64,000 nt of DNA, from positions 2,294,001-2,358,000 of the forward strand of contig OY101115.1 of assembly GCA_956465555.1 (NCBI GenBank). The letters are read 5' to 3'. The notes under the pieces are model-generated. The model was not told where the DNA came from, did no database searches, and was given only the letters and a program-made list of their open reading frames with translations. A program made the translations under genes and the position numbers. Source of the stretch: Nitzschia sp. pyKryTriq1 (taxonomy: Eukaryota > Bacillariophyta > Bacillariophyceae > Bacillariales > Bacillariaceae). Position 1 is the stretch's first letter; each line of letters starts with the position of its first letter. Of the stretch, positions 1-64,000 are shown piece by piece.

Positions 1-1384
1 GGATGATATCCAGATTTCACCCACTCGATCGGGAGGAAGCTCCTGGCAGGTATCATGATCAACGATTCTCACATCGACACCTTGCCGTGCGGGATACCCA
101 CAGCCTACCAGACGAGACACCGTCTCATCATGTTTGCCCTGGTCGTCGTCCCCCAGTATTTGCACTTTGCCATCCATTTCCAAGGTTGCTTTGCGTACGC
201 TGATAATCTGAGTACCACCCGAACATACGAAGACAGTGTGCTCGGCCAAACCATAAGTGGGGAAGATAACATTCTTCAGTCCAAAGGGACCAAATGCTTT
301 GTAAAATGCCTGAATACTTTCTTCGTCGACCGGTTCTGCAGCATTGATAATATGTCGGACTTTGCTCAGATTTAGTGGTTTGTTGACATAGTTCGCTGCT
401 TGAAACTTGCGGGCTGTCAATTTGAAGGAAAAATTGGGTGCTTGTAAATGCGTCGCTTCGTACTTGGAAACCGCTTCAATCCACAGCATCGGTCGTTGCA
501 AAAAGGACAGCGGGGAGATGTAATACCCGCTACCCCCACAGTAAATTATACCAAGATAACTACCAATCAATCCCATATCGTGATATTGTGGTAGCCACGA
601 GACCACAATCGTATTCTTTTTCGCTTTTAGTTCGGCCGTGATAATCGTTAAATTGTGTGCCAAATTTCCATGACTAATCATAACACCCTTGGGTTCACTA
701 GTCGAGCCCGAAGTAAACTGCAAGAAGGCCAAATCGGTAGGCTGGATCGATAACTCCGGCAAACTCTCTGTTGTTGCTTTGGATTTGCTGTTGTCATCAG
801 TGGCAATCCAAGTAAGATTTTCGGGCCAACTTCCGTCTTGGAGCGGGCGTTTGAATCGTGTGAGCGCGTCCTTGACCCCTGCCAACTTTTTCATGTAGTT
901 GTACTCGACGGATGTCAAGGCAAACTGAGACCCGCTACTTTCGGCAATTTTTGAAAACATGTGAAGGGTATCCCGACGTGCTGGATTAGGCGGAAAGACG
1001 GGAACCGCCACCACTCCTGCCTTGAGGCATGCCAGAAAAGCTACCATAAAATCAAGAGAGGGAGGGTACACCAGCAAAGCTCTAAGCTCAGTCATAATAT
1101 TCATGGCAACAGCCAAAGAGACTCACCAGTGAGACAAGAAATGTGGTATCCAAAACAACGCTACTGCTAGTCTAGTTTACGCACCGATCTCCTTTCTTCA
1201 GTCCGGATGCCAGCAATCGCTGGGCCACCTCGGTAGTTTCGCTTGCTAATTCCGCATAAGTGTACGATTTTTGGATCCGTCCTCCGTCCAGCCCCGGTCC
1301 TATGAAACTAAATAGCTTCTTCTCGGGTTGCTGGGCCACATGTTGGGATAATCGATCCAAAAGAAAGTCGTTCGAGGACGTCAT
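1..1384 (-). CDS. Fatty acyl-AMP ligase-like AMP-binding enzyme (5' part only)
   Basis: This is an adenylate-forming enzyme that would activate a fatty or other carboxylic acid with ATP. The product enters at the ATG at 1384 and runs off the window at base 1. Exon 1 is 1384-1185, the intron is 1184-1082 (GTGCGT...TTAG, 103 bases), and exon 2 starts at 1081; the split codon CG/A restores the frame. Exon 2 carries the AMP-binding P-loop QFTSGSTSEPKGVMISHG near 720-660 and SWLPQYHDMGLIG near 600-560. The latter is a signature shared by fatty acyl-AMP ligases (FAAL) and the loading domains of some polyketide/lipopeptide synthases, rather than classical long-chain acyl-CoA synthetases. An AEPV-containing stretch follows near 350-330. 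The C-terminus is missing, so a stand-alone ligase cannot be told from the first domain of a larger synthase. Family assignment is sure; substrate is unknown. Confidence 0.85.
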
Positions 1385-1835
1385 TGTCGCGGACTAAACA
1401 ATTGAATTATCATCTCTGTAAAAAATAAATGCACCTTTTGCTTTGGCTGTCGGCTGTCCACGCGCGGTCCACGATGTGATGTTCGAGATGTGACGCGTTT
1501 TTCAAAAACGAGGTGTCCATAAGAAGCCTAAAGAACTTCTTCCGTCTGTCCGTCAATCTGGCTCCTCGCGGATGATCGGGTCGTTCTGGTCGACGATCGA
1601 TTCCAATAATCGAATCGGACTAATCGACACGACGCTTCTTTTTGTTCCGCTTTCGGTTCGGTAGAACAAAAAGATCTGGCGGGATTGGCATGGGGGATGC
1701 AAAGAGCACAAACAGCACGAGACGACGACTCTCGTTTCTCGTTTGGCAATCATTGACACCACTTCTCTACTACTAGAGAGCTCATAGAGTCTCTTTCCTC
1801 TCTCTTTTATTCACAGAAATCAACAGTTTGTTACA
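1385..1835. promoter_or_regulatory. Divergent intergenic region between FAAL-like gene and helical-repeat gene
   Basis: These 451 bases separate two start codons pointing away from each other, so the region must hold both promoters and 5' leaders. It is rich in CGA/TCG words (for example near 1590-1640). I see no gene, no clear TATA box and no repeat of note. The bases just before the ATG at 1836 are pyrimidine-rich and then A-rich (TTACAATGG), a normal start context. Confidence 0.5.
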
Positions 1836-3680
1836 ATGGCACGGGGTCGTTGGTTGAAGAAGATGGCCAATAAGGCCAAGGATCACATCGAAGATGTGAA
1901 AGAATTGATCGATTCGGTCGACGGCGGCGACGAGAAACAGGGCAAGAATAATTCGTCGTCGGTAATGGGCAATTTGCTTTCGAGCGCTCTTTCGGGAGAC
2001 ACGGCTTCGACCTTTGCAGCTCTCACTTCGAATGTGGATTTGGGTCCCGCCGTTGCCGCCATTCAAGAGCGGGGCGTCAATTGTCACAAAGTAGCCGCCG
2101 AAACGATGGAATTGTGCGAGTCGACGCAGCAAAAGAGCCAGCAAATGGTGGACTTTGGAAGCGAGATTCAAAAAACACTTCAAGGATTTGGAAGTACCAT
2201 GGACGCATCGGCTTTGGAAATGATTCGCGATCTCACCGACGGTGCCAAGTTGAAGCAAGCCATGGAAATCGCAAAAGATATGGACGTTATTGCTTTGGGC
2301 TGCATTGATAAATCAGTCCAGATGATTGATATCATGGAAGACGCCATGGATGACTTGCCCGACGCCTTGGAAAAATGGATTGATCATGCCGCTGACCAGC
2401 AAACAGACGAGGAAGAGAAGAATAGTGATGAAATGCTTAGCATGAAGAGCCTCGACAAAGATATCGACGACGTCAAGGCGTGCATTCAGGCCATGTCCAC
2501 TCTCAACATCGCCACTGCTTTTGAAGTCGGGCTCCAGGCCTTTCAACAGCTGTCGACCAAGGCTCAAACGTCCCGAGCCATGTTTCAATCGATTCAAGGA
2601 TTCTCCACTTCGGTTCGAGACATTACTGAGGATTTTGCCACTTTGGATATCGTTTCCTTGGCGTCCAAAGTGAAGGATATCCTCAAATGCATTCGGCTTT
2701 CAGAAGTGATGCGGGCCTTTGCAGAAGGCGCCAAGAAAATCATTCAAGTTCTGATTGATTTGTTCCAGGCGACATCGGATCGGATCAGTACATTGTGGGC
2801 AGGCTTGGCGTTTGCCAAGGATTGCATGGCGGATTGTGTGGAACATGTCGTACAAGCCAAGACTCTTGTATTGGATGCTCATGACAAAAGTCGATCGTTG
2901 CTCGGTAAGAGTCAGTCTATTATGGAGCAACTTCAGTCGGTAGGAAAAATCAATCGTCAAACCTATCAAACCGTGCGAGACCTGGGTTCAGGTGACGAAA
3001 TCACAGAAGCTATTGCCTTGGCCAAAGGAATGGACGACTTGATCATCGAGTGTACTACGAAAGTCAATAGTATGGTGGATAGGGTCAGCGAGGGGTTTCG
3101 AAACCTTCCCGATATCATTACGGATGGATTTGATCTCAAAGAACAAGGCAAAGATGAAAGCGACCCCGAGCCGGTGGATGTGGAAGAAGATATTGCCGAC
3201 TTGGAAGCTTCCCGAGAGGCCATTGAAGGATCAGATATCCTTTCAGCTTGCAAGTCGGGCGTCTCTGGATTCAAATCTGTGTCGACCAAGACTGAAGTCT
3301 GTACGGACATGCTAGTCAATGTCCGAGACTTTGCTACGAATTGCAATGGGACCATTGACTCTTTCTTGGGAGTCTGGGACTTGAACTCTGCAATTACAAA
3401 GATTCAAGAGATGTGTCGTTTGGTCAGTTTGGGTGAGCTCATGAAACAATTTGCGAGTCAGATCAAGCGTCTTATCTTGGCAATCATCGCGCTCCTGAAA
3501 TCCGCCATGGCCAAGTTTTCCAATCTGAAACTATCGGACTTGACAGATCAAGTTGACGATGTAGTCGGCAATGCAGTCGGTGGTGTCTTGGGCGATGAAG
3601 TTGGGGATTTAGTGGGTCAGAAGGTTGACCAAGCAATGGACAAGTTGACAGGAAAATTCAGCAACTTTTTGAAGCGATAA
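1836..3680 (+). CDS. Internally duplicated alpha-helical protein of unknown function (614 aa)
   Basis: I do not recognise this protein. It is intronless, starts with a basic segment (MARGRWLKKMANKAKDH), has no signal peptide or clear membrane span, and is predicted by eye to be almost wholly helical. Residues about 115-310 and 380-575 look like two diverged copies of one unit. Each has an 'A..AK.MD..I..C..K...M.D' helix, a stretch ending LPD with an acidic linker (DEEEKNSDE / DESDPEPVDVEED), a cysteine-containing helix, and 'RLSEVMRAFAEGAKKIIQVL' matched by 'RLVSLGELMKQFASQIKRLI'. Cysteines recur at similar places in both copies. The C-terminus ends in a Val/Gly-Asp run (DQVDDVVGNAVGGVLGDEVG). 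A cytosolic scaffold or membrane-remodelling helical bundle is possible but is only a guess. Clear start codon and uniform coding character make it a confident gene. Confidence 0.8.
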   Translation: MARGRWLKKMANKAKDHIEDVKELIDSVDGGDEKQGKNNSSSVMGNLLSSALSGDTASTFAALTSNVDLGPAVAAIQERGVNCHKVAAETMELCESTQQKSQQMVDFGSEIQKTLQGFGSTMDASALEMIRDLTDGAKLKQAMEIAKDMDVIALGCIDKSVQMIDIMEDAMDDLPDALEKWIDHAADQQTDEEEKNSDEMLSMKSLDKDIDDVKACIQAMSTLNIATAFEVGLQAFQQLSTKAQTSRAMFQSIQGFSTSVRDITEDFATLDIVSLASKVKDILKCIRLSEVMRAFAEGAKKIIQVLIDLFQATSDRISTLWAGLAFAKDCMADCVEHVVQAKTLVLDAHDKSRSLLGKSQSIMEQLQSVGKINRQTYQTVRDLGSGDEITEAIALAKGMDDLIIECTTKVNSMVDRVSEGFRNLPDIITDGFDLKEQGKDESDPEPVDVEEDIADLEASREAIEGSDILSACKSGVSGFKSVSTKTEVCTDMLVNVRDFATNCNGTIDSFLGVWDLNSAITKIQEMCRLVSLGELMKQFASQIKRLILAIIALLKSAMAKFSNLKLSDLTDQVDDVVGNAVGGVLGDEVGDLVGQKVDQAMDKLTGKFSNFLKR

Positions 3681-3868
3681 GGAATGGGTCGGAATCATCA
3701 TGGTAGACATGTGGAAGGTCGTCAGTGCTTCATCAGTCGATACTGTAGCATTACAGAGAACGTTGTAACAACATAAAACGAAAATTTATTACTTTGATCG
3801 GTTTTCCTCTTCAGTCAGTCATAGGCATCTGTCCGGATATACAGTAGAGAAATGCAAGCATCGTTGTT

Positions 3869-4345
3869 TTATTTGGTCTTTTTCTTATCCCCCAAACTAA
3901 TCTGAGAAGAGTCCAGACTCAAACTCGCGGCTTCGAACTCCGTCTTCTTTTTCTGTTCCAACAATTGCTTTTTATTTTCAGGAGTTTTCCTTCTCGTAAT
4001 AGCACTCACGGCACCACCCACAAAACTGTGCGCCAAAGCAGGTAGTTGTTCTCCGATGGTTCGCGACATTTGAATATTGTCTTCCCGCATCGACTCGGAA
4101 AGTTTGTGAAGTCGCATACCCAAATCGGGTTGTTCCATCGTGTGATTCATTCCATTGGTCACGGCCTGAGCCATGACAATTTTGACCCTAGGATGTTCCA
4201 AGACGTCGGCCATGAGGTTGCCCAACACATCAATCGTCCGGGCCCGAAGCTCGGCCCAGTCAAGGTGGTGAAGGGCCCACGCCGCCGCACCTAAAATGGC
4301 CAGTTGGAATGCGATGGCAAGGCAGAGAAAGAACATCCACATCAT
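3869..4345 (-). CDS. Small single-pass membrane protein, unknown function
   Basis: The longest reading frame begins at a TTG at 4351; the first ATG is at 4345, giving 158 residues (a second ATG follows immediately). The N-terminus (MMWMFFLCLAIAFQLAILGAAAWALHHL) is one hydrophobic segment that acts as a signal anchor or signal peptide. The rest is soluble and helical, with conserved-looking patches (LGNLMADVLEHPRVKIVMAQ, IGEQLPALAHSFVGGAVSAI), and ends in a lysine-rich tail (DKKKTK) resembling a di-lysine ER-retention signal, though not at the canonical -3/-4 spacing alone. It is convergent with the helical-repeat gene upstream, 188 bases between stops. I recognise no family. Confidence 0.6.
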   Translation of the reverse strand: MMWMFFLCLAIAFQLAILGAAAWALHHLDWAELRARTIDVLGNLMADVLEHPRVKIVMAQAVTNGMNHTMEQPDLGMRLHKLSESMREDNIQMSRTIGEQLPALAHSFVGGAVSAITRRKTPENKKQLLEQKKKTEFEAASLSLDSSQISLGDKKKTK

Positions 4346-4951
4346 GTCCAAGTATTTTACTGTTTCTCATCGAGAAGTGGCTACGATCATTACTATATAT
4401 GCGTCTTTTCGGGTGAATTCGCAGAGTCGCTGTCGTCGTCAACTTGAAGATGAATGAAGGATAAAAGAAAAGGCCACACCTCGAAGTGCGGGACAAGAAG
4501 TACAAGTACTATTCGTACCACGGTACTGTACCTGGTAATCGCAATAGTGCTTGGGTAGTGTCATCATTGATCATTGTTGGTCGTTATGTCTACCGTATTG
4601 CCTCTATTGCCTCACGCAGCGAGAGCGTTCTCATCGTCTATCATAATTGTTTCTCTCGCGGGGGGCAGATCGCTCCTCGCTGTCGGCGGCAAAAAGTGGC
4701 GCGCGTCACATTTTAAAAAATCGCGTGCGGTGCGCGCATGTTCGCGGTCTGTCCAGCCATACGTGCATGATATCCGATCCGGCCGGTCATAATGATGCCG
4801 TTGCTGCCTTCTTCGTTTGGCTTCCATGCATGCATCGACCAGCATGCAGCTACAAGTAGAGAGTGACCATGGGACCTCCGATTGCCGTACAAGCAATTGC
4901 ACAACCAGACATCACTTTCTAGACTACAAATACAACTAAATCTGCCATACT
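4346..4951. promoter_or_regulatory. Divergent intergenic region, GTAC-rich
   Basis: This 606-base region lies between the start of the small membrane protein and the start of the rhamnose-pathway enzyme. Around 4496-4535 there is a cluster of overlapping GTAC words (AAGTACAAGTACT, GTACCACGGTACTGTACC) forming several short palindromes, a pattern that returns in most intergenic regions of this window. CATGCATGCAT occurs near 4825-4835. The short reading frames here look random. Confidence 0.45.
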
Positions 4952-6071
4952 ATGAGCGACGAAGGATCGAACAAGCGACTAAAGACCGAAGAGATGAAGC
5001 GTGTTCTCGTCTTCGGAGGAAAGACGGGATGGATCGGTCAACTTATGGTGGGGCTGGCCGAGAAGGAAGGTGCGAAACATCATATCATATCAAGTCATAT
5101 CATATCATTCAGTCATTCGTTTGTCGAGTTCGTTGTATACTAGTCTAGACTACTACGAGTAGCAAACTTGTCGTCGACGGAAATTCTCACTCTTTCCCGT
5201 TTTTCTCGTCTGTCAAACAGAGGGCGTCGAAGTTTTCGTTGCCGAATCGAGAATGCAGGATCGCGAAGCCGTCGCCAAGGAGCTGGATGAAATCAAGCCC
5301 ACTCACGTGTTGAACGCCGCTGGGATCACCGGACGCCCCAACATTGATTGGTGCGAAGACCACAAGCCCGAAACCATGAGGACCAATGTGATTGGAACCC
5401 TCAACTTGGCAGATCTCTGCTACGAGCGCGACATCCACTGCACTATCTATGCGACTGGTTGCATCTTTGTCTACGACGAGAAGCACCCCGAAGGATCGGG
5501 CATCGGATTCACCGAAGAGGACGAGCCGAACTTCAGCGGGTCGTTTTATAGTCAGACCAAGTCGTACATGGAACCCATGCTCAAGGAGTATCCCAACTGT
5601 TTGATTTTGCGAGTCCGCATGCCCGTTTCGGATGACCTCATCCATCGCAACTTTGTCACCAAGATTGTCAAGTATGAAAAGGTGGTCAACATTCCAAATT
5701 CAATGACTATCTTGACCGAAATGCTGCCCCTGTCCCTGGGAATGGCGAAGAAGAATTTGACGGGAGTCTACAATTTCACCAACCCAGGAGTCATTTCGCA
5801 CAACCAAGTCCTCGACTTGTATAAGAAGTACATCGATCCTACCTACACCTACAAAAACTTCACCATTGAAGAACAAGCCAAAGTCATCAAGGCTCCTCGA
5901 TCCAACAACGAGCTCGATACGACAAAGCTGTTCCGTGATATGCCCGATGGGATCGTTGTCAATGAAATTCACAAGGCGTTCGAATTGTGTTTTCAGCGCA
6001 TGAAGGAAAACCTGACCGAGCAATATGGGCCTCTTCCCGACAGTCTTCCCGCCGAATTCCGTCGTAGTTAG
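4952..6071 (+). CDS. NRS/ER-type dTDP/UDP-4-keto-rhamnose 3,5-epimerase/4-reductase
   Basis: This extended short-chain dehydrogenase/reductase probably performs the last steps of NDP-L-rhamnose synthesis, converting the 4-keto-6-deoxy-glucose nucleotide to NDP-rhamnose with NADPH. Exon 1 is 4952-5069, the intron 5070-5220 (151 bases, GTGCGA...ACAG), exon 2 5221-6071; the joined protein has 322 residues, close to plant NRS/ER (about 300). The Rossmann loop FGGKTGWIGQ is at residues 21-30, matching the plant GRTGWIG loop. The YATGCIFVYD motif is typical of NRS/ER. The catalytic Y-x3-K is YSQTK at residues 149-153. NAAGITGRPNIDWCE is also strongly conserved in the family. No targeting peptide is seen, so a cytosolic enzyme feeding rhamnose into cell-surface or secreted polysaccharide is likely. 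The intron carries short ATATCAT repeats. Confidence 0.88.
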
Positions 6072-6252
6072 AATTGAGACATGGCGACCATGACCGAGAC
6101 TGGATTCATGTCATCCAGAGTAGAGCGAGGGGTCATCAATACACTAAACACGTAGGGTATAATTTAAAGCAAAGGGTAAAACATATGACGGACTTCTAAC
6201 CTTTCTTCCGACGAGGCGTTCTAGACAGCCAAAACTATCTATATTTATTAGC

Positions 6253-8886
6253 CTATGATGATAGACTTTCCACCAAAGAGCGCAGTGCCACTTCATCAGG
6301 ATGTTGCCCTAATGCGTAAGGACTTGTTCCTCCGTACTCGGGAGGAATCTGATCTTGATCAATATATTCCAACAATGACGTCGGAGACTTGAAAACTTCA
6401 GCATGAACGGATTCGGGCAGTACTTTCCTCACCCCCGACCAAACACTAGCTACCAAGGATCCCGCATTCACCAAAAAGGATTGCTTCATGCTCAGTGGAT
6501 AGTGCGCGGCATTGATATCTCCTGCCTGCTTTAGGTACGACAAGACATCGCTGCTCAACATGGAAATGCCAGCTCCCCGCATGTCCATTACCACAACAAA
6601 ACCCCACGTATGTTCCGTATTAGATGTTTCTTCGTTGCCGTTGGGGGCATGTAGACAATTGCTCAAATACTCCATGAAAAAGGTATACCATCTTGTCATA
6701 TCAGAAATCGAACATCCTTCTCGAAAAAGCTGCTTCAGTTTCATTTTGCCGGGCTGTTCATAAATGACGGGATATCCATCTTTGGAGAATCCATGGATGC
6801 AATGCGGATAGGCGTCTTTGATCCGTGTATACCACAGATTTGACAGTGTATGAATCTTCCAAACTCGTCCGTCTCGCCTCCATTGTTGGGTTGCGTCCCA
6901 CATTTTCTGGGCCCTTTTGCGGTTTCCGTGGCACATCTTGACATAGTTGGAAGGAATAATGCCGGCTGAGGTCCAGGCTGGAACATTAGCTGGTATTTCA
7001 CCATCATAAAGGCAGCATCTTCTGGCCACATCGTAGTGGGCTACCAATCCGGCGGTTGCCCCGCTAACAGTGCTTCGGCCATCTCCTACGAAGTCTTGAT
7101 GACTTTGACAGTCAAAATACACACCGGACGCAGAACCCACAGAGCTCTCTTGTATCTCACGGCTGTCCTCAAAATGCGTTCCATCTTCACTGGATTCTTC
7201 GGCATGATCCCGGAGAGTAGAAAACAGACGGTCATTAGTGCTATTAATACTTTCCTGGGGGGATGAAGGAAATAGAATGGCATTGACCTGTCTCCGGGAG
7301 GGTCCCACACAACACAAAAAGACCAAAGGCAAAGTAGCCACAAGTTGTAGGCCTGCAGTTGCGTAGAAGCAAACCATCAGTCCTTTTGATCCCACAAGGT
7401 ATCCTCCTCCACCAGCTCCAACAGACCACAGTAGCAGCTGAAGTGTCTCTGCGATGGTCCATTTCGATAAGCTCTTCTCAGGGATTGTGCTCAACAAAGT
7501 GGATTGCGTCAGGGCAGTCGTCGAATTCATCAAAAATGCCTGCCCCACGTACAAGAATACCACTATCCATACTGACATGCCTTGTTGGTAGCAGTATAGC
7601 ATGGAACAAAGCATTGCTACAAAGGTCCATTGTAAGATCACTGTTACCCATGACGCCCCACACACTCTTGCCATGCCTTGGGCAGCATACTTGACGGTTG
7701 CTTGCCCTAGTGGAGCGATGAGGTAGAGGACCTGAACAAACCTAGGCGACAGATGCAACTCGCTCACAAAAAAGACGGGAAAATATCGAATGGAAATTCC
7801 TGACGCAATACCAGATAGAATACTTCCGATGGTAATGATGATTGGAACCACAAAACTTTGCCGGCAACAGAAACATACGGTCGGACTCGGTTCTTCGGTT
7901 CCCTCTTCCTCCAAGTCGTGCGTTGAGGAGTCCAGCAGAGCAGTGATGGCAGCCGTTTCTTCCGTGACGTTTCCACTATTCACCACCACGTCTGATTTAT
8001 ATATTATTCGACCATCAATGTCATCAGTACCGAGAGGAATGTCATCCAGATGAATTTCGTCGGGGAAATCCATTTCGTCGTCGTCCATACTGACATCTCG
8101 AAGACAGCACAGCAATAGGACCATGGGTAGGCAAAATCCAAGACCGACTGTCATGGCGATTGAGCAATTGTAAATAGTCCATTGATCTTCCAAATAAAAG
8201 TAGAATATACCAAACACGATGAGGGGACCCAACACGTTGCTGGATCGAACGACCCTCGACGCGCGGGTATAGTACATGGCTTGTTGCGTTTCTGGCAAAG
8301 AATCTGCAAAGAGTGACGGCAAGGCGACATCGACAATTCCCCACATACAGCCCCACGATGAGAGACCCCCGAGCAACCAAAACCATTCCAGTTTCACCAT
8401 TACCGCATAAACGGTGACTCCAATCGCCCCCATCCCAACCGACGCTGCCAAACGTAACATATTGTCGCGTTTCCAGAGAGGCGGCAGACAGCACCGTGCG
8501 ATCATTGTGGATAGCACTTGACTCAGACCCATTGCGGCTGTAATGTAGCCAACACGTTCCGGTTGTTGTGGGTATAAGAGGAATATCAAGATGGAAAGCA
8601 CATTTTGACTCCAAATGGCACGGCCCGTGAATCCAAACCATGTCGATGATAATATTCGGCGAATATTGGGCAGTGATCCTTGGTAATGTCGATGATAGTT
8701 ATAAAAGTAGTCCGATGACTCGTTCAGGTGCGAATGGGAAACATCCTCTTCTTGGATAGGATCCAAGGTACAACGATTGCTGTTCTCCTCTTCAGCGTGC
8801 TGAGGAAGCAGAGGATCGGTCAGCGAGGAGTCTCCGAAAGAAGACGATGATGATGATTCTTCGTTGTTTGTGAAATTCTTCGACAT
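6253..8886 (-). CDS. MFS-type transporter fused to a C-terminal CRAL-TRIO (Sec14) domain
   Basis: The open frame starts at a TTG at 8991, but the first ATG is at 8886, giving 877 residues. After an acidic, serine-rich N-terminus, a multi-span membrane domain begins at WFGFTGRAIWSQNVLSILIF and holds about 12 hydrophobic segments in two halves split by an acidic loop (DDDEMDFPDEIHLDD). This is the plan of a major facilitator. Its closest relative in the window is the 525-residue protein at 28299/32698, which shares 'GR(A/S)IW(S/N)QNVL' and 'GxLTAAMG' like motifs. The last 220 residues are a CRAL-TRIO domain: GFSKDGYPVIYEQPGKM, VVVMDMRGAGISML, HYPLSMKQSFLVNAGSLV and a final EYGG match the Sec14 lipid-binding core. 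The fusion would put a phosphoinositide or lipophilic-ligand sensor on a transporter. No intron interrupts the junction. Substrate unknown. Confidence 0.85.
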   Translation of the reverse strand: MSKNFTNNEESSSSSSFGDSSLTDPLLPQHAEEENSNRCTLDPIQEEDVSHSHLNESSDYFYNYHRHYQGSLPNIRRILSSTWFGFTGRAIWSQNVLSILIFLLYPQQPERVGYITAAMGLSQVLSTMIARCCLPPLWKRDNMLRLAASVGMGAIGVTVYAVMVKLEWFWLLGGLSSWGCMWGIVDVALPSLFADSLPETQQAMYYTRASRVVRSSNVLGPLIVFGIFYFYLEDQWTIYNCSIAMTVGLGFCLPMVLLLCCLRDVSMDDDEMDFPDEIHLDDIPLGTDDIDGRIIYKSDVVVNSGNVTEETAAITALLDSSTHDLEEEGTEEPSPTVCFCCRQSFVVPIIITIGSILSGIASGISIRYFPVFFVSELHLSPRFVQVLYLIAPLGQATVKYAAQGMARVCGASWVTVILQWTFVAMLCSMLYCYQQGMSVWIVVFLYVGQAFLMNSTTALTQSTLLSTIPEKSLSKWTIAETLQLLLWSVGAGGGGYLVGSKGLMVCFYATAGLQLVATLPLVFLCCVGPSRRQVNAILFPSSPQESINSTNDRLFSTLRDHAEESSEDGTHFEDSREIQESSVGSASGVYFDCQSHQDFVGDGRSTVSGATAGLVAHYDVARRCCLYDGEIPANVPAWTSAGIIPSNYVKMCHGNRKRAQKMWDATQQWRRDGRVWKIHTLSNLWYTRIKDAYPHCIHGFSKDGYPVIYEQPGKMKLKQLFREGCSISDMTRWYTFFMEYLSNCLHAPNGNEETSNTEHTWGFVVVMDMRGAGISMLSSDVLSYLKQAGDINAAHYPLSMKQSFLVNAGSLVASVWSGVRKVLPESVHAEVFKSPTSLLEYIDQDQIPPEYGGTSPYALGQHPDEVALRSLVESLSS

Positions 8887-9560
8887 TGTCACTTCCAGAA
8901 GTGCTTTCGGAACAGGTAATGCGGAAAGATACTCCCAAACAATATTGCTGATACTGTTGATTTGGATTGCTTTCCTCTTTTCCGAACTCAAACTGCTGCT
9001 GCTTCTCGCTATGATGATTGATGATGGATGCCTTTCCGTTTTCTATCCTTCTTTTGTCGATTTTCGACACGGCGCGCGAAGAAAGGAAAAAGTGGCGATG
9101 ATGATGATGGCGGGAAAGACCTACCGCTAATGCGTAACTAAATAACGTCTCTTTAACCGAAAACAAAACTATTGCTGGTACGTTCTTCTGTCCCAAATGA
9201 GGTTATGCAGCAGTGCTGGGATCAAGTGAATCATCATCTTCATCATCTTCTCATCAACAGGGGTGTGAGGAGGACAGTAGTAGGGGATGGGATTGCCCAC
9301 CGAATTCGAAGTACCGGTCACTCGAAGTACCGGTCACACTGGACAGCCCAACTGATTGTTTTATTACTAATGATCTGATCAATGTCTTTCTGGTGGGGAC
9401 CAACAAGCAAAACTTAGAACAAGAAGGGTACAGATCCGCTTGGTGGTGTCTTGGCTTGGCCAATAGGGGCCTTGGGAGTCCAGAGTGGTTTATTTTGTTG
9501 AGTTGGGTAGTTTGCTTGATTGGAGCTGGCAAACCTCACTTGCTTTGTGGTCAAAAATAA
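8887..9560. other. Intergenic region upstream of the MFS-CRAL-TRIO gene
   Basis: It should contain the promoter of the gene reading leftward from 8886. It has a 16-base direct repeat at 9306-9337 and TCATCATCTTCATCATC-type runs near 9229-9252. I see no convincing gene; the reading frames are short, without recognisable similarity. Confidence 0.45.
9306..9337. repeat. 16-base tandem direct repeat with ACCGGT core
   Basis: Two perfect adjacent copies of TCGAAGTACCGGTCAC occupy 9306-9321 and 9322-9337. Each contains the palindrome ACCGGT nested in GTACCGGT. The position, about 420 bases upstream of the MFS-CRAL-TRIO start codon, would suit a paired protein-binding site, but this is inference. 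Confidence 0.7.
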
Positions 9561-9953
9561 GGCCAACTAGCAGGAATCCTCAACGCAGTAGCCTTCACAG
9601 TAAGAGCTACCGTCCACACCACAACTCAAGCAACCCCAATGCAACTCGTGTTCGGACGAGACGCTATTATGAACATCCAATTCGAAGCAAATTGGAAACT
9701 GATCAAGGATCGAAAACAGAAACTTATCAAACAAAACAACGCGCGAGAGAACTCGAAGCGAATCCCCCATAACTACCAAGTCGGGGACGAAATCCTCATA
9801 AAACAGGATCAAAACACAAAATTCGGAACGGACCCATACAAAGGTCCATACGTTATTACGGAAGTTCGAAACAATGGAACCGTTCGCGTTCGCGAAGGCA
9901 TAATTGAAGATACTTATAACATACGAATGATAACCCCTTACAAACGCTCGTAG
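9561..9953 (+). mobile_element. Ty3/gypsy-type retrotransposon integrase C-terminal remnant
   Basis: An open frame after a stop at 9558 reads without ATG through 9561-9953. The sequence contains HTTTQATPMQLVFGRDAI, the end of the integrase core as seen in many gypsy polyproteins, followed by NSKRIPHNYQVGDEILIK and YKGPYVITEVRNNGTVRV. The latter is the GPY/F-type SH3-like C-terminal module. It ends TPYKRS and a stop. The catalytic DDE core, reverse transcriptase and protease are absent, so this is a truncated, dead copy. The adjacent DNA on its right may contain decayed terminal repeat sequence, but I cannot define ends. Confidence 0.8.
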
Positions 9954-10744
9954 ATCCCAGAACATGGGGGCGAGTGCAATACACACGGTCTACGCGACTC
10001 GTACGACCATAGTCTGCCCGTCGTCGGTAGATAATGTCCTGAAGGATCTTCCACGCTAGTGCGCGCCGTGCATGCGCAGACGCCCTAGCCACGACCAGTC
10101 GATGACGTGGTCGGCCCGTAATGACTCGGGTGCGTGTGAGACGCGCGACGTACGACTGGCCCCCGTCCGTTGCTAAGACTCAACAGAAACTACAAGTCCA
10201 TGTACTAGACTGCAACTGCCAAACAGGCACCGAAAATAGCTCATCACATAAAATGAGATTCAAACCACATGAAATAGATCCATCTGGTCAACCATGTGAA
10301 AGTCATGCAAGATTAATATTTCGCCAAGTCAGCGCAATATCTTTTCTCAACAATTGATTTTGAAACAAGTAGTTCCAAAATAACCATTCATTTCTAGCTC
10401 ATAATTTACACTTTCAATCATTCTTGTCGACTACCTCGTGCATAGGGCATCATGATGACGTACAACGTACGACGTACGGACGACATAGGACTCGACTCGT
10501 TACTCAATACTATTACGAGACCGAGGACTATACGTCCAATAGATCAAGAGCTCTGGGCCCAACGAAGCACGAGTTAAAGGCCCATGGAAACCATGTGTAA
10601 CAGGCCCATGGGGCCACCTCGAACATTCATAAAAGCAGAAAGTAGACAGATAAAATAGGATCATAATGTGGAAAACGAAACATTCGTAACTCGTACGACT
10701 TATCAGACTAGAGACTTCGCAACACACGCCCAATCAAATACTGC

Positions 10745-10826
10745 ACACTACCACTAACCTACCATGGAGAAGGGCAGGCGTAAGGACACTACCACTAACC
10801 TACCATGGAGAAGGGCAGGCGTAAGG
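10745..10826. repeat. 41-base tandem repeat, two perfect copies
   Basis: The unit beginning ACACTACCACTAACCTACCA and ending GGCAGGCGTAAGG occupies 10745-10785 and 10786-10826 with no mismatch. A perfect two-copy repeat implies a recent duplication or slippage event. No coding frame continues through it. Confidence 0.85.
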
Positions 10827-11010
10827 GGTTCGAGAACTAGAAACTCCAAAAGGGATTCGGAGCCTCGCGTCGGTATGTACCTGGTACCGGTACGAACGCA
10901 CAGTGCGGCCGTTTACAGGGAAAAGTAGTAAAAAGTCAAGCAGACTTCTACTACTGTAGTTTACGATTAGTCTACTAAGCCAAACATTTTCTCTCGAGAA
11001 CAAAAGTCAT

Positions 11011-11054
11011 ACACTGTAAAAAAGTGATGGCTACACTGCAAAAAAGTGATGGCG
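11011..11054. repeat. 22-base tandem repeat, two near-perfect copies
   Basis: Copies at 11011-11032 and 11033-11054 share the pattern ACACTG(T/C)AAAAAAGTGATGG followed by C(T/G). They differ at two positions. No function is evident. Confidence 0.75.
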
Positions 11055-11794
11055 TCGCAAGATCCTTCTCGATGAGGTGACTGATCATTCTTGGGCAAGC
11101 TCCTACTAGAGGGCGGTACAAGCACGCGCCTTCTGTTGTCCTTAGTTAGAACTGTATGCATGAGTACTTCGTACGCGAGTACGTTAGTAATGCACTTCCA
11201 ATCTTGAAAAACTGCAACTCCAAAGACATTTGTTTGATGGTGTCATCCAAAGATTCGTCTGCAAAAAATTTAAAACATATTGAAAGAAGATGGCAACGAG
11301 GACATATTTGCAGTGAGTGCATCTTCAGATGACAACAACAGACGACTTGTGCCAGCAAGATGCAGTGCTCTGTTTGGCTGCCGATCTCAAAGATTAAACT
11401 TCCAGCGTAGGCATTGCCCACGGATGTTCAAGGGATTCGCAAAGGTTTTTCGTCATGGCCAAACAGGAGTGCTACAATATCACCGCATCTTGCGAGCACG
11501 TACAAGCAACAATTCTCCCAACAACGAACTGAACAAGCCCAACAAATATCATCAGAACCACAGAGATGAAATCCCCATTGAGTGAACTCGTCGGGCAATG
11601 TAATAGAAAAGTATATCATAAAATTTCCTCACTTGATATTTGAAGTGCTTGTGTCGTGTTTGGAAAGAAATGCAAGTTGTGGACGGGCGAAGATCCAGCC
11701 ACAAGTGTCGCAACAAGCAAAAAATGGTTGACTCACCTATAGTACATTGTAGACCGGGTATGCTCATAGCACTTCCATAACTAAGTCAAGTTGT

Positions 11795-12613
11795 TCAACC
11801 GGAAGAGGAAAGGGCACTGACAACAGTACCTTCGCCTGCCCGCACGGCCAGCAAGGTTGATGCTCGTTCCCGAATCGCCGCCTGCAAGATTTCAAAGACA
11901 GCTCGACATCCTTCCATCGCAGCATCCAGGACGCGTTCTAAAGTGTCAACGTCCGGTAATCGCGCCTCGCACTGGGATAATACAATCGTACCTCGTTGTG
12001 GTAACATGGCACAAGGCATATTCACAGCTGGCTGACCCCCATAGCTGGACTCCTCGCGCCGATTCAAGTCCACTAACGTAGTTCCTTCCCCGGCATATCC
12101 TGCCGAGCAAGAACATAGCATGTCCTTCATGGGTATTCCTGCATCAATACACGCCATGGATGCCGCATTGATCGCAGCACATAGGCGACCTCCATCCTCC
12201 GCCAAAATGATAACGCTGACTTGCAGCCGCGACTTTGGATACAGATTGAGTAGCAACGCAGCTTCCAGTGCTCGTTTCAGAAGATGTCCCAGCTCCATAA
12301 GTCTTCGATCGTTATTGGAAGTCACTCGACGGTCACCACTGGGCGCAAATGGGGCTTGTTGGACGGAAACATCCAAGATGGCGCGATCTGGGAGTTCATC
12401 GCTCCTTCGCTGACACGCCACAGGACCAGTGACGGTCGCCATGGCGACTGTCAAGCCCATTTCGACCAACGCGGATCCACCTCCATTCGAGCTACCTCCC
12501 GCAGCTAGTGGCCCTAGCTGGACGCGAAGACGTCTGATCTCATTTGGTCTTCGACCATCATCGCGCAAGTTCGAGAGGGCCAAGAGGTCGGTGCGGCGAA
12601 TCGAAGATCCCAT
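11795..12613 (-). CDS. RRP41: Exosome complex core subunit RRP41 (RNase PH-like)
   Basis: This is a ring subunit of the RNA exosome, which degrades and trims RNA 3' ends in nucleus and cytoplasm. The frame extends back to a GTG at 12655, but the first ATG is at 12613, giving 272 residues, near the usual 245-250. The start MGSSIRRTDLLALSNL leads into RDDGRRPNEIR, the diagnostic RxDGRR motif of RRP41/Ski6. This is followed by GGSALVEMGLTVAMATVTGP, ERRLMELGHLLKRALEAALL-like helices and IILAEDGGRLCAAINAASMA, all in the order expected for an RNase PH fold. A serine/glycine insert (AAGGSSNGGG) sits in the first strand region. The phosphorolytic activity of RRP41 is lost in animals and yeast but kept in plants; I did not resolve the active-site residues here. 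It is divergent from RsmH with a 680-base shared upstream region. A second identical copy is at 19915-20733. Confidence 0.88.
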   Translation of the reverse strand: MGSSIRRTDLLALSNLRDDGRRPNEIRRLRVQLGPLAAGGSSNGGGSALVEMGLTVAMATVTGPVACQRRSDELPDRAILDVSVQQAPFAPSGDRRVTSNNDRRLMELGHLLKRALEAALLLNLYPKSRLQVSVIILAEDGGRLCAAINAASMACIDAGIPMKDMLCSCSAGYAGEGTTLVDLNRREESSYGGQPAVNMPCAMLPQRGTIVLSQCEARLPDVDTLERVLDAAMEGCRAVFEILQAAIRERASTLLAVRAGEGTVVSALSSSG

Positions 12614-13293
12614 GATACCGGTACGGAATTTCTCTGCTACTCCTCCTAGAGGCACTGTCAGAGAGAATATATGGTGGTGGTGAACAGTAGCTGTAGTATC
12701 GGCTTATCTCATTGTCAAATAATGGCGATCTGGTGTAGTACTCTGCTTGATGGTTACAGTTGGAAGTTTGTACTGTGGTGGTCATCGTCAAGATAGAGAG
12801 AGCGAGGAGGAGGAGGAGGAGGAGGAGTCTCGTCGTCGAGACAACTCAAAAAATCCAACTCGCACCCGACCGATGAGAAGAAGCGATGGATTGGATGGCG
12901 TTGCGATCTTCCGTCTGAACTCCGCACGATCGTTCGCCAATCATGCGCCAAACCCGATATCTTGGAAAGATATCACCGTATACCTCTGGCTACCGCAATG
13001 ATGATCAAGCTAGAGGCGACACAAAATAGCGTTGATCGTCGAATGAAGCAGTCAAATCAATCGAACAATCCAGCACAGCATACTGTACACATCATCAGGC
13101 ACTACAAGTACTACTACTGTAATCACCATCCATCTCCAGCAGAAAATAGAACATCTTTGTCGTCTCTCTATTTGCATTTACAATATCCATTTCCTGACAG
13201 ATCGCTTCTTCTTGCCTTTGAGTGTCCTCAAGAAAGAAAGAAGCCAGTTTCAGCAGCTTGGTCTAGCTACACGTACCAACTAGAGAGAGCTCT
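12614..13293. promoter_or_regulatory. Divergent promoter region between RRP41 and RsmH
   Basis: 680 bases between two outward-facing start codons. It contains a (GAG)n run of about seven units near 12811-12830 and AAGTACTACTACTG near 13107-13120. No gene is apparent; the small frames are low-complexity. The identical second copy is 20734-21413. Confidence 0.45.
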
Positions 13294-14730
13294 ATGACGA
13301 GAGGATTGGCGCGTTTGGCTACCACGAAACTTTTTGGGTCAAGTAGCTCCTCTCGCACGGAACTTTTCTGTAGACGAAGTGGATCCGAAATCATGAGACG
13401 GTTTTATTGTTCCTGGCCTCTATCTTTCTGTTTGTCGTCAACATCGTCCTCCTTCTCGGCAGTCCATTCCTTTTCCTCTTCTTTTTCAAAGCAGCCATCT
13501 ACCCATTCATTATCGATCAATGCTCCTCCTTTGTTGGGAAGAATCAGACATCTTTCCAAGCGGATAGAAGACGAGGATCACGACTACTATAGCGAGGAAA
13601 TCGCTGCAACATCAACGATAGAGAACGAGTTCCCCAATGAATACTCTACCACATATCACGCACCAGTCATGTGGAGTGAGTGCATAGAAGCCTTGCTGGA
13701 ATGTGAACGATCGAAAGGTGGTGAGCCACGCAATAATAGTAAGGAAGACCCTTTGATTTTTGTCGATGGAACGTTGGGAGGTGGGGGGCATTCAGCGGCC
13801 TTGCTAGAAAGATTACAACCGGGGGATATCCTGTTGGGATGTGATGTGGATCCAAATGCGCTAGAAACGGCATCGGAACGGCTGGCCGACTATCGAAACC
13901 ACGACGGCGAGAACTTGCCTCATTTCATTCCAGTGCAATCCAATTTTGGGGACTTGACCCAAGCATTAGAAAAGGTCCTACATCCTGTTACGAATCAACC
14001 AATTTTGAAACTTGGTGATGACAGTGACGGCGAAGACGCTACGATTAGTGCTGCTGCCATTGGTGTAGATGGAATGCTGCTGGATCTGGGGGTTTCGTCG
14101 CATCAGATCGACACCCCTGAGCGTGGCTTTGCATTCATGAAGGATGGGCCCTTGGATATGCGCATGGGGACCAATATCGCGGGTGGATTGACAGCTGCTG
14201 ACCTCTGCAATGAATTGGATGCTAAAGAGCTTCAGCGAATCTTTACTGTCTTTGGAGATGAACCGAGGGCGAAGACAATTGCCAATGCCATCATCCAGCA
14301 CCGACCACTTAGCACTACCCAAGGTCTGGTTGAAGCCATCGGATCAGTGACTCCGGCCTTTGCCAAGAACAAACGCAAGGGCCGCACAGCTACCTGCGCA
14401 CGAATTTTCCAGAGTCTTCGGATTGTGGTCAACCAAGAAGATCGAGTGCTCGAACGAGTTCTGGCAGAAGTATGCCCAGCTTTGATCCGACCCGGTGGTC
14501 GGCTGGTCGTTTTGAGTTATCATTCCATGGAAGACAGGGCAGTTAAGCGGATAATGCGAGATGGGACCTTAAAGCGAGTCAAAGTCGAAAAGGACATGTA
14601 TGGGAACAACATGGGACCCCCCAAACCATTCAAACCAGTAACCAAGCGGCAAACTGCCAGCGAGGAGGAAGTCGTCGCAAATCCAAGGGCGAGAAGTGCT
14701 TCGCTGAGAATTGCCGAACGTCTGCAATGA
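13294..14730 (+). CDS. RsmH-type 16S rRNA (cytosine-N4)-methyltransferase, organellar
   Basis: This protein transfers methyl from S-adenosylmethionine to N4 of the conserved decoding-site cytosine (C1402 in E. coli 16S rRNA). In a eukaryote it acts in the mitochondrion (METTL15) or plastid. It is intronless with 478 residues, against about 310 in bacteria; the excess is mostly the N-terminal 115 residues, rich in Ser/Arg with one hydrophobic stretch, which suit an organelle targeting peptide. Motifs: YHAPVMWSEC at 121-130, the SAM-binding FVDGTLGGGGHS at 156-167, GCDVDPNA, GVDGMLLDLGVSSHQID at 258-273, RGFAFMKDGPLDMRM at 278-292, and VLSYHSMEDRAVK near the end, all hallmarks of MraW/RsmH. An acidic insert (DDSDGEDATIS) is unusual. 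It overlaps nothing and is convergent with the next gene, 34 bases between stops. Identical copy at 21414-22850. Confidence 0.92.
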   Translation: MTRGLARLATTKLFGSSSSSRTELFCRRSGSEIMRRFYCSWPLSFCLSSTSSSFSAVHSFSSSFSKQPSTHSLSINAPPLLGRIRHLSKRIEDEDHDYYSEEIAATSTIENEFPNEYSTTYHAPVMWSECIEALLECERSKGGEPRNNSKEDPLIFVDGTLGGGGHSAALLERLQPGDILLGCDVDPNALETASERLADYRNHDGENLPHFIPVQSNFGDLTQALEKVLHPVTNQPILKLGDDSDGEDATISAAAIGVDGMLLDLGVSSHQIDTPERGFAFMKDGPLDMRMGTNIAGGLTAADLCNELDAKELQRIFTVFGDEPRAKTIANAIIQHRPLSTTQGLVEAIGSVTPAFAKNKRKGRTATCARIFQSLRIVVNQEDRVLERVLAEVCPALIRPGGRLVVLSYHSMEDRAVKRIMRDGTLKRVKVEKDMYGNNMGPPKPFKPVTKRQTASEEEVVANPRARSASLRIAERLQ

Positions 14731-14764
14731 AAATAAGTTCCAAAGTATTAGCGTATTTTGATTT

Positions 14765-17335
14765 CTAGGCTAGCATAATGTCAGTATCATTGTCATCGTC
14801 GTCAACACCAGAAAGAGTCGATTTCTGTTGTCGGATGTATGCATCAAGAAACTCGTCGTCTTGATGCGGTGCTTCGTCGCCATTGTCTGATTCACAGTCA
14901 GCAGGTGTGGAGGTGACCGTTTCTGAAACATTTTTCAATGTGGAGTGATTCTGTTCATATTGTCTATAGTCATCATAATCAGAGGATGACTCCTTCGAAA
15001 AATTCTCCAAATCACGCTCAATTGAATCGACTGCGTCCATGGGATCAACCATTCGAAATTCATGCGGAGATACCATGACATAACTCTCTGGCTTCTGTTG
15101 AAAACGCTGAATCAGCGTCCTACCCTGAAATTCATCTGAATTCTCATCGCTGATTGGTACCAGCTCTATCATTCGTGCGGCCAAAAACCTTCTTTCTACT
15201 TCGATATTCTTCCCGATTTCCAATGACCTAGCTTTACGTGCCTCTGGATCCGAAATGGCACCCAATTCCTTCGCCGATGCATCGTATAGTTGTTGCATAT
15301 GTCGAATCGCACTTTTTGCTGCTCGTGCTTGCAGTTTCCGGGCCGATGGCTTCTTCCCCTTCTGTAATGGGGTATCATGGTCAAAACTAAATCCTAGCCC
15401 GATGCCCAAGGTCTGTTGCAAAGCTACTCCCAGTGGGTCTTCAAAATCTTTTAGATCGTAGTCTTGTTGATGCTTTTCAGCAATCCGTTTCATAGCAATA
15501 GTTTTCCATTCCTCGTGTGGAATCTGCGTTTGTGGAATGGTACGCATATCATCTGGGATGCGGTCCATTATGTTCCATTCTTGACTGCGTTGACTTTCTT
15601 TGAGATTTCTTTTACTTTCTCGCCACAATTGGTCAGATACCTTTCCTTCCAAGAACAGCCAGTACCAAAATGACTTTCTCCGTTTCCTGAATATTTCACC
15701 TATTCGTTCCGTGTCTTCATCGTCTCGCCATTCTAAGCGATAACGCCATTTCATCCTGGATCTCAAGGAAGACTCGTCATCGAAGGCTTCCATGAAATCT
15801 TTGTCGTCCAAAGCCAATGAAACATCATGCGTGTAAATGATGCGTACAATCTTGGCTAGAGAACGTATGTGCAGCAAAGGAGCTGTCAAGCTGAACACAC
15901 CGGCACTCGTCCAGGTCAAGAGTCGGACTAGAGCACGCTTTATGGTGGGCAATGCCTGAAGGATAGGCGTTTGATTCCATTGCTGAACTCGTGCCAAGGA
16001 AATCTGATGACGACGCATCCACGACGCGATTGACCGTTTCCATAACACCAGAGTAGAAAAGGTATACATCATTCGTTTCCTTCTACCCAAACGCTCAAGC
16101 TGGGCGACGGACAATCCATCCTCGGATTCTTCTCGTTGTCTATTGTTGAGACGAACCCAAGTGCCTATGCCAAGGACAGAGATCGAACTATACAACGACA
16201 CCAAAGCATCATTCGGCAGGCCAACCAATACTTGGAACAAGTCCGTCGCCAGTCCCAATGGCAAGATCCTAATCATATTCGAAATCAATCCTTCCAGAAG
16301 GAACGGAAAAAACGCTTTGGGCCTGGGTTGTCCAGACCGTCGTAGTTGAAAGACTTGTCTTGGATTTTGATACAAGGCGGCGACAGCACCCACACGTGTG
16401 AACAGTTGTGCGACTCCCATCCATCCTACCATCGCTCCAGAAAGACTCCCCATTAGGCGATTGTATCTACTCGGTGCTGCAGACCATGGATTTGCTCCAA
16501 GGATCTGTAAGAATCCCAAGATGGCCATGGTCGCTACTGCCGACGTCCAATATTCCAGTAGAAACAAAACATAATCTCGACACGACTTTTCGGGTGGCTC
16601 ATAATCGACAACAATCGTGAGAAACTTCAAAAGGGAGGGATCCAGTCTTTTCAATTCCTCTGGCATGGGTTCAGGTTCTGGTAGAGTGAGCCGTTTCACC
16701 GTCAGCAGCAGAATGGGAGCAACGACGACCGTGGTCCAGAATTGCAGATTCATGATACCTGTCAGACTTCTTACAAGCAGGAACGGTATACGTTCAACCC
16801 CAGTCATGGAGAATGCGGTGGTAGGGGGAGCCACCATTCGAAGAAAAAGGGCGGCCGCAAGAGGTACCAAGGTATATCTGGAAACATCTGGAAGGATGGG
16901 CCGTCGAGCGGTGGCTAAATGTCTCAACATTTCCATACGTTCCTCGTGCTGGAGATTCTGGTCGGCTTTCTGCAGGGTGATTGCTTTCTCCAACAGCTCC
17001 AAATCTTGGTAGACATCACCAACCTCCCATTCCTCGAATTCGTCACCACTACTGACAGCTGTTGATGGTAATCTAGTTGTGGTCGTTGAAGAACAAGGAG
17101 CTTGGGCTCGGATTGGACGCCCCCGGGTGGGAACTCGTACCACTGGTAGATGAAAATTTTGTCGGGGCCCAGAACGGGTAGAAAAAGCTTTTATTCTTCC
17201 ATTGAGGGCAGACAAAATAATAAAGACGAAAACACTCGTCACTCTTCTCGACCGCGTAGACTTGCAGAGCTCTGCCGTTGAAGCAGCTGCTGTTCGGATT
17301 TTTCGACGATTGCTCTTGGGCAAGTTACAATTCAT
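14765..17335 (-). CDS. Probable plastid-targeted multi-span membrane protein, unknown function (856 aa)
   Basis: I do not recognise a named family. The N-terminus has a basic region, one hydrophobic segment (VTSVFVFIILSALNG) and then RIKAFSTRSG, which fits the bipartite plastid targeting signal of diatoms (signal peptide, cleavage before Phe, then a basic Ser/Thr-rich transit region). Residues about 150-410 contain six or more hydrophobic segments, including LVPLAAALFLRMVAPPTTAF, TTVVVAPILLL and AMVGWMGVAQLFTRVGAVAALY. The second half is soluble and highly charged, with helical segments (RARAAKSAIRHMQQLYDASAKEL) and an acidic tail (SDNGDEAPHQDDEF...DDDDNDTD). An envelope or thylakoid membrane protein is the simplest inference. 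An identical second copy is at 22885-25455. Confidence 0.8.
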   Translation of the reverse strand: MNCNLPKSNRRKIRTAAASTAELCKSTRSRRVTSVFVFIILSALNGRIKAFSTRSGPRQNFHLPVVRVPTRGRPIRAQAPCSSTTTTRLPSTAVSSGDEFEEWEVGDVYQDLELLEKAITLQKADQNLQHEERMEMLRHLATARRPILPDVSRYTLVPLAAALFLRMVAPPTTAFSMTGVERIPFLLVRSLTGIMNLQFWTTVVVAPILLLTVKRLTLPEPEPMPEELKRLDPSLLKFLTIVVDYEPPEKSCRDYVLFLLEYWTSAVATMAILGFLQILGANPWSAAPSRYNRLMGSLSGAMVGWMGVAQLFTRVGAVAALYQNPRQVFQLRRSGQPRPKAFFPFLLEGLISNMIRILPLGLATDLFQVLVGLPNDALVSLYSSISVLGIGTWVRLNNRQREESEDGLSVAQLERLGRRKRMMYTFSTLVLWKRSIASWMRRHQISLARVQQWNQTPILQALPTIKRALVRLLTWTSAGVFSLTAPLLHIRSLAKIVRIIYTHDVSLALDDKDFMEAFDDESSLRSRMKWRYRLEWRDDEDTERIGEIFRKRRKSFWYWLFLEGKVSDQLWRESKRNLKESQRSQEWNIMDRIPDDMRTIPQTQIPHEEWKTIAMKRIAEKHQQDYDLKDFEDPLGVALQQTLGIGLGFSFDHDTPLQKGKKPSARKLQARAAKSAIRHMQQLYDASAKELGAISDPEARKARSLEIGKNIEVERRFLAARMIELVPISDENSDEFQGRTLIQRFQQKPESYVMVSPHEFRMVDPMDAVDSIERDLENFSKESSSDYDDYRQYEQNHSTLKNVSETVTSTPADCESDNGDEAPHQDDEFLDAYIRQQKSTLSGVDDDDNDTDIMLA

Positions 17336-17863
17336 GAATTCACGGTCACTTTAGTTGTCTTTGTTTCGTGATAGGATGACTGAAAGAAACACTTTAGACC
17401 TGGGGAGATGATGACAACTACCGGTAGCTGTAATAATAGAGAAAAGGTTTCAAGTTTCAAATGATGGGTGATGGGTGCGTGCAAAAAGTGAACATTAGAA
17501 AAACGGGCGACAGCAGACGAAACCCAATTTTGTGTCCGTTGTCCGACGAACTATCGGACGTGACTGTCCGATTTCGCCCCATCATCATGTTGTTGTCGCT
17601 CCCCCAGCTCTCCCCACTACTCACTACTGTACTTGTACATCGTAAACTGAAAACTCCCCATCCTACATCGCAGCAAAGCAGCAAAAATGAAATTTTGACG
17701 ATGGTACTTTTTCGCGGGTGGACCATCGAGCAGTCCAAGTCTTCAAAGTGCTTGCAGTACGTACAAGTAGTATAACGACGCGAAGAGCACTCATCGGCGA
17801 CGAAGAAGGTACAAATCATTGAGTAATTTGAAGATCGTTTGGTCCGACAGAACGAAGGACAAA
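17336..17863. promoter_or_regulatory. Divergent intergenic region
   Basis: 528 bases lie between the 856-residue gene and the 237-residue gene, which point away from each other. It contains TACTGTACTTGTAC near 17624-17637 and GTACGTACAAG near 17758. Reading frames on both strands are short and unrecognised. Identical copy at 25456-25983. Confidence 0.4.
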
Positions 17864-18577
17864 ATGAGCAACGCTGAAGACGACTCCGGCCCAGTCAACC
17901 TATCGTCATCGTCAACCGAACAATTCAGCCCAGTGGAGGAGTCGTCTTCGACTTTAGAAGAGTCTTCATTCCCACTCGAGGAGGTAATGGAATCGGTGGT
18001 TCGAATAACACTCGCTGGCTTGGGCGGCTCGATGCTGGGATTGTCGCAAGAACGAAAACTAGAATCTATGCGGGTCGTGACAGGAGCCGCAGCGACTGCT
18101 GCTGCCCGGCGGAAACGAGCACCATCGGCTCAACTTGCGAATCTACCCTTGACATGGGCGCTTTCTACGATGGCTTTTTGCGCCATTATTGAAGGCAGCC
18201 GTCGCATGGCACCATCCTCGGGGATCCTTTCCGTGCTTTTCGACAACGACGAACAACAAGAACCTCATGACAGTCATCATGGAACGAGCAGTCCAGCCGA
18301 AACCAAAACTCGTGGTAGCAAGATCGATCCAAGAATTCAACAGTTCCTGGGAACTGTGCTAGACTTTACCTTTGGAGGAGCCGTCGGTGGATTTGCGGCC
18401 TCCATGGGGCGTAATACTCATCTTCGAAAACAACTGCCGAGCTCCATGTTGCGAGGATCTCAAAGATTCTTCGGTGTGGTTCCTGGAATCACTCTGGGGT
18501 TTGCTGCTGGAATCATTCAGGCTTCGACTGACGTGGGAATCGCATACCTGGAAGAGCTGCAAGCCACGGAAGTATAA
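17864..18577 (+). CDS. Small glycine-rich membrane protein, unknown function (237 aa)
   Basis: The open frame reaches back to a TTG at 17819, but the first ATG is at 17864. After a Ser/Glu-rich N-terminus come hydrophobic, glycine-patterned segments: RITLAGLGGSMLGLS near 47, LTWALSTMAFCAIIEGSRR near 95-115, FTFGGAVGGFAASMG near 175 and VVPGITLGFAAGIIQ near 212. Four short spans with GxxxG-type spacing recall the Tim17/22/23 and related inner-membrane families. There is not enough motif conservation for me to assign it, so I leave it as hypothetical. Identical copy at 25984-26697. Confidence 0.65.
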   Translation: MSNAEDDSGPVNLSSSSTEQFSPVEESSSTLEESSFPLEEVMESVVRITLAGLGGSMLGLSQERKLESMRVVTGAAATAAARRKRAPSAQLANLPLTWALSTMAFCAIIEGSRRMAPSSGILSVLFDNDEQQEPHDSHHGTSSPAETKTRGSKIDPRIQQFLGTVLDFTFGGAVGGFAASMGRNTHLRKQLPSSMLRGSQRFFGVVPGITLGFAAGIIQASTDVGIAYLEELQATEV

Positions 18578-18686
18578 TATAACAAAAGCTAGTATTTCTC
18601 TTCAACAACTGTCTCTTTTATTTCTATCCGTTCACTGTTCTAGTTTATTCTCCTCCATGCATCATTTCCCCCGCCCCGATCACCGA

Positions 18687-18911
18687 TTAGTTTGAAATAC
18701 CATCGAAGTCGTCGCTTCCACGCTCACCCCGAATCTGTTTGCTTCCAAGTGATGCGGCAATCATGGTATGGCGGGTGTTGATGATTCCCGAGGATGGTGC
18801 TGTCGAAGAAGGGAAGAAGATAGAAGCATCGATCACCCTCAAGTTGGAGATCCCACGCACCTTAAAGTTGGAATATACCACAGCCATGTCATCGGTGGGA
18901 GGCCCAATTTA
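18687..18911 (-). pseudogene. GMC oxidoreductase C-terminal fragment
   Basis: Read on the minus strand, GPPTDDMAVVYSNFKVRG and ISNLRVIDASIF, followed by NTRHTMIAASLGSKQI, match the C-terminal signature of glucose-methanol-choline flavoprotein oxidoreductases (the ...LRV(V/I)DASxxP... block and the final MIA...A helix). Upstream, the frame is closed by TAA just before the GPP block, and I see no splice acceptor that would rescue it or FAD-binding N-terminus in the next kilobase. A decayed fragment is likeliest; a last exon of a gene broken by the assembly gap is the alternative. Identical copy at 26807-27031. Confidence 0.5.
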
Positions 18912-19010
18912 CTGATTCCGACCGGATGATGATTCTATGCCGCATTTTCCTAGATAAAAAATTGTCGTATGCTGATCTCGGCGTGGCACCAGGATCCGCC
19001 GGATGGTCAA

Positions 19011-19476
19011 NNNNNNNNNNNNNNNNNNNNNNNNNNNNNNNNNNNNNNNNNNNNNNNNNNNNNNNNNNNNNNNNNNNNNNNNNNNNNNNNNNNNNNNNNN
19101 NNNNNNNNNNNNNNNNNNNNNNNNNNNNNNNNNNNNNNNNNNNNNNNNNNNNNNNNNNNNNNNNNNNNNNNNNNNNNNNNNNNNNNNNNNNNNNNNNNNN
19201 NNNNNNNNNNNNNNNNNNNNNNNNNNNNNNNNNNNNNNNNNNNNNNNNNNNNNNNNNNNNNNNNNNNNNNNNNNNNNNNNNNNNNNNNNNNNNNNNNNNN
19301 NNNNNNNNNNNNNNNNNNNNNNNNNNNNNNNNNNNNNNNNNNNNNNNNNNNNNNNNNNNNNNNNNNNNNNNNNNNNNNNNNNNNNNNNNNNNNNNNNNNN
19401 NNNNNNNNNNNNNNNNNNNNNNNNNNNNNNNNNNNNNNNNNNNNNNNNNNNNNNNNNNNNNNNNNNNNNNNNNNNN
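19011..19476. other. Assembly gap (466 Ns)
   Basis: This run of N joins two sequence pieces. Because the right piece begins with bases already present at 11357, the gap does not represent missing unique DNA; the estimated size is not meaningful. Reading frames crossing it are artefacts. Confidence 0.98.
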
Positions 19477-19914
19477 AAGATGCAGTGCTCTGTTTGGCTG
19501 CCGATCTCAAAGATTAAACTTCCAGCGTAGGCATTGCCCACGGATGTTCAAGGGATTCGCAAAGGTTTTTCGTCATGGCCAAACAGGAGTGCTACAATAT
19601 CACCGCATCTTGCGAGCACGTACAAGCAACAATTCTCCCAACAACGAACTGAACAAGCCCAACAAATATCATCAGAACCACAGAGATGAAATCCCCATTG
19701 AGTGAACTCGTCGGGCAATGTAATAGAAAAGTATATCATAAAATTTCCTCACTTGATATTTGAAGTGCTTGTGTCGTGTTTGGAAAGAAATGCAAGTTGT
19801 GGACGGGCGAAGATCCAGCCACAAGTGTCGCAACAAGCAAAAAATGGTTGACTCACCTATAGTACATTGTAGACCGGGTATGCTCATAGCACTTCCATAA
19901 CTAAGTCAAGTTGT

Positions 19915-20733
19915 TCAACCGGAAGAGGAAAGGGCACTGACAACAGTACCTTCGCCTGCCCGCACGGCCAGCAAGGTTGATGCTCGTTCCCGAATCGCCG
20001 CCTGCAAGATTTCAAAGACAGCTCGACATCCTTCCATCGCAGCATCCAGGACGCGTTCTAAAGTGTCAACGTCCGGTAATCGCGCCTCGCACTGGGATAA
20101 TACAATCGTACCTCGTTGTGGTAACATGGCACAAGGCATATTCACAGCTGGCTGACCCCCATAGCTGGACTCCTCGCGCCGATTCAAGTCCACTAACGTA
20201 GTTCCTTCCCCGGCATATCCTGCCGAGCAAGAACATAGCATGTCCTTCATGGGTATTCCTGCATCAATACACGCCATGGATGCCGCATTGATCGCAGCAC
20301 ATAGGCGACCTCCATCCTCCGCCAAAATGATAACGCTGACTTGCAGCCGCGACTTTGGATACAGATTGAGTAGCAACGCAGCTTCCAGTGCTCGTTTCAG
20401 AAGATGTCCCAGCTCCATAAGTCTTCGATCGTTATTGGAAGTCACTCGACGGTCACCACTGGGCGCAAATGGGGCTTGTTGGACGGAAACATCCAAGATG
20501 GCGCGATCTGGGAGTTCATCGCTCCTTCGCTGACACGCCACAGGACCAGTGACGGTCGCCATGGCGACTGTCAAGCCCATTTCGACCAACGCGGATCCAC
20601 CTCCATTCGAGCTACCTCCCGCAGCTAGTGGCCCTAGCTGGACGCGAAGACGTCTGATCTCATTTGGTCTTCGACCATCATCGCGCAAGTTCGAGAGGGC
20701 CAAGAGGTCGGTGCGGCGAATCGAAGATCCCAT
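19915..20733 (-). CDS. RRP41: Second copy of RRP41 (probable assembly duplicate)
   Basis: The nucleotide and protein sequence equal 11795-12613, including the GTG-initiated longer frame and the ATG at 20733. Gene-level annotation is as for that copy. Because the whole block is repeated with no difference across a gap boundary, I would count one locus, not two, unless read depth shows otherwise. Confidence 0.85.
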   Translation of the reverse strand: MGSSIRRTDLLALSNLRDDGRRPNEIRRLRVQLGPLAAGGSSNGGGSALVEMGLTVAMATVTGPVACQRRSDELPDRAILDVSVQQAPFAPSGDRRVTSNNDRRLMELGHLLKRALEAALLLNLYPKSRLQVSVIILAEDGGRLCAAINAASMACIDAGIPMKDMLCSCSAGYAGEGTTLVDLNRREESSYGGQPAVNMPCAMLPQRGTIVLSQCEARLPDVDTLERVLDAAMEGCRAVFEILQAAIRERASTLLAVRAGEGTVVSALSSSG

Positions 20734-21413
20734 GATACCGGTACGGAATTTCTCTGCTACTCCTCCTAGAGGCACTGTCAGAGAGAATATATGGTGGTGG
20801 TGAACAGTAGCTGTAGTATCGGCTTATCTCATTGTCAAATAATGGCGATCTGGTGTAGTACTCTGCTTGATGGTTACAGTTGGAAGTTTGTACTGTGGTG
20901 GTCATCGTCAAGATAGAGAGAGCGAGGAGGAGGAGGAGGAGGAGGAGTCTCGTCGTCGAGACAACTCAAAAAATCCAACTCGCACCCGACCGATGAGAAG
21001 AAGCGATGGATTGGATGGCGTTGCGATCTTCCGTCTGAACTCCGCACGATCGTTCGCCAATCATGCGCCAAACCCGATATCTTGGAAAGATATCACCGTA
21101 TACCTCTGGCTACCGCAATGATGATCAAGCTAGAGGCGACACAAAATAGCGTTGATCGTCGAATGAAGCAGTCAAATCAATCGAACAATCCAGCACAGCA
21201 TACTGTACACATCATCAGGCACTACAAGTACTACTACTGTAATCACCATCCATCTCCAGCAGAAAATAGAACATCTTTGTCGTCTCTCTATTTGCATTTA
21301 CAATATCCATTTCCTGACAGATCGCTTCTTCTTGCCTTTGAGTGTCCTCAAGAAAGAAAGAAGCCAGTTTCAGCAGCTTGGTCTAGCTACACGTACCAAC
21401 TAGAGAGAGCTCT

Positions 21414-22850
21414 ATGACGAGAGGATTGGCGCGTTTGGCTACCACGAAACTTTTTGGGTCAAGTAGCTCCTCTCGCACGGAACTTTTCTGTAGACGAAGT
21501 GGATCCGAAATCATGAGACGGTTTTATTGTTCCTGGCCTCTATCTTTCTGTTTGTCGTCAACATCGTCCTCCTTCTCGGCAGTCCATTCCTTTTCCTCTT
21601 CTTTTTCAAAGCAGCCATCTACCCATTCATTATCGATCAATGCTCCTCCTTTGTTGGGAAGAATCAGACATCTTTCCAAGCGGATAGAAGACGAGGATCA
21701 CGACTACTATAGCGAGGAAATCGCTGCAACATCAACGATAGAGAACGAGTTCCCCAATGAATACTCTACCACATATCACGCACCAGTCATGTGGAGTGAG
21801 TGCATAGAAGCCTTGCTGGAATGTGAACGATCGAAAGGTGGTGAGCCACGCAATAATAGTAAGGAAGACCCTTTGATTTTTGTCGATGGAACGTTGGGAG
21901 GTGGGGGGCATTCAGCGGCCTTGCTAGAAAGATTACAACCGGGGGATATCCTGTTGGGATGTGATGTGGATCCAAATGCGCTAGAAACGGCATCGGAACG
22001 GCTGGCCGACTATCGAAACCACGACGGCGAGAACTTGCCTCATTTCATTCCAGTGCAATCCAATTTTGGGGACTTGACCCAAGCATTAGAAAAGGTCCTA
22101 CATCCTGTTACGAATCAACCAATTTTGAAACTTGGTGATGACAGTGACGGCGAAGACGCTACGATTAGTGCTGCTGCCATTGGTGTAGATGGAATGCTGC
22201 TGGATCTGGGGGTTTCGTCGCATCAGATCGACACCCCTGAGCGTGGCTTTGCATTCATGAAGGATGGGCCCTTGGATATGCGCATGGGGACCAATATCGC
22301 GGGTGGATTGACAGCTGCTGACCTCTGCAATGAATTGGATGCTAAAGAGCTTCAGCGAATCTTTACTGTCTTTGGAGATGAACCGAGGGCGAAGACAATT
22401 GCCAATGCCATCATCCAGCACCGACCACTTAGCACTACCCAAGGTCTGGTTGAAGCCATCGGATCAGTGACTCCGGCCTTTGCCAAGAACAAACGCAAGG
22501 GCCGCACAGCTACCTGCGCACGAATTTTCCAGAGTCTTCGGATTGTGGTCAACCAAGAAGATCGAGTGCTCGAACGAGTTCTGGCAGAAGTATGCCCAGC
22601 TTTGATCCGACCCGGTGGTCGGCTGGTCGTTTTGAGTTATCATTCCATGGAAGACAGGGCAGTTAAGCGGATAATGCGAGATGGGACCTTAAAGCGAGTC
22701 AAAGTCGAAAAGGACATGTATGGGAACAACATGGGACCCCCCAAACCATTCAAACCAGTAACCAAGCGGCAAACTGCCAGCGAGGAGGAAGTCGTCGCAA
22801 ATCCAAGGGCGAGAAGTGCTTCGCTGAGAATTGCCGAACGTCTGCAATGA
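21414..22850 (+). CDS. Second copy of organellar RsmH methyltransferase (probable assembly duplicate)
   Basis: This is identical to 13294-14730, with the same 478 residues and the same SAM-binding and RsmH motifs. Count as one locus with the first copy until depth or long reads support a duplication. Confidence 0.88.
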   Translation: MTRGLARLATTKLFGSSSSSRTELFCRRSGSEIMRRFYCSWPLSFCLSSTSSSFSAVHSFSSSFSKQPSTHSLSINAPPLLGRIRHLSKRIEDEDHDYYSEEIAATSTIENEFPNEYSTTYHAPVMWSECIEALLECERSKGGEPRNNSKEDPLIFVDGTLGGGGHSAALLERLQPGDILLGCDVDPNALETASERLADYRNHDGENLPHFIPVQSNFGDLTQALEKVLHPVTNQPILKLGDDSDGEDATISAAAIGVDGMLLDLGVSSHQIDTPERGFAFMKDGPLDMRMGTNIAGGLTAADLCNELDAKELQRIFTVFGDEPRAKTIANAIIQHRPLSTTQGLVEAIGSVTPAFAKNKRKGRTATCARIFQSLRIVVNQEDRVLERVLAEVCPALIRPGGRLVVLSYHSMEDRAVKRIMRDGTLKRVKVEKDMYGNNMGPPKPFKPVTKRQTASEEEVVANPRARSASLRIAERLQ

Positions 22851-22884
22851 AAATAAGTTCCAAAGTATTAGCGTATTTTGATTT

Positions 22885-25455
22885 CTAGGCTAGCATAATG
22901 TCAGTATCATTGTCATCGTCGTCAACACCAGAAAGAGTCGATTTCTGTTGTCGGATGTATGCATCAAGAAACTCGTCGTCTTGATGCGGTGCTTCGTCGC
23001 CATTGTCTGATTCACAGTCAGCAGGTGTGGAGGTGACCGTTTCTGAAACATTTTTCAATGTGGAGTGATTCTGTTCATATTGTCTATAGTCATCATAATC
23101 AGAGGATGACTCCTTCGAAAAATTCTCCAAATCACGCTCAATTGAATCGACTGCGTCCATGGGATCAACCATTCGAAATTCATGCGGAGATACCATGACA
23201 TAACTCTCTGGCTTCTGTTGAAAACGCTGAATCAGCGTCCTACCCTGAAATTCATCTGAATTCTCATCGCTGATTGGTACCAGCTCTATCATTCGTGCGG
23301 CCAAAAACCTTCTTTCTACTTCGATATTCTTCCCGATTTCCAATGACCTAGCTTTACGTGCCTCTGGATCCGAAATGGCACCCAATTCCTTCGCCGATGC
23401 ATCGTATAGTTGTTGCATATGTCGAATCGCACTTTTTGCTGCTCGTGCTTGCAGTTTCCGGGCCGATGGCTTCTTCCCCTTCTGTAATGGGGTATCATGG
23501 TCAAAACTAAATCCTAGCCCGATGCCCAAGGTCTGTTGCAAAGCTACTCCCAGTGGGTCTTCAAAATCTTTTAGATCGTAGTCTTGTTGATGCTTTTCAG
23601 CAATCCGTTTCATAGCAATAGTTTTCCATTCCTCGTGTGGAATCTGCGTTTGTGGAATGGTACGCATATCATCTGGGATGCGGTCCATTATGTTCCATTC
23701 TTGACTGCGTTGACTTTCTTTGAGATTTCTTTTACTTTCTCGCCACAATTGGTCAGATACCTTTCCTTCCAAGAACAGCCAGTACCAAAATGACTTTCTC
23801 CGTTTCCTGAATATTTCACCTATTCGTTCCGTGTCTTCATCGTCTCGCCATTCTAAGCGATAACGCCATTTCATCCTGGATCTCAAGGAAGACTCGTCAT
23901 CGAAGGCTTCCATGAAATCTTTGTCGTCCAAAGCCAATGAAACATCATGCGTGTAAATGATGCGTACAATCTTGGCTAGAGAACGTATGTGCAGCAAAGG
24001 AGCTGTCAAGCTGAACACACCGGCACTCGTCCAGGTCAAGAGTCGGACTAGAGCACGCTTTATGGTGGGCAATGCCTGAAGGATAGGCGTTTGATTCCAT
24101 TGCTGAACTCGTGCCAAGGAAATCTGATGACGACGCATCCACGACGCGATTGACCGTTTCCATAACACCAGAGTAGAAAAGGTATACATCATTCGTTTCC
24201 TTCTACCCAAACGCTCAAGCTGGGCGACGGACAATCCATCCTCGGATTCTTCTCGTTGTCTATTGTTGAGACGAACCCAAGTGCCTATGCCAAGGACAGA
24301 GATCGAACTATACAACGACACCAAAGCATCATTCGGCAGGCCAACCAATACTTGGAACAAGTCCGTCGCCAGTCCCAATGGCAAGATCCTAATCATATTC
24401 GAAATCAATCCTTCCAGAAGGAACGGAAAAAACGCTTTGGGCCTGGGTTGTCCAGACCGTCGTAGTTGAAAGACTTGTCTTGGATTTTGATACAAGGCGG
24501 CGACAGCACCCACACGTGTGAACAGTTGTGCGACTCCCATCCATCCTACCATCGCTCCAGAAAGACTCCCCATTAGGCGATTGTATCTACTCGGTGCTGC
24601 AGACCATGGATTTGCTCCAAGGATCTGTAAGAATCCCAAGATGGCCATGGTCGCTACTGCCGACGTCCAATATTCCAGTAGAAACAAAACATAATCTCGA
24701 CACGACTTTTCGGGTGGCTCATAATCGACAACAATCGTGAGAAACTTCAAAAGGGAGGGATCCAGTCTTTTCAATTCCTCTGGCATGGGTTCAGGTTCTG
24801 GTAGAGTGAGCCGTTTCACCGTCAGCAGCAGAATGGGAGCAACGACGACCGTGGTCCAGAATTGCAGATTCATGATACCTGTCAGACTTCTTACAAGCAG
24901 GAACGGTATACGTTCAACCCCAGTCATGGAGAATGCGGTGGTAGGGGGAGCCACCATTCGAAGAAAAAGGGCGGCCGCAAGAGGTACCAAGGTATATCTG
25001 GAAACATCTGGAAGGATGGGCCGTCGAGCGGTGGCTAAATGTCTCAACATTTCCATACGTTCCTCGTGCTGGAGATTCTGGTCGGCTTTCTGCAGGGTGA
25101 TTGCTTTCTCCAACAGCTCCAAATCTTGGTAGACATCACCAACCTCCCATTCCTCGAATTCGTCACCACTACTGACAGCTGTTGATGGTAATCTAGTTGT
25201 GGTCGTTGAAGAACAAGGAGCTTGGGCTCGGATTGGACGCCCCCGGGTGGGAACTCGTACCACTGGTAGATGAAAATTTTGTCGGGGCCCAGAACGGGTA
25301 GAAAAAGCTTTTATTCTTCCATTGAGGGCAGACAAAATAATAAAGACGAAAACACTCGTCACTCTTCTCGACCGCGTAGACTTGCAGAGCTCTGCCGTTG
25401 AAGCAGCTGCTGTTCGGATTTTTCGACGATTGCTCTTGGGCAAGTTACAATTCAT
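22885..25455 (-). CDS. Second copy of the 856-residue plastid-type membrane protein (probable assembly duplicate)
   Basis: This is identical to 14765-17335. The absence of even synonymous differences over 2.5 kb argues against an old duplication. Confidence 0.8.
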   Translation of the reverse strand: MNCNLPKSNRRKIRTAAASTAELCKSTRSRRVTSVFVFIILSALNGRIKAFSTRSGPRQNFHLPVVRVPTRGRPIRAQAPCSSTTTTRLPSTAVSSGDEFEEWEVGDVYQDLELLEKAITLQKADQNLQHEERMEMLRHLATARRPILPDVSRYTLVPLAAALFLRMVAPPTTAFSMTGVERIPFLLVRSLTGIMNLQFWTTVVVAPILLLTVKRLTLPEPEPMPEELKRLDPSLLKFLTIVVDYEPPEKSCRDYVLFLLEYWTSAVATMAILGFLQILGANPWSAAPSRYNRLMGSLSGAMVGWMGVAQLFTRVGAVAALYQNPRQVFQLRRSGQPRPKAFFPFLLEGLISNMIRILPLGLATDLFQVLVGLPNDALVSLYSSISVLGIGTWVRLNNRQREESEDGLSVAQLERLGRRKRMMYTFSTLVLWKRSIASWMRRHQISLARVQQWNQTPILQALPTIKRALVRLLTWTSAGVFSLTAPLLHIRSLAKIVRIIYTHDVSLALDDKDFMEAFDDESSLRSRMKWRYRLEWRDDEDTERIGEIFRKRRKSFWYWLFLEGKVSDQLWRESKRNLKESQRSQEWNIMDRIPDDMRTIPQTQIPHEEWKTIAMKRIAEKHQQDYDLKDFEDPLGVALQQTLGIGLGFSFDHDTPLQKGKKPSARKLQARAAKSAIRHMQQLYDASAKELGAISDPEARKARSLEIGKNIEVERRFLAARMIELVPISDENSDEFQGRTLIQRFQQKPESYVMVSPHEFRMVDPMDAVDSIERDLENFSKESSSDYDDYRQYEQNHSTLKNVSETVTSTPADCESDNGDEAPHQDDEFLDAYIRQQKSTLSGVDDDDNDTDIMLA

Positions 25456-25983
25456 GAATTCACGGTCACTTTAGTTGTCTTTGTTTCGTGATAGGATGAC
25501 TGAAAGAAACACTTTAGACCTGGGGAGATGATGACAACTACCGGTAGCTGTAATAATAGAGAAAAGGTTTCAAGTTTCAAATGATGGGTGATGGGTGCGT
25601 GCAAAAAGTGAACATTAGAAAAACGGGCGACAGCAGACGAAACCCAATTTTGTGTCCGTTGTCCGACGAACTATCGGACGTGACTGTCCGATTTCGCCCC
25701 ATCATCATGTTGTTGTCGCTCCCCCAGCTCTCCCCACTACTCACTACTGTACTTGTACATCGTAAACTGAAAACTCCCCATCCTACATCGCAGCAAAGCA
25801 GCAAAAATGAAATTTTGACGATGGTACTTTTTCGCGGGTGGACCATCGAGCAGTCCAAGTCTTCAAAGTGCTTGCAGTACGTACAAGTAGTATAACGACG
25901 CGAAGAGCACTCATCGGCGACGAAGAAGGTACAAATCATTGAGTAATTTGAAGATCGTTTGGTCCGACAGAACGAAGGACAAA

Positions 25984-26697
25984 ATGAGCAACGCTGAAGA
26001 CGACTCCGGCCCAGTCAACCTATCGTCATCGTCAACCGAACAATTCAGCCCAGTGGAGGAGTCGTCTTCGACTTTAGAAGAGTCTTCATTCCCACTCGAG
26101 GAGGTAATGGAATCGGTGGTTCGAATAACACTCGCTGGCTTGGGCGGCTCGATGCTGGGATTGTCGCAAGAACGAAAACTAGAATCTATGCGGGTCGTGA
26201 CAGGAGCCGCAGCGACTGCTGCTGCCCGGCGGAAACGAGCACCATCGGCTCAACTTGCGAATCTACCCTTGACATGGGCGCTTTCTACGATGGCTTTTTG
26301 CGCCATTATTGAAGGCAGCCGTCGCATGGCACCATCCTCGGGGATCCTTTCCGTGCTTTTCGACAACGACGAACAACAAGAACCTCATGACAGTCATCAT
26401 GGAACGAGCAGTCCAGCCGAAACCAAAACTCGTGGTAGCAAGATCGATCCAAGAATTCAACAGTTCCTGGGAACTGTGCTAGACTTTACCTTTGGAGGAG
26501 CCGTCGGTGGATTTGCGGCCTCCATGGGGCGTAATACTCATCTTCGAAAACAACTGCCGAGCTCCATGTTGCGAGGATCTCAAAGATTCTTCGGTGTGGT
26601 TCCTGGAATCACTCTGGGGTTTGCTGCTGGAATCATTCAGGCTTCGACTGACGTGGGAATCGCATACCTGGAAGAGCTGCAAGCCACGGAAGTATAA
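25984..26697 (+). CDS. Second copy of the 237-residue glycine-rich membrane protein (probable assembly duplicate)
   Basis: This is identical to 17864-18577, with the same first ATG (here 25984) after a non-ATG upstream extension. Confidence 0.65.
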   Translation: MSNAEDDSGPVNLSSSSTEQFSPVEESSSTLEESSFPLEEVMESVVRITLAGLGGSMLGLSQERKLESMRVVTGAAATAAARRKRAPSAQLANLPLTWALSTMAFCAIIEGSRRMAPSSGILSVLFDNDEQQEPHDSHHGTSSPAETKTRGSKIDPRIQQFLGTVLDFTFGGAVGGFAASMGRNTHLRKQLPSSMLRGSQRFFGVVPGITLGFAAGIIQASTDVGIAYLEELQATEV

Positions 26698-26806
26698 TAT
26701 AACAAAAGCTAGTATTTCTCTTCAACAACTGTCTCTTTTATTTCTATCCGTTCACTGTTCTAGTTTATTCTCCTCCATGCATCATTTCCCCCGCCCCGAT
26801 CACCGA

Positions 26807-27031
26807 TTAGTTTGAAATACCATCGAAGTCGTCGCTTCCACGCTCACCCCGAATCTGTTTGCTTCCAAGTGATGCGGCAATCATGGTATGGCGGGTGTTG
26901 ATGATTCCCGAGGATGGTGCTGTCGAAGAAGGGAAGAAGATAGAAGCATCGATCACCCTCAAGTTGGAGATCCCACGCACCTTAAAGTTGGAATATACCA
27001 CAGCCATGTCATCGGTGGGAGGCCCAATTTA
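26807..27031 (-). pseudogene. Second copy of the GMC oxidoreductase fragment
   Basis: This is identical to 18687-18911. Here the DNA upstream of the fragment (27032-28298) is intact rather than cut by a gap, and it still shows no GMC N-terminal domain. This supports a pseudogene over a gene split by the gap. Confidence 0.5.
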
Positions 27032-28298
27032 CTGATTCCGACCGGATGATGATTCTATGCCGCATTTTCCTAGATAAAAAATTGTCGTATGCTGATCTCG
27101 GCGTGGCACCAGGATCCGCCGGATGGTCAATGTTGCTCTGGCTCCTCTACGTTGTGGTGCGTAGTGGACCCTTGGTGTGGACTACTCATAGATGGGCAAA
27201 GAATGGCAAGAGCAGTAGTGTTCCAGGAGATACTACTCGACAAGCTCGTCAACATCGGTTTCCACACTCAAATCGAAACGTTGTTGTTCCACTATTCCGT
27301 GTACTTGTACTGTACTTTGTCGGTTTCCGAAAGGCTCGCTCTTATCTCGATCTTTCGATTTGAAATCTTCGTCCAGTATAAAGAATCGTACCGTAGTCTA
27401 GTAGTATGGAATGGTAGCATACAGCATTCGTATTCTTGTTGCTACGAGCGAGTAGAAGTTTAGAACCAGTACGTGGTTTGGCAACACGTTGAACCAAGAT
27501 TAGCACATTTGAGGCTTATATTTTACACTTAACATCGAGTGTCAGCTGATATGCCCATTTGATTTTTCTCATTTTTTTCATTCAGTGCGATGAAATCGCA
27601 GATACCGGTAGATTACAAGTACTAGAGAGTACGTAATATAATATAATTACCACTTGGTTCGCATTTCACGAGTACGAGGTCTATTATCTAATGGTTCTCC
27701 TTCTGACATCTACGAGGTCTATATTTCATCAACAGTATCAGTGTCAATGTCACGATCACCATGATGCACGTCGACCTCGTCGATAACATCCACGCACTTT
27801 GTGCTTTGGAGGCAATTAATGGTAAGTGTACAGTATTCAAAAACTAATTTTGTAAACGAGCGTTAAAAGCCAGAAATTGCAAAACTTTATGCTTAAATCG
27901 CCTATGATCGGGGAGAGAAGCTTTCAAAAATCGCATAAAACAGACCTCACCCGATCTCCACCACCATTCATTTCTTTGAGAGGTCGAAAATTGGCGATTC
28001 CTTTCTACCGGTACAGTACACATCACTTTTCGAAATTCTTCGCCACTATCATACGTGTACCATCGCTTCAACTCGTCATCGCTCAGCTCTGAAAAAATGC
28101 AAATTCAGTTCCATTTTTATTACGCATACCGGTATTCGATTTCATCTCTGGACCTGCAACACCAACGACAGCTCCATTATTTCATACCAACGACGACGAC
28201 AAGTGGAGTCAATATCACTCGATAGTTGACCCTATTAAGAAATCAAGTACGAACTCATTTCAGCGAACAGCAAGACAAGCTCGTGAAGAAGAATCATC
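27032..28298. other. Intergenic region upstream of the MFS transporter
   Basis: No gene is recognised. It contains GTACTTGTACTGTAC near 27300-27315, an AT-rich stretch GTAATATAATATAATTA near 27632-27648, two copies of TACGAGGTCTAT (near 27674 and 27710) about 35 bases apart, and ACCGGTA words at 27604 and 28007. Bases from 27131 onward recur at 31530. Confidence 0.4.
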
Positions 28299-30987
28299 AT
28301 GGCCCCTCATGACCGCACAGACACAGGACATGAGAATCCTTCATCGGCCATGCTTTTAGAGCCGTTGCTTCAGACAACTGAGCAGGAATGTGCTGCTGTA
28401 GCACCTCCCAGTGGACAAGATGATAATGACTCATCACTGGAAGCCCTGACGGACTCTGTAACGGCAGCGGCAGCAGCTTCTTCAACGCCAATGTCGCCGA
28501 GTCGGAATGTCACAATCATTTTGTGGTACACTTTTTCCGTCTTTGCTGGTCGATCCATTTGGAACCAAAATGTTCTGGCCAATTTTGCATTTTTGCTGAG
28601 CGACGGCGACCCAAAGGCAGTGGGATTTCTCACGGCCGCCATGGGCATCACGCAACTGCTGGTTTCCTTCCCGGCTGGGTTTCTCGCTGACAAGTACCGG
28701 CGAGACACAATACTCAAGGTTTCAAGTGTCATCGGAGTTGCTGCCATCCTAACAACTATGGTGGCTTTGCACTATGGGAGTTTTTACTGGTTACTGACGT
28801 CTCTATCAGTGTGGGGCGTCTATTGGGGGTGTGCGCAAACAGCTGTCCAGGCGCTGTTTGCCGACTCCATACCGGACGGGCAGCGAGCGCACTATTTTAC
28901 AACGCGTTCCATTCTCATCAAGATCGGGCAACTGGCCGGTCCAGTGGGGGCCTTGATCATGTTTGCAATCCTCGGCGACCGCTGGACTATCCATGACTGC
29001 TCCATCGTCATGATGGCCGGGCAAATTATTTGTTTGCCAGCAGTCTTTCTGCTTTGGTTCTTGAACGACGATGAAGCAGTACCCCACCAGGAAGCGACAA
29101 ACCTCCAGGAGCCATTGCTGCTTCAAAATAATCATCAAGACGACAACGACGAAGAAAATCCAAGGGGATCGTCAACTTCCGATCGAGAGGGCGAAGTGGA
29201 ATGTATAGAAACGCAAGAAACAGACACAACTTCTGCTGATTGCAACGAAACATATGATGCGGTGCAGTTGGGCCGTTTGTTCCCCTTTATTTCCAAAGCA
29301 AGAGTCATTCCGACTCTGGTGGCTGCTGGAGATGTCACGGCTGGCCTGGCTTCGGGAATGTCAATTCGATATTTCCCTATTTTCCTTGGGGACAACCTCC
29401 GTGTTGATCCCGTTCTCGTGCAAGTGATTTATATCCTTGCTCCCCTGCTGCAGGTAGGCCTGATGAAATTGATCCAACTCCTCGCGAAACGAGGAGGACG
29501 ATGCTTCATGGCAGTTGTCTTCAAGTGGATCGGCATTGCGCTCATGCTCACCATGGTCGTCTCGTACACGCGAGGATGGCCTGTTTGGGTGACTTGTACC
29601 ATCTTGGTCTGGCGCACAGCAGTCATGAATACCCCGAGCGCGTTGACGCGGTCTGTGCTCATGGATAATGTGAAAAAGGAAGAACGGGCCAAGTGGAGTG
29701 CCCTGGAGTCGCTCAACACGTTTTCTTGGTCCGGGAGTGCGGTGATTGGTGGACTTTTAGTGGCCAAAGAAGGCATCGTCTTTAACTTTTGTGCGACTGC
29801 CTTCCTTCAATTCTTGGCGAGCATTCCACTTCTAATTCTGTCCTGCTACCGAAAACCAAGACATCATGCTAACTAATATATTATAATATGAAGCAAGGAA
29901 TTCAAATCCGTTTTCGGATTTCAAAATTTGGCACTATTTTTCTAGTCGTAAAAGGTCAGGGCCGCAATGTCAAGGGAGGGACGAGGATCAGTTTTGGAAT
30001 CATTCATATTCGGCGAAGCACCAAAATCCTTCATAAGTTTAATGGGGATCGAAGCAGAAGCTGTTTTCCGCCTTGATGGTGTGCTCTGAAATGTTGTGTC
30101 GTCTTCCTCCTCGCATTCAGAAAGAAGTGTTTCATCTGTTCCAGCAAAAAGGTCCTCGTCGCTGAACTCGCCTACGTCTTCGAGCCACGTTTCCTGTTGG
30201 ACAGATTTCCTTATAACTTTCGTGGCAGCACTTTGTTTCAATTCCGTGTTTATGGAGAGACCGTCGTCATGAATTCGACTCGTTGAATGGTCGGGCTCGT
30301 TCAAAGAGAAATGAAGTCCCAAGTCGTCCGACTTGGATCGAACGGGAAGGTGCCTCTTTCGCAATGATTCAGACCCACTTGACCGTGTCGAAGTCAAATT
30401 TCTCGTTGGACTTCGTCCCGAAGACTTCTTCGCCGAACGGTCTTCGCCGGCAGCTTCCTTAAGAGGTGATGTATCATCGGAGCTCCCTCTTCTTCGCCGA
30501 CGATCGCCACTCTTTGATCGAGAGGTTTTTTGCTTGATATCGCTGGATGACCCATTACGCCGTATGCCCCTTTTCCGGGAAGTGCTTCTTCGCCGTCGCT
30601 TGTCGGATGATCGACTTCGACTGCGATCGGATGATCGCCCACTACTCCGAGATCTATTTTCAGAATGAGATTGGCCACTGCTCCTGGACTTCGTTTCAGA
30701 ATTGGCCTGCCTACTGCTGCGGGACTTTGGCTCAGAAGTTGACTGGCTGCTGCTCCGAGATGCCTTTGACCCGGTTGATATCTGCACTGCCTGTAGTAGT
30801 TGTAATAGCTTTTCATCGCTCTCCTCTGGCAGGACATCCTTCAATTTGGCAAGAAGATCGTCACGATCGTTACTTTTTTCTGCAACTTTCTTCTCGTCCT
30901 TTCTTCGAACTTGGGGACGTGGTTGTGGACGTGCGCCGAAATCAGGGACGCTCATTGCTCGACTCAATGCCCCACGCCCACGCCCAC
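27131..30987. repeat. 3857-base block, copy 1 (repeated at 31530-35386)
   Basis: This is the second part of the middle piece, identical to 31530-35386 with a constant offset of 4399. Identity stops at 30987/35386 inside a CCCACGCCCACGCCCAC run that codes for a Gly-Arg repeat of the ArfGAP protein; beyond it the two sequences are unrelated. Confidence 0.9.
28299..29876 (+). CDS. MFS-type membrane transporter, first copy (525 aa)
   Basis: This polytopic protein has about 12 hydrophobic segments in two halves. The first half begins FAGRSIWNQNVLANFAFLL and contains FPAGFLADKYRRDTILK, a good match to the loop 2-3 MFS signature (GxLaDrxGRr). A long acidic, Gln-rich cytosolic loop (DDNDEENPRGSS...) separates the halves, and the second half has ASGMSIRYFPIFLGDNL. 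Similarity to the membrane part of the protein at 6253-8886 is clear (RSIWNQNVL / RAIWSQNVL, GMSIRYFPIF / GISIRYFPVF), so the two are paralogues. This one lacks the CRAL-TRIO extension and ends soon after the last span. Substrate cannot be inferred. It is intronless. Identical copy at 32698-34275, which is probably the same locus. Confidence 0.85.
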   Translation: MAPHDRTDTGHENPSSAMLLEPLLQTTEQECAAVAPPSGQDDNDSSLEALTDSVTAAAAASSTPMSPSRNVTIILWYTFSVFAGRSIWNQNVLANFAFLLSDGDPKAVGFLTAAMGITQLLVSFPAGFLADKYRRDTILKVSSVIGVAAILTTMVALHYGSFYWLLTSLSVWGVYWGCAQTAVQALFADSIPDGQRAHYFTTRSILIKIGQLAGPVGALIMFAILGDRWTIHDCSIVMMAGQIICLPAVFLLWFLNDDEAVPHQEATNLQEPLLLQNNHQDDNDEENPRGSSTSDREGEVECIETQETDTTSADCNETYDAVQLGRLFPFISKARVIPTLVAAGDVTAGLASGMSIRYFPIFLGDNLRVDPVLVQVIYILAPLLQVGLMKLIQLLAKRGGRCFMAVVFKWIGIALMLTMVVSYTRGWPVWVTCTILVWRTAVMNTPSALTRSVLMDNVKKEERAKWSALESLNTFSWSGSAVIGGLLVAKEGIVFNFCATAFLQFLASIPLLILSCYRKPRHHAN

Positions 30988-31003
30988 ACGACCACTCAAT
31001 CAA
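29942..31003 (-). pseudogene. Truncated ArfGAP-protein tail ending in a foreign sequence
   Basis: The last 347 or so residues equal the C-terminus of the intact gene at 34341-36697. At 30987 the match ends and 16 further bases supply a chance ATG and the residues MIEWSC. The ArfGAP zinc finger, the first intron and about 400 residues are missing. It is best read as the end of a chimeric or alternative-haplotype contig, not as a gene with its own start. Confidence 0.7.
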
Positions 31004-31329
31004 TAATCGTCGTCACTCCATCAGCATATCTTCTATCCACGAATGAAGAATATCACATCGTGATCATCGTCATCACGCGATCCTACTAACTGTATTCGAA
31101 GTGTTCTCATTATCTTCTACTAACTACCACGAACAAAGGCTACAACAGCAGGAAGAACAACGCGCGAAGCAACGAACTGTCGGAGCATAAGAATTCGTGT
31201 CACAACAACCAGAACCCGTCATCAAAACGACGCATCATCTACCGACCGCGGTACAGCATCAGCTACTATTAGCCAAGAAGAACTGGTGCATTCATACACG
31301 TACTATACTACGACGAATAAGTAGTATTG
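30988..31329. other. 342-base unique tail of the middle contig
   Basis: These bases follow the truncated ArfGAP copy and stop at the second gap. They are not found elsewhere in the window. The sequence is AT/AC-rich with no gene, and resembles intergenic or 5' leader DNA. It either is the true flank of a second allele with a deletion, or was joined to the contig by error at the short CCCACG repeat. Confidence 0.6.
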
Positions 31330-31529
31330 NNNNNNNNNNNNNNNNNNNNNNNNNNNNNNNNNNNNNNNNNNNNNNNNNNNNNNNNNNNNNNNNNNNNNNN
31401 NNNNNNNNNNNNNNNNNNNNNNNNNNNNNNNNNNNNNNNNNNNNNNNNNNNNNNNNNNNNNNNNNNNNNNNNNNNNNNNNNNNNNNNNNNNNNNNNNNNN
31501 NNNNNNNNNNNNNNNNNNNNNNNNNNNNN
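31330..31529. other. Assembly gap (200 Ns)
   Basis: A round 200-base gap of fixed, conventional size. The sequence restarting at 31530 equals 27131 of the preceding contig, so no unique DNA needs to be missing here. Confidence 0.98.
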
Positions 31530-34500
31530 TGTTGCTCTGGCTCCTCTACGTTGTGGTGCGTAGTGGACCCTTGGTGTGGACTACTCATAGATGGGCAAAG
31601 AATGGCAAGAGCAGTAGTGTTCCAGGAGATACTACTCGACAAGCTCGTCAACATCGGTTTCCACACTCAAATCGAAACGTTGTTGTTCCACTATTCCGTG
31701 TACTTGTACTGTACTTTGTCGGTTTCCGAAAGGCTCGCTCTTATCTCGATCTTTCGATTTGAAATCTTCGTCCAGTATAAAGAATCGTACCGTAGTCTAG
31801 TAGTATGGAATGGTAGCATACAGCATTCGTATTCTTGTTGCTACGAGCGAGTAGAAGTTTAGAACCAGTACGTGGTTTGGCAACACGTTGAACCAAGATT
31901 AGCACATTTGAGGCTTATATTTTACACTTAACATCGAGTGTCAGCTGATATGCCCATTTGATTTTTCTCATTTTTTTCATTCAGTGCGATGAAATCGCAG
32001 ATACCGGTAGATTACAAGTACTAGAGAGTACGTAATATAATATAATTACCACTTGGTTCGCATTTCACGAGTACGAGGTCTATTATCTAATGGTTCTCCT
32101 TCTGACATCTACGAGGTCTATATTTCATCAACAGTATCAGTGTCAATGTCACGATCACCATGATGCACGTCGACCTCGTCGATAACATCCACGCACTTTG
32201 TGCTTTGGAGGCAATTAATGGTAAGTGTACAGTATTCAAAAACTAATTTTGTAAACGAGCGTTAAAAGCCAGAAATTGCAAAACTTTATGCTTAAATCGC
32301 CTATGATCGGGGAGAGAAGCTTTCAAAAATCGCATAAAACAGACCTCACCCGATCTCCACCACCATTCATTTCTTTGAGAGGTCGAAAATTGGCGATTCC
32401 TTTCTACCGGTACAGTACACATCACTTTTCGAAATTCTTCGCCACTATCATACGTGTACCATCGCTTCAACTCGTCATCGCTCAGCTCTGAAAAAATGCA
32501 AATTCAGTTCCATTTTTATTACGCATACCGGTATTCGATTTCATCTCTGGACCTGCAACACCAACGACAGCTCCATTATTTCATACCAACGACGACGACA
32601 AGTGGAGTCAATATCACTCGATAGTTGACCCTATTAAGAAATCAAGTACGAACTCATTTCAGCGAACAGCAAGACAAGCTCGTGAAGAAGAATCATCATG
32701 GCCCCTCATGACCGCACAGACACAGGACATGAGAATCCTTCATCGGCCATGCTTTTAGAGCCGTTGCTTCAGACAACTGAGCAGGAATGTGCTGCTGTAG
32801 CACCTCCCAGTGGACAAGATGATAATGACTCATCACTGGAAGCCCTGACGGACTCTGTAACGGCAGCGGCAGCAGCTTCTTCAACGCCAATGTCGCCGAG
32901 TCGGAATGTCACAATCATTTTGTGGTACACTTTTTCCGTCTTTGCTGGTCGATCCATTTGGAACCAAAATGTTCTGGCCAATTTTGCATTTTTGCTGAGC
33001 GACGGCGACCCAAAGGCAGTGGGATTTCTCACGGCCGCCATGGGCATCACGCAACTGCTGGTTTCCTTCCCGGCTGGGTTTCTCGCTGACAAGTACCGGC
33101 GAGACACAATACTCAAGGTTTCAAGTGTCATCGGAGTTGCTGCCATCCTAACAACTATGGTGGCTTTGCACTATGGGAGTTTTTACTGGTTACTGACGTC
33201 TCTATCAGTGTGGGGCGTCTATTGGGGGTGTGCGCAAACAGCTGTCCAGGCGCTGTTTGCCGACTCCATACCGGACGGGCAGCGAGCGCACTATTTTACA
33301 ACGCGTTCCATTCTCATCAAGATCGGGCAACTGGCCGGTCCAGTGGGGGCCTTGATCATGTTTGCAATCCTCGGCGACCGCTGGACTATCCATGACTGCT
33401 CCATCGTCATGATGGCCGGGCAAATTATTTGTTTGCCAGCAGTCTTTCTGCTTTGGTTCTTGAACGACGATGAAGCAGTACCCCACCAGGAAGCGACAAA
33501 CCTCCAGGAGCCATTGCTGCTTCAAAATAATCATCAAGACGACAACGACGAAGAAAATCCAAGGGGATCGTCAACTTCCGATCGAGAGGGCGAAGTGGAA
33601 TGTATAGAAACGCAAGAAACAGACACAACTTCTGCTGATTGCAACGAAACATATGATGCGGTGCAGTTGGGCCGTTTGTTCCCCTTTATTTCCAAAGCAA
33701 GAGTCATTCCGACTCTGGTGGCTGCTGGAGATGTCACGGCTGGCCTGGCTTCGGGAATGTCAATTCGATATTTCCCTATTTTCCTTGGGGACAACCTCCG
33801 TGTTGATCCCGTTCTCGTGCAAGTGATTTATATCCTTGCTCCCCTGCTGCAGGTAGGCCTGATGAAATTGATCCAACTCCTCGCGAAACGAGGAGGACGA
33901 TGCTTCATGGCAGTTGTCTTCAAGTGGATCGGCATTGCGCTCATGCTCACCATGGTCGTCTCGTACACGCGAGGATGGCCTGTTTGGGTGACTTGTACCA
34001 TCTTGGTCTGGCGCACAGCAGTCATGAATACCCCGAGCGCGTTGACGCGGTCTGTGCTCATGGATAATGTGAAAAAGGAAGAACGGGCCAAGTGGAGTGC
34101 CCTGGAGTCGCTCAACACGTTTTCTTGGTCCGGGAGTGCGGTGATTGGTGGACTTTTAGTGGCCAAAGAAGGCATCGTCTTTAACTTTTGTGCGACTGCC
34201 TTCCTTCAATTCTTGGCGAGCATTCCACTTCTAATTCTGTCCTGCTACCGAAAACCAAGACATCATGCTAACTAATATATTATAATATGAAGCAAGGAAT
34301 TCAAATCCGTTTTCGGATTTCAAAATTTGGCACTATTTTTCTAGTCGTAAAAGGTCAGGGCCGCAATGTCAAGGGAGGGACGAGGATCAGTTTTGGAATC
34401 ATTCATATTCGGCGAAGCACCAAAATCCTTCATAAGTTTAATGGGGATCGAAGCAGAAGCTGTTTTCCGCCTTGATGGTGTGCTCTGAAATGTTGTGTCG

Positions 34501-35386
34501 TCTTCCTCCTCGCATTCAGAAAGAAGTGTTTCATCTGTTCCAGCAAAAAGGTCCTCGTCGCTGAACTCGCCTACGTCTTCGAGCCACGTTTCCTGTTGGA
34601 CAGATTTCCTTATAACTTTCGTGGCAGCACTTTGTTTCAATTCCGTGTTTATGGAGAGACCGTCGTCATGAATTCGACTCGTTGAATGGTCGGGCTCGTT
34701 CAAAGAGAAATGAAGTCCCAAGTCGTCCGACTTGGATCGAACGGGAAGGTGCCTCTTTCGCAATGATTCAGACCCACTTGACCGTGTCGAAGTCAAATTT
34801 CTCGTTGGACTTCGTCCCGAAGACTTCTTCGCCGAACGGTCTTCGCCGGCAGCTTCCTTAAGAGGTGATGTATCATCGGAGCTCCCTCTTCTTCGCCGAC
34901 GATCGCCACTCTTTGATCGAGAGGTTTTTTGCTTGATATCGCTGGATGACCCATTACGCCGTATGCCCCTTTTCCGGGAAGTGCTTCTTCGCCGTCGCTT
35001 GTCGGATGATCGACTTCGACTGCGATCGGATGATCGCCCACTACTCCGAGATCTATTTTCAGAATGAGATTGGCCACTGCTCCTGGACTTCGTTTCAGAA
35101 TTGGCCTGCCTACTGCTGCGGGACTTTGGCTCAGAAGTTGACTGGCTGCTGCTCCGAGATGCCTTTGACCCGGTTGATATCTGCACTGCCTGTAGTAGTT
35201 GTAATAGCTTTTCATCGCTCTCCTCTGGCAGGACATCCTTCAATTTGGCAAGAAGATCGTCACGATCGTTACTTTTTTCTGCAACTTTCTTCTCGTCCTT
35301 TCTTCGAACTTGGGGACGTGGTTGTGGACGTGCGCCGAAATCAGGGACGCTCATTGCTCGACTCAATGCCCCACGCCCACGCCCAC
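31530..35386. repeat. 3857-base block, copy 2
   Basis: This is identical to 27131-30987. Its first base is the base that follows position 27130 (equal to 19010) in the middle contig, so the sequence left of the first gap and the sequence right of the second gap abut exactly. The intergenic stretch 31530-32697 repeats 27131-28298. Confidence 0.9.
32698..34275 (+). CDS. MFS-type membrane transporter, second copy
   Basis: This is identical to 28299-29876 and described there. I regard this copy as the properly placed one, because downstream of it the neighbouring ArfGAP gene is complete. Confidence 0.85.
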   Translation: MAPHDRTDTGHENPSSAMLLEPLLQTTEQECAAVAPPSGQDDNDSSLEALTDSVTAAAAASSTPMSPSRNVTIILWYTFSVFAGRSIWNQNVLANFAFLLSDGDPKAVGFLTAAMGITQLLVSFPAGFLADKYRRDTILKVSSVIGVAAILTTMVALHYGSFYWLLTSLSVWGVYWGCAQTAVQALFADSIPDGQRAHYFTTRSILIKIGQLAGPVGALIMFAILGDRWTIHDCSIVMMAGQIICLPAVFLLWFLNDDEAVPHQEATNLQEPLLLQNNHQDDNDEENPRGSSTSDREGEVECIETQETDTTSADCNETYDAVQLGRLFPFISKARVIPTLVAAGDVTAGLASGMSIRYFPIFLGDNLRVDPVLVQVIYILAPLLQVGLMKLIQLLAKRGGRCFMAVVFKWIGIALMLTMVVSYTRGWPVWVTCTILVWRTAVMNTPSALTRSVLMDNVKKEERAKWSALESLNTFSWSGSAVIGGLLVAKEGIVFNFCATAFLQFLASIPLLILSCYRKPRHHAN

Positions 35387-36697
35387 CGCGATCGGCTCGA
35401 GGCATGCGGCGATTTCCCTTGCGATATCGACTAGAACTTTTTACCAGATTGTCTTCTTCAGCATCAAAGGAACTTTGCGAGTTGCTCAAGACGTCGAACG
35501 TTTGTGCAGAGGCCTGCATACTCTCCATATTGTCTTCAGCAGATTTTTCAGCATCTCCGACAAACGAATCATGTCCATCACTATCGCCTTCTTCCGCAAT
35601 AGAATTACTAGAAATGGAATGACTGGAGGTGTGCTTGACCCGATCTGACGGCTTGCGGCCCGACGAATTTGAACGCGAGCGGCCGCTCTGTCCTCGGGAG
35701 CTCGAAAATGACTTTAGGCAATCTTGTCTTGTAGCAGAGCTCCTTCCCTTTCCGGAAGACTCATCATTCAAGAACGTCTGGTATAACATTTCCCTGTCCT
35801 CGGGTTGCACAATGGAAAGTTGATCTTTTCTTGGCACCTGTCTAGTTCCTTCACTGCCCTCACATTGCGAAAGGGACAACTGATCTTTTCTTGGACCCTG
35901 CCTCGTTCTTTGACTATTTTCATGTAGCGAATGGGACAGCTGATCTTTCCTTGGCATCGTCTTTGTCGACCCTGTTTTCTCGAAGTCCTGCCTCGTCCTT
36001 TGACTATTATCATGGAGCGAAAGTGATAGCTGGTCTTTCCTAGGCCCGATCTTCGTCGCTACCGTCCTATCAATAGCCGGGAATTCATTCCAATTTACCG
36101 GTGAGAAACCATTACGAAATTCGTTGGTCATTGACGAGCGCGGATTGTCAACTGAAGCAACATTTTCCTCTTTCCCAACCTCCGCGTATGCCTCCGGACT
36201 GAAAAACTTCCTTTCAACATATTTGGATCTAATGTATTTTTGTCGAGTTTCTTGATCGGCCGTAGGTTCCGGCTTGTCGTGTGGAGTATGTTTTCCTTCA
36301 AAAATTGCATTGATGTGTTTGTTGCCCCCTAACTCCATTGCCGCAACTTCTGATTCCTTCCCTGTAAGAATATAAGCAAGAAAAACTATCGTCAGCGTTA
36401 CCGTCGTTTCTCAAATACTTTTTCTGCCGCCAGGGTCATTTTTTCATAAGAAATCTTACAATCATCTAACCGTATGCTCCGCACAAAACATATATGTGTT
36501 CCCAAACCTCGATGAACGCCCGAGCAGTTCATGCAACAAACCGCCCCAATTGTTGGAAGCTTGTCCGAGGACCCAGGGGGAGGAACAATCAGGGACGCCC
36601 ACGTCGGCTTTCTGTCTCGGCAATCGGAGCACACCCGATTCTCCGGTTTTTGCAACAGAGCTTCAAGTCTCTGTTTCTTTGCAGCAGCATCGTCCAT
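34341..36697 (-). CDS. ArfGAP-domain protein with long Ser/Arg-rich tail (752 aa)
   Basis: ArfGAPs stimulate GTP hydrolysis by Arf GTPases during vesicle traffic. Exon 1 is 36697-36460, the intron 36459-36362 (98 bases, GTAAGA...ACAG), exon 2 36361-34341. The splice joins T with GG to make the conserved Trp in RLDDW-KESEVAAMELGGN, as in canonical ArfGAPs; the unspliced exon 1 frame reads a wrong end. The zinc finger is C-x2-C at CSDC (residue 23 on), then C-x2-C at CMNCSGVHRGLGTHICFVRS. It includes the catalytic arginine of the HRxLGxH motif, so the domain looks active. The start fits the SMAP/AGD-like layout. After residue about 150 the protein is low-complexity: four PRKDQLS repeats, a GRGRG segment and a long SRSS/RSSDRSR region, like splicing-factor RS domains, then an acidic end. 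It is convergent with the MFS gene, 65 bases between stops. Confidence 0.85.
35812..36052 (-). repeat. Four coding PRKDQLS repeats in the ArfGAP tail
   Basis: The minus-strand translation contains PRKDQLS four times: first followed by LSLHDNSQRTRQ, next HSLHENSQRTRQ, next LSQCEGSEGTRQ, then IVQPEDREMLYQ. Spacing is about 35 residues once, then 20 to 21. The DNA repeats too (GATCTTT(T/C)CTTGG on the plus strand). They would be short linear motifs in a disordered tail, with a possible phosphosite in each. Confidence 0.8.
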
Positions 36698-37683
36698 GAT
36701 GACCGCAAACTGCTAATGGAAAACAAGGCGTCTTTTTCGTAACAGGGTTGGATGGTTCTTTGTTTGAATAGTTCTGTCAAAGTTTTTTGTGTGGTGCTGA
36801 CAACTAGCAGATGTTACTGGACGACAGGAAGATGAGGCTTCTGTTGGACTGCTCTTGGCGTCGCTTCTCTCTCCTCTCGCTCCCGGTCATTATTTGCACT
36901 TGTACGGTACGAGTACAGTACTCGTAGTTGTGCTGTATGTACCTGGTACGAGTGCTAATACGCGAGTACCAGTACCGTACTGTTACACTGCTGTAGTCTA
37001 CTTGAACGACGTTGTTCGTTAGTTGGAAGTTGTTGAAAGCGATCCATCGATCGCTCATTCCCACCACCGACCGCCGACCACCACCATTCTAAAATACATA
37101 TGTACCTAAATAAAACAATTAGGCCAAGAAGATGAAAGAAAGTTTGCTGGGACCTTTATTCTCGATCGATGATTTAGCTACATATAATAATACGTAGCCT
37201 ATATAGGCCGGTAAACATGCATGTTTGTCTCTTTTCACTGGAAACATTGACATAAATTCGTTAAGTGATGAATCTAAAAATTTCGAGGCAGGCTTAATAC
37301 ACAAATCTTTCTTAACGAATTCCTTATTTATGAGAACGTTATGTGCATGAATCAATTATGACCATGTGCAGTGTCCTGTCGACGTCATCGGTCTGTCCCT
37401 CCATCCTGTCGACGTCATACTGACACTGCGTGACGTCATAGCGTTCCTACTACATAGTCGTGACACCGCTGTCAAGACTAGTGCATTTCATCTAGAAGCG
37501 ATCCTTACTTCACATGACATCCAAGATCGCCATCACCTCTACATTTATGATAAGTCGTTCGTGCCTCTGACACTTCATGACTACTTCATGACTACAAAAG
37601 ATTCATCTCTCAAAACATCCCAGAAAAATAGTCTCACTTCTTCTAAAATCATTTGCGGCAAGAGTCCAAGCAGATTCTGACCG
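36698..37683. other. Intergenic region, GTAC-rich, with a CRE-like cluster
   Basis: The promoter of the ArfGAP gene should lie at its left end. At 36898-36985 is the densest GTAC cluster of the window (ACGGTACGAGTACAGTACTCG, ACCTGGTACGAG, GAGTACCAGTACCGTACTG in pieces). At 37378-37440 the word GACGTCAT occurs three times, once as TGACGTCAT. No gene is recognised; 37450-37683 may be decayed copia sequence. Confidence 0.4.
37381..37439. promoter_or_regulatory. Three GACGTCAT (CRE-like) sites
   Basis: GACGTCAT begins at 37381, 37411 and 37432; the last is preceded by T, making the full palindromic CRE core TGACGTCA. The first two lie in a repeated CTGTCGACGTCAT context. In diatoms TGACGT-type elements respond to CO2/cAMP via bZIP factors (established for some carbonic anhydrase promoters). 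There is no nearby gene start in the right place, so a role is unproven; they may belong to an old LTR. Confidence 0.35.
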
Positions 37684-38317
37684 CGAAACTCGAACGAGAG
37701 TCTGCAAAGTATTCAAGGATAATTCCGGGGCAGTTGAGATCGCACGATACCACAAGTTCCGCCCCCGAACCAAGTTCCTCAACAACAAGCTCTTTCACTT
37801 TCGAAGCTGTGTGACGAAAGGTTGGATCTCAATCCATCCTTTTGGTACACACAACCAACCGGCGGACATTCTGACCAAGCCACTGAACGAGCCGGATTTC
37901 AAGCGTCACCAAAAGAGAATGAACGGGTGGAAATCGACTCACTACCTACTTGCGAGAGGGAGTGTTCGAATATCTATCCACAACGGACGTTTACGGAACG
38001 ATGGACGAACGTGACCAGCGTTCACGATTACGCACGATTACGCTCGACGCACGTTTCGATCACGACTCAGAGATTCATTCTAAGACTCTCGGAGACAATC
38101 TACGATCCTCCAAGAAACTGTAAGAAGCCAACAGACTTCTATCGAAATACATGTCAACGCATTCAAGAAAATAGAAATGAACCAAAGTTCATTTCATCGG
38201 TAGAGCATTCAGCTCATTAATTTATGTTAGCGCACTTCGTTAACCCACAGTCAAATTAGTCCTTTAGCCCGAATCCCTGAGCCGCTAGCAGCTGCCTAGA
38301 ACTCAAGGATTTTAACA
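37684..38317 (+). mobile_element. Ty1/copia remnant: RNase H end plus 3' LTR
   Basis: From about 37690 the plus strand codes for CKVFKDNSGAVEIARYHKFR, then KGWISIHPFGTHNQPADILT and KPLNEPDFKRHQKRMNGW, the last part of a copia polyprotein RNase H as in diatom CoDi elements. The natural stop after NGW has mutated (TAA to AAA relative to the copy at 45341), so the frame runs on into the LTR. A purine tract (GAGAGGGAG, 37954-37962) directly precedes the LTR at 37963-38317. Everything 5' of RNase H is gone. The LTR ends 136 bases before the start codon of the cysteine-rich gene at 38453. Confidence 0.85.
37963..38317 (+). repeat. Copia LTR (355 bases), family member 1
   Basis: It starts TGTTCGAATATC and ends GGATTTTAACA, so it has the TG...CA ends and a short terminal inverted repeat (TGTT/AACA). 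It aligns along its length with the LTRs at 44961 and 45718 (opposite strand), but with many substitutions, so it belongs to an older insertion. Confidence 0.85.
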
Positions 38318-38452
38318 TACGGCGGGATTGTTGCGAAAAAATGCCTTGCTAGCTAGTAGTAGTAGCGCCTACTCCTTTGTCATCCAATTGTGTAAATGTA
38401 TTTGGGATGACAAGTCGTCCATCATCTCCACAACTATCAAACTCTTCGTAGC

Positions 38453-41400
38453 ATGAGGCTTTCTATTGCTGCTGGTATCCTAGCCCAGACACTACCTGCT
38501 GTCTCCGAGACAAAGATCTCGGCATTGCTGAACTCGGAACATGGGCGGAAGCTTCAGTTCGAGGACATTGTCCGCCGTGCTAGTAGGGCCGCCGAGTCTG
38601 GAGGGGCTCAGAAGCAGCGAAGAGTCAAGTCTCGCGCTGGGACTCGCACTGGGAGGGTCAACGAGAAGACTGCAGAATCATCACGCTCTGGCGTCTTGAA
38701 AAACGCTCCATTAGTTCCTACCAGTTCCGGAGACTTGGTGGTGTGTGACCCGTCTTCCAGCGACGCTGATGTTGGTGTTTTATCCTGTGGCACTGGTAGG
38801 GTGTGCAAACGAAGCCAGGATTCGGTGCTTGGTGGTATCTGTGTGACGAAGAAGGAGCTATCAGTAAAAAATGGTCTCGATCCTTGGGCTCAAGCTGCTG
38901 CACAAGCGGCCAAGAATAAGAAACGAGCGAAAAGTACCGAGAAATCTTCTTCGGAAAAGCTGAAGAACAAGTCGCGAAGGTCGAGCACTCCGAGTAGTAC
39001 CAGTACGCGTACTGGTTCAAAGACTGAGTGCGATCCATTGTCTACTGATGCCGATGTCGGTGTCTTATCATGTGGGACGGGACATTACTGCAAGCCCCAA
39101 AAGAGCTCTCAACTTGGAGGAGAGTGCACTGACAATCGTCGTCCTGGTGGTGCGAGGAATCCTCGTGCTGGCTTTGGCAATCGCGGTGCGTCGAAGAAAT
39201 TTCTTGAGAATAGGGTGCAGTCGGAGCGTGTTGAGTGCGATCCTAGCTCTGCCGACGTTGGTATTTTGTCGTGTGGTCCTGGTGAGTCGTGCGTGGACGA
39301 CCAAGGTTCCCAGGCAGGGGGCTTTTGTGTCAATCCCAATCCGACAGCTCGTCGCCTGATTCATTTGACAGACGACATTGGGCTTTGTGATCCAACATCT
39401 GATGACTATGGGAAGTACTCTTGTGACTGTTCTGCGTTCGACAGCACCACCAAAACCGGAATAGTCTCCTGTCGCCTGGCTGAGGAGATATGCTTTGGAA
39501 ATTTTTATTACGGGTGCTACGATACTTGTGGGGCTGTTTCTGTGACGTATGACTTCGGGAATAGTACCTTGACTTCCGTCAAGTACTGTTACGATTTTGT
39601 GACCCCGACTACCGTGTCGCTTTGCGTCACATACAACGATGATTTTGCGACCTGTGAAACTGAGTATAATGGGGAGGTACGTTTATCGTCGTCTTTTTCT
39701 TGAGACAGAAAGAAGAATTTCTAAATTCTTCTACACTGCGATCATCTTCACCGTACTTGTAGAGCTGCAGTTCTTGTGATATTACAGGGTTGTATAATGT
39801 CAATTTCAATTGCTCCAACGCTGGTGGACCGCCGTCGTCAAGCGGGAAACCTCGTGGCTCAGCCGAGATTATTGAAGCTTGCTATAAGCCTGTGAATAAT
39901 GGAGAGTATTGTTCTCTTTGCGATTACAACTCTTATATTCCCGAGAAAAATAATGATTTACCAGTTTTTTTGCGTGGATTTGGAGCCACTACGTGCTATG
40001 GATTGGCTGTTGCGAGTAATTTCAGCCAAATCTCCAAAGAAAAATGTTCCGAGGCATCAGCGGTGGCCAAATCTACCTGTTGCGCCTATTTTTGCGATCT
40101 ATGTGGGGTCACCGGCCTGATTCCTCCTCGTAACTACGAAATCGCTGTAACAGTGCCCGGGTTGAATGAGACGACGTGTGGAGAGTTGGCCAACGCGGCT
40201 TACGATGATTTCTCGCTTTCAAAAGATGTCTGTCCTTCAGTTTCGGAAGCCGCGGCTGGCGTATGTTGTGAATCGTTCTGTGAGCTTTGCACGACTACCA
40301 GGATCCCACCCAATAGAGACGACATTCCTATCTCTGTCCCCGGATTTGAGGACATCACTACATGTGGCGATTTGGACGGCGCTGCTTACATGAGCTTGAC
40401 CATTCCTGACGAGAGCTGCCCAGCTCTGGCGGTCATTGCTGAGAATAGCTGTTGTCTGTACGTCTTATGTCATTTCAGCAACAAGAATTACAATGGAATA
40501 AGGCGATGATTTGTTTTCTCACTTTTATTTGTCTTCTTTCGCTTCCCCTTGAATACCGTAGGTATCGGTGTGACCTTTGTGGTCCCTCGGGCATGGTAAC
40601 ATTCGAGAATTACGAAAATATTGTCTCCCTTCCTGGTCTGGGTGAGGTCACTTGCGGTGAACTTGAATATGCTGCGTATCGGAACAACACGTTCGACAGT
40701 GAAGCCTGTCCGCTTATCGGAGTTTACGTCCGGGAGGCTTGCTGCTCTGCCTTTGACCCTACCTACTGCCAGGTGTGCGGTCCCGACGGTCTGATTCCTT
40801 ATGCCTATGATGAAAATATCGCTTCAATTCCCGATATTGGAGACGTGACTTGTTACGATATCTTTTTGGCCGGATACTATGGAGAATCTCCTTTGAAGGC
40901 TAATTGTTCCGTGATATCAGAAGTCGCCCAGGAATCGTGCTGCCGTCAGATTTATACCAGTTGCGATGTGTGCGGTCCCTATAGCGCGATTCCTTATGAG
41001 AACGACGATCTCATAGTCTCTGTTCCTGGTGTCGGGAATTCTACTTGCTACAGCCTTTACTACGATGCTTATTTAAATGGCACTGTCGATAACGAGACTT
41101 GTCGAGACTTGGTTGAAGTTGGTCGTGAACGCTGTTGTGAATCTCTGTATTTTGACACTTGCTATCTCTGTGGGGTCGGGTTGAATGTCAGCGATACCAA
41201 CGCCAATATCACATCTCCCGACAGTGAACAATCGAGCACTTGCGGAGTGCTTGAATATTATGCGTTAATTGGCTACTTTGATGACTCAGACTGCGCATAC
41301 TTTACCAGTTTGGCTGCACAACCTTGTTGTGGCTTTATTCCCTCGTCTTCTCCCGCCCCGACGGAAGACCCGTCGCAGGCCCCAGTCCCACCAGCTGGAT

Positions 41401-41495
41401 CTGCTGCTGGAATGCCAACAAAACTCGGCTCCGTGCGAACTATTGCTTCGGTCGCGACTCTCGCGGCTGCCACTTGTCTCTGGCTTGCCACCTAA
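38453..41495 (+). CDS. Modular cysteine-rich secreted protein, probably surface-anchored (paralogue A, 950 aa)
   Basis: Exons 38453-39676, 39763-40457 and 40562-41495 join in frame (introns of 86 and 104 bases, both GTACGT...TAG). A signal peptide (MRLSIAAGILAQTLPAVS) opens the protein. Three roughly 30-residue repeats follow, each CDP..(A)DVG(V/I)LSCG.G..C.....S..GG.C, separated by basic Ser/Arg linkers. A CDP...SCDCSAFD segment comes next, then seven roughly 62-residue modules: C-x2-C-x25(IP..ND...VPG..)TC-x18-C-P-x9-CC. The C-terminus has a Ser/Pro-rich spacer (SSSPAPTEDPSQAPVPP) and a final hydrophobic run (IASVATLAAATCLWLAT) with nothing after it, the layout of a GPI-anchor signal. Many N-x-(S/T) sites (GNST, NGTVDNET) support secretion. 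I know no named family; a cell-wall or adhesion role is inference. A copia LTR sits 136 bases upstream. The paralogue is at 46399. Confidence 0.85.
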
Positions 41496-42106
41496 AATGA
41501 GAATCTGATCTAATTTCTAGTTCGTTCATACTCAACAGTATAGCAGTATAACGTGGAAAACCCAACGTACCGGTAGAAACCGCTCACCTATCTTGATCTC
41601 GCTCTTGTTCCATGTTGGAGCTTGATGCGCCCATGGACGTAAAAAATTGCATTCAGCCAAAGATTCTTGTAGCGCTCTTTAGTATATACTCTCTACTAGC
41701 TACTCTCCTAGTAGAGGTCCAAACTTCGTCGTACTACCATGGTAGTAGTAGCAGTCGATTGTAGGAGTATGACCGTTATTCGTATCAGTCGAACACACTA
41801 ATGCAAAAACGCGCGCAACGGCGACGCACAATGACGAAAATCAAACGCAACAACACGACAAGCAAGCGACAGTGCGACAACAAGATGTACTCGTACCCCT
41901 ACTGGTACCGTACAGTATTTGTACTTCTACAATTGGACGACACAACGTACACAGTCCAGTGTCTGACTCATTGTCATCCAAAAGACATCGGCACAGTCAG
42001 CCCACAGGAGGTTTCGAGCGCGTATTAGACATTCCTTTCATTGATCGAGTTACTCTAGTTATCCAAGTGTTTTCTTGATTGGATCTTTTTTCGTCAAAGC
42101 GTCACT
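41496..42106. other. Intergenic region
   Basis: 611 bases hold the 3' end of paralogue A and the promoter of the next gene. GTAC words cluster at 41885-41935 (CTGGTACCGTACAG, TTTGTACTT). CTACTAGCTACTCTCCTAGTAG near 41692 is a short imperfect inverted repeat. No gene seen. Confidence 0.4.
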
Positions 42107-43257
42107 ATGGCGGGCCCTTCCACGCGTGTCCGTCCTCCGCCGCCGCCACCTCCCCGAAGAGCAGAATTTGGCTGGGAGCAAGTCGAAGGAGAGGAACAGA
42201 AACAGGAGGAAGAGCAAACGGCAGCCTTGACGCCCAAAGATCAGGGGGGGCTGATACAGGAAAGGCATGACACAACACCTCCTCGAGAGTATCTCTTGAC
42301 CGTCAAGTCCCCTTGTCCTCCTCGGCAGATTTCACCATCATACGAAGGAAAGACTAGTACAATCCACCAAAGGCGACGGATGGACACTGTCCAGATTCAG
42401 GTCTATCCTCAAATGAGTGCTGACGTTCTAGCTCAATGTGTCACCCAAGCAGTGTCGCAATCTTCCGTGGATGGTCGAGATCTTCCTTCGCTACTAGTGG
42501 TAAGTCGTGACTGCTCGCTGATAAGAGTGAGTCGTCTTCTTTCGAGTAATGTGAGTCCATTCTCACGTTTTGGTGACAACAGGGTCTCTTTGGTGAGCAA
42601 GATCGGATATTTCATTCGTTTCAACATATTCTCTCCATACCAGATCCCTCCTGGCAAGCATACTGTTCAGTGCGGCCTCCAATAATTGTACAAGAAGAAC
42701 CTCCTCCTGAGATGTCGCCTCTTGTGTGGGTCGGAGCAGCAGCAGCAGCTATTGTAGTTTTGGTGTCTATTTTGTATGGAGGTCCGCACACACTATTCTA
42801 CTATTTGGAACTGGCGGTCTTCCCGCTGCAAGCGAGTCTTTTCGGATCCTTCCACGCAATCCATGAATTGGTGTTCAGTTTGCCCTTTCGGGAACTTTAT
42901 CGACACGGTCCCCACTTGATTGGTTGGGAGGGATTAGCCCTACCGGAAGTTTGCAATCGTATCACACATTTTGGTGGTCGCGAGTTTTGGAGTCGCAACA
43001 TGAGTGAATGCGAAGAAATCTATGCCGGAAAGGAAGAGGCCTTTTTACGAACAGTGCGACCCATGGCGTACGCAGCACTTTGCATCCTATCGTTTTATGT
43101 GGTGCGACATTTGGTGGCAGTGTATGGGGAAAGCAAACGCAACCGAACAGACCGTGCCGTACTAGAAGCCTATCATGCTTTTCAAACGCTAGTAAGGATT
43201 GCCAATCGACAAAATAATGGAGCTGGTGCGATCGATCAACCTCGGCATCGGCGCTAA
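42107..43257 (+). CDS. Membrane protein with proline-rich N-terminus, unknown function (355 aa)
   Basis: Exon 1 42107-42499 and exon 2 42583-43257 join in frame (intron 83 bases, GTAAGT...ACAG). The splice puts SLLV next to GLFGEQDRIFHSF. The N-terminus is proline-rich (RPPPPPPPRR) then acidic/Gln-rich. The middle (SADVLAQCVTQAV...DGRDLPSLLV) is soluble. Hydrophobic segments lie near residues 178-197 (LVWVGAAAAAIVVLVSILYG), 199-222 and 290-312. Between the last two is a conserved-looking soluble part with Trp, Cys and Glu (GWEGLALPEVCNR, GREFWSRNMSECEEIY). I considered a peroxin (PEX14-like layout) but see no matching motif. Function unknown; the next gene starts 407 bases downstream on the same strand. 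Confidence 0.7.
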
Positions 43258-43664
43258 GAAGAGCGAGTGACTAGTTTTAACTACACGTACAGTTCCCTAA
43301 TCCATCTGTTGCTATTTCACCCTGTATCTTCATTGCTTTTTCTGAAAGGACTTCGATGACTGACTGTGGGCTTGGTGCAACCGGCGTGGGATTGAGGATG
43401 TGCGTACGATCAATACGAGTTGACGAGACGACCGACTCACTCGACCGTATTTAACCCACGTGTGTATCGTTCGTACTGTACCAGTACCGGTACTATTGTA
43501 CGTGGTATGTCCGTCCGTCAGCCGCACACTTGGTGGCAATTCTCGCCCGCCATCCAAAACAGCAAAGATCAAACCAACCGCCACGATGATGGTGGGGTGA
43601 AAAAGAAATTGACGACGGCAACACAGTATTTCTTCGGGTCGTTGCTCGTAATAGTACGCCCACC
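43258..43664. other. Intergenic region upstream of BMT2
   Basis: 407 bases with TACTGTACCAGTACCGGTACTATTGTACG in the stretch 43474-43502, a chain of overlapping GTAC palindromes about 165 bases before the BMT2 start. No gene is recognised. Confidence 0.4.
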
Positions 43665-44654
43665 ATGGCAAACACAAAATCAGGCAACAATAGGCGGAAA
43701 AGGCCCATCCCGTTGACGAGGCAACCAGTGGTCATGAAAAGTCGAAAGCGAGCCCGCAAAATTACTACACAGTTCCATAAATTGACACATGAAAAAGAAC
43801 GGGCGGTGCAACAAGGGGATACGGCTACTGTCGAACAACTCGATCAAGCCCTACATGCGATGGGAGGCCGAAGTGAATACCAACGAGCGAGTCAATTGAG
43901 CACTTCCTTTCATTCGACGTCCAAGTGGGTTCTCGGAAGCCTCACACGTCGGGGATGGCTACATGGAATTTCGATTACCACTACTCAAAAACCAGAAGAT
44001 TCAAATAATGTTAATGAGTCGTCTGGTGATTCAAAAAGACGACGGAAAACGACAACACCGCGACGACCGACCCGAGTTTTAGAAGTTGGAGCTATCAACA
44101 CGGAAATTTTGGATGCTGCCGCCGACACGACCAATACTGGCGAAAAGAAATATCGACTTGATGTTCGGGCGATTGATTTGAACTCCATGGAAGAAAGGAT
44201 AGAAGAAGCAGATTTCTTGGATCTTCCATTTTGCAGCGAAGATGTAGATCAAAGATACGATGTCATTGTCTGCTCAATGGTGATCAATTGTGTTCCGACT
44301 CCATCAGACCGAGGAAAAATGATGGCTCGACTGTTTCACCATTTGCGCCCTGGAGGTCTACTATTTTTGACGTTGCCCAAATACTGTTTGACAAAGAGCG
44401 CGTTTGTGACTTTGGACATTTTTGAAAAAATGCTAGGGAGAAATGGAGGTGTAGGATTTGACGTCGAAGAAACTAAACAGAGCCCGAAGGTTGCTTTTTT
44501 CATCTGTCGACGACCTACAAATGATGAAGATCCCAGCAAACCACTCAACAAGATGTGGACCAGGCAGACCATCCGCAACAAGGGCAAAAAGTTTCCTAAC
44601 CAGTTCTCAGTTGTGATAGATCCAGCTGAAGTGTCGGGGAAAGCCTCGATGTGA
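43665..44654 (+). CDS. BMT2: 25S rRNA (adenine-N1)-methyltransferase BMT2
   Basis: BMT2 is the nucleolar SAM-dependent enzyme that makes m1A at a conserved adenine (A2142 in yeast) of large-subunit rRNA. The intronless 329-residue protein begins with a lysine/arginine-rich nucleolar-type segment (RRKRPIPLTRQPVVMKSRKR). It goes on to QFHKLTHEKERA and YQRASQLSTSFHSTSKWV, then the SAM-binding RVLEVGAINTEIL near 142. AIDLNSMEERIEEADFLDLP, VIVCSMVINCVPTPSDRG and GGLLFLTLPKYCLTKS follow in the order typical of BMT2 and its relative SAMTOR. A serine/lysine insert (NNVNESSGDSKRRRKTT) precedes the SAM fold. The nucleolar-type N-terminus and rRNA-type motifs favour BMT2 over SAMTOR. Confidence 0.85.
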   Translation: MANTKSGNNRRKRPIPLTRQPVVMKSRKRARKITTQFHKLTHEKERAVQQGDTATVEQLDQALHAMGGRSEYQRASQLSTSFHSTSKWVLGSLTRRGWLHGISITTTQKPEDSNNVNESSGDSKRRRKTTTPRRPTRVLEVGAINTEILDAAADTTNTGEKKYRLDVRAIDLNSMEERIEEADFLDLPFCSEDVDQRYDVIVCSMVINCVPTPSDRGKMMARLFHHLRPGGLLFLTLPKYCLTKSAFVTLDIFEKMLGRNGGVGFDVEETKQSPKVAFFICRRPTNDEDPSKPLNKMWTRQTIRNKGKKFPNQFSVVIDPAEVSGKASM

Positions 44655-44960
44655 CCGGAACCAAGTCAATAGATATTCCTCGTCGAACATCATTCAGAGG
44701 TCCTGCAATTTGTTAGTTTCTTGATGTTCTATAAAGTGTTCTACTATCAAATGCGCTATCAGTAGGATTTGTGGCAATTAATGGTCTTGCTCACTTTGAC
44801 GAATGATTTTATCATAATACATTGCTACTGCCAGCAGAAAGTGCAGTACATAGAGTGTAGTGTAGAGCGAAGAGTGAGTCGTAGTCATAGTCAGTCGTCG
44901 TCATCGGTCGCTGAGTACGGTACCAGTGCAGTACCAGTGCCGTACGAGTATACTCTCTAG
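44655..44960. other. Intergenic region before the copia insertion
   Basis: 306 bases; the last 60 (44905-44953) carry GAGTACGGTACCAGTG, CAGTACCAGTGCCGTACGAG, another GTAC chain. Its final six bases, CTCTAG, are one half of the target-site duplication of the adjacent retroelement. No gene seen. Confidence 0.45.
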
Positions 44961-45311
44961 TGTTAAAATCCGTGAGTTCTAGGCAGTGGCTAGCGGCTCA
45001 GGGATTCGGGCTAAAGGACTAATTTGACTGTGGGTTAACGAAGTGCGCTAACATAAATTAATGAGCTGAATGCTCTACCGATGAAATGAACTTTGGTTCA
45101 TTTCTATTTTCTTGAATGCGTTGACATGTAATTCGATAGAAGTCTGTAGGCTTCTTACAGTTTCTTGGAGGATCATAGATTGTCTCCGAGAGTCTTAGAA
45201 TGAATCTCTGAGTCGTGATCGAAACGTGCATCGTGCGTGATCGTGCGTAATTGCGAACACTGGTCGCGTCCGTCCGTCGTTCCGTGGACGTTTGATGTAG
45301 ATATTCGAACA
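44961..45311 (-). repeat. Copia 3' LTR (351 bases)
   Basis: Full-length LTR. On the plus strand it starts TGTTAAAATCC and ends ATATTCGAACA. The purine tract GAGAGGGAG abuts its 5' side on the minus strand (45320-45312), as expected for second-strand priming. Confidence 0.88.
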
Positions 45312-45717
45312 CTCCCTCTCGCGAGTAGGTAGTGAGTCGATTACCATCCGTTCATGCTCTTTCGATGGCGCTTGAAATCCGGCTCGTTCAGCGGTTTGGT
45401 CAGTATGTCTGCCGGTTGGTTGTACGTACCAATAGGATGGATTGAGATCCAACCCTTCGTCACGTAGCTTCGAAAGTGGAAGAGTTTGTTGTTGAGGAAT
45501 TTGGTTCGGGGGCGGAACTTGTGGTATCGTGCGATCTCGATAGCCCCGGAATTGTCCTCAAACACCTTGCAGTGTACCTCGGTACGCGAAGTGTTAATCT
45601 CGAAACCACGCTTCTTCATTTCCCTCAATAAGCTAATAATTGGAATGGCTTCTCGGAGGGCATATGATAAGCCGGTGATTTCGCTTTCTGTTGAAGATAA
45701 GGCGATTTCTTGTTGTA

Positions 45718-46041
45718 GGCTAGCGGCTCAGGGATTCGGGCTAAAGGACTAATTTGACTGTGGGTTAACGAAGTGCGCTAACATAAATTAATGAGCTGAA
45801 TGCTCTACCGATGAAATGAACTTTGGTTCATTTCTATTTTCTTGAATGCGTTGACATGTAATTCGATAGAAGTCTGTAGGCTTCTTACAGTTTCTTGGAG
45901 GATCATAGATTGTCTCCGAGAGTCTTAGAATGAATCTCTGAGTCGTGATCGAAACGTGCGTCGTGCGTGATCGTGCGTAATTGCGAACACTGGTCGCGTC
46001 CGTCCGTCGTTCCGTGGACGTTTGATGTAGATATTCGAACA
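45718..46041 (-). repeat. Copia 5' LTR, truncated (324 bases)
   Basis: This corresponds to 44988-45311 with one mismatch. The last 27 bases of the LTR and the primer binding site are missing where it was joined to pol. Confidence 0.88.
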
Positions 46042-46398
46042 CTCTAGCGGTTCGCACTTCGTACCAATGACAGACCGTTGTACAAAAACCTTCTGCAACC
46101 CCCAAGCCCCAAGCCCCAAGTCGTCAAAAGTCAGATAATTTTGTCATCCGAATCAGGGGTACAAAGATTCAGGTTCCGAGTTGCACAAAGAAAGATCGAT
46201 GCGAATAGGGCAAACGACCGCGCGATGCATGCGATGCCAAATCCAAATGCCAAAGGCGACTACAAAGCTACTACTCTCCACCGGTAGAGTAGCAGAGTAC
46301 CGGTAGAGACGTGATCCGCCGTTTGTCGTTTTTAGATTATCTGGTAACGGAGTAGAGGAAGATAGAGTAAAAAAGTACATCTGTTACTTTTGATCATC
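46042..46398. promoter_or_regulatory. Upstream region of paralogue B
   Basis: 357 bases between the copia insertion and the start codon. It has three CCCCAAG repeats (46104-46125) and two ACCGGTAGAG words flanking GTAGCAGAGT (46280-46305). It shares no evident similarity with the DNA upstream of paralogue A, though the two genes are nearly identical from the ATG on. Confidence 0.5.
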
Positions 46399-49273
46399 AT
46401 GAGGCTTTCTATTGCTGCTGGTATCCTAGCCCAGACACTACCTGCTGTCTCCGAGACAAAGATCTCGGCATTGCTGAACTCGGAACATGGGCGGAAGCTT
46501 CAGTTCGAGGACATTGTCCGCCGTGCTAGTAGGGCCGCCGAGTCTGGAGGTGCTCAGAAGCAGCGAAGAGTCAAGTCTCGCGCTGGGACTCGCACTGGGA
46601 GGGTCAACGAGAAGACTGCAGAATCATCACGCTCTGGTGTCTTGAAAAACGCTCCATTAGTTCCTACCAGTTCTGGAGACTTGGTGGTGTGTGACCCGTC
46701 TTCCAGCGACGCTGATGTTGGTGTTTTATCCTGTGGCACTGGTAGGGTGTGCAAACGAAGCCAGGATTCGGTGCTTGGTGGTATCTGTGTGACGAAGAAG
46801 GAGCTATCAGTAAAAAATGGTCTCGATCCTTGGGCTCAAGCTGCTGCACAAGCGGCCAAGAATAAGAAACGAGCGAAAAGTACCGAGAAATCTTCTTTGG
46901 AAAAGCTGAAGAACAAGTCGCGAAGGTCGAGCACTCCGAGTAGTACCAGTACGCGTACTGGTTCAAAGACTGAGTGCGATCCATTGTCTACTGATGCCGA
47001 TGTCGGTGTCTTATCATGTGGGACGGGACATTACTGCAAGCCCCAAAAGAGCTCTCAACTTGGAGGAGAGTGCACTGACAATCGTCGTCCTGGTGGTGCG
47101 AGGAATCCTCGTGCTGGCTTTGGCAATCGCGGTGCGTCGAAGAAATTTCTTGAGAATAGGGTGCAGTCGGAGCGTGTTGAGTGCGATCCTAGCTCTGCCG
47201 ACGTTGGTATTTTGTCGTGTGGTCCTGGTGAGTCGTGCGTGGACGACCAAGGTTCCCAGGCAGGGGGCTTTTGTGTCAATCCCAATCCGACAGCTCGTCG
47301 CCTAGCTCATTCGGACGAGGGCATTGGGCTTTGTGATCCAACATCTGGTGTCTTTGGTTATCTCTCTTGTGACTGTTCTGCGTTCGACAATACAACCAAA
47401 ACCGGCACCATCACATGCATCACAACCGATGAGGAATGCTTCGGTGGCAATTTCTACGGTTGTTATGCCACCTGTGGCAGCACTTCGGTCACGTATGGTG
47501 TAGAGAGCGATAACGTGACCTCCACTAAGTACTGTTATGATTTTTCGACCCCGACCACCGAGTCGCTTTGTGTCGAGTACAGCACTGGTTTTGGGGCTTG
47601 TGAAACACAGTACAATGGTCAAATCTGCAGCTCCTGTCAAGTTACCAGTTATTACGAGATCAGTTTCGATTGCTCCAACGTTGGTGGACCATCTTCTACG
47701 GGTGGTAGAGTCGCAGAAGCCTCCAATTCTATTTCGGCTTGCTTTCAGCCTGTGGATGGAGAGTATTGTTCCCTTTGTCAGTACGATGAGTTTATACCCT
47801 ACGCAGTCAATGATGAGCCAGTCTTTTTGCAGGGGTTCGGAGATACTACGTGCGATGGTCTATTTCGCGCAAGCATAAATAACCAAATCTCGATCGACAA
47901 GTGTTCCGAGGCGTCAGCGGTTGCCCAGTCTGCGTGTTGTGATTCGTTCTGTAAGCTCTGTACTACTACCTACGTTCCATTCAACAGTTACGACATTCCT
48001 ATCTCCGTCCCCGGATTTGAGGACATCACTACATGTGGCGATTTGGACAGCGCTGCTTACATAAACTTGACTATACCGGAGGAGAGTTGCCCAGCTCTGG
48101 CGGAGATTGCTGAGAATAGCTGCTGTTCGTACGTCGCTGGCATTTCAACAAAAGTATTTGCATGTGAAAACGGCGAAAATGTGTTCTCTCACTTTTCTTT
48201 GGCTTCGTTCACCGCTCCGTCGACAATGTAGGTACCAGTGTTATCTTTGTGGAATCTCAGGTGCAGTGACTCAAGACTACTACGGTATCAATTTGACTAT
48301 TCCTGGTTTCGGTGATGTGACGTGCGGCGATATTGACTATGCTGCGTATCAAAACAGCAGCTTGGACAGCGAAACTTGTCCAGTTGTTGCTCGATACGCT
48401 GCAGAGGTTTGTTGCTCCACTTTCCCGGGCGCTGATTTCTGTGAAGTTTGTGGCCCAAATGGGATCATCGCTTACGCGAATGACAACGTCACTACTACGA
48501 TTCCAGGTGTTGGAAATGCGACTTGTTACGACATTTTTTTGGCTGCATACTATGGGGTACCTGAGTTGAACGCGACCTGTTCCGTGCTATCAGATGTCGC
48601 CCAGGAATCATGCTGCCGCGACATTTACGCCAGTTGTCAGGTACGTGCTCCCTAAACCCTGTCAGGAACTCTAGTTGTGCCTGATCTTGTGATGAAAACC
48701 TTTGACCTCACTTTCCTTTTCTTCCATTACTACTACAAGGTATGCGGTGCTGACGGGTTCATTCCCTACACTAAGGATAATGTCTCTGTCACTGTTCCCG
48801 GTATCGGCGACTTCACTTGCTACGAGATTTACTTTGGTGCTTATTTGAATGGCACTATCGATAACGAGACTTGTCCCGACTTCTCTACTGTTGCTCAGGA
48901 GTCCTGTTGCTACTATAGTGGAGATCTCTACTACGAGCCCTGCTACGTATGTGGAATTGGTCAGAACGTCACCGCTGGCGCTGGTACTGTCACAACCCCC
49001 GAAGGAGAAGTGATCGGATGTGACTTGATCGAGTTTTATTCATTGCTGGGCTATCTCAACGAGACGGAGTGCGCATCCATCACCGAGTTATCTGCAGAAA
49101 CTTGCTGTCCTACACCAGCGGACACTCCCATGCCCTCGGAACCGGGAGGGGGCGACACCCCTGCGGGGTCTCCGACTCCCGGATCATCGGGTACTTCGAA
49201 GCTTCGGAACGGCAAGGCAGCGGCGTCTTTGGCGGCGCTAACTGCGGCGACTTTTATTTGGCTGGCGAAGTAG
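46399..49273 (+). CDS. Modular cysteine-rich secreted protein, probably surface-anchored (paralogue B, 890 aa)
   Basis: Exons 46399-48128, 48232-48640 and 48740-49273 join in frame (introns 103 and 99 bases, both starting GTACGT). The frame reaches a TTG at 46390, but the ATG at 46399 matches paralogue A. The first 905 bases differ from A at four positions only (one amino-acid change, Ser to Leu in EKSS(S/L)EKLKN). Beyond codon 301 the proteins diverge. Architecture is the same: signal peptide, three CDP...DVG(V/I)LSCG repeats, SCDCSAFD segment, then six rather than seven 62-residue C-x2-C...TC...C-P...CC modules, because the counterpart of A's second module is absent. The end is a Pro/Gly/Ser spacer (PADTPMPSEPGGGDTPAGSP) and a hydrophobic tail (AAASLAALTAATFIWLAK), again GPI-like. 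Introns differ from A at two of three positions. Function unknown; extracellular matrix or adhesion is inference. Confidence 0.85.
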
Positions 49274-49498
49274 CCAAGAACGTTTCATGGTTGCACAATC
49301 CTACACGGGATTGGTTGGCCTTGTTTACATTGTTGTTGTGTGTTGAAAAAACGAAAAGTAAGTTAAAATCCAATAATTACGGTTTATTTTTGAAACTTAG
49401 TCTATGGTTGGTTAGCGTGGAGGGTTGGAATGGCCTATTGGGGTGTGTGATATTGTGGCGGAGTACAGTAGTTCATGTCAGTACCGATTGAGTCATTC

Positions 49499-50477
49499 TT
49501 ACGGTTGAACGGCATCCTTGTCTCGAGTCAAGATAAATAGCGAGCCTTTGTTGCCTCTCCCGATACGCATATCATCGTCCAAAAAGGTTGTTTCCAACCA
49601 TCCATTATCCTTGATGCCACCTCGGAAGGCCGCAATGATGGAAAACAAAAATCCCAAAGAAAGGACGAACCCACTGTTGAATTTGATATCCGCGGTGTCG
49701 AACGCTACGACCGCACGCGTCTTGACAGTATCGGACACCCGAAAAGACCCCCCTACGGTGATGAAACCAAAATCTTGTTCCACGTTGTTCAAAACTCTTT
49801 GGTTTGCTACGTCAATTGTCTGTGTCGTGACGCGATTGGATGTATCGACGTTGAGCCCACCCGCACGGACCGATCCTTTGATTTTCACCTTTCGGGTATC
49901 AATGTTAGAGTCGCCTTCGCTGCTATTTTCGGGATTCCACTCCTCCTTTCAAGCACATAATATCAAGTAGAAATTAGAGAATGCAATTAATGTTGGTTGA
50001 GCCAATATGAAAAATTCCTGGGATGCCGTTGTTTCGTAATATAATGCAATTTCAACATACCATATCGTCTGTATCAAGATCAGACGGTTGTGTGTATTGC
50101 AGATAAAAGACACCATCCAATGCCTTTGATGCCACGGGCTCCTCCAAGAGATTCTTTGGGACGGGAGCGTTCGTTTCGAGGTATCGCACGAGTTGGAGGA
50201 CATTCTTTTGCGTTTCCAGGTCAGAATCCTTTCCATTTCCCGTGTTGGAAATAACAGCCAGCAATTCCTGCTTGGTCTGGGCAACCGGCGAGGGGCCAAG
50301 TACCCCGTCCACGACGGTAGGAATGGTTACCTTGGGCTGGAAACGTTCAAAAAGTTTTCCTATCTGCAACGATTCAACAGGGGATAGATGGAGACAAGCC
50401 ACGAGCAACAGTGCCATGGTCCATTTCATCGTCGTGGTTGGTACTCGCGGATCTTGTTTTTGTCGTCGTCGGATCAT
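49499..50477 (-). CDS. PAP/fibrillin family plastid lipid-associated protein
   Basis: Fibrillins are plastid proteins of thylakoids and plastoglobules that bind lipids. Exon 1 50477-50061 and exon 2 49945-49499 join in frame (intron 115 bases, GTATGT...AAAG), total 287 residues. The first ATG is 50477, but a second at 50429 begins MKWTMALLLVACLHLSPVES, a clean signal peptide, so the second may be used; a transit segment follows. The PAP motifs are ELLAVISNTGNGKDSD, VLQLVRYLETNAPVPKNLLEE and LDGVFYLQYTQPSD at the start. The strongly conserved end is VGGSFRVSDTVKTRAVVAFD, GWLETTFLDDDMRIGRGN and KGSLFILTRDKDA. All are as in the family, with nothing missing. It is convergent with paralogue B, 225 bases between stops. 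Confidence 0.88.
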
Positions 50478-51028
50478 TCTGTTCTAAAAGCTGGTATATG
50501 TCGTTTCTTGGTGCTCAGAAAACAAGAACCCGTAGGTTTGGCTTCACTGAAAAGACCTTCTCTTCTTGCTTGTGCAATTCAGAATGATGAGATAGATGAA
50601 GAAACAGAAGCGCGAAAGAAGAAATGAATAGCTTTCTCGTACCAGTAGACGGTAGACTACTGAAAGATATAAAAATGCTGCTTTTTTACTGCGTTTTGGC
50701 GTGTGTGATGTTGTGTGACGTGTGTGATGAATTTGTTTTGTGTTCGATCCAGTCGGACACCAACAATTCCTCCTTCCGTCCGTCCGTACGTCCTCGCTCG
50801 CCTCGATCTATCGGTCGGAACCTGTCGAATCCTAAAGTAAAATATATTCTTAAACTCCGTGACAATGGCAATGAGAACAACAGAAGACAGCGAAGGCTTC
50901 TCATGAGATGAGATTTTCCTTTCTAAAGCATGCCAAACTCATCCGAAACACCAAAAAAATAAGAATCATCCAACGACAAGCATCGACGACGACGCATCAT
51001 CTCTTCTTTCCTAACTCTTCCTCCAACA
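50478..51028. promoter_or_regulatory. Divergent region between fibrillin and galactokinase
   Basis: 551 bases with both promoters. It contains CGTCCGTCCGTACG near 50779-50790 and CGTACCAGTAG at 50638. TGTGTGATGTTGTGTGACGTGTGTGATG near 50701-50728 is a short degenerate direct repeat. No gene seen. Confidence 0.4.
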
Positions 51029-52417
51029 ATGACGCGCCACCGCTCTACTACTCCCTGTATCGTTGCATTACTTTTCGCCTACACGTACTGGCTGTCTATT
51101 GCAACCCGGGCAACAGGATACACCCTCACCATGGTTTCGGAATCCATGAAAGTCAAGCTTCAAGAGGCGTCCGAGCTCTTTCAAAAGAATTTTCCCGACG
51201 AGGAACCACCGACCTGCATTGCCGTCGCTCCAGGACGTGTCAATCTCATCGGTGAACACGTGGACTATACGGGGGGGTTCGTTTTACCATTTGCCATTGA
51301 TTATTCGACCGTTGTGGTAGGAAAAGGGTGCGTCAACGCCAACCAAAAATCATCAAGCTCTGGTCCCCAAGCCAAAATTCACTTCGTCAGTGGCAAATCG
51401 CCCGAAGATGTGGCAGAAGTCACGATCGACTCCCAGTCCACACCGCCCGAGAAGGTTACGTGGGAGACCTATGTCACGGGGACGGTCTTTCAGTATTTAG
51501 CAGATCTCCCTTCGGACGCCATCTTGGAATTGACGTTCAGTATTAGTGGTGACGTTCCTCTAGGATCAGGGCTTTCGAGCAGCGCGTCCTTGGAAGTGTC
51601 GGTAGCACGGTTTGTCGAAGCCATTCTGGGCGATGCCGCCTTTTCATCTTGCTCTCCCCAAGATCCCCCAGCCAAAATCCGAGCCCTACGATGTCAAAAG
51701 GCTGAAAATGAATGGGCGAAGTCTCCCTGTGGTTTGATGGATCAATACATTTCGAGCGCAGGACAAGAAGGAAGTTTGTTGTTGATTGACTGCACGTCTT
51801 TGGACTACCAAGAAACAAAAATGGCGACCACCGCAAATGAACCTGTCCTGGTCGTTGCCAACTCTAATGTCCAACACGATATTGGTGGTGGAGAATACCC
51901 AGTGCGAGTCCGTCAGTGTCAGACGGCCACCGAGGCTTTGCGAAAAATTAACCCTAAAATTTCGACACTTCGAGATGCCACCTTGGAAGACGTGGAGGCT
52001 GCCAAGACTGGAATGGACGAGATTAGCTTTTTGCGAGCCAAACATGTCGTGACGGAGAATGTACGAACACTGCAGGCCAAAGACGCATTGGAAAAGGGAG
52101 ACTGGAAGCTGGTAGGAGAACTCATGAGTGCGAGTCACACAAGCATGCGAGACGATTACGAGGTCAGCTGCGAGGAGATTGACATTTTGGTGGACATTGC
52201 CCAACAACAACCTGGTGTCTATGGCAGCCGACTAACAGGTGGCGGCTTTGGTGGGTGCACTGTCACTTTGGTCGATAAAGCGTACGCCCCTGCTCTCGTC
52301 GCTACTCTGATCAAAGAGTACAAGGCCAAGACAGGGAAGGATTGTTTCTGTTTCGAAACCAAGGCTGCTAGAGGGGCCCATGTACTTCCCATTGACACCC
52401 TGAGGGAGTTATCATAG
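51029..52417 (+). CDS. Galactokinase with N-terminal hydrophobic extension
   Basis: GHMP kinase that phosphorylates galactose at C1 with ATP (Leloir pathway), or a close relative using another sugar. It is intronless with 462 residues. Family motifs: APGRVNLIGEHVDYTGG at 67-83 (galactokinase signature), DVPLGSGLSSSASLEVSVA near 173 (the GHMP ATP loop), QSSAGQE-like GLMDQYISSAGQEGS, and GSRLTGGGFGGCTV near 403-416. The first 35 residues (RSTTPCIVALLFAYTYWLSIATRATGYTLT) look like a signal peptide or signal anchor, which cytosolic galactokinases lack. A second ATG at 51131 (MVSESMKVK) would make a normal 428-residue cytosolic enzyme. The frame choice therefore decides location. It is convergent with ORC6, 84 bases between stops. 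Confidence 0.9.
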   Translation: MTRHRSTTPCIVALLFAYTYWLSIATRATGYTLTMVSESMKVKLQEASELFQKNFPDEEPPTCIAVAPGRVNLIGEHVDYTGGFVLPFAIDYSTVVVGKGCVNANQKSSSSGPQAKIHFVSGKSPEDVAEVTIDSQSTPPEKVTWETYVTGTVFQYLADLPSDAILELTFSISGDVPLGSGLSSSASLEVSVARFVEAILGDAAFSSCSPQDPPAKIRALRCQKAENEWAKSPCGLMDQYISSAGQEGSLLLIDCTSLDYQETKMATTANEPVLVVANSNVQHDIGGGEYPVRVRQCQTATEALRKINPKISTLRDATLEDVEAAKTGMDEISFLRAKHVVTENVRTLQAKDALEKGDWKLVGELMSASHTSMRDDYEVSCEEIDILVDIAQQQPGVYGSRLTGGGFGGCTVTLVDKAYAPALVATLIKEYKAKTGKDCFCFETKAARGAHVLPIDTLRELS

Positions 52418-52501
52418 ATGATCTCTCTGCGGACGTACCTTACTAGAACTTGAATTAGACGTGGTTTAACCACTGCTTTGAATAAGGATCTTTCTATGCT
52501 A

Positions 52502-53749
52502 TCATGATTGTGCCTGCAAGAGTCCAAAAGACGCCAAAACATTCCTCGCGGCATGTTCCAACGCTCGTTCGCGAGTCACGGTTACTGCTTGGTCTGAATT
52601 ATCATCATCGCCGTTGGCGTCTTTTTGTAGTGCTATCGTGGCAGATTGTGTAGCCTCGGCTAGAACCTGTCGCTTCCATTCCAGAAACTTCGGCGAATAC
52701 AAAGATATTGGGTCCGACCGACGTGGATCTTCTTGGGAAGGTAAATTTTCAAAGGGATCGTCATTGAGTGATTCCATAAATTTAGCTCGTTCTTGTACTT
52801 GCTCCAACAAATCTTGCATATGAGCTGTACTTCGACTGGTTTTGGTAGATCTTTTTGTAGAGAGGCTGCACTCGGCGGCGACGCTAGAAGAGGAATCGTC
52901 CAGCACTGTACTGCCACCTTTGTTGTTCGTCCCAGCCTTGCGCTTTTTGGAACGTCCCTTTTTGTCAATCTCTGCTCTCGCTTCTGTTTCTTCGATGGCT
53001 TTTTCTTTCATATTTTCGATCATGGATTGAACGTGTTCCAAAATTTCGGCAAAAAAGCTCAGTGTAAAGTCCGTCGACACGTCCACTACTGTAGCAACTT
53101 GCAATTGCTTTCCTTCCTCCCCCTCGTCATCTTTGCGACGCGAGCTAGCAGTAGTGCTGCCTGCAGGAGAAACATCTTGTGTTGCGACCACGTAAAAACA
53201 GACTGCTTCGTAGGTACTGGAATTACGAGAAATGTCTCGGATCTGATCCGGGTTATTGCGGTTAAACCGAACAATCTGGTTCAAGAGACGTTGAGCCCGA
53301 ATGGCGACTCCATTCGAATCGGTTAGGTACGAGCCGAGTTTCATGGCCAATGAAGGGATCGAACTTCTGGTGGTAACAGCGGCGGCAGCTGAGGACGTGG
53401 TGGTCGATGAAGCGGCTGGTTGTTTGGAGGACAACGATGAGTTTTCGGTCTTGGATCGAAAGTTTCCCACGTTTCGGTGAAATTTGACAAAGTCCTTCTC
53501 CTTCATGAACGCCCCTCTGGCGAGTTTTTCCATGGGAAGCTTTATACCCTCCTGCTCTCGAGCGACATATTCCAGCAGGGCAGCCGCCCGTTTATGATCG
53601 TTATCACTTCTTCCAAAAGTGCCAATTGGATTATGGAATCTCAATCTACGGAGTTCACTTCGGGTGCTCTCCAAAATTTTGGCAGATAGGGGCGGGCTCA
53701 ACAACCCCACTTTACTTGCCACTGTGGCGACGGCATCCGAATTCGACAT
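52502..53749 (-). CDS. Probable origin recognition complex subunit 6 (ORC6)
   Basis: ORC6 is the smallest ORC subunit and has two TFIIB-like cyclin folds. The 415-residue intronless protein starts ASKVGLLSPPLSAKILES then ELRRLRFH, as in plant and animal ORC6 (…LxxKxxELxRL…). It has a first helical fold to residue about 95 and a Ser/Thr/Ala linker. The second fold includes IPSLAMKLGSYL, RAQRLLNQIVRF and STYEAVCFYVVATQ, which matches the ORC6 'FxAVAFYLxA' helix, and then VATVVDVSTDFTLSFFAEIL. The C-terminal half (lysine-rich KKGRSKKRKAG, disordered, coiled) is longer than usual. Sequence conservation of ORC6 is low in general, so this rests on pattern order and should be checked by profile search. 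It shares a divergent upstream region with the kinesin gene. Confidence 0.65.
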   Translation of the reverse strand: MSNSDAVATVASKVGLLSPPLSAKILESTRSELRRLRFHNPIGTFGRSDNDHKRAAALLEYVAREQEGIKLPMEKLARGAFMKEKDFVKFHRNVGNFRSKTENSSLSSKQPAASSTTTSSAAAAVTTRSSIPSLAMKLGSYLTDSNGVAIRAQRLLNQIVRFNRNNPDQIRDISRNSSTYEAVCFYVVATQDVSPAGSTTASSRRKDDEGEEGKQLQVATVVDVSTDFTLSFFAEILEHVQSMIENMKEKAIEETEARAEIDKKGRSKKRKAGTNNKGGSTVLDDSSSSVAAECSLSTKRSTKTSRSTAHMQDLLEQVQERAKFMESLNDDPFENLPSQEDPRRSDPISLYSPKFLEWKRQVLAEATQSATIALQKDANGDDDNSDQAVTVTRERALEHAARNVLASFGLLQAQS

Positions 53750-54311
53750 GGTTTTGATCGGGGGAAGGATTGAAGAATGGGCAACGAGCGACGAGGAATG
53801 AATGAATGTTTGATGATGAAGAATGAATGAGATACACAGTAATATGATGAGAGTGCAATGACAAGAAGCAAGAAGCGAGCGCGGGCGGTGGGAAAATTAT
53901 TTCTGGCGCGAAGACGCAGGCGCGAGGGCGGAAGAATGATCGAATGAATCATCATCGAATAGAATGACAAGAAAGGTATGTATGTATCTAAATAGGTAAG
54001 ATATGGGGTGTCGTCTTATCTCAATACTATACATACATATCATTCCAATTAATTCGAACTTCGATAATATTAGCCAACAAAAGTCCAGAGCTACAATTCA
54101 AAATTTTATTGCTCGTTGCTCGTCGTTTTTTGTCTCTCCCTCAACGACCGCGAACGAGCAACATCGCCTCTTCTGCTTTCTGTTGCCTGTTGCCTGTTGC
54201 CCTCTATCTTGATGAAGGAATCTGAACAAAAAACCTCTTGCATGAGCCTGTGACTTGTGTAACAAATCAAAGTATCCTACTGTAGTGGGAAACTGTAGTG
54301 TTTGGCCCAGA
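53750..54311. promoter_or_regulatory. Divergent region between ORC6-like gene and kinesin
   Basis: 562 bases. It contains GAATGAATGAATG-type repeats near 53795-53830, GGCGCGAAGACG near 53905 (GGCGCGAA is an E2F-type site, TTCGCGCC in reverse), and GTTGCCTGTTGCCTGTTGCC near 54182-54201, a 3-copy 7-base repeat. Both flanking genes are cell-cycle proteins, so shared control is plausible. Confidence 0.45.
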
Positions 54312-57300
54312 ATGAGCAGCAGCAGTAATGAAAATCGGACAACTCAGGTCCGTGTAGGAGTCCGTGTGAGACCGCTGGCATCGAAAGAAATCCAACAAGG
54401 CGGCAACATTAGCTTGTCGATCAACCCGCCTGCCTCTATCAGTATCGCGTCGCATAAGACTTTCACCTATGATGCCGTATTTGATTCTCAAACCGATCAG
54501 GATAGTCTCTACAACAGCGTTTCGACTTCCCTGCTGGACAGTTTTGTCGAAGGATACAATGCAACGGTACGTACTGACTTTATCGAACGAACAAATGAAT
54601 GAATGATGTATAACCTCGCGGTTGCATGGCAAAAGGTGGCAAAGGAAATGATTTTGAAAACTAACTGGTTGTTTTAAAAAAATCACATTTCGATTATTCC
54701 AGATTCTTGCGTATGGGCAAACAGGGTCGGGAAAAACGTACGTATGGATGGTATTGTGTGATGTCCGTGAGGAGTTGGTTGTATGGTCCACCAGCTTCGT
54801 CGACGACTCACTCATTTTCCTTGAATTCTTGATGTCTTAGGTATACTATGGGTAGTGAAGCGCATACTCAACCCGAGGGGTCCCCTCAGGTTGGTTTGAT
54901 CCCCCGTTTCATTTCGGATTTCTTTCGTAAGATGCAAGTAAAGAAGCAGGCATCCGATGATGCCTCAAATGTGGACGACAACTCGGGGGATAGTCCTGTT
55001 TCGGATGCTCCTTCCCCTCCTGCTCTGCTTGAGTATAGTATGAAAGCTTCGTTTTTGGAAGTATACGGCGAGGATGTTTTTGACTTGCTAGACTCGGAAC
55101 GAAAATCTCTTCCTCTTCGAGAGGATTCGGCAGGTGGTGTTGTCATTGCTGGACTGACGAGCTCGACTATTTCCAGCCCTGCCGAAGCATTGCATGTATT
55201 GCATGAGGGGACCAACAATCGTACAACTGCCGCCACATTGATGAATTTGACTTCTAGTCGGTCACATGCAGTATTTACAATCTATCTCACGCAAAAGACA
55301 AGGAGTCACGATCAAGTGGACGCCGTCTCTACATCCAAATTCACATTTGTGGACTTGGCGGGAAGTGAGCGCATGAAGAAGACCGGCGCTGAGGGGGAAC
55401 GAGCTCGTGAGGGCATCAAAATCAATGAAGGTCTGCTAGCGCTGGGAAATGTCATTAACGCATTGGCAGATGAAGAGCGTCTGGCGAAGGAGAAGACCAT
55501 CCATGTCCCGTACCGACAGTCCAAGTTGACCCGTCTTTTGCAGGATGCCTTGGGTGGCAATAGTCAAACTTTTTTCTTGGCCTGTGTCTCACCATCCGAC
55601 ACAAATGTCAGTGAGACTCTTTCAACTTTGAGATATGCAAATCGGGCTCGAAATATCCGAAATGCTCCAACCAAAAACCTGGATGCAACTTCTACAGAAT
55701 TGCAACGCTTGAACACGTTGACTCGAGTTCTGCAGAGCGAATTGATTAAAGCTCGTTTCCAAGGTGACGATGGAAAGGAGAACAAAACCGGATCAATTGG
55801 CGAAGTTGACGAAAGTCTCGCGAAACGATCGGACGTTGAAGAATACCTCGAGCTTCTCCACCGAACTGCTAATGAACTGTCGGGTGTCGACAAGGCGCCG
55901 ACGTACGTGTTTCAACCTATCACGGCAACGACGAATTCAGTATCCCACTTTCCATTGCCTAGAGGGCCTACAAAAGTGGAAACTTCCACTTCCATTCTTG
56001 AGGCAACCCCGAGCAAGGGTGCATCTGAACGTTTTGATGAATCTTTCCACATCGACGTTAACCCCGACGAAGACATCGCGATTTTGGATCGTCTCCTCGA
56101 ACTGCAACATCACGATCATGAGTACGACAAGGCAAAGAAGCGAGACGATGAGAGTCTGCGACAGATGGATGGTGAGCTTCAGAAAGAAGAGGCTCTCCTG
56201 CTGCACCTGCGAGAGAGTCTGAAAGCCTATCACAGTCTGAAACAGAAGTACGAGGAGCTACTGGCCGAAGTTCAGCAACTTGAAATGGAGAAAGAGAGCC
56301 TAGCCTCCAAGCTTGAAAAAGCAACAGCTGATCCAACAGCCGGAAACTCGGCAGCAATCAAGAGACAACTTGAAAGGGTAGAGCTCAGTCTCTCTCGTGC
56401 AAGACGCGAAACTTTGACCCATCGTCAGAAGTACAAGGAAGCAGAAGATCAAGCAAGGCGGTGCCAAGTCTTGGAGCGCAAGATAACCGACTTGAAGCAC
56501 GCAAAAACCAATCTGCTCAAGAAACAGAAGGAGACTGCGGCGAAATACAAGGAGCTTTCGGAGGCAAAAACCAAGGAGCTTCTTACCCTTCGGCGAAAAG
56601 AAAAGGCTGCAGATATGCGACTCTCGAAAATGAAGACGGAGATCCAACACCACAAAAGTAATCTTGAAAAAAGGAAACATTACTGTACAAAGTTGTCTGA
56701 TAAGCTCAAGCAGACCGAAGCGCACTTGATGAAACTTCTATCGATTCGTCAGAGAGATCTTGTTGAGCGAGCGAGCCTTATCGGGGGGAAGGGACTGCCG
56801 ATGGATACATTGCACGAAGATGACGAGAGCGCAAAAAGAAACAGGGACATCAAGTCTGAGAATTTGTGTAGCGAAGATCTCAAGTCCATCCGATTTATTT
56901 CTGATAAGATGGTATCGGAAAAAATTGATCATGCGGTCCTTCTTGCGCGATACAAAGAACGTGTAGCCGAATACAGCGAGACCATGAGACTTGTTGTGGC
57001 CAATGTCAAGGCATTAAAAGAGAAAGATGAAGCCATGGACTCAGAAGAGGGAGACAGTGAAACTCAAGATAGCTTGGAGGACATCAAAGAGGCAGTCGCA
57101 GATCTGGAATTAAGACTTGAGCTTCTCGGTACAGAGGTAAAAGAAATGGAGTCTTTGTTGCCTGACGAGGCGAAGCAGTTGAGAGACGAGGAGGCAGTTA
57201 AAAAGCTCATGACCAAATTGCCAGCCCTCGCACTGCGCAAGATGCTTTTTGAATCCTTTACAAAGTTGGTAGAGGCTGAGGTAAATCAAACAGATTCTTG

Positions 57301-59841
57301 GTGGTGCCCCACAATCTCCGAACCAAGCGTTCTCACACTACCTTTGTTTGCCATCTTCGTAAGACTGACCGGAAAGCCAGCCACGAGCTTGTGCAACGAA
57401 AGGACGCGGCACTATTCAGCTTGGAGAAGGAATTAGACATCATGAGTGGTAAAGTCGAGGTGCTCACCAGAGACTTGACTGGCCGTCGTGTTTTGATGGA
57501 ATCTGGAGAAAATTTGTTTGACGTGCTGAAGGCGACGAAAGACAAGAACCTCACACTAGAGCAAGACCTGATAGTAGCACGAGATGAAGTTCTCGAAAAA
57601 AGGAAGAACTTTGTAGACTTCAAAGATAAATTTGATTTGCAAGTGTTGGAGCTTGAAAATACGAAGGATGCATTGGTACTTGCCGAGACCTCCCTGTCAA
57701 AATTAAATGGCTCGGTTGAGTCCGAGGTTACCCTGAAAGAACTACAAGAAATCTGGAAAAAGCTTGGTGTCGACTACGAAACACGAGGAAAGATACGTGA
57801 TGAGATCAAATCGTGTCTCTCCGATACCTGCACAAGGCACCTAGATGAAGCTTGCAGGCTCAAGTCAACGACGGAAGAAGAAGTAGTCATGCTTAGAGCA
57901 AAGAGGGCTTCGATGCACTCTGCGCTGGGAGTGCCACAGCAGAGACCTGTGGAGGGACTGGGGCTCCTGGAAGAGGCAAAAATCCTGCGGCAACAGGTAG
58001 AAAATCTCGAGACATCATTTAATTTGGCCAATGCCCGCCGGGAACGGATTGTTTCAGATATGATCAGTTTGTCGTCAGCTCTAGAGATTTCAAAAGAGGA
58101 TCTTCCTGAGAACCTACGAACCCTGATGGATCAAATCGAGAAGGTAAATCCTTCAAGCAATACCATCGGAAGACTGCGACGAGCGTCCATTATGGAAGGT
58201 GTGCTAGCAATGGTTGATTCTTTAAGTCAGAATCTAGGCGAAGGATCTGAGACAGCGAAGCCTGCGTCATCTGCACGAGAGGGAATCGATCTCCCTGCAG
58301 GAAGCTTGGAAGAATCCTTCCTCTCACGCTGTGAGAGTGATGTGGCACAACTAAGAGTCCGCAAATCTCAACTACTCGTCAAGAACCGTGAGAATATGCA
58401 AGAGATTAGTGGTATTGTGAAGGACTTACATTCCTACGTGCCGGATCTTGTTGGCTTGGTAGAGATGGTCTTGAAGTCGCACGGAGACGGAATTCCGATC
58501 TGGTGGAACAGCGAAAAGGCCAGCTCTCTGTTGAAGAAAGTTTCGACAGCATCTCCACAGACAGATAGCGAAGCTTCTGAAACACGTTACATTGAAGCAA
58601 TCCAAACATCTCTTTCAGCGATCGCGCGTTCTCGTGAAATGATTTCTTCTGTCCTACGAGAAATCGTCGAAAAGGCCCAACAGACGCTGCTGGATATTGT
58701 TGGAAGGGAGCTTGACGCCAGCGAGGCTTATGCCAGTTTCCACGACGCCCTTCTAAAGTTGCCATCTCTTTCTGTGGATTTTAGCCACGCTTGTATTTCC
58801 GAAATGGAAGCTCTTGTACTTGGTGCAGAGGCAATGACACAAAGCGAGATCGAGGCCTTGACTGTGGTCTGGGAAGCCCTGAAGGTATCCTCTGAGGAGC
58901 GTCGAACCTTTTGGGGAAGGATTGATAACCCAGATGATTTTGTAAAGGAAGGTCAAGATAACCCCTTTGACAAACTATGTGAATCCCTATCAGGCAATAC
59001 GGAAGCATGGATTTCATCTCTCATTGTCAAGGGCCGGAAAGTCAACGAGGAGCTAGAGGTGAAGCTTGCAAAGCTTGACGCCATTCATACGGAGGTCGAA
59101 AGACTACGTTCGAAGCAAGACACAAAGAGCCAAGTACTTTCACTCGACTCTGAGATACGGATCATGAATACCAAGCTCCATGATTTCGAGGAGCTACAAT
59201 GCAGCAAGCAAAGACTTCTCACGAAGAAGTCAGGGAGTACAGCGCTGCTAAAAGAAGCCCGATTCAGGAAACAAATGAAAGCAAAATTTGTCGCCAAACT
59301 TGGCCAACTTGCTTCTCTTCTCCGCTCTTGGGAGCAGGAAGAAGGCCATCCATTTGACTCGTCTCTTTTGAGCGATGACGTGCGGATGCTGCTGAATGAG
59401 CCTGACAAAATGGAAGACTGGATCGAAAAGAGGACAAGATTGATGCCGTCGCGCACAGTTCCAACAGCGACCCCGCAAAAACGGCCTTTCGAAACCGAAG
59501 CGCGGACCAGTAGTCTATCCTCTTCATCAAGAGAACCCAGCCGCTCCGCCACTGGTTTGACGCCCCCAAGAAAGAAGTTGGCAACATCTACACGGCATCC
59601 TATGCCTCCAAAGCAGACAACATCAGATTCATCGACCGCACATGGTGTCAAAACAAAACTTTCTCCAGTTCGGAAGAGAAAACCACAAGACCCATCGGAA
59701 AACAGTTTGCAGAAGAGTCAACCTTCGACAGCAAAATCACCCATGAAGAATCGTGGTCCAAAGCTGAGACGAAAAGAGTCGGCTGCACTGCCACCTTTTG
59801 GTAGAATTCTTTCCGAGCTTTCTACCCCTGAAAAAAGGTGA
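54312..59841 (+). CDS. Kinesin-4-like motor fused to a PRC1/Ase1/MAP65-like region (1735 aa)
   Basis: Exons 54312-54566, 54703-54737, 54841-57280 and 57364-59841 join in frame (introns 136, 103, 103 and 83 bases, all GT...AG). Motor: VRVGVRVRPL, P-loop GQTGSGKT (residues 90-97), SSRSH (234-239), VDLAGSER (267-274), KINEGLLALGNVINAL, YRQSKLTRLLQDALGGNS and TLRYANRARNIRN. The last three suit kinesin-4 (KIF4/chromokinesin). Coiled coil spans about 490-760. From residue about 911 (exon 4) helical segments resemble PRC1/MAP65: LQEIWKKLGVDYETRGKIRD near 1036 and RKSQLLVKNRENMQEIS. Next come VWEALKVSSEERRTF and, most clearly, LLKEARFRKQ (1538) leading to LLRSWEQEEGHPF, the family's 'LLKEEK.RK...WE.E.G.PF' signature. 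The end is basic, Ser/Pro-rich (TPPRKK, SPVRKRK), as in PRC1 tails. In animals KIF4A and PRC1 are separate partners. Motor call is certain; the PRC1-like call is strong but by eye. Confidence 0.85.
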
Positions 59842-59933
59842 AGCTATTCTACAGTACGAAAACTAGGCTCCTTTTATTTTTCACAACTTTATTGATTTAT
59901 AGTAGCGGGGATTATAAACCGAGCCTTGATCAG

Positions 59934-61686
59934 TCACTCTTTTTTTAACCAAAGAACAAGGACGCAAACATTATCAGCCGACCCTCGTTCAAGAGCTTCG
60001 TTAGCGACGATTCTTGCCATTTCCTTTCGTTTGTCAAGCCGTGAGAATACTTGACTTTCTGTGGTCAGAACTTCCTGCACGTAATCTACGACTTCCTGAC
60101 TCGACATAACGTCCCATAATCCATCGCTCGCAAGCAACACGAATTGGTCGTCTCGTTCCGAAACTGGAAAAGTCATAATTTCAGCCTCACTGGTCACGAC
60201 AGGCTTTGCAAATCGATCACCGATCGCCCGAGAAAGCGAGAGATCACGTACTCGATAAACCTGCCCATATGGGTCCCATTCCACCTCCTCCCCCATGGCC
60301 TCAATCCTCTTTCTCTCTATCTCGTCACCCGGTTTGTGATCCCTCGTCATGTCGACGGCTTTCCCATCACGACACAAGATAGCCCGACTGTCACCCACAT
60401 TCGCCGTTAAGAGCGTCCGCTTTCCATCCTTAGCGACATGGAGCACGACACACACGGCGGTACTTCCCTGATAGACCAAATCGTCCAACTTCATGATAGC
60501 GTCTTCTACTTGCTCCAGCCCTCGTTGGAGGGCTGCAATATGACTGGATTTGGACGGGATTTCTTTTCGTTCCACACCAAAATCATTCTGCTGTTCCCAG
60601 TGTTTTTTGGCTAATTCCTCCATGTACAATTCATGCAGGCGTTCCTGGAGAACCGTGCTCACCTCGGCACCCCCATGCCCATCAAATACTGCCACAAATC
60701 GGCCGCCGTTTTCTATTTTGTATGTATCCTCCATAGTCCATCTGGCTCCTTGAAAGATTCCCTCTGATACCTGGATCATAGTATTGTGCAAAGAAAGAAA
60801 TAGTTTGAGTGAGGTGACAAAACGGATAGCCGCCAAGCGAGAGGAGTATTACTTGTACTTGTATTTGACCATGAGATATCTTGATGGTTCCAGGGGGGGG
60901 GGTGTGGTGTACAATCAGTATCATACTTACTAGATATGGATTTTCAGTAGCATCTTTTTGTACTTGTTGCACATCTTTCTCCGCCTGTAGCTTGCTGAAC
61001 AGAAACATGGGTTTCGTTTTGGTGGATTTCAATTTACCGCCACCGCCACCGCCATCGCCCCCTGGAGTGAATTTTGGTGCTTCCTGGTTGCTGCTGGTGG
61101 TGGTGGTGCTGCTGGTGCTACTACTACTGCCGGTTGTAGACGACGAAGCCGATGCTAAAAAGCACAAGGCAAACGCAACCATGGCGGAGAGCTGCTTTCG
61201 CGTGGACTGGGACTGATCTGACTGTTGTTGTTGTGCTGCGTGTACATCTTCTAGGGTGATAATAGCAGCATGCCGTCTGAGATATTCGAGCCAGAGTGCT
61301 CCCGACGCGGGCGATTTTGATTTCTTGCCAAATACTGGCTCGGCCGCGGAGGCTGCTGCTGCAAGGCTTCGGTGCCGCTGCCGCAGCACAGGATCCGAAG
61401 AGAATTTCCGGAGCGAGACGGATGATGATCGATGAGGCGAGGTAGAAGAATAGGTGGATGGCGATGTCGCCCATACAGGAGCGCTCAATATGGATCCACG
61501 GGTGCTACTAATACTGCTACTAATACTGCTGCTGCTGCTGCTGATGGCACCAGCGCTCGAAGAATAATGATGAGCCAAACCAATGGAAGGAGGATTCTTC
61601 ATAGCAAGGGTTCTGGTTTTACGGGCTCGACAAGACGAACTTGCGACAAAGCGCGATGAAGTAGCTGCGCAACAAGATGTCGCCAT
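59934..61686 (-). CDS. PP2C-family protein phosphatase with N-terminal extension (530 aa)
   Basis: Metal-dependent Ser/Thr phosphatase. Exon 1 is 61686-60931, the intron 60930-60771 (160 bases, GTAAGT...CCAG), exon 2 60770-59934; the frame before 61686 begins with a GTG, so the ATG at 61686 is used. The catalytic domain lies in exon 2: GARWTMEDTY, VAVFDGHGGAEVS, STAVCVVL, TANVGDSRAIL, DHKPGDEIERKRI, SLSRAIGDRF, LASDGLWDVMSS and GSADNVCVLVL. All the metal-binding aspartates (EDT, DGHGG, DGLWD, DN) are present, so it should be active. Exon 1 adds 252 residues: a Ser/Arg-rich start like an organelle presequence, a hydrophobic stretch (LSAMVAFALCFLASASSS), and a long Ser/Thr then Gly run. A membrane-tethered or mitochondrial phosphatase is likely. 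It is convergent with the kinesin, 92 bases apart. Confidence 0.88.
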
Positions 61687-62152
61687 GGTAAACACGCTAG
61701 TAGTGATCAGAATGTAATGAATATGGCAATGTCAGTTGTATGTACAGTAGTTCGGGCAGTGGGTGAAGTGTTGCGTGGTGTTGTCGGAAAGCACGACACG
61801 ACACGAAATGGATTGGGCAGATCCTCTCTCCTCTCTACTGCAATCGCACGCATCAAAACAGCAGGAACTAAACTTCGAACTTACACATTTTATTTTGACA
61901 CTTGCTTGAAGGTTCGGCAGCACGCGCGCCGCCCCCGTCAAAGATACGAAAAGTTCTGTGCTTCGCCCTTTGTCGTGTGGGCGGGAGGCCAGGCGGAGAA
62001 TCGGGATAGCCCTGGCTGGTTCCGCGTGGAGAGGGCCTGGGGCGTGGGAGATACGAAAAGTTCGGGAGCATCCGGGGATCGGTGTGGTGGCCAGACCGTC
62101 CACTTCTTCTGGCCGAACTGCGACATCTCACCCCTTATACAAGATGACGTAG
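61687..62152. other. Intergenic region with a GC-rich island
   Basis: The left part holds the PP2C promoter. At 61915-62110 the DNA is distinctly GC- and CpG-rich (GCACGCGCGCCGCCCCCG, GGGCGGGAGGCCAGGCGG) against AT-richer neighbours, and carries the 14-base word GATACGAAAAGTTC twice (61943 and 62050). Frames through it are open on several strands, as expected from base composition, with no recognised protein. Confidence 0.4.
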
Positions 62153-62250
62153 TCTTCTGACGGTCAGAAGAAATCTTCTGACCGTCAGACGAAATCTTCT
62201 GACTGTCAGAAGAAATCTTCTGACTGTCAGAAGAAATCTTCTGACTGTCA
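62153..62250. repeat. 21-base tandem array of a 15-base palindrome (4.7 copies)
   Basis: Units start at 62153, 62174, 62195, 62216 and a partial one at 62237. The unit is TCTTCTGAC(G/C/T)GTCAGAAGAAA; the second unit has CAGACG for CAGAAG. Inside each sits the palindrome TTCTGAC-N-GTCAGAA, with a variable middle base, so single strands could form hairpins and proteins could bind as dimers every two helical turns. It is about 100 bases upstream of the small frame at 62349. Confidence 0.9.
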
Positions 62251-62348
62251 CATCACCAACTTCAACTACTGATAGCCGTACCTCAAACACCAGCAGCACC
62301 CACACGATCATCAGCCCACAGCATCGACGACGCCTCTCCTACTCAACA

Positions 62349-62639
62349 ATGAAGGTCAACATGCTTCCAAAGGATGAAGAGTTCCATGCCGGCCGTTTTC
62401 AAGGTCATGAAAAGTATAAGATGATTATTCATGGAATCGAATCCATCGGGAACATCGCTTGAAACAGAATGGTAGTCGGTCGGAAGGGACAGGCATCATT
62501 GCAGTACAAAGGACACATGAAGCCTCCTCCTAGTTATTGGTTGGTGCCTGATGGTTGGAAGTCAGTTAGTAGCATTCACCAGCAGAACTACTTTTTTGTC
62601 CCCCTTTTCTTTGGGAAAATTTGGGGGGAACTATGTTGA
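62349..62639 (+). pseudogene. Short reading frame with an in-frame TGA
   Basis: From the ATG at 62349 a frame of 37 codons reads MKVNMLPKDEEFHAGRFQG onward to a TGA at 62460-62462. The same frame continues open for 58 more codons (QASLQYKGHMKPPPSYWLVP and so on) to a TGA at 62637. One internal stop in an otherwise protein-like frame suggests a decayed gene or gene fragment; a 37-residue peptide or a spliced exon are alternatives. I recognise no family. Confidence 0.35.
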
Positions 62640-63081
62640 CAGAATTTCAAGCCTGCGCGTGTCACCGCGCGGAGCAACAATCAGGAGGTTTGACGTGGAA
62701 AGCGAGAAACCCCCGCGCGCAACAGCGCGAAGATATGTAAAAAACGAGGTTACGGGTTTCTGCACGTACGGTACACTACCAGTACGAGTACGGGAGGTGA
62801 TCGAGAGAGAAAAAGAGAGACGCCGGGAGGGGAAAGGGGAAAGATGATGATGAAGATCCTCCAATAACGCGACCGCGACCGGAAAGAAGGCAAAGGATGA
62901 GACTGGAGTACAAGTAGTGCAGAGAGCAGAGCGGTCCTTTTCATTCGACCTTCCAATCCGGGTACAGGCAGAGCTTAGAGATTTGACTACGAGCAGCCGC
63001 ACTGTATCTCGTTCAATTGCTATCAGATCCCAATCTACGCATCGAAGCTGCTAGCTGATACATAACACCCGATAACACCCG
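62640..63081. promoter_or_regulatory. Upstream region of the stomatin-like gene
   Basis: 442 bases. CGTACGGTACACTACCAGTACGAGTACGG within 62764-62792 is a further GTAC chain, about 290 bases before the start codon. GATAACACCC occurs twice in tandem right before the ATG (AACACCCGATAACACCCGATG, 63063-63083). Purine-rich GAGAGAGAAAAAGAGAG near 62801. No gene seen. Confidence 0.45.
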
Positions 63082-64000
63082 ATGAGTCGACACTTAATAG
63101 CCCGATCCCTGGCATCGGCGAGCCGACCACCTTTCCCGTCTCGTTCCACTGCGGTGCTCTCGTCCCAGGCCCAGAATGCCACGAGAACTTTCAGTTATGT
63201 TTTGGATGGATGGGGAGGCGGCGGTGGTATGGGAAGCGCTTGGCAGTGGCCCATCACCAAGTCCAACACAGTATTCAACATCGTTCCTCAAGGGTACAAG
63301 TACGTCGTGGAACGCTTTGGCAAATTGCACTCTATTCAGGATAGCGGGTACTTCTTCGCCATTCCCTGGGTAGATCAAATTGCCTATGTTATTGACGTTC
63401 GTGAGCGAGCCATGGATATTCCTCCTCAGGCTGCCATCACGCGAGATAACGTGTCAGTGGAGGTGTCCGGGAATTTGTTCGTCAAGTTTCAAGATCCCCG
63501 GGCAGCCGCCTATGGAGCATTGAATCCGCTGTACAGTGTCACACAGGTATGTAGACCAGGTCAATCCTCGTGAACTGTTGCTTCTGATCGTCTCTTGCAC
63601 CAACCCTCACTTACTGAACGATTGATTGATTGATTGATTATTATTTGTTGGGATCACCTACGATTCGTATGTACCTCTCTCTGGCACATGATAGCACGCA
63701 CAATCGGCCATGCGTTCGGCAATTGGAGAAATGGAATTGGATGAAATTTTGCACGGACGAGCTCGGTTGAATGCGCTCATCAAGGGAAGTTTGCAAGAAG
63801 CTGCGCTTCCTTGGGGCTTGGAAGTCCGTCGCTACGAGATTACAGAAATTACACCCGATCATCAGATTCGGATTGCCATGGACAAGCAGGCGGCAGCGGA
63901 ACGTGATCGACGTGAGCACGTTTTGAGAGCTGAGGGAGACAAACAGAGAGCACAACTGACATCAGAGGGAGTAAAGATTAGCCTGACGAATGAGTCTGAG
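63082..64000 (+). CDS. Stomatin-like protein 2 (SPFH domain), mitochondrial, 5' part
   Basis: STOML2/SLP2 organises cardiolipin-rich domains of the mitochondrial inner membrane and interacts with prohibitins. Exon 1 is 63082-63546, the intron 63547-63694 (148 bases, GTATGT...ATAG, with a GATT repeat), exon 2 63695 to the window end; phase 0, frame restored. The start (MSRHLIARSLASASRPPFPSR) is an amphipathic basic presequence. The SPFH domain follows: VPQGYKYVVERFGKLHSIQD, GYFFAIPWVDQIAYVIDVRE and VSVEVSGNLFVKFQDPRAA. Exon 2 continues HAQSAMRSAIGEMELDEIL, LPWGLEVRRYEITEITP and the coiled segment MDKQAAAERDRREHVLRAEG. All are characteristic of SLP2 rather than erythrocyte stomatin, which has a membrane hairpin. 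The C-terminus lies beyond the window. Confidence 0.9.

Follow-up and report, generated by a model that had tools for sequence, protein, structure and literature searches.

A single predicted gene on the plus strand, at positions 54312-59841 of the window (the 64-kb stretch of DNA analysed here), joins a kinesin motor to a MAP65/PRC1-like module; all features given below lie on the same strand. The gene model comprises four exons encoding 1735 residues in a joined frame without an internal stop, from the start at 54312 to the stop codon at 59839-59841, and its three introns (54567-54702, 54738-54840 and 57281-57363) are all of the GT-AG type. Exon 1 (54312-54566; residues 1-85), delimited by the stop-free joined frame and the GT-AG border, carries the start of the motor, exon 2 (54703-54737) the P-loop region GQTGSGKT, and exon 3 (54841-57280) the remaining motor and a coiled-coil stalk, up to residue 910. 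The third intron, of 83 bases, separates the stalk from the MAP65-like exon 4 (57364-59841; 825 codons and the stop), and when this intron is retained, the open frame stops at 57436. The sequence-only reading had proposed this intron with an in-phase 825-codon second part, an LLKEA segment at residue 1538, and one gene for both halves. We found the same intron coordinates, frame and segment position in the joined translation, and the single gene is borne out by the stop-free frame and by the family alignment, in which 73 of 73 full-length rows traverse the joint between the motor half and the MAP65-like half.

It could be argued that two adjacent genes, one for a kinesin and one for a MAP65-like protein, have been misread as one, as the MAP65-like part is annotated alone in several cases, including the 746-residue P0044 of Cylindrotheca fusiformis. 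However, the two parts are only 83 bases apart, and P0168, P0184 and P0239, which bear names from transcript collections, are fused proteins. Together with the joined frame and the 73 rows, these proteins rule out two separate genes, an explanation that we regard as extremely improbable; judged from the sequences, the joint is real and not an annotation artefact.

The motor domain (residues 18-369; 54363-55657, split by introns 1 and 2) matched PF00225 with an E of 7.8e-104 and retains the intact kinesin hallmarks GQTGSGKT, SSRSH, DLAGSE and HVPYRQSKLT. Its nearest solved structure was KIF4 (316 bits), followed by an unclassed kinesin-like protein (283), KIF7 (260) and OSM-3 (243). This agrees with the earlier claim of a kinesin-4 motor and, as a ranking against solved structures, supports the assignment of the putative motor to the kinesin-4 type. 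The stalk contains a putative KIF21A_4th region (PF25764; residues 519-684; 56105-56602). Against a cut-off of 33.1 bits, exon 3 scored 34.7 and the whole protein 33.0, while the genome search gave 39.5. The tail of KIF4A is cysteine-rich. Since only 11 cysteines occur among its 1735 residues, the fusion protein appears to be without a tail of this kind.

A MAP65-like C-terminal exon had also been proposed from the sequence alone, and in the Pfam search MAP65_ASE1 (PF03999; cut-off 26.9 bits) matched exon 4 alone with 36.7 bits; the score for the whole protein was 25.4, slightly below the cut-off. Exon 3, including the coiled-coil stalk, gave no MAP65 match in a Pfam search up to an E of 1. 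Matches to MAP65_ASE1 were found in 35 of the 43 members of the fusion family at E<0.01. When the family profile of exon 4 was compared with that of stand-alone diatom MAP65s using hhalign, the two aligned end to end and collinearly over 439 columns (E 2.5e-6), placing the module at exon-4 residues 121-697 (57724-59454), in comparison with an E of 0.0081 or worse for the controls, which included reversed decoys and the kinesin's own stalk. An N-terminal MAP65 motif (LKELQEIWKKLGV...) was located at exon-4 residues 118-175 (57715-57888) by a motif profile search. With a threshold of E<1e-3, the profile of this motif from the fusions recovered 95 of the 120 stand-alone MAP65s and none of 119 reversed decoys; at the same threshold, the profile of stand-alone diatom MAP65s picked up just 9 of the 167 fusion sequences (reversed decoys 0/167), and exon 4 of this gene was not matched by it. 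The two fusion profiles were also compared with the 159 open frames in the window that are 100 amino acids or longer; the exon-4 frame alone scored below an E of 0.1, the next-best values being 0.64 and 0.79.

Is exon 4 simply a generic coiled coil of no MAP65 ancestry? Scores against solved PRC1 were low: in a search of solved structures the exon-4 profile ranked PRC1 first, with an E of only 0.013 and coiled coils close behind, and exon 4 as a single sequence retrieved nothing up to an E of 10. The collinear profile match speaks against this explanation, which we consider highly improbable, and the reversed decoys, the kinesin's own stalk and the 159 window frames rule out a coiled-coil artefact. 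These comparisons support the view that the module is a diverged homologue of PRC1/Ase1/MAP65, and more than a coiled coil.

The equivalent of the microtubule-binding end of PRC1 was placed at exon-4 residues 480-700 (58801-59463) by alignment with PRC1 and by conservation. R617 (59212-59214) and K630 (59251-59253) of exon 4 align with R377 and K387 of PRC1, which we take to be microtubule-binding residues. The column equivalent to R377 holds R in 72 of 73 rows; that equivalent to K387 holds K or R in 50 and E in 19. Most of the invariant columns of the fusion alignment A1 fall within residues 424-670. Downstream, a basic Ser/Pro-rich tail (59455-59838), recognised from sequence and alignment, ends in a conserved PFGRIL-like motif.

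The same genome encodes a stand-alone MAP65 (contig C4, 636 amino acids, PF03999 E 2.3e-63) and a second kinesin-4-like gene (contig C2), for which KIF4 was again the best solved relative and which likewise matched KIF21A_4th. The stand-alone MAP65 rules out the reading of the fusion as a substitute for a separate PRC1; the fusion would work beside this protein, not instead of it. One possible explanation is that the fusion is real and that its MAP65-derived module has no crosslinking activity, serving as a dimerising or docking tail that, for example, recruits the stand-alone MAP65. The existence of that protein is compatible with such a role, as are the replacement of K by E in 19 rows and the divergence of the microtubule end, the part least like that of stand-alone diatom MAP65s (its fusion profile found only 1 of 120). 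However, among the fusions this end is strongly conserved, both in the invariant columns and in the nearly constant R617, and in the distant P0273, P0278 and P0280 the Pfam MAP65 match falls on this end. On this evidence we consider a mere dimerising or docking tail rather unlikely.

These three and P0275 are the distant fusions above the Pfam MAP65 cut-off; P0239, P0276, P0277, P0279 and P0281 gave no Pfam MAP65 match. Of the 120 full-length relatives listed, 25 carry database annotations for both domains. The predicted proteins demonstrate conservation of the fusion across diatoms and in a bolidophyte and, less securely, indicate its presence in brown-algal relatives. As the fusion is also carried by a bolidophyte and, probably, by further ochrophytes, its earlier description as a diatom adaptation was too narrow, and it would not be bound to the diatom type of spindle. 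This distribution could also suit a motor-crosslinker that acts away from the central spindle, on cytoplasmic or cytokinetic microtubules for instance. Both animal partners, however, work at the midzone, according to PMC6200392, and we hold a role outside the central spindle to be unlikely.

We prefer the hypothesis that this single chain, in which a coiled-coil stalk links a kinesin-4-type motor to a homologous C-terminal PRC1/Ase1/MAP65 module, acts as a motor-crosslinker where antiparallel microtubules overlap in the central spindle; we consider this the best and a likely explanation. The protein would dimerise and move to microtubule plus ends through its motor, while the MAP65 module may grip a second, antiparallel microtubule. 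Motor and crosslinker would thus reach the central-spindle overlaps together and there fix overlap length or sliding. We infer the midzone location and the microtubule binding of the module together with this role.

Diatoms, which can be transformed and edited, offer in their central spindle a classic system for studying spindle elongation. In the review PMC5192431, all that is known of the diatom spindle motor comes from its inhibition by a pan-kinesin antibody, and a kinesin-anchoring midzone matrix is speculated to include Ase1. For motor and matrix alike, a kinesin that carries its own Ase1/PRC1 module is a concrete candidate. Tentatively, and with more doubt than confidence, we suggest that an ancient ochrophyte fusion made the PRC1-KIF4 pair one self-contained motor-crosslinker, which in diatoms might be both the kinesin and part of the matrix anchoring it within the paracrystalline central spindle. 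It would then be the motor, or the length setter, that has long been sought for diatom spindle elongation. We did not find a kinesin-MAP65 fusion described in the literature searched, although an earlier mention is possible in supplementary architecture lists or in subscription papers outside the search. None is named in the passages of PMC2867816 and PMC1434745 consulted; the authors of PMC1434745 remark that their diatom kinesin models were short, perhaps through poor gene models.

In likeness to stand-alone diatom MAP65 (L001), the fusion module has the LQEIW N-terminal motif, the rod and the C-terminal end in shared order; it differs in its identity of about 19%, its greater length and its attachment to a motor. 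Likewise, the fusion resembles the kinesin-4 family (KIF4, KIF7/27 and KIF21) in its motor, nearest to KIF4 among solved structures, and in its borderline KIF21A_4th stalk match, but has a MAP65-like module for a tail. In the animal pair, as presented in PMC6200392, the C-terminus of KIF4A is thought to grip the N-terminus of PRC1, and PRC1 joins two microtubules. The fusion unites the same kinds of partner, and its order of motor, stalk, PRC1 N-end, rod and microtubule end matches the proposed order of contacts, in a single chain instead of two proteins. This would make a 'Rosetta stone' pair: proteins that bind each other in animals are united in a single chain in a different eukaryotic branch, arranged as has been proposed for the complex.

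The kinesin–MAP65 fusion gene (54312-59841, + strand) was examined in the source assembly, a eukaryotic genome of 40.65 Mb in 20 contigs; the whole window contains 666 N bases. The gene consists of four exons (54312-54566, 54703-54737, 54841-57280 and 57364-59841), every intron being GT-AG, and encodes 1735 residues. The sequence-only reading had placed an 83-base GT-AG intron before the second long exon, and we found that splicing at this position indeed joins the frames into the 1735-residue protein; retention of this last intron ends the frame at 57436. Upstream lie a galactokinase, recognized by its GalKase_gal_bdg and GHMP kinase domain matches (50966-52414, + strand), and an open frame of 464 residues (52505-53896, - strand) showing no Pfam match at E 0.001. 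Directly downstream, a protein phosphatase 2C gene (59937-60848, - strand) converges on the kinesin gene, followed by a tandem array (62153-62250; 21-base unit, 4.7 copies, 94% matches) and a Band 7/SPFH domain exon (63079-63570, + strand).

Pfam located the kinesin motor at residues 18-369 (E 7.8e-104) and the stalk region KIF21A_4th at residues 519-684, with 33.0 bits for the whole protein and 34.7 bits for exon 3, against a cut-off of 33.1. In a search of solved structures, the motor matched KIF4 best (316 bits), followed by an unclassed kinesin-like protein (283 bits), KIF7 (260 bits), OSM-3 (243 bits) and KIF11 (242 bits). This ranking supports the assignment of the motor to kinesin-4. 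In a motor tree retaining 122 of 128 sequences (the relatives P0178, P0238, P0249, P0255, P0257 and P0258 were removed as too gappy), the window gene grouped with proteins whose records name Nitzschia sp. Nitz4, N. inconspicua and Bacillariaceae sp., which points to a diatom source, most likely within the Bacillariaceae.

The second long exon (residues 911-1735) had been proposed to be MAP65-like, and the profile search bore this out: exon 4 alone matched MAP65_ASE1 at 36.7 bits (E 2.8e-9), above the cut-off of 26.9. The whole protein scored 25.4 bits, slightly below that cut-off, and in exon 3, including the stalk, MAP65 was not detected even at E 1. A search with the exon-4 protein returned 47 proteins at E<=0.01 (7999 candidates scored); 42 of these were aligned with the window exon, and MAP65_ASE1 was detected at E<0.01 in 35 of the 43 sequences (best 1.7e-12). 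The 43-sequence profile and one built from 120 stand-alone MAP65s of diatom type were collinear when aligned (E 2.5e-6), exon-4 residues 121-697 corresponding to stand-alone residues 98-564; when the fusions were represented instead by the C-terminal portions of 73 full-length proteins, E was 1.8e-7. The controls gave E 0.021 and 0.086 for reversed MAP65 against the fusion profiles, 0.027 for the reversed fusion against MAP65, and, for the kinesin stalk, 0.027 and 0.0081 against the fusion profiles and 0.18 against MAP65; all these profile–profile E-values are pairwise, not database, values. At E<1e-3, the stand-alone profile matched 9 of 167 fusion sequences (reversed, 0/167), window exon 4 itself not being among the matches; fusion-derived profiles of the N-terminal motif (58 residues) and the microtubule end matched 95/120 and 1/120 stand-alone MAP65s, respectively, and neither matched any of 119 reversed decoys. 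Against solved structures, the exon-4 profile ranked PRC1 top, but at E 0.013, near coiled coils.

In a solved-structure profile alignment, from which the PRC1 numbering was counted, PRC1 R377 and K387, residues with a role in microtubule binding, aligned with exon-4 R617 and K630 (the latter encoded at 59251-59253). Among the 73 full-length fusions, the R617 position is arginine in all but one (72), the exception having lysine; the K630 position is lysine in 46, glutamate in 19, arginine in 4, glutamine in 2, aspartate in 1 and glycine in 1. Locating the K630 site by motif instead, which succeeded for 68 of these 73 proteins, gave 44 K, 18 E, 4 R and 2 Q; the 43-sequence alignment has 39 K, 3 R and 1 N there. 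Since 19 of 73 fusions carry E at the K387 equivalent, microtubule binding may differ between groups.

The whole-protein search found 2358 relatives at E<=1e-10 (8000 candidates scored), and statements on relatives rest on the best 120 of these. The database itself annotates both kinesin and MAP65_ASE1 in 25 of the 120 (hand count); names, where given, are mostly kinesin or "hypothetical protein". All 73 rows formed by the window protein and P0168-P0239 cross the joint, gaps taking up under half of residues 881-950 in each. Several relatives, such as P0173 and P0197, begin at the start of window exon 3, suggesting, as far as the protein records tell, a single uninterrupted reading frame on the DNA. 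Fused proteins named from transcript collections include P0168 (Kryptoperidinium foliaceum; first exons missing), P0184 (Extubocellulus) and P0239 (Triparma pacifica, Bolidophyceae). Taxonomically, K. foliaceum belongs to the dinoflagellates; it harbours a diatom endosymbiont, consistent with the clustering of P0168 with diatoms in the motor tree.

The presence of the fusion in a bolidophyte indicates an origin not tied solely to the diatom spindle. Among the other 47 listed proteins (P0240-P0286), which lay outside the construction of both local MAP65-end profiles, 10 had both ends at E<1e-3, 3 the N-terminal motif only, 3 the microtubule end only, and 31 neither; the last include many of about 1000 residues, and some may be shortened by introns or contig ends. 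In Thalassiosira profunda, however, the records place fused P0203 and short P0268 on one contig or scaffold, as they do fused P0193 and short P0264 in Skeletonema menzelii, providing natural pairs with versus without the crosslinker. The short proteins of both genera nest among fused ones in a 33-member clade of the motor tree (support 0.99), which suggests duplication followed by loss of the MAP65 part. The distant fusions P0273, P0275, P0278 and P0280 passed the Pfam MAP65 cut-off and P0282 fell slightly below it (26.7 bits); P0239, P0276, P0277, P0279 and P0281 showed no Pfam MAP65 match. P0276 and P0279 cluster with the brown-algal proteins P0277 (Scytosiphon) and P0283 (Ectocarpus) in the motor tree, whose deep branches are weakly supported. 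The local microtubule-end profile matched P0276 (4.2e-12) and P0279 (6.6e-11) but neither named brown-algal protein (about 1050 residues), so the fusion is probably, though not certainly, shared by brown algae.

A profile search of the window's own genome found MAP65_ASE1 twice, once in the window and once in a stand-alone protein of 636 residues on another contig (E 2.3e-63). KIF21A_4th was above the cut-off in the window and in a second kinesin on a further contig, a third place being weak. The motor of this second kinesin matched KIF4 best among solved relatives (212 bits, versus 195 for KIF7); the protein had no MAP65-profile match and no firm position in the motor tree. By these matches, the fusion coexists with separate proteins of each of the two families. 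Fused and stand-alone proteins likewise occur together, judging from the record names, in Nitzschia sp. Nitz4, N. inconspicua and Fistulifera solaris. The sequence-only reading had counted a separate PRC1 and kinesin-4 against its proposal; both were found, which rules out the fusion as a replacement for PRC1 and leaves the fusion itself standing.

Both halves are of known kinds, and what is new is the joined architecture. We found no mention of it in the literature searched or in passages of the kinesin surveys PMC2867816 and PMC1434745; an earlier mention is possible. The fusion would supply the motor with its own crosslinking tail and probably acts as a motor-crosslinker on antiparallel overlaps, its two activities locked at 1:1. 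The diatom central spindle would be the obvious site of action, because a pan-kinesin antibody inhibits elongation of isolated diatom spindles and the kinesin-anchoring matrix is speculated to include Ase1 (PMC5192431). In animals, as described in PMC6200392, the KIF4A C-terminus, which by itself binds microtubules poorly, is thought to contact the N-terminus of PRC1, which links the microtubule pair. The fusion keeps the order of this animal PRC1-KIF4A pair, but in a single chain.
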